Assembly: GCF_010907035.1 (NCBI RefSeq)
Contig: NZ_QUMK01000065.1
Location: forward strand, 1 to 33,445
DNA from: Rhodopseudomonas sp. BR0M22
Lineage (GTDB): Bacteria > Pseudomonadota > Alphaproteobacteria > Rhizobiales > Xanthobacteraceae
DNA: 33,445 nucleotides
Reading direction: 5' to 3'
A program made the position numbers and the translations under genes. Below are positions 1-33,445 of this stretch, piece by piece. Below the pieces are notes generated by a model. It was not told where the DNA came from, made no database searches, and saw only the letters and a program-made list of their open reading frames with translations. How positions within the stretch are numbered: position 1 is the first letter of the stretch; every line of letters starts with the position of its first letter.

Positions 1-13
1 GAGGGGGGATGTC

Positions 14-814
14 ATGAAGCTCTCCCGTTTCAACCTCGTCTCGCTGACGCTGGGGCTGGCGTTCCTGTATCTGCCGATCGTGATCCTGGTGGTCTATTCG
101 TTCAACGACTCCCGCCTAGTCACGGTGTGGGGCGGCTGGTCGCTGCGCTGGTATCGCGAGTTCTTCCAGGACCAGCCGATGCTGGATGCTGCCTGGATGA
201 GCCTGCGCGTGGCGCTGACCTCGGCCACGGCGGCGGCGGTGCTCGGCACGCTGGCGGCGGTGGCGCTGTCCCGCGCCGGCCATTTCAAGGGCCGCACGCT
301 GTTCTCCGGGATGCTGTATGCGCCGCTGGTGATGCCGGAAGTAATCACCGGCCTGTCGCTGCTGCTGCTGTTCGTCGCGATCAACGCCGAGCGCGGGTTC
401 TGGACGGTGGTGATCGCCCACACCACGCTGACGATGTGCTTCGTCGCCGTGGTGGTGCAGTCCCGGCTGCACGCGCTCGACCGCAGCATCGAGGAGGCGG
501 CGATGGATCTCGGCTGCGCGCCGGTGGAAGCGTTCCTGCGCGCCACCGTGCCGTTGATCTGGCCGGCGATCGCGGCCGGCTGGATGCTGGCGTTCGCGCT
601 GTCGCTGGACGATCTGGTGATCGCGAGCTTCACCACCGGCCCCGGCTCGACCACGCTGCCGATCCGGATCTATTCGGAAGTGCGGCTCGGGGTGAAGCCG
701 GAGATCAACGCGATCTGCACCCTGATCATCGCCGCCGTGACGGTGCTGATCGTGATCGCGTCGCTGGCGTCGAAGCTGTCGAAGACCCAGGCCGACAACG
801 CCGCGCCGATGTGA
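14..814 (+). CDS. potI: Spermidine/putrescine ABC transporter permease (PotI-type)
   Basis: Inner-membrane permease of a polyamine ABC importer; it would pair with a PotH-type permease, a PotA-type ATPase and a periplasmic binding protein encoded upstream of the window. The 266-residue protein has an N-terminal membrane segment (about residues 8-30) followed by the FNDS motif typical of PotI/PotC, further hydrophobic segments, and the EAA loop around residues 155-180 (EEAAMDLGCAPVEAF...P) that docks on the ATPase. SLDDLVIASF(T)TGPG near residue 200 is a PotC/PotI signature. Start: ATG at 14 has a strong GAGGGGGG ribosome site six bases upstream; the ATG at 9 is followed at once by a stop. No downstream partner follows, so it is probably the last gene of its operon. 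Family assignment is firm; substrate (putrescine versus spermidine) is inferred. Confidence 0.9.
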   Translation: MKLSRFNLVSLTLGLAFLYLPIVILVVYSFNDSRLVTVWGGWSLRWYREFFQDQPMLDAAWMSLRVALTSATAAAVLGTLAAVALSRAGHFKGRTLFSGMLYAPLVMPEVITGLSLLLLFVAINAERGFWTVVIAHTTLTMCFVAVVVQSRLHALDRSIEEAAMDLGCAPVEAFLRATVPLIWPAIAAGWMLAFALSLDDLVIASFTTGPGSTTLPIRIYSEVRLGVKPEINAICTLIIAAVTVLIVIASLASKLSKTQADNAAPM

Positions 815-865
815 CGCGGCGCGCCAAAGCATGAGCATCGGTTCACGCCGATCGTGCTGAGCTGA

Positions 866-2818
866 TCAGTTCGCCTTCGGCTCGGGCTGCGCGGCGGCAG
901 GTGCGTCGGCCGGCGGCTCGGCGTCCTGTTTCTTGCCGGTGATGCGTTCGAGCACCGAGCGGACGGTGTCGCGGGTTTTGCGGTCCTTGACCGCGTCGAG
1001 CAGCGGCGCGGAGGCCGGTGAGCGGCGGATCAGGCTTTCCGGGTCGGGGAAGATCAGCGGATCGTCCCACGGCCCCTGCACGATGAAAGGCAGGTCGAAG
1101 CCAGGCTTGGCGGCAGAGCCGTTCGCCAGGCTGGCGACGCCCTTCAGATCGTATTCCCGCGCCGGCACCGAGGCGGTGCCGCTCAGCGAGATCTTCGCGT
1201 TCGGCCCTTCGATCCGCACCTCGTCGGCGGTGGCGATGCCGTCCGCGAACCGCACCGAGACGGTGAGCTTGTCGAACGGCGTTTTGCCGCTGCGGAAATT
1301 GCCGCCGCCGGACAGCGGCCTCCGCTCGAGCCGTTTCAACAGCTGTTCGACGTTGAAGCCGGTGATCGCGCCGTCGTGCGCGGTGAGAAGAGCCGAGCCG
1401 TCGAGCGATTGGGCAAGCCCGAACGGGGAGGCGCCTTCGGCTTCCAGCGAGACGCTGAGATTGCCGCGCCCTGAGAGATTCCGCACGCCGAGCAGATCGG
1501 CCGCGCAGGTCTGCAGCTCGACGTCGTTGAATTGGAACTGGGCCTTGACGCTGGCGGCCTTGTCGGAGCGCGAGATGCCGAACGTGCCTTGCGCGATGCC
1601 GCCGTAGACCTGGGCCTCACCGACGCTGAGCGCCAGCGCGCCGCCACGCAAGTTGGCGCTGATCGCCGTGCGGCCCAGCGTGGTGGAGCCGATCGCTACC
1701 TTGGCGGCCGACAGTCGCATGTCGAGATCGACCGGGTCGGTCGAGGACAGGTCGAACAATTGCCGGTTCCAGTCGCGCGCGCCGCTGGCCAGGAGCCGGA
1801 TCGTCGACAGATACGGCGTGACGTCGATGCTGCCGGCTGCGAGCGTCGCCTGCAGGCCCTGGTGGCCGCCGGCGATCGTGTAGGTCATCACCCCCTCGGC
1901 GACGTTCTTGTCGAGCTCGACATTGACGTTGGTCAGCGCCACCGTTGGACCGATCAGATTGGCCCGCGCCTTCAGCGAGAAACGGCCGAATCCGCCGGTG
2001 CCGGGCGGCTCCTGCCCGGCCCAGCGCAGCGCGTTGCGCAGCGAGACACTGTCCGCGGTGACCGTTCCGGTCAGAACCAGGCTGGTTTTGTTGGCGATGG
2101 TGCCGTCGAACGCGATCTTCATCGGTGCGCCGGCGAGCCGCAGCTTGATGCCGGAGGAATCGCCACGCAGCGCCGCTATGAAGTCCGCGACCGTGATCGA
2201 GCCGTCGATGCGCTCGCCGCGGAAATCGAACTGGCCGGTGGCCGCGAATGTGCGGGAGATCGAAGGCCACGCCAGCGACAGGTCGATGTCGCTGATATGT
2301 TCGTGCTGGCCGCTGGCCTGATCGAGATAGTTCAGCTCACCATCCTGCAGCCGGATCTCGGAGAACGACACCTGGTCGTCGAGGCCGGGCTTCATGGTTC
2401 GCGTCAGACTGTCGATGAACGGCGTCCAGTTGCTGCGGCCGTCGGCATCCCGCACCACCTGGATCGACGGCTGGCCGAGCACCACGTCGGCGATCTCGAA
2501 CCGGCGCAGCAGCAGCGGCAGCAGCCGAAGGTTGGTGGTGAGCGTCTTGACGCTGAGCGCGGCGTCATTGCCGCCATCTTCGCCGCTTTTCAGCCGCACG
2601 TCGCTGAACACCACGGTGCTGCGCGGGAAGATCGTGACGTCGGTGGTCCCGTCGACCTCGAGCTGAAGGCCGGTGGCGACGCGGAGCTGCTGTTCCACCG
2701 CTTGTCGCAGCGCACCGCGATCGATCGTCAGCGACAGTGCGAACGCCGCCACCACGGCGACGGCGATCAGCACTGCGACCGAGATCCCGAGGCGCTTAAT
2801 TCCTTGGGCCATCGCCAA
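866..2818 (-). CDS. AsmA family protein
   Basis: A 650-residue AsmA-like envelope protein. It has one N-terminal membrane anchor (about residues 11-32) and then a long beta-rich periplasmic region. The start IDRGALRQAVEQQLRVATGLQLEVDG and the block with repeated FSDVRLK / NLRLLPLLLRRFEIADVVLGQPSIQV match the N-terminal AsmA domain. The C-terminal part (GFNVEQLLKRLERRPLSGGGNFRSGKTPFD...) matches the AsmA C-terminal domain. The family is linked to outer-membrane lipid homeostasis and resembles bridge-like lipid transfer proteins; the specific role here is unknown. The tail is Pro/Ala/Glu-rich. It converges on potI, with about 50 bases between the two stops. A second ATG two codons in (2812) is an alternative start; neither has a clear ribosome site. 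Confidence 0.85.
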   Translation of the reverse strand: MAMAQGIKRLGISVAVLIAVAVVAAFALSLTIDRGALRQAVEQQLRVATGLQLEVDGTTDVTIFPRSTVVFSDVRLKSGEDGGNDAALSVKTLTTNLRLLPLLLRRFEIADVVLGQPSIQVVRDADGRSNWTPFIDSLTRTMKPGLDDQVSFSEIRLQDGELNYLDQASGQHEHISDIDLSLAWPSISRTFAATGQFDFRGERIDGSITVADFIAALRGDSSGIKLRLAGAPMKIAFDGTIANKTSLVLTGTVTADSVSLRNALRWAGQEPPGTGGFGRFSLKARANLIGPTVALTNVNVELDKNVAEGVMTYTIAGGHQGLQATLAAGSIDVTPYLSTIRLLASGARDWNRQLFDLSSTDPVDLDMRLSAAKVAIGSTTLGRTAISANLRGGALALSVGEAQVYGGIAQGTFGISRSDKAASVKAQFQFNDVELQTCAADLLGVRNLSGRGNLSVSLEAEGASPFGLAQSLDGSALLTAHDGAITGFNVEQLLKRLERRPLSGGGNFRSGKTPFDKLTVSVRFADGIATADEVRIEGPNAKISLSGTASVPAREYDLKGVASLANGSAAKPGFDLPFIVQGPWDDPLIFPDPESLIRRSPASAPLLDAVKDRKTRDTVRSVLERITGKKQDAEPPADAPAAAQPEPKAN

Positions 2819-3018
2819 CCAATTTCCGGAACGTGAGCGTGAATGTCGTGCGCGAGAGGCGGCTCATAGGGGGCCGGACCTGAGGGCGCAACTTGATCGG
2901 TTTTCTTGGCGCTTTCAAGGCTTTCCGGGCGTTGCGGGCCCTGGCGCAATTGACGGGTTGCGGGGTTTTTGCCTAATAGACCTAATCGCAGCCAAGCCCC
3001 TTCACAGGTCCCTGCATC

Positions 3019-3735
3019 ATGAACAAGGTCTACCCCGACGCCAAGGCGGCACTCGACGGCATCTTGCGGGACGGCATGATGATCATGTCCGGCGGCTTCG
3101 GCCTTTGCGGCATTCCCGAGACCCTGTCGGACGCGATCCGCGACGCGGGCGTCAAGGATCTCACCTTCGTTTCCAATAACGCGGGCGTCGACGGCATCGG
3201 CCTCAGCCGGCTGCTCGAAACCCGTCAGATCAAGAAAATGATCTCGTCCTATGTGGGCGAGAACAAGCTGTTCGCGCAGCAGTTTCTGGCCGGCGAGCTG
3301 GAATTGGAGTTCGCCCCGCAGGGCACCCTGGCCGAGCGCATCCGCGCCGGCGGCGCCGGCATTCCGGCGTTCTTCACCAAGACCGGCGTCGGCACGCTGG
3401 TGGCGGAGGGCAAGGAAATCCGCGAGTTCGACGGCGAGAAGTACGTGATGGAACGCGGCCTGTTCGGCGACATCGCGATCGTTCACGCCTGGAAGGGTGA
3501 TACCGCCGGCAACCTCGTGTACCGAAAGACCGCGCGCAACTTCAATCCGATGATGGCGACCGCGGCCAAGATCACGATCGCCGAGGTCGAGCATCTGGTG
3601 CCGGCGGGCGAGATCGATCCGGATCATATCCACACCCCGGGCATCTTCGTGCAGCGCATCGTCCATGTGCCGAACGCCAAGAAACACATCGAGCAGCGTA
3701 CCACCCGCAAGCGCGCCGAAACGGCGGCGAGCTGA
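3019..3735 (+). CDS. scoA: 3-oxoacid CoA-transferase subunit A
   Basis: Alpha subunit of a type I CoA-transferase that moves CoA from succinyl-CoA to a 3-oxoacid such as acetoacetate or 3-oxoadipate. The 238-residue protein carries the glycine-rich CoA-binding motif [11 protein letters not shown] near residue 30, the ENKLF block, and the C-terminal segment [21 protein letters not shown] typical of SCOT/PcaI alpha subunits. It ends 11 bases before the beta-subunit gene, so the two form one operon and one heteromeric enzyme. In an organism that makes polyhydroxybutyrate, as the two phasins further along suggest, ketone-body (acetoacetate) use is the more likely role. A beta-ketoadipate pathway role (pcaI) cannot be excluded from sequence alone. 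Confidence 0.9.
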
Positions 3736-3746
3736 GGAGAACCCTG

Positions 3747-4397
3747 ATGGCTTGGACCCGCGAACAGATGGCGGCGCGCGCCGCCAAGGAATTGCGCGAC
3801 GGCTTCTACGTCAACCTCGGCATCGGCATTCCGACGCTGGTCTCGAACTACATCCCGGACGGCGTCGACGTGGTGCTGCAGAGCGAAAACGGCATGCTCG
3901 GCATGGGCCCGTTCCCCTATGAGGGTGAAGAAGACCCGGACCTGATCAATGCCGGTAAGCAGACCGTCACCGAGCTGCCGTCGACCAGTTACTTCTCGTC
4001 GGCCGATTCCTTCGCGATGGTTCGCGGCGGCCACATCGACCTCTCCATTCTCGGCGCCATGCAGGTCGCGCAGAACGGCGACCTCGCCAACTGGATGATT
4101 CCGGGCAAGATGGTGAAGGGCATGGGCGGCGCGATGGATCTCGTCGCCGGCGTCAAGCGCGTCGTCGTGGTGATGGAGCATTCCGCCAAGGACGGCCCGA
4201 AACTGCTGAGGTCGTGCAACCTGCCGCTCACCGGCGAGCGCGTCGTCGACATGGTGGTGACCGATCTTGCGGTGTTCACCATCGACAAGCACGGCAATGA
4301 CGGCATGGCGCTGATCGAACTCGCCGACAGCGTCACCCTCGACGAGGTCAAAGCCAAGACCGAAGCCGAATTCCGCGTCGCGCTGAAGAACGCCTGA
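3747..4397 (+). CDS. scoB: 3-oxoacid CoA-transferase subunit B
   Basis: Beta subunit, 216 residues, carrying the catalytic glutamate in the family signature [12 protein letters not shown] (about residues 49-60), where the Glu forms the acyl-glutamyl/CoA thioester intermediate. Other family marks are the N-terminal [17 protein letters not shown] block and [15 protein letters not shown] good GAGGAGA ribosome site overlaps the scoA stop region, upstream of ATG 3747, consistent with coupled translation. The downstream sequence 4400-4435 contains the inverted repeat TTCGCGG...CCGCGAA, which could end the transcript, but no T-run follows it. Length and motifs are normal for the family. Confidence 0.9.
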
Positions 4398-4755
4398 TTT
4401 CGCGGCACCGCGCGCAGTCACCGCGAAGCTGCGACCGCGCGCCGCGCTCTGCCGGATGATCTTGAAACCCGTTGCTGTTCCCCTAGATCGAGCGATGCCG
4501 ACCCTGAGATGCGGGGCCGGCGCGCCGCTCGATTGGGACGCTCGGCAGATGTGCACTTGGACTTCGCTGTAGCCTCGCAATCGGCCGCGTACCTTCCAAG
4601 CCCGATCTCAACGCACCGCACATGAGGCGTCCTTCCGTCGCCTGCGCGCGTTGCGACGCGTGGCGTGAAGGAACTCGGCCGTGGGCGGCTGCGTCTTAGT
4701 CGGACGACAAGGAGCAATGCTCCCGTCGAGGGAGCGCAGCGGGGGAGTTATTGTC
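4398..4755 (+). other. Intergenic region upstream of ftsH
   Basis: About 360 bases without a convincing gene. It holds a G+C-rich inverted repeat just after scoB (about 4401-4431) and the leader of the FtsH gene. An open frame continues upstream of the chosen FtsH start as far as a GTG at 4681, but the added residues show no membrane or family signal. I see no recognisable operator here. Confidence 0.4.
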
Positions 4756-6612
4756 GTGGAGCTCAACAAGAAGACCCAGTTCAACATCGGGTACTGGCTG
4801 ATAGCACTCTTCGTTTTGCTCGGATTCCAGTACCTGTTCACTACCGCGACGCTCGTCGCGAAGATTCCCTACAGCCAGTTCGAGACCTATTTGGCCGAAG
4901 GCAAGATCGCCGAGGTCGCGGTCTCCGATCGATTCATCCAGGGCCGCTTCAAGGAGGCGATCGACGGCAAGCCGATGTTTATTACCACCCGGGTGGAGCC
5001 TGATCTGGCGCGCCAGCTTCAGGACAAGGGCGTCGTCGTCACCGGGCGGATCGAGAGTACATTCCTCCGTGATTTGTTGTCCTGGGTGGTGCCGGTGCTG
5101 CTGTTCGTCGGCGTCTGGATGTTCGTCATCCGCCGGATGGGCGGCGGGGTCGGCGGCGGCCTGATGCAGATAGGCAAGTCCAAGGCCAAGGTGTATGTCG
5201 AATCCAATACCGGCGTGTCGTTCGCCGATGTCGCCGGCGTCGACGAGGCCAAGGACGAACTGAAAGAAATTGTCGATTTCCTGAAAGATCCGGACGGCTA
5301 CAGCCGGCTCGGCGGCCGGATGCCGAAGGGTATCCTACTGGTCGGCCCGCCCGGCACCGGCAAGACGCTGCTGGCCAAAGCGGTAGCGGGCGAAGCCGGC
5401 GTGCCGTTCTTCTCGATCTCCGGCTCGGAGTTCGTCGAGATGTTCGTCGGCGTCGGCGCCGCGCGGGTCCGCGATTTGTTCGAGCAAGCGCGCGCCAAGG
5501 CTCCGGCGATCATCTTCATCGACGAACTTGATGCGCTCGGCCGTGCCCGCGGCATCGGGCCTTACGCCGGCGGCCATGACGAGAAGGAACAGACACTGAA
5601 TCAGCTCCTGGTCGAGCTCGACGGCTTCGATTCGTCCACCGGCCTGGTGCTGCTCGCCGCCACCAACCGCCCCGAAATTCTCGATCCGGCGCTGTTGCGC
5701 GCCGGCCGGTTCGATCGTCAGGTGCTGGTCGATCGTCCAGACAAGGCCGGCCGTATTCAGATCCTCGGCGTGCACATGACCAAGGCGAAGCTCGCCCCGG
5801 ATGTGTCGCCCGAGCTGATCGCGGCGCTCACGCCCGGTTTCACCGGCGCCGATCTGGCGAATCTCGTCAACGAGGCGACGCTGTTGGCGACCCGCCGCAG
5901 GGCCGATGCGGTGACGATGCAGGACTTCAACAATGCGATCGAGCGCATCGTCGCGGGCCTGGAGAAGCGCAACCGGCTGCTCAATCCGAAGGAGCGCGAG
6001 ATCGTCGCCTATCACGAGATGGGACATGCGCTTGTGGCGATGGCGCTGCCCGGCGTCGACCCAGTGCACAAGGTGTCGATCATTCCGCGCGGCGTCGGAG
6101 CGCTCGGCTACACCATCCAGCGTCCGACCGAGGATCGTTTCCTGATGACCCGCGAGGAGTTGGAGAACAAGATGGCGGTGCTGCTCGGCGGCCGCGCCGC
6201 GGAAAAAATCGTGTTCGGCCATTTGTCGACCGGTGCGGCCGACGACCTGATGAAGGTCACCGACATCGCCCGTGCCATGGTGACGCGCTATGGCATGAGC
6301 GAACGGCTCGGCAATGTCGCGTTGGAGAAGGATCGCCGCTCTTTCCTGGCGAGCGACCAGCCGTATTACGGACCGCAGGAGCGGAGTTACTCGGATGAGA
6401 CCGCGGCGGCCGTCGACGACGAGGTCAAGCGTATCGTCGACGCCACCTTCGATCGCACCGTCAAGCTGCTGGGCGAACGGCGTGACCAACTCGAACGCTC
6501 GGCCCGCCGGCTGATGGAAAAGGAAACACTCGACGAGCAGGACCTGCGGGCGTTCGCTGAGACGTCCGCCATGGGGACGCCAGCTCGGTCGGCTGAGGAG
6601 GTGGCTTCATGA
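4756..6612 (+). CDS. ftsH: ATP-dependent zinc metalloprotease FtsH (paralogue)
   Basis: Membrane-anchored AAA+ protease degrading membrane and short-lived soluble proteins. From GTG 4756 it is 618 residues: membrane helix about 12-31, periplasmic domain, second helix near 112-130, a Gly-rich linker, then the AAA module with Walker A GPPGTGKT (197-204), Walker B IIFIDELD (D256-E257) and the second region of homology ending [10 protein letters not shown]. The zinc site is H420-E-M-G-H424, with D497 in TGAADDL as likely third ligand. HEMGH in place of the commoner HEAGH suggests a paralogue of the housekeeping FtsH. GTG 4756 is chosen because GGGGGAG lies about nine bases upstream and residue 1 then directly precedes the usual N-terminus. 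ATG 4717 and GTG 4681 are alternatives. It overlaps the next gene by four bases. Confidence 0.9.
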
Positions 6613-7151
6613 GCAGCCGTCGATCTCGGGAACGGTCGTTCGACGCTCTCGATGCGCTGAGCGATCTGCGCCGGAGCTGGCCGGCGCTCAGTCTGTACGA
6701 GAAGTTCGAACAGCTCGTCATCGTGGTGCTGACCACGCTGATCAGCTTGGTGGTTCTGGCGGCATTAGCCGGGCTAGCGATCCACGTCGTCAAGCTGCTC
6801 GCTCATGGCGTGCTAGATCCTGCCGACCACAGCCTGTTTCAGAACGTGTTCGGCATGATCCTGACACTGCTGATCGCGATGGAGTTCAACCACTCGATCC
6901 TCGGCGTTCTGAAGCGACGGAACAGCATCGTGCAGGCGCGCACGGTGGTGCTGATCGCGCTGCTGGCGCTGTCGCGCAAATTCATCATTCTCGACGCCAC
7001 GACGATCGAGCCGTTGACGCTGATCGGTCTGGCCTTCGCGGTGTTGGCGCTGGGTGCGGTGTACTGGTTTGTGCGCGATCAGGATAGGAAAGATGAAGCC
7101 ACCAATGAAACGGTTGAGTCGTCCTTGGAGCCGAGCGCGCAAACCAAGTGA
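6609..7151 (+). CDS. PsiE-family (phosphate-starvation-inducible) membrane protein
   Basis: A 180-residue membrane protein with four hydrophobic segments (about 38-60, 75-95, 110-125, 135-155). The block YEKFEQLVIVVLTTLISLVV and the core LTLLIAMEFNHSIL...ARTVVLIALLALSRKFII are characteristic of the PsiE family. It is longer than E. coli PsiE (about 136 residues) because of a basic N-terminus and a charged C-terminal tail. The start ATG overlaps the ftsH stop (ATGA, 6609-6612), so the two are translationally coupled and probably act together. The biochemical role of PsiE proteins is unknown; the coupling suggests it is an FtsH adaptor, substrate or stress partner, which is inference. Confidence 0.8.
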   Translation: MSSRRSRERSFDALDALSDLRRSWPALSLYEKFEQLVIVVLTTLISLVVLAALAGLAIHVVKLLAHGVLDPADHSLFQNVFGMILTLLIAMEFNHSILGVLKRRNSIVQARTVVLIALLALSRKFIILDATTIEPLTLIGLAFAVLALGAVYWFVRDQDRKDEATNETVESSLEPSAQTK

Positions 7152-7233
7152 TGGGACGAATTATGGGCCGTAAACCCATTAATCAGATGACGGACCATCT
7201 TATCTTTTCCAGTGAAGAGACATCTGCTGCTGC

Positions 7234-7578
7234 TCAATGCCCCACCGTTCGTGAGAAGACGTTCATCACAACCACGCCTGCGACGATCAATCCAATGCCT
7301 AGCCAAGCAGCTACATCGAGAGCCTGTCGAAGCACAAAAAAACTGACCGTTGCAGTCAAAATTATGCCTAAACCGGCCCAGATGGCGTATGCGACGCCGA
7401 GGGGCAAGACCTTTAAGGCTTGGGACAACATGTAAAACGACGCCACGTAGCAAATGGCCATCGCCACAGTAGGTAAGGGTCGGGTAAACTGTGCTGATTT
7501 CTGCAGGAAAGTCGATCCTGTGACTTCCAGCGCAATAGCAAATCCGAGGGCGATGTAGGCAGTGACGATTGATGGCAT
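7234..7578 (-). CDS. Small multidrug resistance (SMR) efflux protein, EmrE/QacE type
   Basis: A 114-residue four-helix proton-coupled drug exporter that works as an antiparallel dimer in the inner membrane. It has the membrane-embedded glutamate that binds drug and proton (E18, in ALEVTGS), the ICYVASFYMLSQALK block, and the signature PLGVAYAIWAGLGI in helix 3. The C-terminal NVFSRTVGH resembles the EmrE tail. Base composition is less G+C-rich than the flanks, and a broken IS5 transposase lies just upstream of its start, so it may have arrived by transfer. It is convergent with the PsiE gene. Quaternary ammonium and cationic dye export is the typical activity; the true substrate is not visible. 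Confidence 0.9.
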   Translation of the reverse strand: MPSIVTAYIALGFAIALEVTGSTFLQKSAQFTRPLPTVAMAICYVASFYMLSQALKVLPLGVAYAIWAGLGIILTATVSFFVLRQALDVAAWLGIGLIVAGVVVMNVFSRTVGH

Positions 7579-7846
7579 CAGCGGTTTCCAGTCGATGGTT
7601 CGGAAACGGCTATTGGTAAGTCCAAAGCGCCGTTCCCGAGCAAATCAGGTTGACGCCGAGGCAGAGAAGAACCCATCGAAAGACAGGCGCAGGAGCCACC
7701 ACCCTGCTGCTCTATTTACGGCAGGGCGAAGCATACAAGATTAGTCCCGCTAAGCCAATCGACGGCCTTGCAGTTTCGGCTGCTCCACAGAAAGGGGCTG
7801 GCGGCTTGCCGCATGATCCTGCATATTCTTGAGCCGACATGATATG
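7579..7846. other. Gene-free stretch between SMR gene and IS remnant
   Basis: About 270 bases. Short open frames exist but show neither ribosome sites nor family resemblance. It would hold the SMR promoter (reading leftward) and perhaps the lost left end of the insertion sequence; I could not identify terminal inverted repeats. Confidence 0.4.
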
Positions 7847-8230
7847 ATGAACTTCGAGTGGGGCGTGATCGAGGCGCTGCTGCTCAAAAAGCCGCGAGGC
7901 GTTCGGAGCGTCCATCATCGCCGAGCGCTGAACAGCATTTTTCATGTGCTTCGATCCAAGGGACCAGCGCGACCTTCCTGAGTCCACGCACCACCGGCGA
8001 TAATTGCGTCGCGCGATGGCGAAAAGCGTGCGTGTGATTGCATGGACGCAATCACAGCCGCACTCTATAGGTACATCCAGATGATCGACAGCATCATCAC
8101 AGTTCGCGCCGCCAGCAGGCTGCGACGGCAAAAAGGCGGTGCAGAACGCTGGCTCTATCGCTCTCGAGCCGGCCTCACCACCAATATCCAAGTCGTCGCG
8201 GGCTCTGGCTCAGGGCTCGTCAGTCGACGT
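7847..8230 (+). pseudogene. Decayed IS5-family (IS427-like) transposase fragment
   Basis: Reading plus-strand frames in turn gives a mosaic of a typical alphaproteobacterial IS5-family transposase N-terminal half. From ATG 7847: FEWGVIEALLLKKPRGV, then HHRRALNSIFHVLR (frame 2). A shift follows to RDLPE at 7968 (frame 3). Then MDAITAALYRYIQMIDS from 8042 (frame 2), QQAATAKR at about 8113 (frame 1), and GG-ER-L-RSR-GLTTNI back in frame 2. Intact relatives recalled for this family read as one frame with EW.VIEPLL..KPRGV..., RDLPERYG, MDA(I/V)TAA, IQMIDS, HQQAATAK and GLTTKIH. At least three frameshifts, an internal stop and loss of the catalytic C-terminal half make it non-functional. It lies between the SMR gene and an exported protein gene. 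Confidence 0.8.
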
Positions 8231-8257
8231 CCTAATTGGGTCGACACCGCAAAAAGA

Positions 8258-8896
8258 TTAGCGCCGGCCGCCTGAGAACAGCGGCGATTCGCCCGGCAGC
8301 AGGTTGGAGCGAATGTCGCTGTCGGTGGTGCCGTTGTATTGGGTGTAGCCGGCCGAGAACGACAGGCTGACATTGGAGGTCGGCTTGATCTCGATGCCGG
8401 CATTGACCGTGCTGGCCGCGGTGTTGCTGCTGGCAAAGCCCGGCGAGGTCAGCGAGGTGAAGACGTCGGGCTTGTATTTCAGGCTGTCGACGCCGCCGAA
8501 CAGCGTCACCGGCATGTCGCCGACGCCCTTGAAGCGGTAGCCGTATTGCGAGCCCTCGACGGCGAGCGAGCCGAAATTGCCGAACGCGCCGGCACCGCCC
8601 GGACTGCTCCAGCCCAAGCCGCCGGCCAGCGGTGTGACGGGGGCGCTGTAGCTGCGGGCGACGAAGCCGCTGCGCAGCTCGCCATTCTCGTCGGTCTCCG
8701 CATTGAAGCCCGGCACGTCGCTCCAGTTCAGCGCCTGCCAGCTCTCGGTCGCGCCGCCGCCGAAGCCGAACGGCCCGCCGGGCACCCAATAGCGGATCGG
8801 TGCCACCTGCGCCTGCGCGGACGCTCCGGCGAACAGCATCGCGGCGAGGGCGAGGCCGCACCGGGCGGCGACAGGAAAGGTCCGGCTCTGCTTCAT
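8258..8896 (-). CDS. Exported hypothetical protein, possible outer-membrane beta-barrel
   Basis: A 212-residue protein with a clear Sec signal peptide: basic MKQSR, hydrophobic stretch to about residue 26, and AxA-type cleavage site ASAQAQ. The mature part is rich in Gly, Ser, Asn and aromatic residues, with alternating hydrophobic strands (AGIEIKPTSNVSLSFSAGYTQYNG) like an autotransporter/porin-type barrel strand pair near the C-terminus. I do not recognise the family. The start ATG at 8896 has no ribosome site, but a perfect TATAAT sits seven bases upstream, which hints at a leaderless transcript. The IS remnant lies just downstream of its stop. Confidence 0.7.
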   Translation of the reverse strand: MKQSRTFPVAARCGLALAAMLFAGASAQAQVAPIRYWVPGGPFGFGGGATESWQALNWSDVPGFNAETDENGELRSGFVARSYSAPVTPLAGGLGWSSPGGAGAFGNFGSLAVEGSQYGYRFKGVGDMPVTLFGGVDSLKYKPDVFTSLTSPGFASSNTAASTVNAGIEIKPTSNVSLSFSAGYTQYNGTTDSDIRSNLLPGESPLFSGGRR

Positions 8897-8903
8897 CGGG
8901 CGA

Positions 8904-8909
8904 ATTATA
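8904..8909 (-). promoter_or_regulatory. TATAAT -10-like element abutting a start codon
   Basis: On the minus strand TATAAT ends seven bases before the ATG at 8896, in an otherwise G+C-rich context. No convincing -35 hexamer is seen at the expected distance. If used, transcription would start at or next to the ATG. Confidence 0.35.
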
Positions 8910-9011
8910 CGGTCATGGACGGGTCGAGGCCAGCCGGTGCTGCGGATCGCCGCAGCGCCGGAGTTCCGAGCCCACCAGCCACGGGATGACGGCGGCAGCG
9001 TGGCGACCGGC

Positions 9012-10658
9012 TCATTCCGGCAGGTCGGAGAACCGGGTCAGCCAGATCACCGGCGGAATGCTGGCGGCGACGATGATCAGGGCCGCCAGCGCGCCATCCT
9101 CGAAGCTGCCGCGGCTGGCGTATTGATAGATCGAGGTCGACAGCGTCTCGACATTCAGCGGCCGCAGCAGCAGCGTCGCCGGCAGCTCCTTCAGGCAATC
9201 GACGAACACCAGGATCGCGGCGCCGACCAGCGCCGGGCGCAGCAGTGGTAGGTCAATCTTCCACAGCGTGACGAGGCGGCCGGCACCGGCGGCGCGGGCC
9301 GAGTCGTCGTAGTCCCGCGGGATGCGATCGAACCCGGCCCTGAGCAGCCCGGTCGGCACCGCCAGGAAGCGGATCACATAGGCGGCCACCACCGCGCCGC
9401 CGGTACTCATCAGGATCAGGCCGGGCGACGGATAGCCGAAGGCACGGAACAGATTGGCGACCGTGCCGTCGATCACCAGCACCGGCGTCAGCAGCCCGAG
9501 CGCCAGCACCAGGCCCGGCAGCGCGTAGCCGAGTTGGGCGACCGCCATGGCGGCGCGCGTCGTGCGGCCCTCCCGCCAGCGCGCGGCCAGCACCACGATC
9601 AGCCCGAGCCCGAGTGCGATCAGGGTGGCGAGCGCCGCGAGCGTCACGGTGTGCAGGGCGTCGCGCCACAGCGTCGGGTCGATCCCGATCGACAGGCTGC
9701 GGCGCAGGCTTTCGCCGAGCAGATACGCGGCCGGCAGCACGAAGCCGAACAGCGGCGGCAGCAGGCAGGCCATCATTGCGAGCCCGCCCTTGAGGCCGCG
9801 CAGCCGCGTCCGCGACCGCAGCCGCGGGCTTTCCGCCGACAATTCGACGTTGGCGTTGCGGCGGCCGATCCGCTCGATCGCGATCAGGAGCGCGGCGAAG
9901 CCGAGCAGCACCAGCGAGAGCTGCGCCGCGCCGGCCAGGCTGCCGCGATTGAGCCAAGTGTTGAATACCGAGACGGTGAGGGTGCGGACGCCGAGATATT
10001 CGGAGGCGCCGATGTCGTTCAGCGTCTCCAGCGCGGCGAGCGCGACGCCGACCGCCAGCGCAGGCCGCGCCATCGGCAGCACCACCCGGCGCAGGATGGT
10101 AAAGCGGCCGGCGCCAAGGGTGCGCGCGGCCTCGATCGCATCCGTCCCCTGCGCCTGAAACACCGCGCGGGCCGACAGATACACGTAAGGATACAGCACC
10201 GCGGCGAGCAGCAGCATCGCGCCGGGCAGCGAGCGTACCGACGGCAGCCACTGCACTGCCTGCGCGGCCGGCATCATCAGGCCGAGCGCGCGATGCATCA
10301 GCCCGAGCGGCTCGAACAGATCGACATAGACATAGGCCGACAGATAGGTCGGGACCGACAGCGGCAGAGGGAGCAGCCAGATCAGCGCGGTGCGGCCGGG
10401 AAACTCATGTGACGACGCCAGCCAGGCCGTAGCGGTGCCGATCAGCAGCGTCAGCGTGCCGACGCCGGCGATCAGCAGTGCGGTGTCACTCACCGCGCGC
10501 GGCAGCACATAGGCGATCAGATGCGACCACACCTCCGGCGCCGGCTGCAGCGCGATCAGCATCAGACTGATCACCGGTGCGGCGACGAGGAGGGCGGTGA
10601 GGAGAGCGAGGACGAGGGCGACGAGTTCGGTGTCGGACGCACCAGGCGCCGTCCTCAT
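9012..10658 (-). CDS. fbpB: Iron(III) ABC transporter permease, two-domain (FbpB/SfuB type)
   Basis: A 548-residue inner-membrane permease with two fused permease halves, each with about six helices, and two EAA loops: EAARTLGAGRFTILRRVVLPMARPAL (about 170-195) and DDSARAAGAGRLVTLWKIDLPLLRPAL (about 455-480). This duplicated architecture is typical of ferric-iron importers of the Fbp/Sfu/Hit class, and the adjacent upstream gene encodes a matching iron-binding protein. No ATPase gene is in the window. The open frame continues further upstream, but that part antisense-overlaps or misreads fbpA. The first membrane segment begins at about residue 12 from ATG 10658, so the start must be 10658 or 10691 (MVRDGAARLLTM). 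Both lie inside a dispersed repeat, and neither has a ribosome site. Confidence 0.85.
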   Translation of the reverse strand: MRTAPGASDTELVALVLALLTALLVAAPVISLMLIALQPAPEVWSHLIAYVLPRAVSDTALLIAGVGTLTLLIGTATAWLASSHEFPGRTALIWLLPLPLSVPTYLSAYVYVDLFEPLGLMHRALGLMMPAAQAVQWLPSVRSLPGAMLLLAAVLYPYVYLSARAVFQAQGTDAIEAARTLGAGRFTILRRVVLPMARPALAVGVALAALETLNDIGASEYLGVRTLTVSVFNTWLNRGSLAGAAQLSLVLLGFAALLIAIERIGRRNANVELSAESPRLRSRTRLRGLKGGLAMMACLLPPLFGFVLPAAYLLGESLRRSLSIGIDPTLWRDALHTVTLAALATLIALGLGLIVVLAARWREGRTTRAAMAVAQLGYALPGLVLALGLLTPVLVIDGTVANLFRAFGYPSPGLILMSTGGAVVAAYVIRFLAVPTGLLRAGFDRIPRDYDDSARAAGAGRLVTLWKIDLPLLRPALVGAAILVFVDCLKELPATLLLRPLNVETLSTSIYQYASRGSFEDGALAALIIVAASIPPVIWLTRFSDLPE

Positions 10659-10769
10659 GGTGAGGAGGCGCGCAGCGCCGTCTCGAACCATGAGGACGTG
10701 ATCTTTGGCTCCATCCTTCGAGACGCCCGGCTTCGCCCTCAGGGCTTCGCCGCGCTCCTCAGGATGAGG
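10653..10769. repeat. Interspersed palindromic repeat, class A, copy 1
   Basis: Shares long near-identical blocks with 28429-28531 in the same orientation: CTCATGGTGAGGAGGCGCG, then AGCGCCGTCTCGAACCATG, then CATCCTTCGAGACGCCC, then CTCAGGATGAGG. Within each block pair the ends are mutually complementary (CTCATGGT / ACCATGAG), so the element can fold. It lies in the 143-base gap between the iron-binding and permease genes and runs into the permease N-terminus. Confidence 0.85.
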
Positions 10770-10801
10770 GAAGTCTGCCTGCGGTGGAGGTGTGATGACG
10801 T

Positions 10802-11812
10802 TCAGTTGTCGAATCCGACCTTGTCGACCAGCGTCGAGGCGGCCTTGCGGTTGGCGGCGATCTTGGCGATCGGCAGCGGATCCGGCTTCAGCTTGCCGTA
10901 GCCGGCGATGATCGGGTTGAGCGGCACGCCGGCGCGGATCGGATATTCGTAGTTGGCGTCGGCGTAGATCTGCTGCGCCTTCTCGCCGGCGAGCCATTCG
11001 ATCAGCTTTACCGCGTTGGCCTTGTTGGGCGCGTGCTTGGCGAGCACGACGCCCGACAGATTGACATGAGTGCCGCCGCCTTCGAACGTCGGCAGCACCA
11101 CGCGGGTCGCGTCCGCCCAGGCCTTCTTGTCGGGATCGTTCAGCATCAGCGCCCAGTAGTAAGTATTGCCGATACCGAGATCGCATTTGCCGGCCGCGAC
11201 GTCACGTGCGGTTTCGCGGTCACCGCCGGACGGCTTCTGCGCCAGATTGGCCTTCAGGCCACGCAGCCATTCCTCGGCCTTGGACTCGCCGTGCTTGGCG
11301 ACGTAAGCGGCGAACAGCGCGTTGTTGTAGATGTGCTGGCCGGAGCGGATGCAGATCTTGCCCTTCCACTTCGGGTCGGCCAGCTCCTCATAGGTGATCG
11401 CTTCCTGTTTGACGCGATCCTTGGAGGCGTAGATCACCCGGGCCCGCATCGAGATGCCGGCCCACTGGCCGTTCGGATCGCGGAACTGGGCCGGCACGAT
11501 TTCGTCGATCACCGCCGAATTGATCGGCTGGCTGATGCCGGCCGCCACTGCATCGTCGATCCGGCCGATGTCCACCGTCAGCAGCACGTCGGCCGGGCTA
11601 TTGGCGCCTTCCGCCTTGATCCGCTGCTCCAGGCCTGAACTCGCCGAGATTACGTTGACGGCGATTCCAGTGTCCTTGGTGAAGGCGTCGAACAGCGGCT
11701 GCACCAGCTTGGTCTCGCGGTAGGTGTAGACGTTGACCTGCTCCGCGGCCCCGGCGCCGAACGGCACGAAAACGGCGGCAAGTGCGAGGGCGGCGGCACG
11801 GAAACGGCTCAT
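10802..11812 (-). CDS. fbpA: Periplasmic iron(III)-binding protein (FbpA/FutA type)
   Basis: A 336-residue solute-binding protein of the ferric-iron ABC family. The signal peptide is about 1-22 (MSRFRAAALALAAVFVPFGAGAA). The mature protein begins EQVNVYTYRETKLVQPLFDAF, has the hinge block SSGLEQRIKAEGANSPADVLLTVDIGRID, and the iron-coordinating region GIGNTYYWALML with adjacent tyrosines, as in FutA/FbpA proteins. It is followed after a repeat element by the cognate permease. A partial Irr-type (ICE) box lies about 80-90 bases upstream, consistent with iron control. ATG 11812 has AGGAG (minus strand) 8-10 bases upstream. Confidence 0.9.
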   Translation of the reverse strand: MSRFRAAALALAAVFVPFGAGAAEQVNVYTYRETKLVQPLFDAFTKDTGIAVNVISASSGLEQRIKAEGANSPADVLLTVDIGRIDDAVAAGISQPINSAVIDEIVPAQFRDPNGQWAGISMRARVIYASKDRVKQEAITYEELADPKWKGKICIRSGQHIYNNALFAAYVAKHGESKAEEWLRGLKANLAQKPSGGDRETARDVAAGKCDLGIGNTYYWALMLNDPDKKAWADATRVVLPTFEGGGTHVNLSGVVLAKHAPNKANAVKLIEWLAGEKAQQIYADANYEYPIRAGVPLNPIIAGYGKLKPDPLPIAKIAANRKAASTLVDKVGFDN

Positions 11813-11892
11813 ACGGCGGGCTCCTGGCGAAAATCGAGGACGCTTGTCAGTAGCTCAGGCCGCCCGGGCAATGCAGCGGCGCAATGTCGCGA

Positions 11893-11906
11893 TTAGAACT
11901 ATTCCA
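11893..11906. promoter_or_regulatory. Partial Irr/ICE-box-like dyad upstream of fbpA
   Basis: The plus strand reads TTAGAA-CTA-TTCCA, close to the rhizobial Irr control element TTTAGAA-N3-TTCTAAA. The left half is a full match to TTAGAA; the right half keeps TTC only. It sits in the 116-base gap before the iron-binding protein gene. Weak but contextually apt. Confidence 0.35.
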
Positions 11907-11928
11907 GCCCAGGGGCCGGCGTTGCCCG

Positions 11929-12801
11929 TCAGCTTAGCTGCTCGGCCAGCATGTCGCGCACCTTGCCGACCAGCGCCGGCTCGTCGCGGAGCGGCGGAAC
12001 CAGGCTGAATTCGACTTCGGGCAGCGGCGGCAGCCGGTTGCCCGCTGCCAGCACCACGGCGTCCGCCGGCACGGCCGACGCGTTGAGGCAGGTCAGCCCG
12101 AGGCCTGCGGCCAGCGCCAGGTGCAGCCCGCCGACGCCGGAGGCCGAGTGCATCACCGTGTATGGCAGCCGGTGCGCCGTCAGCGTGCGCGCGATGAAGC
12201 GCTGCAGCGAGCAGGTGTCGGGCAGCACGACGAGCGGCAGGACACCGTCGTCCGGCAAGACGAACGAGCGGTCGGCGACCCACAGCAGCGGCTCGCGCCG
12301 CAGCTTGATCCGCTTCGCCGCGCTCCGCCGTGACGGACGGTCGAGAATCGCCATCGACAGGCCGATGTCGAACTCATCGGAATCGGCGGTCTCCTCGATC
12401 AGCGCGCTCTTGCGGATCGAGACGTGCAGCCGCAGATGCGGAAACTGGTCGCGCACGCGGCGCAGGATGCCGGGCAGCGCACCCGGCCGAAAGTAATCGG
12501 TGATCGCAAGCCGCAGTTCGCCCGCGAGCTGGGCGGCGTGCATGTCCCGATAGGCTGCGTCGCTCAGCGCCAGCAGCTGGCGGGCGTGTCCGATCAGACG
12601 TTCGCCGGCGGGAGTGAGGCTGGCGCCGCTCTTGCCGCGGCGAAGCAGCGGTTGCCCACACATTTCCTCCAGCTTGCGGATCTGCTCGCTGACCGCCGAT
12701 TGCGATCGGCACAGCCGCGGCGCCGCCGCCGACAGGCTGCCGGTCTCGGCCACCGCCACCAGCGCGTTGAGGAGATCGAGGTCGAACAGCCGGCTCATCA
12801 T
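11929..12801 (-). CDS. LysR-family transcriptional regulator
   Basis: A 290-residue LysR regulator from ATG 12801: winged helix at about 1-65 (LLNALVAVAETGSLSAAAPRLCRSQSAVSEQIRKLEE) and a substrate-binding fold from about 90 (GELRLAITDYFRPGALPGIL). The frame is open for another 120 codons upstream, but that part antisense-overlaps the tautomerase gene and has no family resemblance. A double ATG at 12801/12798 gives two near-equal starts. It is divergent from the tautomerase gene, the classic arrangement for a LysR regulator and its target, with about 100 bases between starts. It also lies directly upstream of fbpA on the same strand; either could be its target. Confidence 0.85.
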   Translation of the reverse strand: MMSRLFDLDLLNALVAVAETGSLSAAAPRLCRSQSAVSEQIRKLEEMCGQPLLRRGKSGASLTPAGERLIGHARQLLALSDAAYRDMHAAQLAGELRLAITDYFRPGALPGILRRVRDQFPHLRLHVSIRKSALIEETADSDEFDIGLSMAILDRPSRRSAAKRIKLRREPLLWVADRSFVLPDDGVLPLVVLPDTCSLQRFIARTLTAHRLPYTVMHSASGVGGLHLALAAGLGLTCLNASAVPADAVVLAAGNRLPPLPEVEFSLVPPLRDEPALVGKVRDMLAEQLS

Positions 12802-12903
12802 CCACCCGAAAACCAGATGGATGTTATCGTATCTTCCCGTTTTTCGGGAGGAAAGAGCCGCGGCATGATCGGCATCGACATCCACCACCAGAAAGCAGCG
12901 GAC

Positions 12904-13302
12904 ATGCCCGGCATCACCCTGACGGTTTCCCTCCCCCTCGACCCGGCGCTCACCGGACGGCTCGCCGCCGCGCTCGCCGAACTCACCTGCCGGGTGCTGC
13001 GCAAGGAACTCGACCGCACGGCGGTGTTCATCCGCCATCATCCCGCCGATCAGTGGTTTATCGCCGGCCGTGCGCTCAGCGACTGGCGCAAGAATGCGTT
13101 CAAGCTCGAGGTCACCATCACCGACGAGACCAACACCAAGGCGGAAAAGGCGGCGTATCACCGCGAGGCGTTCGCGCTGCTGTCAGAGCTGATCGGCGAC
13201 CTGCATCCGCACTCGAACATCCACATCATCGACTGCCGGGCGGCGGCCTATGGTTATGGCGGGATCACGCAGGAGGCGTATGCGTATCGGGCGCCGGGCT
13301 GA
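12904..13302 (+). CDS. 4-oxalocrotonate tautomerase-like protein
   Basis: A 132-residue protein beginning MPGITLTVSLPLD. After removal of Met, Pro becomes the N-terminal residue, which is the catalytic base of the 4-oxalocrotonate tautomerase superfamily. This fixes ATG 12904 as the functional start, even though ATG 12865 in the same frame has a better ribosome site (GGGAGGA) and would bury the proline. The rest (CRVLRKELDRTAVFIRHHPADQWFIAGR ... EKAAYHREAFALLSELIG ... HSNIHIIDCRAAAYGYGG) fits the longer single-domain tautomerases. The substrate is unknown. It is divergent from the LysR regulator. Confidence 0.75.
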   Translation: MPGITLTVSLPLDPALTGRLAAALAELTCRVLRKELDRTAVFIRHHPADQWFIAGRALSDWRKNAFKLEVTITDETNTKAEKAAYHREAFALLSELIGDLHPHSNIHIIDCRAAAYGYGGITQEAYAYRAPG

Positions 13303-13325
13303 CAATGGCCGGCGCGGCAACGGCT

Positions 13326-13541
13326 TCAGAGCAACAGGTTGCCTGCACCGTTCTGACAGGCCGGACATTTGCACGCATGGAAATTGACTTCGGCGGCGAC
13401 GTATTCGGCGCCACAATGAATGCAGGCGATCTTCAGATGCGGACGTCGGTCGGCACTGCAGCTGGCCGCCCGCGCGACCAGATACTGACCGAGTGCATTC
13501 TGGTCGCCTTCGGCGACATGATAGTTCGCACTCACGAGCAT
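13326..13541 (-). CDS. Small Cys-rich hypothetical protein (possible zinc ribbon)
   Basis: A 71-residue protein from ATG 13541. The C-terminal half has C40-I-H-C43 and then H55, C57, C59 and C62 (HACKCPAC), a layout that could bind one zinc ion. The N-terminal half has no known motif. The frame is open upstream to an ATG at 13625, but those 28 residues look non-conserved in character. GGGGG lies immediately before the chosen ATG, which is too close for a normal ribosome site. I do not recognise the family. It lies alone between the convergent tautomerase gene and the start of the RNase operon region. Confidence 0.5.
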   Translation of the reverse strand: MLVSANYHVAEGDQNALGQYLVARAASCSADRRPHLKIACIHCGAEYVAAEVNFHACKCPACQNGAGNLLL

Positions 13542-13714
13542 CCCCCGGATTGTGCATATGCGAGATAGTCTAGCACACAGCCCTCGGGGGAATGCAATTC
13601 GAATAGCTGCAAGCGAATCGCGCAATTTGGCGGTGCAGCGGTGTTCTAATGCCGAGAGTGAATCAAACCTTGCTCTAATGGTATTCAGACCATGAGGTCC
13701 GATCCATAGCGGGG

Positions 13715-15343
13715 CTAACGTCGCGCCGCATGCGCGCCGTTGCCATTGCCGTTCTCATCAAGCGCGCGGCGCAGGCGGCGAATGATCACGCTGCGCGCGC
13801 GCTCGTCAGCCGCGGCTTCGACGCTGGCGTTGATATCGAGCAGCAGCTTCGACATCTCGTTGTGCCAGTCGAGCTTGACCACTGATTCGGGCTCGAGCCG
13901 TCGGCGATGCTTGCCGTCGAGCGCGGTCGGAACCGGCGTGGTGAGTTCGTAGACGTCGTCGAGCAGGGGCTGAAAGATTTTCGCGGCCGGCAGCACGCCG
14001 CCGCCGAGTCGCTCCGCCAGTGCGGCGATCGCGGTTTCCTCGCCATGCGCGAGAAACAGCCCGCGATCGATCGGCCGCCTCTCGGTGATCCATCGCGTCA
14101 GCTCGTCGGCATCGGCATGGCCGGAGTAATCGTCGATGCGGCGGATCTTGGCTTTGACGCGGACTTCCTCGCCCATGATCCGCACCGCCTTGGCGCCTTC
14201 TTCGAGGAAGCGGCCGAGCGTGCCGTTCGCCTGATAGCCGACCAGCAGCACGGTGCCGGTGGAGCGGCACAGCCAGCGCTTGAGATGATGGCGGATGCGG
14301 CCAGCGTCGCACATGCCGCTGGCGGCGATGATGATGTGGAAGCCGCTGAGCTTGGCGATCGACTTGCTCTCTTCCACCGTCTCGGTGAAGCGCAGATGCG
14401 GCGAGGCCAGCAGCCGCTCGACATCGACGTCTTCGTCGAGATCGGCGGCGTGGCGGCGGAACACTTCGGTGGCGCGGATCGCCAGCGGCGAATCCAGGAA
14501 GATCGGCGCGCTCGGGATCGTTCCCTTTTCCATCAGGTCGATCAGATCGACGATCAGCTCCTGGGTGCGCTCGACCGCGAATGCCGGAATCACCAGCGCG
14601 CCGCGCGCCGCCGCGGCGGCGTTGACTTCGGCAGCCAGGCGCTCGTGGCGGAGCTTCGGCGAGGTCGGCTCGCGCACGCGGTCGCCATAGGTCGACTCGC
14701 AGATCACGTAGTCGAAATGTGCCGGCGCTTCCGGATCGGGCTGCAGCAGCTTGCCGTCGGGGCCGATGTCGCCGGAGGCGAGCAGCCGCAGCGCCGAGGA
14801 TGAGCGGCCCTCGCCGTCGATCTCGATTTCGATCGAGGCAGAGCCGAGCAGGTGTCCGGCGTTCCAGAACCGCGCGCGCACACCGGGGAGGACGTTGACC
14901 CAGCTCTGGTAATCGACCGGATAGAACGACGACAGCGTCGCGATCGCGTCGGCCTGGGTGTAGATCGGGCTGACCTCCGGTCGCCCCCGCGCGGCGTTGC
15001 GGCGGTTCAGCATCATCACTTCGGACTCCTGGATGCTGCCGGCGTCGGGCAGCATGTAGGAGCACAGATCGATGGTGCCGCGGGTCGCCAGGATTCGTCC
15101 CTTGAATCCCTCGCGCACCAGCTTCGGCAGCAGGCCGCAGTGATCGATATGGGCGTGCGTCAGCAGCACCGCGTCGATCTCCGACGGGCGGAACGGAAAC
15201 GCGCCGTAGTTCAGCTCCTTCAGCGTCTTGTGGCCCTGGAACAGGCCGCAATCGACCAGGAAGCGTTTGCCATTGGTCTCGAACAGATAGCAGGAGCCGG
15301 TGACGGTGCGCGCAGCGCCGCAGAATCGGATGGTGACGCTCAT
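13715..15343 (-). CDS. Metallo-beta-lactamase/beta-CASP RNA-processing exonuclease
   Basis: A 542-residue two-zinc hydrolase of the RNA-specific beta-CASP class (CPSF73/Ysh1-like bacterial branch). The zinc motif is T-H63-A-H65-I-D67-H68-CG; a further histidine lies in the WNAGHLLGS motif near 160. The beta-CASP insert includes CESTYGDR and the ASGMCDAGRIRHHL motif. The final zinc-binding histidine is in YSGHADADELTRW, near residue 400. Predicted to degrade or process RNA to nucleotides. Its ATG overlaps the stop of the upstream PRPP-synthetase-like gene (ATGA, 15340-15343), so it is the third gene of a coupled operon. Confidence 0.85.
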   Translation of the reverse strand: MSVTIRFCGAARTVTGSCYLFETNGKRFLVDCGLFQGHKTLKELNYGAFPFRPSEIDAVLLTHAHIDHCGLLPKLVREGFKGRILATRGTIDLCSYMLPDAGSIQESEVMMLNRRNAARGRPEVSPIYTQADAIATLSSFYPVDYQSWVNVLPGVRARFWNAGHLLGSASIEIEIDGEGRSSSALRLLASGDIGPDGKLLQPDPEAPAHFDYVICESTYGDRVREPTSPKLRHERLAAEVNAAAAARGALVIPAFAVERTQELIVDLIDLMEKGTIPSAPIFLDSPLAIRATEVFRRHAADLDEDVDVERLLASPHLRFTETVEESKSIAKLSGFHIIIAASGMCDAGRIRHHLKRWLCRSTGTVLLVGYQANGTLGRFLEEGAKAVRIMGEEVRVKAKIRRIDDYSGHADADELTRWITERRPIDRGLFLAHGEETAIAALAERLGGGVLPAAKIFQPLLDDVYELTTPVPTALDGKHRRRLEPESVVKLDWHNEMSKLLLDINASVEAAADERARSVIIRRLRRALDENGNGNGAHAARR

Positions 15344-16251
15344 GCGCGGGTTTCCTGATTGGGCGTGCCGATCTCGGCGCGCAGTGCCTCGACGAACAGA
15401 TCGTCGAGCGTGATCGCGTTGGTCGGGTGCGGCACGGTGTGGGTGGAGCGGATGGTGCGGATGCCGGCGGCGGTGAAGTCGCGCAGCATCGCCGGGGGAA
15501 ACAGCGCGTGGGTGATCACCGCGTCGACAGACGTTGCGCCGGCGCCGAGCAGCGCGCGCGTGCAGGCGATCAGCGTGCCACCGGAGGAGACGATATCGTC
15601 GACCAGCAGCGCCGGCTGACCCGCGACCGTGCTTGCATCAGGGAACGCGATCTCGACCGATCGGTCGCCGTGCCGGATCTTCTGCGCCACCGCGGATCGT
15701 GTGCCGATCAGTTTGGCGAGCGCATCGACCCATTGCTGGGATTCGGAATCCGGTCCGACCACCACGGTGTCAGGATCGAGTGTGCCGCGCAGCGCCGCGG
15801 CGATCGTCGGCATCGCCGACAGCTCGTCCGCTGCGATGCCGGGGAAGACGTCGCCGAGCCGTGGTGTCCGATGCAGATGCGGATCGACGGTGATGACCCG
15901 GTCGACCAGCCCTGCCAGCAGCCGGCCCATCGCCTTCTGGCTGATCGCATCGCCGGGGTGAAATGCCACGTCCTGGCGCATGTAGCAGAGATACGGCGCC
16001 AGCAGCACCAGGCGTTTGCAGCCTTCGCGGCGCAGCGCTTCGGCGGCGAACAGGATGGTCACCAGCTTATCGTTGGGCTGATCGAGCGGCAGATACAGGA
16101 TCGTGGTCGCGGCTGTGGGGCCGACATTGACGGCGATCTCGCCGTCCGGAAAGCGGTGCTGCGTGATGAGATGCGCCGGCACGCCGAGCCGCGCCGCGAG
16201 CCGAATGGCATCGTCCGCCGCCGAGTCCAGATAGCACAGCGCGACGCTCAC
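15340..16251 (-). CDS. prs: Ribose-phosphate pyrophosphokinase-like protein
   Basis: A 303-residue PRPP-synthetase homologue, normally ribose 5-phosphate + ATP to PRPP + AMP. Seen motifs: FPDGE (34-38), the ATP-site block YMRQD (90-94), VDPHLH (122-127) equivalent to the metal-binding VDLHA, the catalytic-loop pair K191-x-R193 (AQKIRHGD), and the PRPP loop [10 protein letters not shown] (217-226). The catalytic residues look intact, but the loop and the short length resemble the archaeal-type enzymes more than the housekeeping bacterial Prs of about 315 residues. It starts with GTG 16251, overlapping the phosphorylase stop by four bases (GTGA). It is probably a second, pathway-specific enzyme beside a housekeeping Prs elsewhere. 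Confidence 0.8.
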
Positions 16252-17792
16252 GATACCAGGTCCACGTCGGCCGGGGTGTGGTGGTTGATCGCGAAGCCGG
16301 ACTCCGCCTGGGCGGCGGCCAGCGCCAGATCGAATTCGGCGCGGTCGGACGCATACACCCGATACAGCGGCTCGCCCTTTTCGACGCGGTCGCCGATCTT
16401 CTTGAACAGATCGATGCCGGCGCCCTTGGCGACCGGCGCGCCGGCGCTGCGGGCGAGGCGGTTGATGCGCAGACAGTCGATGCCGTTGACCACGCCATCG
16501 GCGGCCGCCAGCACATCGGCCGCGTAGCTGCCGAGCTCGGCCGGACACGGCGACGGCCCCTGTGCGTCGATGATCTGCTGCATCTTTTTCAGCGCAGCGC
16601 CGCTGTCGAGTAACTCCTTGGCGCGGGCATAGCCGGCGCCGCCGCGTAGCTTTGGATCGTATTCCAAGAGATGCGCGGCGAGCCGCAGCGATTTCTCGCG
16701 CAAGTCAGCCGGGGCACCGGGCTCGTTGCCGAGCACGGCCATCACGTCGCGGGCTTCCAGCACCGGGCCGATGCCGCGGCCGATCGGCTGGCGGCCGTCG
16801 GTGGTGACGACTTCGACGCCGATGCCGAAGTGATCGCCGACGAATTCGAACAGCTTACGCAGCCGCATCGCCTCGTTGGCGTTGGCAACCTTGGCGGAGG
16901 GGCCGACCGGGAAGTCGATCAGCAATCGGGTCGAGCCGGCGGCGAGCTTCTTCGACATGATCGAGGCGACCATCTGCTCCGGTGTGTCGAGGCTGAGGGG
17001 GCGTTCGACCGAGATCAGGATGTCGTCGGCGGGCGACAGGTTGACGTGGCCGCCCCACACAAGGCAGCCGCCGCAGGCGTGCACCACCTGTTTCATCTGC
17101 TCGACGTCGAGATCGACCCGCGCCAGCAGTTCCATGGTGTCGGCGGTGCCGGCCGGCGAGGTGATGGCGCGCGACGAAGTCTTCGGGATCATCAGTCCGT
17201 GCGCGGCGACGATCGGCACCACGATCATGGTGGTGCGGTTGCCGGGAATGCCGCCGATGCAGTGCTTGTCGACGACGATCGGATTGTCCCATTTCAGCTT
17301 CGTGCCGACCGACGCCATCGCGCCGACCAGCGCCAGCAGCTCGTCGGTCGAGGTGAAGCGCGCGGCGCTGATCAGGAACGCGGCGATCTCCATGTCGGAG
17401 TAACGGAAGTGCGCGAGGTCGTCGACGATCGCGGTGATCTCGGCGGCCGACAGCGTGTGGCCCTGGATCTTGGCGCGCACCGCATCGAGGCTGGCGGGCG
17501 ACCGCGCCGGCGTCACCGTCACCGCACTGCCGACCGGCTCGTTGAAGCGGCGGAACGCCGGCTCGGACAGGCCGAGTTCGTCGGGGCCGATCATCGCGTC
17601 GTCGTCGGTGATCATCAGCGTCGCCAGCAGCACCTTGCCGTTGATGCGCAGTTCGACACGGCTGAAGCCGCGAAACACATCCGGGCGCAGGGCGCGCGAG
17701 CGGCGGGAGATCACCGCGACGTTTTCGCGGCCGGTGTCGAGGCTGATCCGCCGAATCGTCAGCGGCGGGCGGGTGAGATCGGGAGCATTCAA
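16248..17792 (-). CDS. AMP phosphorylase / archaeal-type thymidine phosphorylase family
   Basis: A 514-residue enzyme with an N-terminal extension domain of about 80 residues before the phosphorylase core. Bacterial DeoA lacks this extension, but archaeal AMP phosphorylases of about 500 residues have it. The core carries [16 protein letters not shown] and [18 protein letters not shown], which match the archaeal family; E. coli DeoA has a clearly different version. Also present: [20 protein letters not shown] and [20 protein letters not shown]. Archaeal members phosphorolyse nucleoside 5'-monophosphates to base + ribose 1,5-bisphosphate. It is first in an overlapping operon with a PRPP-synthetase homologue and an RNase. 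Specificity for AMP or NMP versus thymidine is inferred from motifs, not proved. Confidence 0.85.
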
Positions 17793-17941
17793 GATAGCGC
17801 AACTCCGCGCATCGGCCGGGCGGCCTTCAGGAGCGCGTGGCGAAGCAGCGGGCTCCGGGACGCGCGATGGCCGAGGCTAGAAGTTCGGCGCGCGGGGCCA
17901 TTTGATGCGTGTCAATGTCGTGCGCGGCTCTGGGTCGCGGT

Positions 17942-18823
17942 TCAGATCCCTGCCGCCGCCACGACGCGGTCCAACTTGTCTCGCAGCCGCGCGAGCGGTG
18001 CAGCCGGCTCACGCACCAGGCGGAAGCCGAGATGGATCGGCGGCAGTCCGGCCGAGCAGCCGCCAGCCTTGGCGTCGCGGATGAAATCGGAGACGTAGGC
18101 GCGGTGCAGCCCTTCGGCGATCCGCACGCCGCAATTGGCGGTCTGTGCCTGAGGCCGGCCGGCGGCGTCGATCGCGGTGCGGTCGAAACAGGTCGCGGTC
18201 CACTCCCAGACATTGCCGGACAGGTCGAGCAGGCCGCGCTCGTTGGCGCCGAAACCGCCGAAGCTGCGCAAAGTGCTCGACAGATCGTCACGATCGGATT
18301 CGCGCTCGTAGCGCGCGATCCATCGCACCGACGGATCGTCGCTGTCCGACGCGAGCCCGTCGTCCTTGAACCTGCTGCCGGCCGCAAACGCCCATTCGGC
18401 GTCGGTCGGCAACCGATAGCGCGTGCCGGTCTTGCGCGACAGCCAGTCGGCGTAACCGGTCGCGTCCTGCCACGACACGCGGACAGCCGGACGATCGGCG
18501 CGGATCGCGGTGTCGGAAGCCATCGGATGGCAGGCGCCATCGTCGACGCAGAGTTGGTAATCCGCCGCGCTGACCTGGTGCAGCATGATCGATATCGGCG
18601 CATCGAACCGCAATTCGATCCGTGGCGCTTCGATCTGTCGCCCGTCGCGGGTGAATTCGCCGGGTAGCCGGTATTGCATTGAGCCGGGCGCAACGACGGT
18701 GATCGCCTGCCGGGCTTCGAACGCCGGATCGCCGCTCCCGAGCATCAGCGGCACGGCCATGAACGGCGTGACGAAGCCTGCGAGAGCGGCGAGAGCGACC
18801 TTGGCTTTGAAGGCGAGCGGCAT
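17942..18823 (-). CDS. nirV: NirV-like formylglycine-generating-enzyme-family protein
   Basis: A 293-residue protein with an N-terminal signal/anchor (about 8-30) and a SUMF1/FGE-sulfatase domain: VSAADYQLCVDDGACHP, PAVRVSWQDATGYADWLSRKTGTRYRLPTDAEWAFAA, LLDLSGNVWEWT and the terminal GFRLVRE. FGE-fold proteins of this kind encoded beside nirK are called NirV. Their exact role in copper nitrite reductase maturation is unsettled. It follows nirK on the same strand after 185 bases that contain a palindromic repeat, so co-transcription is possible but the repeat may trim or separate the messages. ATG 18823 gives the signal peptide; longer in-frame extension is not supported. Confidence 0.8.
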   Translation of the reverse strand: MPLAFKAKVALAALAGFVTPFMAVPLMLGSGDPAFEARQAITVVAPGSMQYRLPGEFTRDGRQIEAPRIELRFDAPISIMLHQVSAADYQLCVDDGACHPMASDTAIRADRPAVRVSWQDATGYADWLSRKTGTRYRLPTDAEWAFAAGSRFKDDGLASDSDDPSVRWIARYERESDRDDLSSTLRSFGGFGANERGLLDLSGNVWEWTATCFDRTAIDAAGRPQAQTANCGVRIAEGLHRAYVSDFIRDAKAGGCSAGLPPIHLGFRLVREPAAPLARLRDKLDRVVAAAGI

Positions 18824-18873
18824 GGGAGTTCGGCCGGTTTGACGGGGCAGCTCATTGGTCGATGACCTCACCT

Positions 18874-18953
18874 CGTCATTGCGAGCGAAGCGACGCAATC
18901 CAGCTCCGAACGTTGGACTGGATTGCTTCGTCGCTTCGCTCCTCGCAATGACG
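18874..18953. repeat. Interspersed palindromic repeat, class B
   Basis: Imperfect inverted repeat of about 80 bases: the left arm begins CGTCATTGCGAGCGAAGCG and ends CAATCCAG; the right arm (18918-18953) begins CTGGATTG and ends CTCGCAATGACG. The spacer is about 14 bases. The arms pair almost throughout, so the transcript would form a long hairpin. I recall this element as very frequent between genes in Bradyrhizobium and Rhodopseudomonas. Here it separates nirK from nirV. Confidence 0.85.
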
Positions 18954-19008
18954 GGGAAGAGGGGGCTCACAAACGTGAGCCTCGGAAGGCAGATTATTAG
19001 TTCGTCGA

Positions 19009-20127
19009 TCAACCCGGGATCGGGCCGGGCGCACTGACCTGCTTCATCAGATCGTCGTTCCACTTGCCGTCGACCTTGAAGTGCGCGGTGGCACCGAGCT
19101 CGATCGCTTCGATCAGGTTGTGGTTGAGATAGGCGTACACGCCCGGCTGCTTGAAGGTGTAGAGCGCAGCACCGGCCGAACCGCCGCGAATGAACCAGGT
19201 TTCCAGATTGTTCTCCGGCGGATTGGCGAATTTGCCGGTCTCCCAGACGTAGTCGCCGTGGCCACCGATCAGGTGCGGGCGGGTGTCGCGGTTGGCCTGT
19301 GAGTGCACGATCAGCACGGTCTCGCCGACCTTGGCTGGCATCGCGTTCTTGCCGGTCAGCGCGCCCACCTTGCCGTTGAACACCACATGGGTCGGGATCA
19401 GCTTGCGCATCACTTCGGCGGTGTCGACGTAGGATTCAGCCGGCGACGCATAGGCCTTGTATTTGCCGTTCTGGTCCTTCGGCACGTACATGTCCTGCTC
19501 GCCGATGTAGTAGACCCGGTCGTAGTGCAGCGGCTTGCCGCTGCGATCCTTCAGACCGTCACGCGGCAGCACCATGATGGCGCCGTTCATGCCGGAGACG
19601 ACGTGCCACGGGATCATGTTGCCGCCCGGAGCGCAGTGATACACGAACACGCCGGAGCGATCGGCCTTGAAGCGCAGCACCACCTGTTCGCCGGGATTGA
19701 TCAGCGTCAGCGCGCCGCCGCCGAGGGCGCCGGTCGAGGCGTGGAAGTCGATGTTGTGCGGCATCGTGTTGCTGGCGGGATTGACCAGCGTCAGTTCGAC
19801 ATAGTCGCCCTCATGCACCACCATCAACGGTCCGGGCATCGAGCCGTTGAAGGTCATCGCCTGGAATTTGGTGCCGTCTTCGTCGATCACCACTTCTTTT
19901 TCCTGCACCACCATCTTGAATTCGACGACCTTGGGTCCATCCTTGGTGGCCTGCTGATGCGCGTGCACGAACGGCGGTGCAACCAGCTCGACCTTCTGAC
20001 GCGGCAGCTTGGAAATGTCCTCTTCGGCAGTGGGAGTGGCGGCGGCGGCGGATGTCGTGGTCGGTGCGGCGCTCATCATCAGTGCGGAAGCGGCGACGCT
20101 CAGCAGGGTGTCTCGGCGGGTCATCAT
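19009..20127 (-). CDS. nirK: Copper-containing nitrite reductase
   Basis: Periplasmic enzyme reducing nitrite to nitric oxide, the key step of denitrification; 372 residues, two cupredoxin domains, homotrimer in the family. A Tat signal peptide is visible ([19 protein letters not shown]). Type 1 copper ligands are H124, C165, H175 and M180; type 2 copper ligands are H129, H164 and H336. The catalytic pair is D127 and H285 (PHLIGGHGD). All are present, so the enzyme should be active. ATG 20127 has GAAGGA nine to fourteen bases upstream; a second ATG follows directly. A FNR/NNR-type dyad is centred about 76 bases upstream of the start. Confidence 0.95.
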
Positions 20128-20196
20128 AGTCGTGGTCCTTCAGGGCTGGATAGAAACTCGGCTGGCGCAACCATGCGCCTGCTACGCTGCCACTGT

Positions 20197-20210
20197 TTGT
20201 CCCAGCACAA
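20197..20210. promoter_or_regulatory. FNR/NNR-type box, nirK side
   Basis: TTGTCCCAGCACAA, or TTGTGCTGGGACAA on the minus strand, fits the Crp/Fnr-family pattern TTG-N8-CAA used by FNR and NnrR. It is centred about 76 bases before the nirK ATG. A normal activating position (-41.5) would give a 5' leader of about 35 bases. Confidence 0.65.
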
Positions 20211-20301
20211 GCTCAGCGATGAATGCCGATCAACTCCGGTACTCTCCGCATCCGTCATTTGTCGGACCCGGAAACGACGAAATGCGGGAACCGCCGAAAC
20301 G

Positions 20302-20315
20302 TTGTCGCGCGACAA
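20302..20315. promoter_or_regulatory. FNR/NNR-type box, DUF1858 side
   Basis: TTGTCGCGCGACAA is a perfect 14-base palindrome matching TTG-N8-CAA. It is centred about 56 bases before the DUF1858 gene ATG at 20365, suited to activate that gene, while the other box faces nirK. Confidence 0.65.
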
Positions 20316-20364
20316 AGAACCCGCCGTACATGGAGATCAGCATGGCGGGTCAATGGAGACGACG

Positions 20365-20589
20365 ATGTCGATAGACCGCAGCTATGTAGTCGAGGACGTG
20401 ATGCGTCGCTGGCCGGCGACGATCCGGGTGTTCCTGGATTTCAGGCACGCCTGCGTCGGCTGTCCGATCGCGACGTTTCACACCATCGAGGATTCTTGCC
20501 GCGAGCATCGGACCGCCGAAGCGCCGTTTCTGGCGGCGCTGCGCGAGGCCGCGGCAAAGCCTCAGGAGGTCTTGTCGCCGGGCGGCTGA
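20365..20589 (+). CDS. DUF1858 (hybrid-cluster-associated redox disulfide) protein
   Basis: A 74-residue cytoplasmic protein, essentially one DUF1858 domain: VVEDVMRRWPATIRVFLDFRHACVGCPIATFHTIEDSCREH. The CVGC pair is the putative redox disulfide that gives the family its name. These small proteins commonly accompany denitrification and NO-response genes. ATG 20365 is chosen because GGAG lies six bases upstream; an in-frame ATG at 20353 is possible. It is divergent from nirK, with its own FNR/NNR box, and its end overlaps the convergent regulator gene by 28 bases. Confidence 0.8.
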   Translation: MSIDRSYVVEDVMRRWPATIRVFLDFRHACVGCPIATFHTIEDSCREHRTAEAPFLAALREAAAKPQEVLSPGG

Positions 20590-21272
20590 TCGGCCAGCAC
20601 CACGAGCTGGTGCGGCTCGCGCAATACGATCTTCTGGCGGCCACTCTCGATCAGGCCCTTCTGCTCCCAGCTCGACAACAGCCGGCTGACGGTATGCAGC
20701 GTCGAGCCGGTCATCTGTGCGATGTCCTGGCGGCTGATTGGAAAATCGATCTGCACCCCGCTCTCGACCTTGCGGCCACTCTGCTTGGCGAGCCGCAGCA
20801 GCGCGTGGGCGACGCGCTGTTCGACCTGCTGGGTCGACATTTCGATCACTCGGGAATGCGTCTCCTGCAACCGGTCGCCGACCGTGCGCAGCGTGTTGGC
20901 GGCAAGCGCGGGATATCGCTCGACGAGCCTGGGCCATGCCCCGGTCGGCCACGCCAGCACGATCGAGTCGTCGACCGCGGTCGCTGTCGCCGGGTAGCGG
21001 TTCAGACCGATTGCCGTGGCCACCCCGAAGGTTTCGCCTGGCGCAACATAGCGCACCACGATCTGCTCGCCGGCCGGCGTCACCTTGCTGGCGCGGACGT
21101 GACCGTGCAGCAGCACGAAGAACGAATGGGCATCCTCGCCCTGTTCGAACACATGGCCGTTCTTGGGAACCCGGATCGACCGCGCCTCCTGCAGCACGGC
21201 GTCGAGCTCCACCGGGCTCAGCCCCGCAAACAGCGGCAGTTTTGCAACCAGTGAAGTGTCGATCGTCGCCAT
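20562..21272 (-). CDS. nnrR: Crp/Fnr-family regulator, NnrR-like
   Basis: A 236-residue Crp/Fnr regulator: cyclic-nucleotide-like sensor domain about 10-125 (LFAGLSPVELDAVLQEARS ... GEQIVVRYVAPGETFGV), dimer helix about 130-155, and helix-turn-helix about 175-205 (ISRQDIAQMTGSTLHTVSRLLSSWEQKGLI). It lacks the N-terminal cysteine cluster of FNR, so it is not an oxygen-sensing iron-sulfur regulator of that type. Together with its place beside nirK this fits NnrR, the nitric-oxide-responsive activator, though other Fnr subgroups (DNR, NarR) cannot be excluded. The recognition helix region is compatible with TTG...CAA boxes, two of which lie in the neighbouring divergent promoter. Confidence 0.8.
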   Translation of the reverse strand: MATIDTSLVAKLPLFAGLSPVELDAVLQEARSIRVPKNGHVFEQGEDAHSFFVLLHGHVRASKVTPAGEQIVVRYVAPGETFGVATAIGLNRYPATATAVDDSIVLAWPTGAWPRLVERYPALAANTLRTVGDRLQETHSRVIEMSTQQVEQRVAHALLRLAKQSGRKVESGVQIDFPISRQDIAQMTGSTLHTVSRLLSSWEQKGLIESGRQKIVLREPHQLVVLADQPPGDKTS

Positions 21273-21354
21273 CGAGGCTCTCGCGCCAGGGGTCGGTCCG
21301 CGCAGCTAAATCGCGATTGCCGGCGGGGGGCAAGGGGGAAGCCCAGCGAGAGAT

Positions 21355-21759
21355 CTATGCGACAAGCGGAATATCGGTCAGCGGGAAGTCGTTGCCCTTG
21401 CACAGCAAGGGGGCATTCAAAGCCCTGGCCAGCGCGTAGGCGAAGCAATCTCCGTAGTTGAGAGCTGCTTTGTGGCCGGTTCCTTTCCCGAACCGCAGAT
21501 GTGCCGAACGTGCGTATTCGGCCTGTGCGGCCGTCACGGGCTCCACCCGGATTCCGGCCTCTGCGATAAAATCATCAAGCCATCGTTCGGCTTTGGCTGG
21601 CGGAATGTCCTTTAATCCTCGCAGAACGATCGAGACCTCGAGCAAATTGCCCGAAGACAGGACTGGTTGATCGTCGGATGCGATCAGCCTCGCGAACTCT
21701 GCTGCCTCCTGTTCCTCCCGAAAGATCGCAATGATCGCCGACGTGTCGATGACGATCAC
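21355..21759 (-). CDS. vapC: Type II toxin, PIN-domain ribonuclease VapC
   Basis: A 134-residue PIN-domain RNase. The acidic catalytic residues are visible: D5 in MIVIDTSAII, E41 in NLLEVSIV, D103 in NYGDCFAYALA, and a distal Asp in NDFPLTD. VapC toxins cleave tRNA or rRNA and are held inactive by the cognate antitoxin. The ATG overlaps the antitoxin stop by four bases (21756-21759), the usual antitoxin-first operon. All family motifs are intact, so it should be active. Confidence 0.9.
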   Translation of the reverse strand: MIVIDTSAIIAIFREEQEAAEFARLIASDDQPVLSSGNLLEVSIVLRGLKDIPPAKAERWLDDFIAEAGIRVEPVTAAQAEYARSAHLRFGKGTGHKAALNYGDCFAYALARALNAPLLCKGNDFPLTDIPLVA

Positions 21760-22007
21760 GTCGGCAATCCATTGTCATCGTAGCCGAGAATCTCGTCTGG
21801 AGTTCGCCCGGTGTCCGGCAACGCGGCGTAACGGCCTCCGATCTTCAGCAGTCGTTGCGCGATCTGGTCGGTTTGCCGGCGACGATGCTCGCGTGCGAGC
21901 TGTTCGCGCAGCGCATAGGTCACCGCCGCGGTGAGGCTCTCGCCGGTCATGCGGGCCAACTCTGTCGCTAACTGATGAGCTTCGTCGTTCTTGATGTTGA
22001 GATGCAT
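21756..22007 (-). CDS. vapB: Type II antitoxin VapB-like (Rv0623/PSK family)
   Basis: An 83-residue antitoxin: a short N-terminal strand-helix DNA-binding part (MHLNIKNDEAHQLATELARMTGESLTAAVTYALREQLARE) typical of the Rv0623-type family, and a C-terminal arm ending RTPDEILGYDDNGLPT that would occupy the VapC active site. A GGAG ribosome site precedes ATG 22007. The pair is probably autoregulated. Confidence 0.85.
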   Translation of the reverse strand: MHLNIKNDEAHQLATELARMTGESLTAAVTYALREQLAREHRRRQTDQIAQRLLKIGGRYAALPDTGRTPDEILGYDDNGLPT

Positions 22008-22506
22008 GCGATCTCCGATTGGTAGAGAAATAGCATTTGTCTACCGCAGCCTTTAATTTGGTTTCGTGAGAGGCTCCTGACAAGGGAATTGTTGTAGCGA
22101 TTATTTTCCTAAAACCTCATCCCATCGAGGGGCGTCTCCGGGACGCTGTGAGATGCGGGGTGAGGCGGTGGTGCCTGCGGGCGGGAAGCAGACGTGCTTC
22201 CTTCCTCCGGGAGGCCAAGGTCGCGGTCCGCAGCTACGACGAGCGGCTGCCCCGTGCGTGGCGGGGCGGGCGCAGAGCATGCGGGCAGATCCCGTGTCCT
22301 GTGTTCCCGCGGAAGAACGGTCCCGATGCCAGAAATCGCCACGGTGGAGCGTCGAAAGGCGTTCCGCGACGGTTCTCTCCAGCGCTCCGCCGCCCTCGGC
22401 CTGGTGGCCGCCGGGAGGTCCCCCGCGCCGGTCACTCACGCAATCACTTGCGGTTAACGTCTAATCATGCCCGCAGGGCATGCTTCGCACGACACGTCGG
22501 ATCCGC
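22008..22506. other. G+C-rich gene-free stretch with dense hairpins
   Basis: About 500 bases with no credible gene. Frames are open on both strands through much of it, but with no ribosome site or recognisable protein. It is rich in local inverted repeats: GAAGCA-GACG-TGCTTC near 22187-22202, CCTCCGGGAGG near 22204, CCCCG...CGGGG near 22250, and CATGCCC-GCA-GGGCATG near 22466-22483. The last lies just past the kinase stop and may end that transcript. It may be a structured RNA or a dispersed repeat element; the identity is unknown. Confidence 0.4.
22466..22483 (-). terminator. Hairpin after the PAS kinase gene
   Basis: GCATGCCC-TGC-GGGCATG (minus strand) starts about 24 bases beyond the kinase stop codon. 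The stem is about 8 bp with a tight loop. The sequence after it is only mildly T-rich (ATTAGACGTT), so intrinsic termination would be weak. Confidence 0.45.
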
Positions 22507-25500
22507 TCACGCCGCCGCAGGCGCGTGGGCGAACACCACTTCGATCAGGGTGCCGGATTGCGGCGCGCTTTTGATGTGGAAGCTGGCGCGGTTGGCTTCG
22601 ACCAGCGCCTTGGTCAGCGACAGGCTGACGCCGGCGGCTTCGGTGCGATCGCTCGGCGCCGGAGGGCGGAACGGCTGCAATGCGGCGGCAAGTTCGTCGT
22701 CGTTGAGCCGGCTGCCGGTGTCGCGGACGCGGAGCACCACCTCGCCGAAATCGCTGAGCGCGGTCGAGACGATCACCTGCCCGCCGACATTGGCGAGATG
22801 AATCGAGGTGCCGATCAGGTTCATGATGATCTGGCGCAGCGCCTGTGCGTCGGCCACCACGGTCGGCAGCAGATGCGACAACGAGGTACGAATGATGATG
22901 CGCTCGCGATTGGCCTGCGGCTGCATCACCGCGACGCTTTGCTCGACGAGCTCGTTGAGATTGATATCGGCAAAGGCGAGATCGAGCTTGCCGGTTTCGA
23001 TCCGCGACAGATCGAGCAGGTCATCGACGATGCCGATGACGCGCTCGCCCGACGCGCGAATATCCTTCATGTATTCGACGTAGCGTTCGTTGCCGAGCGG
23101 GCCGAACCGCTCTTCGAGCATCACCTCGGCAAAGCCGATGATGGCGTTGAGCGGTGAGCGGATCTCGTGGCTGAGCCGCGCCAGCACGTCGGCCTTGGCG
23201 TCAGTGGCGCGCTCGGCGAGTCGTTTGGCCTGGCTCAATTCGGTTTCGGTCCGTTGCGCCCGGGACAGATCGCGGAACACGGCGAAGAAGTTCGGCCCGT
23301 CGGTTCGGGTCCGGCCGATCGTCATGCTCAGCGGAAACTGCCCACCTTCGCGCACCTGCCCGAGCGCTTCGAGCCCGTGGTCGAGCATGCTCTCGGCACG
23401 GCCATTCTTGATGCCGTCCAAGTAATCCAACACGGCAGCCCGGCTTTCCGGGGCGAACAGCTCGATCAGATTGAGTTGCACCAGGGCGTCGCCGCCATAG
23501 CCGAACAGTGCCTCGGCGCTGCGGTTGGCCGCGCTGATCTGTCCGGCTCCGTCGAACATCATGACGCCCTCGGCGGTGGTGTCGAGGATCGTGCCGAGTT
23601 CTTCGGCATTTGCCGCACCCACGACGGCGGGCACATCCTCGATCGCAGTCGCCGGCGCGAACGGCAGCTCGGTGACGGCTTGAGGCTCAGCGGCGGCCGA
23701 GCAGATCAGCGCCAGTGCCTGTTCGCCGTCCCAGGCGATGGTGAACAGGCGCGCCTCCGTGGGCGTGGCGTCACCGCTTTGTGCCGCTGTGATGGTGATC
23801 GGGGTGCCGCTCTCCGATGTGCTGCTCGCCTCGTCGACGTCAGAGCCGACGTACAGCGCGTCGAGGCCGCCGGCCTCTTCTAGCGCGGCGACGCTTGGGA
23901 AGCCCATCCGTTTCAAGAACGCCGGGTTGGCGTAGAGCAGTCGATCGAGCCGGTAGATCAGAACGCCGACAGGTATCAGGTCGAACAGCAGGCGGTCGCG
24001 TGCGCTATCGCCGCTGGCGGCCATGGCGGCATCGCGAAGCTGATCAGTATCGGCAGGCGCTTGTTCGGGCGCAGCGCTCGGCTGCTCATCCGCTTGCGTG
24101 TCGGTCGTCTCATCGACGATCGACGGCGTGTCGGCGGCGGTGTGGGCCTCGCTCTCGAGCCGGGCCGCCAATTGCCGTGCCAGTTCGTGGAAGGCGCTGT
24201 TCTCGCCCGGAGTCAGCGACGGCGCACGCGGATCGCTACCGGGCCGGAATGGCAGGACGTTTTTCGGGGTATCCAAGGGAGTGTCCACGGGGTTCAAGAG
24301 CGGGGCCAGGGCAGAGGCCTGATCTGAAGCGGTGTTTTGCGACGCGCGGTCAGCTGACAGCGGCCTTGGCGCAGGCTCGCTCCGGCCAGACGGACGTTGT
24401 GCGGCGAGTTGATCGAGCGCGGCAAGATCGCGGCAGACGCCGAAGCCGCGATAGCCGATGAACGATCCGTCCCGATCCTGCACCGGCAGGCCGGACATCT
24501 CGATCGGCAGCCGCAGCGCCGTACCGTCCGCGGGCCATTGCAGCGTGATGCCGCTCCAGGTGTGGCGGGTGGCGAGCGCCTCGGCGACGCGGCCCTCGGG
24601 GTCGAGCCCGAGCCGGTCGGCGACCTCGGTCCAGCGCTCGCCGAGATTGGCGGCGGTGTGCGGACCGATCAGGCGGAGGAATTCGTCCGATGCAATCGCC
24701 AGCCGGCCGTCGCGGTCGATCTGCCAGACGAAGCGCAGAGGATGACGCCGTGGCGCCGGCGGCTCCGGTGTCCGCTCGATGGTGGATTGGGCTTCTTCCG
24801 TCACCGGCTCCGATCCGGCTTGCTCGGACACGGCCACGACGTCTGTGGCGGCCGGCATCGGTTCTGGCTCGACGGCTTCCGGCGCCTCGGACTCGTCGGT
24901 GACCGACGCGCAATCGACAGCAGGCTCCTGCGCCCGGGCCGGTTCGGCTGCGGCCTCGGCCTCAGCGGGGGCGGGCTCGGGATCGGGCACGTCAGCAGAC
25001 GATTCCGGCGGCGTGTCGCCGAGCAAGGTGAATTCGGCGGGGGCTTCGCTGAGGGTGTCGAAGGCCTCGTAGTCCGGCTCCGGCGGCGACGCTGCGGCCT
25101 CGATCGGCTCAGTGCTCGTGGACGATTCCGCGTGGGGATGCTCCAGCGGTGCCGCTTCCGGGGGCGGAGATGGCTGTGTGGGGGTGTCCGGCACCAGCAG
25201 CGCGATCAGGCCGACATCGGTCCCGCTGCCAACTCGCTGCAATACCAATCGGCCGAGCCCGATCGGAATCTCGGCGCGACCGAGCCGCAGGGCCTCCGTG
25301 CGAGCCTGATCGAGCCCGGCTTCGCTCAAATTGCGGAAGCCGAGCAGAGTGCGCGCGGCGACGCTCGAGCCGACGAACAGACCGTCGCTCGCGAATGCCG
25401 CAATCGGCGTGTCGACACCTTCGACCAACCCGCGCAGCCGGTCGATCAGAGACATCGGGCGTCCGATCATTTCGACTGCGGCGATCAAAATCCCCGTTTT

Positions 25501-25833
25501 GCCGTCAGCGAAGCCTAGCCGGGTGCAGGCGCAGGTCACCGGGCCGCCGAGCGGAGCGCCGAAGCCACGCAGCCGCTCCAACCTTGGGACACCGCTCGGC
25601 GGCAACTTGGCGGCGAGTTGGGCGACCTGACGCCGGTGCGGGTCTGCCGGTCTGAGTGTTCGGCCGGCGAGTTCGGTCGCATTGCTGGCGCCGAACAGCC
25701 TGACCGCAACGGGGTTGGCCCACAGGATTCGGCTGCCGTCAGTCGACCATAGCCAAGCCGGCAGCGTCCGCGTCGCGTGCTCCGCGAGCCGGGGATCGTC
25801 GACCCCTCGCAATTGAAAGTCCCAGTTGGTCAT
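22507..25833 (-). CDS. Multi-PAS sensor histidine kinase, PdhS/PleC-like
   Basis: A 1,108-residue soluble kinase. PAS-like segments start near residue 25 (LWSTDGSRILWANPVAVRLFG), 365, 616 and 748 (ILDTTAEGVMMFDGAGQISAANRSAEALFGY). A long Pro/Glu/Ala-rich linker at about 240-350 looks disordered. The dimerisation domain has the H-box SHEIRSPLNAIIGFAEVMLEERFGPLGNERY (phospho-acceptor H889), whose extension is characteristic of PdhS/PleC/DivJ-type kinases that talk to DivK. The ATP-binding domain is eroded: DTGSR in place of DTGxG and GVSLSL in place of the GxGLGL box. ATG 25833 is chosen; the further upstream frame looks non-coding. A CtrA-type site lies in its promoter region. Confidence 0.85.
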   Translation of the reverse strand: MTNWDFQLRGVDDPRLAEHATRTLPAWLWSTDGSRILWANPVAVRLFGASNATELAGRTLRPADPHRRQVAQLAAKLPPSGVPRLERLRGFGAPLGGPVTCACTRLGFADGKTGILIAAVEMIGRPMSLIDRLRGLVEGVDTPIAAFASDGLFVGSSVAARTLLGFRNLSEAGLDQARTEALRLGRAEIPIGLGRLVLQRVGSGTDVGLIALLVPDTPTQPSPPPEAAPLEHPHAESSTSTEPIEAAASPPEPDYEAFDTLSEAPAEFTLLGDTPPESSADVPDPEPAPAEAEAAAEPARAQEPAVDCASVTDESEAPEAVEPEPMPAATDVVAVSEQAGSEPVTEEAQSTIERTPEPPAPRRHPLRFVWQIDRDGRLAIASDEFLRLIGPHTAANLGERWTEVADRLGLDPEGRVAEALATRHTWSGITLQWPADGTALRLPIEMSGLPVQDRDGSFIGYRGFGVCRDLAALDQLAAQRPSGRSEPAPRPLSADRASQNTASDQASALAPLLNPVDTPLDTPKNVLPFRPGSDPRAPSLTPGENSAFHELARQLAARLESEAHTAADTPSIVDETTDTQADEQPSAAPEQAPADTDQLRDAAMAASGDSARDRLLFDLIPVGVLIYRLDRLLYANPAFLKRMGFPSVAALEEAGGLDALYVGSDVDEASSTSESGTPITITAAQSGDATPTEARLFTIAWDGEQALALICSAAAEPQAVTELPFAPATAIEDVPAVVGAANAEELGTILDTTAEGVMMFDGAGQISAANRSAEALFGYGGDALVQLNLIELFAPESRAAVLDYLDGIKNGRAESMLDHGLEALGQVREGGQFPLSMTIGRTRTDGPNFFAVFRDLSRAQRTETELSQAKRLAERATDAKADVLARLSHEIRSPLNAIIGFAEVMLEERFGPLGNERYVEYMKDIRASGERVIGIVDDLLDLSRIETGKLDLAFADINLNELVEQSVAVMQPQANRERIIIRTSLSHLLPTVVADAQALRQIIMNLIGTSIHLANVGGQVIVSTALSDFGEVVLRVRDTGSRLNDDELAAALQPFRPPAPSDRTEAAGVSLSLTKALVEANRASFHIKSAPQSGTLIEVVFAHAPAAA

Positions 25834-25892
25834 CGCTACTCTTACGCCGCGGCTGGCCAGCGGTGGTGGACAGGGCACGGGGCCTGAGAACC

Positions 25893-25907
25893 TTAACAAT
25901 TCATTAT
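25893..25907. promoter_or_regulatory. CtrA-type binding site
   Basis: TTAA-CAATTCA-TTAT matches the alphaproteobacterial CtrA consensus TTAA-N7-TTAA at seven of eight fixed positions. It lies about 60-75 bases upstream of the kinase ATG. The kinase is itself of a type that feeds the DivK-CtrA pathway, which would make a feedback loop. Confidence 0.45.
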
Positions 25908-26021
25908 CACGGGCGTCCCACGTCAGGTCCACGATCCCGCTGCGCCTATCCCGTCTTAAGCGCGGATAACCTTAATTCGGTCATCACCCCGGACCTGAAA
26001 CGCCCCTATTGCGTTGAAAGG

Positions 26022-26038
26022 TTGCAAAACCGATGCAA
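26022..26038. promoter_or_regulatory. TTGCA dyad upstream of phasin gene 1
   Basis: TTGCA-N7-TGCAA, perfect 5-base arms. Located about 120 bases before the phasin ATG. PHB-responsive repressors of the PhaR type bind TGC/GCA-containing dyads, so this could be an operator; the match is not to a consensus I can state exactly. Confidence 0.3.
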
Positions 26039-26158
26039 TCGGTCACGATCCGCGAGTCGACATCGGCCGGTCACACCGGCGATGCGATCGGTCGATACAG
26101 TCTCGGAGACCGGCGAAGCTCGGTTCGGACGGCGGCTAACAGGTGGAAGGAACTGACG

Positions 26159-26542
26159 ATGGATCAGGAAGCGCGTGATCGATTTGAGATTCCCAAGGAA
26201 GTGCGTTCGATGGCCGAGGCTGGTTTCGACCAGGCCCGGAAAGCGTTCGAGCACATGCTCTCGAGTGCCCAGCAAACGGCCTCAACCATCGAGGATCGGG
26301 GCGCTGCGGCCCGTGCGAACGCCAAGGAAATCACCACCCGCGCCGTCACGTTCGCCGAGCGCAACGTCCACGCGGCTCTCGACTACGCGCAGCAGCTTGT
26401 CCACGCCAAGGACCTCGGCGACGTAATGCGACTGCACGCCGAATATGTGCAGGCGCAGATGAAGGCGCTCGCCGAGCAGGCCAGCGAGATCGGTCAGGTC
26501 GTCACCAAGGCGGCTCAGGACGTCGCCAAGCCGAAAAGCTGA
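26159..26542 (+). CDS. phaP: Phasin family protein 1
   Basis: A 127-residue amphipathic, almost wholly helical protein of the phasin_2 family that coats polyhydroxyalkanoate granules. Typical core: VRSMAEAGFDQARKAFEHMLSSAQQTAS ... NVHAALDYAQQLVHAKDLGDVMRLHAEYVQAQMKALAEQASEIGQ, Ala/Gln-rich with no Cys or Trp. GGAAGGA lies about eight bases before ATG 26159; the frame is open upstream to 26033 but without phasin character. A second phasin follows in the same direction with its own leader. Confidence 0.85.
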   Translation: MDQEARDRFEIPKEVRSMAEAGFDQARKAFEHMLSSAQQTASTIEDRGAAARANAKEITTRAVTFAERNVHAALDYAQQLVHAKDLGDVMRLHAEYVQAQMKALAEQASEIGQVVTKAAQDVAKPKS

Positions 26543-26574
26543 GCGCCTGTCCGAGCGGAGACGGGGCCGCGCCA

Positions 26575-26619
26575 GACGACGCTCCGGCCGGCCTTCGTCT
26601 CTACACGTCTGGCGTGTAG
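26575..26619 (+). terminator. Hairpins downstream of phasin 1
   Basis: Two inverted repeats follow the stop: GACGA...TCGTC (26575-26599) around GGCCGGCC, and CTACACG-TCTGG-CGTGTAG (26601-26619). No T-run follows, so they may stabilise the mRNA 3' end rather than terminate transcription by themselves. Confidence 0.4.
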
Positions 26620-26656
26620 AAGGCGCGGAATGTGGCATTGTGATGCACTCTTATGT

Positions 26657-26665
26657 TGCATTGCA
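26657..26665. promoter_or_regulatory. TGCA-T-TGCA dyad upstream of phasin gene 2
   Basis: TGCATTGCA within an A+T-rich stretch (26640-26690) about 125 bases before the second phasin ATG. It resembles the TTGCA/TGCAA dyad before the first phasin in content and distance, suggesting a shared regulator, possibly a PhaR-type repressor. Confidence 0.3.
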
Positions 26666-26789
26666 CAATTTCTGTGATAGTCTGTGATTACTGGACGACC
26701 TCTGTCGTCCTGGGCTCGGCATACAGCCTGAACACGACGCGGGCCGCGTGCGGGTCATTTCGATTTCCCCACCAGCGAAGGATGCACCT

Positions 26790-27221
26790 ATGGCCGATTC
26801 GAGCGATCCGTTTTCCACCGTGATGCCGTTCCAGCTTCCCGAGCAGGTGCGTGCCTTCGCCGAAAAGGGAGTGTCGCAGGCCCGTGAGAGCTATGCCAAG
26901 CTGAAGGACGTTGCCGAGACCCAGAACGGCACGATCGAGGCCGTGTTCACCACGGCGAGCAAGGGCGCGACCGATTATTCGGCCATGCTGTTCGACTTCG
27001 TGAAGACCAACACCAGCGCCAGCTTCGACTTCGCCCACAGCCTGATCGGCGCCAAGACCCTGCCGGACATGATGGAATTGTGGACGTCCCACGCCAAGAA
27101 GCAGATCGAGACGCTGACCACGCAGACCAAGGAGCTGACCGAGCTCAGCCAGAAGGTCGCCGCCGACACCGTCGAGCCGATCAAGGCCAACGCCTCGAAG
27201 ATCTTCAAGCCGGCGGCCTGA
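26790..27221 (+). CDS. phaP: Phasin family protein 2
   Basis: A 143-residue phasin_2 protein: FQLPEQVRAFAEKGVSQARESYAKLKDVAETQNGTIEAVFTTASKGATDYSAMLFDFVKTNTSASFDFAHSLIGAKTLPDMMELWTSHAKKQIETLTTQTKELTELSQKVAADTVEPIKA. The protein is predicted to be amphipathic helix throughout. The ATG has GAAGGA about eight bases upstream. It is recognisably related to, but clearly diverged from, the preceding phasin; an old tandem duplication with independent promoters is likely. A strong G+C hairpin follows the stop. Confidence 0.9.
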   Translation: MADSSDPFSTVMPFQLPEQVRAFAEKGVSQARESYAKLKDVAETQNGTIEAVFTTASKGATDYSAMLFDFVKTNTSASFDFAHSLIGAKTLPDMMELWTSHAKKQIETLTTQTKELTELSQKVAADTVEPIKANASKIFKPAA

Positions 27222-27245
27222 TCGGGCCCGTTTCGCCTCGTTTTC

Positions 27246-27280
27246 AAGGCCCGGGCCCTGCGCCCGGGCCTTGTCGTTTG
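27246..27280 (+). terminator. Terminator after phasin 2
   Basis: AAGGCCCGGG - 7-base loop - CCCGGGCCTT: ten perfect base pairs, followed by the T-rich but interrupted TTGTCGTTT. A good candidate intrinsic terminator. Confidence 0.7.
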
Positions 27281-27395
27281 CACGATGTTGTCGACAGCAC
27301 CCCCGACATTGGTCTTGCGGTCGATCACGGCCTTGCCAAAACGCGGCGTTGCACCTAGTTTCCGCCCGTTCGCGGCCGCCTCGGCCGCGCCGGAT

Positions 27396-27472
27396 GCAGT
27401 TGTAGCTCAGTTGGTTAGAGCGCCTGTCTGTGGAACAGGAGGTCGGTGGTTCGAGCCCACCCAACTGTACCA
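27396..27472 (+). tRNA. tRNA-His (anticodon GTG)
   Basis: All stems are seen: acceptor GCAGTTG / CAACTGT (with G1-U72), D arm GCTC...GAGC, anticodon arm CCTGT-CTGTGGA-ACAGG with GTG at 34-36, and T arm GGTGG-TTCGAGC-CCACC. CCA is encoded. Position -1 is T, so the usual G-1 is not encoded, and the discriminator is A73, not C73. This is the form known from a subset of Alphaproteobacteria. Confidence 0.95.
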
Positions 27473-27652
27473 CCCGTTTTTCAACCCCTTTCTTCAAAAT
27501 GCAGCGCCTTCGTCCATGGCGCCAAGACGTCGGAACGTTGTCCCGCCGATGCGGTCGCGGGCGATTGTGTCGGCGCGACTCGTGCACGCGGTTGGAACAG
27601 AATCGACGACGCTCACGTTGCCGGCTGAAGGCAGCAGGGGCGGCAGGTCGAT

Positions 27653-27883
27653 ATGACGAGCACAGAACTGAGCGATCAGGCGATATCGGTGTTGGTCGAT
27701 GTCGCGCGCGCATCGGGGCGTGATCTCAATACAGCGCAGCGTCTCGAGCTCGACCGCCTGGTAGCCGGCGGTTTCCTGGCGGTGAGCCGCACGGGACAAG
27801 TCGCTGGCCAGACTCACTATCGCTTGACCGTCGAAGGTCAGCGCGCGCTCGACGACCGGGGAGCCGGTGCGAACGAGGCTTAG
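27653..27883 (+). CDS. Small hypothetical protein, winged-helix-like
   Basis: A 76-residue protein: LSDQAISVLVDVARASGRDLNTAQRLELDRLVAGGFLAVSRTGQVAGQTHYRLTVEGQRALDD. The pattern helix - helix - LVAGGFLAV - beta wing (THYRLTVEGQRAL) looks like a minimal winged-helix DNA-binding fold, but I do not recognise a named family. GGCAGG precedes the ATG. It stands alone between tRNA-His and a secreted protein gene. The function is unknown. Confidence 0.55.
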   Translation: MTSTELSDQAISVLVDVARASGRDLNTAQRLELDRLVAGGFLAVSRTGQVAGQTHYRLTVEGQRALDDRGAGANEA

Positions 27884-28038
27884 CGGCAAGGAGGCTTAGC
27901 AAGAGTTGTCGGTTTGTAACTCCGCCACTGGAGTTCGCGCGTTGCTTGCGAATTCGTCGCGGCTCCCGCACAATTGAGTCAATCAAATAGCTCGCTGGGA
28001 AAGTGCCGCTGGTAAGCATCGGCACAATTGGGGGCCTG

Positions 28039-28374
28039 ATGATTTCGACCCGATCGATCTTGCGACGACACGCCGGTAGCTTTTTTGCTGTGGCTACGAT
28101 CAGCCTCGGTCTGTCGGTGGCGGCGACCGACGTGCGCGCCTACACGGCCGAGCAGCAGCAGGCTTGTTCGGGTGATGCGATGCGGTTGTGCGGTGCGTTC
28201 GTGCCCGATGTCGACCGGATCACTGTCTGCATGATGCAGAACAAGGCGCAACTGACCCCTGGATGTCGTGCGTTTTTTGGCCCCGCGCCGACCGCGATGC
28301 ACTCCGGGAACGCGCGCAGCTCCAAACCCGTCAGCCTGAAACCTCACAAGCGGCATCCGCGGGTGCGTCACTAG
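28039..28374 (+). CDS. Exported small Cys-containing hypothetical protein
   Basis: A 111-residue protein with a signal peptide (basic MISTRSILRRH, hydrophobic to about residue 32, cleavage near VRA-YTAE). The mature part is CSGDAMRLCGAFVPDVDRITVCMMQNKAQLTPGCRAFF, with four cysteines spaced as in many periplasmic Cys-rich proteins of rhizobia, then a basic, Ser/Lys/His-rich tail. ATG 28039 gives a clean signal peptide; the frame extends 12 codons further upstream without one. The role is unknown. Confidence 0.65.
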   Translation: MISTRSILRRHAGSFFAVATISLGLSVAATDVRAYTAEQQQACSGDAMRLCGAFVPDVDRITVCMMQNKAQLTPGCRAFFGPAPTAMHSGNARSSKPVSLKPHKRHPRVRH

Positions 28375-28681
28375 AGCAGCTCTGTCTTTCATAGAATCAG
28401 AGCTGATCCACGCCCGCCACACGCACAACCTCATGGTGAGGAGGCGCGTAGCGCCGTCTCGAACCATGTGACGCAGGCAATGCGTTGCCCCATCCTTCGA
28501 GACGCCCAGCTTCGCCTGGCTCAGGATGAGGCCTCAGTGCCTTCGGAAAGGTCGGATCGTTCAATCAAACGATGAACCGCTCTAATCGCGACGTCATCCG
28601 GAGTTCCGTGGATCCGCGCGACAGCTTGCCGCGTTGGTGCCGAGATCGACGCTCATATCTCGCGCCTTGAGGAGAGCTTCA
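28375..28681. other. Gene-free stretch containing a repeat element
   Basis: About 305 bases: a class A palindromic repeat at 28429-28531, and then the leader of the next gene with a GAGGAG ribosome site near 28669. No gene is seen. Confidence 0.5.
28429..28531. repeat. Interspersed palindromic repeat, class A, copy 2
   Basis: Same element and orientation as 10653-10769. It keeps the blocks CTCATGGTGAGGAGGCGCG, AGCGCCGTCTCGAACCATG, CATCCTTCGAGACGCCC and CTCAGGATGAGG. The middle differs, and this copy lacks the extra GCTTCGCCGCGC-type segment near the right end of copy 1. Purely intergenic here. Confidence 0.85.
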
Positions 28682-29059
28682 GTGACACAGATCGATCACC
28701 GCGCCGAACTCGAGCGTCACCTTCAGTGGTTCGAGGCCAAGCTGCCCCCACGGCCCGCTCAGTTCGTCGGCTGGCTACGGCGGCCGTCGTCGAAATACGT
28801 TCGGCTCCCGCTGGGCGTCGCGCTGGTCGGTGGTGGTATGCTCAGCTTCCTGCCGGTACTCGGCCTTTGGATGTTGCCGCTCGGCATGGTGCTGATCGCG
28901 CAAGATGTGCCGGCGTTGGAGAAGCCGACTGCGCGGGCTCTGAATTGGGTCGAGCGAAAATGGCTGGAGCGACAACGTGCTCGCGGCATCGAGATCACGC
29001 CGTTGGCGCCGCCTCAGGCCTCCGGAGCGCCGGATTCCTCCGCCAAGCACGCCGCATAG
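28682..29059 (+). CDS. Hypothetical membrane protein
   Basis: A 125-residue protein from GTG 28682, which follows GAGGAG at good spacing. It has a charged cytosolic N-terminus (HRAELERHLQWFEAKLPPRPAQFVGWLRRPSSKYVRLPLG), one or two tight hydrophobic segments (VALVGGGMLSFLPVLGLWMLPLGMVLIAQDVP, about 42-75), then a basic helix and a Pro/Ala/Ser tail. The PVLGLWMLPLG core resembles small PGPGW-type membrane proteins, but the match is loose. The function is unknown. Confidence 0.7.
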   Translation: MTQIDHRAELERHLQWFEAKLPPRPAQFVGWLRRPSSKYVRLPLGVALVGGGMLSFLPVLGLWMLPLGMVLIAQDVPALEKPTARALNWVERKWLERQRARGIEITPLAPPQASGAPDSSAKHAA

Positions 29060-29283
29060 CTTTTCGTTTCGGGCGATCCGATCGCAATCCTCATCGACTC
29101 GAAAACCGCCGTCGCAACTCAACCAGCGTCCGCAGATGAAGGTGCGCGAAGGAACATATGTGACTCGAAAGCACGATCATCGGCACAATCTGGCGAAGCG
29201 ATGATGATTGATTGCAATTTTATCTTTCACGAATCAGCGAGCTGATTCACCTTCGCCGCGAAGGTCAATCGGGAGGCCAGCGT

Positions 29284-29958
29284 ATGAACGTCATCGTTTT
29301 TGCTTCGCGTAAAGGTGGTTCGGGAAAAAGTACCCTGACTGCTCATTTGGCTGCACAGGTTCACAAGGCATCGCGTCCCTGCCTGCTGATCGATGCCGAT
29401 CCGCAAGGCTCGCTGACGCTGTGGCACAAGCTGCGCGGCACGAACGAGCCGCCGCTTCGCACCGCGACGCGCTCGGTAAGCGACATCATCGCGTCTGCCA
29501 AGCGTGACGGGATCGAATGGGTGTTCGTCGACACGCCGCCGAACCTGTCCGCTGTCGTCGACGATGCGATCCGCAACGCCACGATGGTGATCATTCCGGC
29601 GCGGCCGGGTGTGTTCGACGTCAACGCGGTGCAGGACACCATCCAGACCTGCCGTTCGCATCGCAAGCCGTATGCGGTCGTACTCAACGGCGCACCGGCG
29701 CTGCGTGACGAAGTCGAAAGCCGGATCGTCACCATCGCGCGCGATGCGCTCGCCAAGTTCAAGGCGCCGGTCTGGGGCGGACAGATCACCAATCGTGCCG
29801 ATCTTCTGATGGCGCTTGGTGAGGGACAGGGAGCCCGCGAATACGCTGCCGAGGGCCGTGCGGCCTACGAGGTCAATCGGTTGTGGGCGGCGATCGAACG
29901 CTCCGTCAAGGCGATCCGCGGCGCCGGAAACTCCGGTATGCACAAACAGGCGGCCTGA
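29284..29958 (+). CDS. ParA/MinD-family ATPase (orphan)
   Basis: A 224-residue P-loop ATPase of the ParA type: deviant Walker A KGGSGKST (residues 10-17) with the signature second lysine, Walker A' DADPQGS (about 39-45), and Walker B WVFVDTPP. Such proteins position chromosomes, plasmids or large complexes by ATP-dependent dimerisation on DNA. No ParB or recognisable partner gene is adjacent, so it is not a chromosomal parAB locus. The ATG has GGAGG 8-12 bases upstream. A strong terminator follows. Orphan ParA proteins often place chemoreceptor arrays, carboxysomes, storage granules or cellulose machinery; the cargo here is unknown. Confidence 0.85.
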   Translation: MNVIVFASRKGGSGKSTLTAHLAAQVHKASRPCLLIDADPQGSLTLWHKLRGTNEPPLRTATRSVSDIIASAKRDGIEWVFVDTPPNLSAVVDDAIRNATMVIIPARPGVFDVNAVQDTIQTCRSHRKPYAVVLNGAPALRDEVESRIVTIARDALAKFKAPVWGGQITNRADLLMALGEGQGAREYAAEGRAAYEVNRLWAAIERSVKAIRGAGNSGMHKQAA

Positions 29959-29980
29959 TCGCCGCGAACGACTCTTCCAG

Positions 29981-30005
29981 CGCGCGGCCTTCCGCGCGTT
30001 TTTTT
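29981..30005 (+). terminator. Intrinsic terminator after the ParA gene
   Basis: CGCGCGG - CCTT - CCGCGCG followed by seven T: a perfect 7-bp G+C stem with a tetraloop, 23 bases after the stop codon. Confidence 0.9.
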
Positions 30006-30058
30006 CATGCAGAGCCGTGATCGATCGTCTCTCACCGAGTGAGCGATCCGACGTGCAG

Positions 30059-30190
30059 AAAAAAACCGGACTCACGAAGAGCCCGGTCTAAGGTCTTTGG
30101 CCTGATAGGCCGACACAATCACCTTCCAAGAGGGATAACTGAAATGTCGCGCCACCGGAGGAGGGGGACTTCTAAGTAGCGCGACCCCTC
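30059..30190 (-). ncRNA. Candidate small RNA with anti-Shine-Dalgarno loop
   Basis: No gene fits this stretch, but the minus strand folds well. Stem 1: GTCGCGC (30185-30179) with GCGCGAC (30152-30146), enclosing a CU-rich loop with CCCCCTCCTCC, complementary to Shine-Dalgarno sequences. Then a less structured ATTTCAGTTATCCCTCTTGG. Stem 2: GGCC-TATCA-GGCC (30111-30099). Terminator: ACCGGGCTC - TTCGT - GAGTCCGGT followed by seven T (30087-30059). One pair of the terminator stem is G-U on the minus strand but would be A-C on the plus strand, so the minus strand is the RNA. A possible promoter is TTGTCG - 17 bases - TCAAAT near 30230-30203. The 5' end is uncertain. It resembles rhizobial trans-acting sRNAs with UCCUCC loops; I cannot assign a family. 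Confidence 0.65.
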
Positions 30191-30241
30191 AGCATGGGTA
30201 TGATTTGATCCGCGATCCGGCCGGCCGACAAGCCGGCGTCC

Positions 30242-30258
30242 CGCATGTCAGACATGCG
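30242..30258. repeat. Perfect 8-bp palindrome (hairpin or operator)
   Basis: CGCATGTC-A-GACATGCG lies 21 bases past the LysR stop codon, upstream of the candidate small RNA. A hairpin with a one-base centre cannot form fully, so a protein-binding dyad is as likely as a terminator. Confidence 0.45.
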
Positions 30259-30278
30259 AAGCGTCGGGGGGCGACAAA

Positions 30279-31172
30279 TCAGCCCGGCCAGCGCTGTGCC
30301 TTGTTGACGACGAAGTCGCGGAACACCTGGACGCGCGCCACCGTCTTCAATTCCTCCGGATAGACGAAGTAGGTGTCGAGCTGGATCGAGTCCTCTTCGC
30401 CGAACAGCTGCACCAGGCGATTGGTGTCCTCGATCAGATAGTCCGGAAGCGCGGCGATGCCGAGGCCCTGCTGGCAAGCGCGCACCAGGCCGAGGATGTT
30501 GTTGACCTTGAAGTACGGCTCACGCGGCGCAACGCCGTTGCGGCCGGCCTCGATCAGCCAACTCCTGTTCTGCAGATGCGGCGGCACCTGACTGTCGCTC
30601 AGCATGATCAAGCGATGATCGTCGAGTTCTTCGAGAGTGCGCGGCGTACCGAAGTTCTTGATGTACTCCGGCGAGCAATAGGCGTGGAAGCCGATCGAGA
30701 ACAGCTTGCGCTGGATCAGGTCGGGCTGGGTCGGCTTGCGGGTGCGGATCGCGACGTCGGCCTCGCGCATCGACAGATCGAGTTCTTCGTCGGTGACGAT
30801 CAGCGAGATCCGGATCTCCGGATACAGCGCGGTGAATTCGCCGAGCCGCGGCACCAGCCAGTGGATGCCGAGCCCTGGTGTGGTGGTGACCTTGAGGTCG
30901 CCGCTCGGCCGTTCACGGCTGTCGGTGAGCTTTGCACGCGCCGCCTGCAACTGCATGAACACGTCGTGCGCGGTGCGGAACAGCAGGTCGCCCTGTTCGG
31001 TGAGGATCAGGCCGCGGGCGTGGCGATGAAACAGCGAGACCGAAAGCTCCTGCTCCAGCGCACTGACCTGTCGCGAAACCGCCGACTGCGACAGCCCGAG
31101 CTGCTCGCCCGCATGGGTGAAACTCCCCGCTTCGGCAGCGGCGTGGAAGACCTTCAGCTTATCCCAGTCCAT
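30279..31172 (-). CDS. LysR-family transcriptional regulator downstream of trxB
   Basis: A 297-residue LysR regulator from ATG 31172 (MDWDKLKVFHAAAEAGSFTHAGEQLGLSQSAVSRQVSALEQEL, winged helix about 1-62) with an effector domain from about 90 (GDLKVTTTPGLGIHWLVPRLGEF). ATG 31202 (MARHRDGFTDMDWDK) is the alternative and would put the start eight bases after the trxB stop; MDWDKLK resembles the usual N-terminus of this subgroup, so 31172 is preferred. It is almost certainly in one operon with trxB. The downstream gap carries a palindrome and the candidate small RNA. Confidence 0.85.
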   Translation of the reverse strand: MDWDKLKVFHAAAEAGSFTHAGEQLGLSQSAVSRQVSALEQELSVSLFHRHARGLILTEQGDLLFRTAHDVFMQLQAARAKLTDSRERPSGDLKVTTTPGLGIHWLVPRLGEFTALYPEIRISLIVTDEELDLSMREADVAIRTRKPTQPDLIQRKLFSIGFHAYCSPEYIKNFGTPRTLEELDDHRLIMLSDSQVPPHLQNRSWLIEAGRNGVAPREPYFKVNNILGLVRACQQGLGIAALPDYLIEDTNRLVQLFGEEDSIQLDTYFVYPEELKTVARVQVFRDFVVNKAQRWPG

Positions 31173-31209
31173 ATCGGTGAACCCGTCGCGGTGTCGCGCC
31201 ATCAGAGAG

Positions 31210-32175
31210 TCATTCGGCCGCTTGGCGGTCGCCGGCGCGCAGCGCCAGGAAGCGTTCGGCTTCGAGGGCCGCCATGCAGCCCATTCCGGCGGCAGTGACG
31301 GCTTGGCGGTAGGTCTCGTCGGCGACATCGCCGGCGGCGAAAACCCCGGGCACCGAGGTCGCGGTCGAATTCGCCGCGACCTCGACATAGCCCGATGGTT
31401 TGAGCTTGATCTGGTCTTTGAACAGCTCCGTCGCCGGCGCGTGGCCGATCGCGATGAAAACGCCGTCGGCCTTGACCTCGCTGGTCGTGCCGCTCTTGAC
31501 GTTCTTCAGACGGACATGGGTGACCTTGGTCGGATTCTCGGCGCCGCAGATTTCGTCGACCGCGACGTCCCAGATCACTTTGATCTTCGGGTGCTTGAAC
31601 AGCCGATCCTGCAGGATGCGCTCGGCGCGGAAGTGGTCGCGCCGGTGTACGATGGTGACGCTGGCGGCGAAATTGGTCAGAAACAGCGCTTCCTCGACCG
31701 CGGTGTTGCCGCCGCCGACCACCACGACATCCTTGCCGCGATAGAAGAAGCCGTCGCACGTCGCGCAGGCCGAAACGCCGAAGCCTTTGTAGGTCTGCTC
31801 GGATGGGATGCCGAGCCAGCGCGCTTGGGCGCCGGTGGCGAGAATCAGGGTATCGGCGAGATAGACGTCGCCGCTGTCGCAGGTCAGTCGGAACGGCCGC
31901 TGGCTGAGGTCGAGATCGACCACGAGGTCGGTCTTGATCCGGGTGCCGACATGCAGCGCCTGCTTCTCCATCTGCTCCATCAGCCACGGGCCCTGGATCA
32001 CGTCGGCGAAGCCGGGATAATTCTCCACGTCGGTGGTGATGGTGAGCTGGCCTCCAGGCTGCATGCCCTGAATCAGGATCGGCTCCAGCATCGCGCGGGC
32101 GGCGTAGATCGCGGCGGTATAACCGGCTGGCCCGGATCCAATGATCACGACCTTGGCTTGAACCGGACTCGGCAT
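31210..32175 (-). CDS. trxB: Thioredoxin reductase
   Basis: NADPH:thioredoxin oxidoreductase, 321 residues, low-molecular-weight bacterial type. FAD-binding GSGPAGYTAAIYAARA is near residue 13, the redox-active disulfide CATC lies in SACATCDGFFYRGKD (about 138-141), the NADPH-binding GGGNTAVEEALFL is near 155, and the FAD-contact block GVFAAGDVADETYRQAVTAAGMGCMAALEAERFL is near 285. All active residues are intact. It is transcribed away from the Lrp-type regulator and followed by a LysR gene, probably in the same transcript. Confidence 0.95.
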   Translation of the reverse strand: MPSPVQAKVVIIGSGPAGYTAAIYAARAMLEPILIQGMQPGGQLTITTDVENYPGFADVIQGPWLMEQMEKQALHVGTRIKTDLVVDLDLSQRPFRLTCDSGDVYLADTLILATGAQARWLGIPSEQTYKGFGVSACATCDGFFYRGKDVVVVGGGNTAVEEALFLTNFAASVTIVHRRDHFRAERILQDRLFKHPKIKVIWDVAVDEICGAENPTKVTHVRLKNVKSGTTSEVKADGVFIAIGHAPATELFKDQIKLKPSGYVEVAANSTATSVPGVFAAGDVADETYRQAVTAAGMGCMAALEAERFLALRAGDRQAAE

Positions 32176-32429
32176 AAATCAGTCCCCGAAACTGAGGGCG
32201 GCGCGAAGCAGGGTAGTCCTGGCTGGGGCATCGCCAATGGGCGGAAGATCAGACAGAAGTCTATGGTATTTGGTGAGCTATGCAAGATTTGCAACACCTC
32301 CGTGCGGATTTCCCACCGGGTTTGGAAAACGAGCTGTGAGCATCGCGAAATAAAATTACCCAAATTCCGCGAGGTACGCTAAGAGAGGCTGTTTGTAAGC
32401 CGAATCCGCCTTGCGGGAATAGCACCAGC
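32176..32429. promoter_or_regulatory. Divergent trxB / lrp promoter region
   Basis: A 254-base region, markedly A+T-rich for this genome around 32255-32375. It includes an imperfect dyad CGCGAAAT ... AATTCCGCG (32344-32371). A+T-rich curved DNA is the usual target of Lrp/AsnC proteins, so autoregulation of the rightward gene and control of trxB are plausible. No gene is seen. Confidence 0.45.
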
Positions 32430-32912
32430 GTGACCAAGAGCCTCGACCAGATCGACCTCAAGATCCTGCAGGAAATCCAGGACGACGGCCGAATCACCAA
32501 TGTCGAACTGGCCAAGCGGGTGGGAATTTCCCCGCCGCCATGCCTGCGCCGGGTCAGGACGCTGGAGGAGGAAGGCTACATTCTCGGCTATCGCGGTCTG
32601 CTCGACCCGGCCCATCTCGGCTTCGACGTGACGGTGTTTGCCTCGGTGCATCTGTCCAGCCAGGCCGAGGCCGACCTGCGCGGTTTCGAGGAGTTCGTCC
32701 GCAACGAGCCGCTGGTGCGCGAGTGCTGGATGCTGTCGGGCGAAGTCGACTTCATCCTGAAATGCGTCGCGCCGGACATGGCGACGTTTCAGAATTTCGT
32801 CGCCCATCTCACCGCCGCCCCGCACGTCCGCAACGTCCGCACCTCCCTGGTCCTGCGCAACTCGAAATATGCCGCCGCGGTGCCGCTGGAGTTGAAGGCG
32901 GCGACGACCTGA
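32430..32912 (+). CDS. Lrp/AsnC-family transcriptional regulator
   Basis: A 160-residue Lrp-type regulator: helix-turn-helix at about 5-55 (LDQIDLKILQEIQDDGRITNVELAKRVGISPPPCLRRVRTLEEEGYILGYRGLLD) and a RAM effector domain from about 65-150 (VTVFASVHLSSQAEADLRGFEEFVRNEPLVRECWMLSGEVDFILKCVAPDMATFQNFV). The start is GTG 32430. The family senses amino acids or acts as a global feast/famine regulator; the close similarity to Lrp rather than to specific AsnC members suggests a leucine-responsive type. Divergent from trxB. Confidence 0.9.
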   Translation: MTKSLDQIDLKILQEIQDDGRITNVELAKRVGISPPPCLRRVRTLEEEGYILGYRGLLDPAHLGFDVTVFASVHLSSQAEADLRGFEEFVRNEPLVRECWMLSGEVDFILKCVAPDMATFQNFVAHLTAAPHVRNVRTSLVLRNSKYAAAVPLELKAATT

Positions 32913-32948
32913 CGCCGCCGCCGCGATCGTTTCAGCGCTGGTGCAGCG

Positions 32949-33359
32949 TCAGCGATCGCGCCCAAGGACACGATCGAGGCTGATCGGCCCGCCGCCCGTC
33001 GTGGCCAAGTACAAGCACGTGAAGCACATCGCGATCGCCAGGCTGCCGCCGTTCAGCAGCGGCAGCCAGACCGGCGTTGCGCCCTTGAAGACGTGGCCGA
33101 GGAAATACGCGAACGCCATCTCGCCCGACAGGATGAAGGCGACCGGGCGGGTAAACAGGCCGAGCATCAGCAGCGCGCCGAGGATCAACTCCAGGCTGCC
33201 CGCCGCGCCATACAGCGAGAACAATTCGACCTTGGCGAACATCGGTACGGCGGGAAATTTGAACAGCTTGGCCACGCCGTATTGAAACAGCAGCAAACCG
33301 GTGATGAAGCGGAGAAGGCTCAGGGCAAACGGCTGCCAGCGCGCGAACGACTGATTCAT
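32949..33359 (-). CDS. DoxX family membrane protein
   Basis: A 136-residue inner-membrane protein with four hydrophobic helices (about 8-28, 48-68, 75-95, 105-125) and the DoxX pattern LRFITGLLLFQYGVAKLF, GSLELILGALLMLGLFTRPVAFILSGEMAFAYF. DoxX proteins act near thiol and quinone redox chemistry in some bacteria, but many have no known role. AGGA lies at a suitable distance before ATG 33359. It converges on the Lrp gene with a 36-base gap. Confidence 0.85.
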   Translation of the reverse strand: MNQSFARWQPFALSLLRFITGLLLFQYGVAKLFKFPAVPMFAKVELFSLYGAAGSLELILGALLMLGLFTRPVAFILSGEMAFAYFLGHVFKGATPVWLPLLNGGSLAIAMCFTCLYLATTGGGPISLDRVLGRDR

Positions 33360-33445
33360 GGACGATCCTGATTCTCGAGGGGGGCAGTCGCGGCGGACCA
33401 GAATGCTGCCGACCGGCCGGAACCTTGCCGCAATACCATGGCACC

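Follow-up and report, generated by a model that had tools for sequence, protein, structure and literature searches.

A candidate low-oxygen operon for nucleoside monophosphate salvage in Rhodopseudomonas sp. BR0M22

What could a phosphorylase of archaeal type, a second phosphoribosyl pyrophosphate (PRPP) synthetase and a ribonuclease do together in one operon of a proteobacterium? The phosphorolysis of nucleoside 5'-monophosphates (NMPs) to ribose 1,5-bisphosphate (R15P) is known from archaea, whose enzyme splits AMP, CMP and UMP according to excerpts of PMC9700705, and it has been reported together with RuBisCO in some uncultured bacteria. The same excerpts, citing Wrighton 2016, place a bacterial AMP phosphorylase alongside R15P isomerase and RuBisCO in mostly uncultured bacteria, and PMC12542636, on WOR-3, is listed for such an enzyme too. 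For Proteobacteria, no account of NMP phosphorolysis to R15P and no measured activity for members of these families were found in the paper listings searched, and none of five terms looked for occurs in a Sphingopyxis paper (PMC7713065); the genes are currently named thymidine phosphorylase and ribose-phosphate diphosphokinase. In this work we analyzed such a locus in a stretch of 33,445 nucleotides (the window), and we consider it rather probable that its three genes form a low-oxygen NMP salvage operon. The features referred to below are the following.

16248..17792, minus strand: AMPP, archaeal-type nucleoside-5'-monophosphate phosphorylase homologue, 514 aa, TTG start
15340..16251, minus strand: PRS2, PRPP-synthetase paralogue of the PRK07199 / NF005537 subfamily, 303 aa, GTG start
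13715..15343, minus strand: RNase gene, beta-CASP metallo-beta-lactamase RNase homologue, TTHA0252 relative, 542 aa, ATG start
16248..16251, minus strand: GTGA start/stop overlap of AMPP and PRS2, read in the sequence
15340..15343, minus strand: ATGA start/stop overlap of PRS2 and the RNase gene, read in the sequence
17902..17915, no strand assigned: FixK/FNR-type palindrome TTGACACGCATCAA (as on the operon strand), upstream of AMPP

The three genes run from 17792 to 13715 on the minus strand and, as the first-pass annotation had described, are joined by four-base overlaps (GTGA at 16251-16248 and ATGA at 15343-15340).

In profile searches AMPP scored above the cut-offs of NF003338 (706.4 bits, cut-off 434) and TIGR02645 (695.1, cut-off 434.6), and its best solved structure matches were 4ga5/4ga4, which we take to derive from the archaeon Thermococcus kodakarensis. 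The match to the NMP (AMP) phosphorylase of T. kodakarensis covers the full length, including the N-terminal part, and extends to a set of residues (K204, S207, T211, S212, W246, P295 and K301) present in 119/119 bacterial AMPPs, 3/3 archaeal sequences and 0/6 DeoA-type ones; the bacterial set comprises our 120 loci minus one AMPP with stops, with one fusion protein (L070) included. AMPP could instead be a plain thymidine or pyrimidine nucleoside phosphorylase within a nucleoside salvage operon, as the database names say, and S277, K281 and K282 are indeed common to both types. This is unlikely: the DeoA residues are replaced by archaeal-type ones in all 119 sequences, and AMPP misses every DeoA/PyNP equivalog cut-off (TIGR02643, 133.6 bits against 570.7; NF004490, 191.5 against 269; NF004747, 142.9 against 559). 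The residues thus uphold the earlier assignment of AMPP to the archaeal NMP phosphorylases and not to DeoA. Since they are common to AMPP and the characterised archaeal enzyme, we infer that AMPP would phosphorolyse NMPs to a free base and R15P. One point against the salvage reading is that AMPP falls below the cut-off of the AMP-phosphorylase equivalog TIGR03327 (489.2 bits, cut-off 535).

Lactamase_B, Beta-Casp and RMMBL domains were found in the product of the RNase gene; among solved structures RNase TTHA0252 matches it best, and the two agree in domains and metal ligands. Six of these ligands are kept in 57/57 operon homologues and the seventh in 56/57, in agreement with its earlier description as a beta-CASP RNase. 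The operon protein, a predicted RNase, differs from TTHA0252 in being encoded with an NMP phosphorylase, and from its family it may help to turn RNA into 5'-NMPs. As a whole, the operon is likely to degrade RNA nucleotides to free bases and a sugar with two phosphates, with PRS2 as an unusual relative of a universal housekeeping enzyme. In 59/120 loci there is an adjacent beta-CASP gene, at one of two positions; in a tree that took in 12 of the 13 upstream RNases, 11 of the 12 formed their own clade (support 1.0), which contained 0/45 of the downstream ones. Against the salvage reading, 61/120 loci lack an adjacent RNase gene, and it is conceivable that the enzyme has specific transcripts as its targets. 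A relation to Cas14 of Type VII CRISPR was considered and rejected, the score on NF045584 (345.8 bits, cut-off 800) reflecting generic beta-CASP similarity.

AMPP and PRS2 are adjacent in 106/120 loci, and in 45/54 once the AMPPs are reduced to a set below 70% identity, which is more than chance; 59 of the 106 adjacent pairs overlap by -1 or -4. In this tally the fusion L070 (the same gene as L162) was entered as AMPP alone, and L071 was left out because its fusion scored best to PhnN. The synteny that the first-pass annotation had proposed to search for therefore reaches far past one species. Among 299 sampled Pseudomonadota genomes, AMPP was over the cut-off in 37 and PRS2 was present in 36 (35 over the cut-off, plus one, G231, at 299.6 bits), all of them among the 37; a further 33 AMPP-negative genomes gave 0/33 PRS2. 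With the below-cut-off AMPPs of G206 and G210 counted as AMPP genomes, the AMPP-negative totals became 260 and then 293, and PRS2 was found in 82/111 AMPP genomes versus 0/293 others. The housekeeping Prs was also present in 30/30 AMPP genomes checked. Clustering of the neighbouring genes across loci gave mostly shadow ORFs and little beyond AMPP, PRS2 and the RNase. A role as a defence system was rejected: a PADLOC scan returned nothing for AMPP and the RNase, and 20-bit matches only for PRS2.

PRS2 belongs to the PRPP synthetases by family cut-offs (399.6 bits against 322 for NF005537; 173.1 against 113 for TIGR01251) and by its catalytic residues (RQD, H, PD, KxR and DD...T), and it lies under the cut-off of the housekeeping Prs model NF002320 (117.7 bits, cut-off 297). 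The earlier claim that K191 and R193 are intact extends to the family, with K191 in 106/106 and R193 in 105/106 homologues. Its best solved match is 1u9y, a PRPP synthetase presumably of Methanocaldococcus jannaschii; PRS2 and two archaeal PRS sequences fall on one side of a split (support 1.0) from 28 bacterial housekeeping Prs sequences (outlier L175 left out). PRS2 differs from this archaeal enzyme by invariants of its own that stand beside the catalytic residues: H127 and R128 (106/106), E170 (106/106), D196 (105/106) and W174 (103/106).

Which way would the R15P go? The first-pass annotation had allowed two fates, PRPP, or ribulose 1,5-bisphosphate (RuBP) and CO2 fixation. The RuBP branch, in which R15P is isomerised to RuBP and then fixed by RuBisCO, draws on the RuBisCO-family genes of the BR0M22 genome and on its MtnA, a distant relative of R15P isomerase. 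This MtnA was the match obtained when an e2b2-type isomerase was sought elsewhere in the genome, and it scores 411.7 bits on the MtnA model and 137.6 on the isomerase model, below the latter's cut-off of 314.1. The R15P isomerase (TIGR00511, e2b2-type) was over the cut-off in 0/39 AMPP genomes, and the RuBisCO family PF00016, RuBisCO and RuBisCO-like proteins taken together, in 19/39, BR0M22 included. Because of these three results we reject the RuBP branch, which appears very improbable. The AMPP operon differs from the archaeal pentose bisphosphate pathway in having a PRS paralogue and an RNase alongside and no isomerase over the cut-off; as far as the excerpts go, it resembles the bacteria with AMP phosphorylase, isomerase and RuBisCO in the phosphorylase and differs in its partners, here PRS2 and the RNase. 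The operon is thus probably, judging from its gene content, a variant of the archaeal NMP-to-R15P pathway with PRS2 and the RNase as partners, in which R15P would re-enter metabolism as PRPP (or ribose 5-phosphate, R5P) and not as RuBP. PRS2, the second PRS found only in AMPP genomes, would handle this sugar phosphate.

The PRPP branch, in contrast, gains support from PhnN, the ribose 1,5-bisphosphate phosphokinase, which converts the predicted product of AMPP to PRPP and belongs to a different family from PRS2. PhnN is fused to a divergent AMPP in seven loci and is a divergent neighbour of AMPP in 2 further loci, so that it is fused or adjacent in 9. The BR0M22 genome has its own PhnN, beside PhnM and outside the AMPP operon, which may provide an additional, known route from R15P to PRPP. 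We had forecast, ahead of the counts, that PRS2 would be missing only in genomes with PhnN fusions; this failed, given that of 73 AMPP genomes 23 without a fusion lack PRS2. A strict alternation of PRS2 and PhnN failed as well, with 15/111 AMPP genomes having neither and 16/82 PRS2 genomes having both. It counts against the salvage reading that PRS2 is absent from 29/111 AMPP genomes, and PRS2 and PhnN from the said 15, where R15P would have to go elsewhere. The seven fusions all lie beside nadC, and point to a second use of an AMPP-type enzyme.

Two readings of PRS2 have to be weighed. It is quite possible that PRS2 combines the PRS fold with R15P as its substrate, which it would either phosphorylate to PRPP, like PhnN (R15P + ATP to PRPP + ADP), or relieve of its C1 phosphate by transfer to AMP (R15P + AMP to R5P + ADP). 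Its confinement to AMPP genomes despite the housekeeping Prs, its own invariant residues, and the PhnN-AMPP fusions, in which R15P is coupled to PRPP within the AMPP family, are consistent with this; in addition, neither R15P isomerase nor PhnN reaches the cut-off in 27/39 AMPP genomes of the first sample, and PRS2 is present in 27/27 of them. Also in favour, PhnN occurs in 6/9 genomes that have AMPP next to the RNase but no PRS2, versus 7/46 PRS2 genomes of the same sample (p 0.003). A point against the salvage reading is that, fusions excluded, PhnN is not significantly commoner in genomes without PRS2 (9/24) than in those with it (16/82, p 0.10); both p values ignore kinship among genomes. 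The failed replacement forecast, the genomes with neither protein and those with both speak against an R15P enzyme, and to our knowledge R15P is not a substrate of any enzyme with the PRS fold. Moreover, PRS2 keeps the ordinary catalytic residues, and therefore may simply make PRPP from R5P. It is just as conceivable that PRS2 is a PRPP synthetase of the common kind, perhaps insensitive to feedback, which uses R5P; its PRPP would serve the salvage of the bases freed by AMPP, and the AMP formed by PRS2 would be cleared by AMPP. The intact catalytic set and the split, together with archaeal PRS, from the housekeeping type fit it, and the residues at positions 130, 142 and 143 (numbered as in the PRS2 of the window), invariant in 28/29 housekeeping Prs (30 less L192, without sequence), are not kept in PRS2; we take these positions to belong to the allosteric site. 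It leaves unexplained that every PRS2 found was accompanied by AMPP, and also the extra invariant residues. With R15P, the orphan PRK07199 subfamily gains a testable substrate; if PRS2 consumes it, this would be a new activity of the PRPP-synthetase fold in an oxygen-starvation pathway from RNA to bases and usable sugar phosphate, and in the version with AMP as co-substrate, AMP would also be rescued as ADP.

The proposed link of the salvage operon to low oxygen comes from its upstream region and from published Bradyrhizobium data. Within the window, TTGAYNNNNRTCAA is matched exactly by the palindrome at 17902..17915 alone, at least one match being found in 9/100 shuffles. The first reading had missed this box, and likewise the literature on a like-named Bradyrhizobium operon that is expressed in microoxia in dependence on FixK2. 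In published tables, PMC6515984 among them, bll3117-bll3116-bll3115 of Bradyrhizobium diazoefficiens are induced in microoxia and depend on FixK2. These genes, named thymidine phosphorylase family protein, ribose-phosphate pyrophosphokinase and MBL fold hydrolase, form one predicted operon like AMPP-PRS2-RNase, a correspondence by name only. The box published for them, ATGATCTGGGTCAA at -74, is found at the same position in two of our loci (L032 and L033); in L100, a different strain catalogued as B. diazoefficiens, PRS2 is missing between AMPP and the RNase. The table rows give expression and no functional proposal, and the salvage reading would link this microoxia-induced operon to a function. 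It is a point against it that PMC6515984 carries the three genes on the relaxed list only, does not flag them as directly controlled by FixK2 and shows no increase for them in bacteroids. FixK/FNR-type control may turn the operon on in microoxia, as the box suggests here and as is in print for the Bradyrhizobium genes. Across 118/120 loci (all but L070 and one locus whose upstream sequence was too short), boxes with at most one mismatch were present in 32 upstream regions versus 6.0 +/- 2.4 (largest 18) in 200 random draws, and they occurred in 29/58 loci with an adjacent RNase gene and in 3/60 without.

The three genes of the operon lie on the minus strand and are joined by GTGA and ATGA overlaps, as the first-pass annotation had described. 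Their anatomy, conservation and co-occurrence are reported here as observed, and microoxic expression is already in print for the like-named operon of B. diazoefficiens. The genome that carries them (5.29 Mb, completeness 99.99%) has Rhodopseudomonas sp. B29 as its closest named relative by AMPP (92%). The operon and the genes upstream of it are:

17792-16248, minus strand, ORF, archaeal-type nucleoside-5'-monophosphate phosphorylase homologue (AMPP)
16251-15340, minus strand, ORF, PRPP-synthetase paralogue (PRS2)
15343-13715, minus strand, ORF, beta-CASP RNase homologue
17942-19063, minus strand, upstream, FGE-sulfatase-domain gene, presumably NirV-like
19009-20127, minus strand, upstream, copper nitrite reductase
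20562-21272, minus strand, upstream, Crp/Fnr regulator

In the proposed pathway the RNase would yield nucleoside monophosphates, AMPP would convert these to free base and ribose 1,5-bisphosphate (R15P), and the sugar product would be handled at the level of PRPP or ribose 5-phosphate (R5P). In profile searches AMPP scores over the cut-off of 'putative thymidine phosphorylase' models and under that of the AMP-phosphorylase equivalog (489.2 vs 535 bits). The residues K204, S207, T211, S212, W246, P295 and K301 are present in 119/119 bacterial AMPPs analysed (including one fusion, L070), in 7/7 AMPPs fused to the R15P phosphokinase PhnN, in 3/3 archaeal enzymes and in 0/6 of the DeoA type, a distribution that supports the earlier assignment of AMPP to the archaeal type and not to DeoA. 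The archaeal enzyme is described as converting AMP, CMP and UMP to R15P (PMC9700705).

We compared 120 AMPP loci, that is, the window, 39 loci (L032-L070) and 80 loci (L072-L151). PRS2 comes next after AMPP in 106 of them, and a beta-CASP gene adjoins in 59 (40 of these follow PRS2, 13 lie upstream of AMPP and 6 follow AMPP directly); when the loci are thinned to AMPPs below 70% identity, PRS2 adjoins in 45/54 and the RNase in 31/54. Synteny is widely kept for the AMPP-PRS2 pair; the RNase gene often does not adjoin it and varies in position. In a tree, 11 of the 12 upstream RNases analysed fall in a clade from which all 45 downstream RNases are excluded, a pattern that suggests more than one joining of the RNase to the pair. 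The operon homologues retain the residues that we take to bind metal in TTHA0252 (57/57 at six positions, 56/57 at the seventh), consistent with the initial identification of gene 3 as a beta-CASP RNase homologue. An RNase-AMPP-PRS operon was also seen on a Celeribacter conjugative plasmid (L219:8598-12384), amid cytochrome c, multicopper oxidase and copper ATPase genes; at E 1e-30, there are 116 AMPP matches among 72,556 plasmid records.

PRS2 is distinct from the housekeeping enzyme (Prs), because a separate Prs scoring at least 358 bits is also found in 30/30 AMPP genomes checked. In a tree all 106 PRS2 sequences form one clade (support 1.0), and together with two sequences that we take to be archaeal, 1u9y and 4twb, they are separated from 28 housekeeping sequences (support 1.0). 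The subfamily is already modelled (PRK07199, NF005537) under the name ribose-phosphate diphosphokinase. Residues conserved in PRPP synthetases (F34, D36, E38, R92, Q93, D94, H125, D168, K191, R193, D218, D219, T226) each occur in at least 104/106 PRS2 homologues, so that the retention of catalytic residues noticed at first, K191 and R193 included, appears to hold across the family. This intact and ordinary set favours PRS2 as a PRPP synthetase that uses R5P and serves base salvage specifically, and speaks against its being an R15P-using enzyme; the redundancy with Prs and the PRS2-specific invariants adjoining the active site (H127 and R128 past H125, E170 and W174 past D168, D196 past K191/R193) favour the use of R15P, and we consider the two about equally probable.

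In a first sample of 299 Pseudomonadota genomes, AMPP is over the cut-off in 37 and PRS2 in 35, with one more (G231) slightly under at 299.6 bits; the top PRS2 score elsewhere is 167.6. All 36 PRS2 genomes are AMPP genomes (p 9e-46). The sole over-cut-off AMPP genome lacking PRS2, G254, has its AMPP fused to PhnN, and PRS2 is likewise absent from G206 (a fusion) and G210 (an apparently broken gene), whose AMPPs are below the cut-off. In G210 (L161:7721-12509) the AMPP, matched over part of the profile only, adjoins a beta-CASP gene followed, by eye, by universal-stress-like, alcohol-dehydrogenase-like and FNR-like genes. A second sample comprised 73 AMPP genomes, namely all those previously untested in two further listings, plus G206. 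PRS2 is present in 46 (44 over the cut-off, the other two scoring 302.6 and 315.5 bits) and absent from 27, just four of which are fusions; the prediction set beforehand, that only PhnN-fusion genomes lack PRS2, thus failed. Overall PRS2 is present in 82/111 AMPP genomes, and PRS2 without AMPP was found in 0/33 AMPP-negative genomes of the second-sample listings, 0/293 overall and 0/14 control genomes. PhnN is over the cut-off in 14/29 AMPP genomes without PRS2 vs 16/82 with it (p 0.006), or in 9/24 of the former when five fusion genomes are excluded (p 0.10). In nine genomes without PRS2 the AMPP adjoins an RNase, and six of these have PhnN. The constant company of PRS2 with AMPP, without exception so far, and PhnN as another partner of AMPP argue for use of R15P by PRS2, against which stand the 15/111 AMPP genomes with neither PRS2 nor PhnN. 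AMPP stands with no RNase or PRS2 beside it in nine small genomes of 1.4-2.2 Mb, which come from two families and also lack PhnN (L257, L260, L264, L265, L268, L270, L271, L276, L277).

It had also been proposed that R15P feeds RuBisCO through RuBP. An R15P isomerase is over the cut-off in 0/39 AMPP genomes of the first sample, the match in the own genome is instead its distant relative MtnA, and a RuBisCO-family gene is present in only 19/39, the own genome among them; judging from gene content, RuBP is therefore not the general fate of R15P. The alternative route to PRPP fared better, although in a divergent branch: PhnN and AMPP form a single-frame fusion in seven loci spanning two or more classes, Alpha- and Betaproteobacteria among them, and in two genomes an unfused, divergently oriented PhnN adjoins AMPP, so that coupling of R15P to PRPP is likely in the AMPP family. 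The PhnN of the own genome (186.9 bits, cut-off 156) adjoins PhnM.

L160:7425-10080, nadC and PhnN-AMPP fusion
L162:7659-10681, nadC and PhnN-AMPP fusion
L214:8402-11368, nadC and PhnN-AMPP fusion
L215:6578-9320, nadC and PhnN-AMPP fusion
L250:7136-10052, nadC and PhnN-AMPP fusion
L251:7977-10918, nadC and PhnN-AMPP fusion
L252:7140-10055, nadC and PhnN-AMPP fusion
L263:5956-8143, unfused, divergently oriented PhnN beside AMPP (G693)
L279:5169-7392, unfused, divergently oriented PhnN beside AMPP (G828)

In 7/7 fusion loci nadC lies immediately upstream, and TRAP transporter genes stand beside it in L214 (annotated), in L250 and, by eye, in L251. The fused AMPPs carry N247, H252 and N260 in 7/7 cases (window numbering), where other AMPPs mostly have G, L and I. 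This arrangement suggests quinolinate decarboxylation with recycling of PRPP: NadC would form NaMN from quinolinate and PRPP, the AMPP branch would cleave NaMN with phosphate to nicotinate and R15P, and PhnN would return R15P to PRPP. One paper remarks that bug27 adjoins nadC and phnN in Variovorax, and the word phosphorylase is absent from it (PMC11452294). Among the matches listed from full-text CC-licensed PMC articles, judged mostly by titles and abstract openings, none dealt with AMPP-PRS operons of Proteobacteria or with PhnN-AMPP fusions beyond the B. diazoefficiens table rows, which is not proof of absence.

Those rows concern strain 110spc4 at 0.5% O2, where bll3117, bll3116 and bll3115 are among 71 genes raised in both RNA and protein, with log2 fold changes of 2.1, 4.4 and 2.9 and fold changes of 5.1, 7.7 and 15.4, which we read as protein and transcript values, respectively; as tabulated there, the genes are outside a stricter list of 62, are not flagged as being directly targeted by FixK2 and show no increase in bacteroids (PMC6515984). 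In tables of a second study they are a predicted operon with a FixK2 box at -74, and deletion of fixK2 lowers bll3117 (-6.6) and bll3115 (-30.6) (PMC9104804); the identical box, ATGATCTGGGTCAA, is at -74 in our loci L032 and L033. The sole exact FixK/FNR palindrome of the window, at 17902-17915, lies upstream of AMPP (9/100 shuffles have at least one). When up to one mismatch is allowed, a box occurs in 32/118 AMPP upstream regions vs 6.0 +/- 2.4 (largest 18) in 200 random draws, and in 29/58 operons with an adjoining RNase vs 3/60 without (p 2e-8, uncorrected for lineage). Also in the table that contains the bll3117 operon are bll2518-bll2517, a phosphoketolase-acetate kinase pair that could plausibly use pentose phosphate (PMC9104804).
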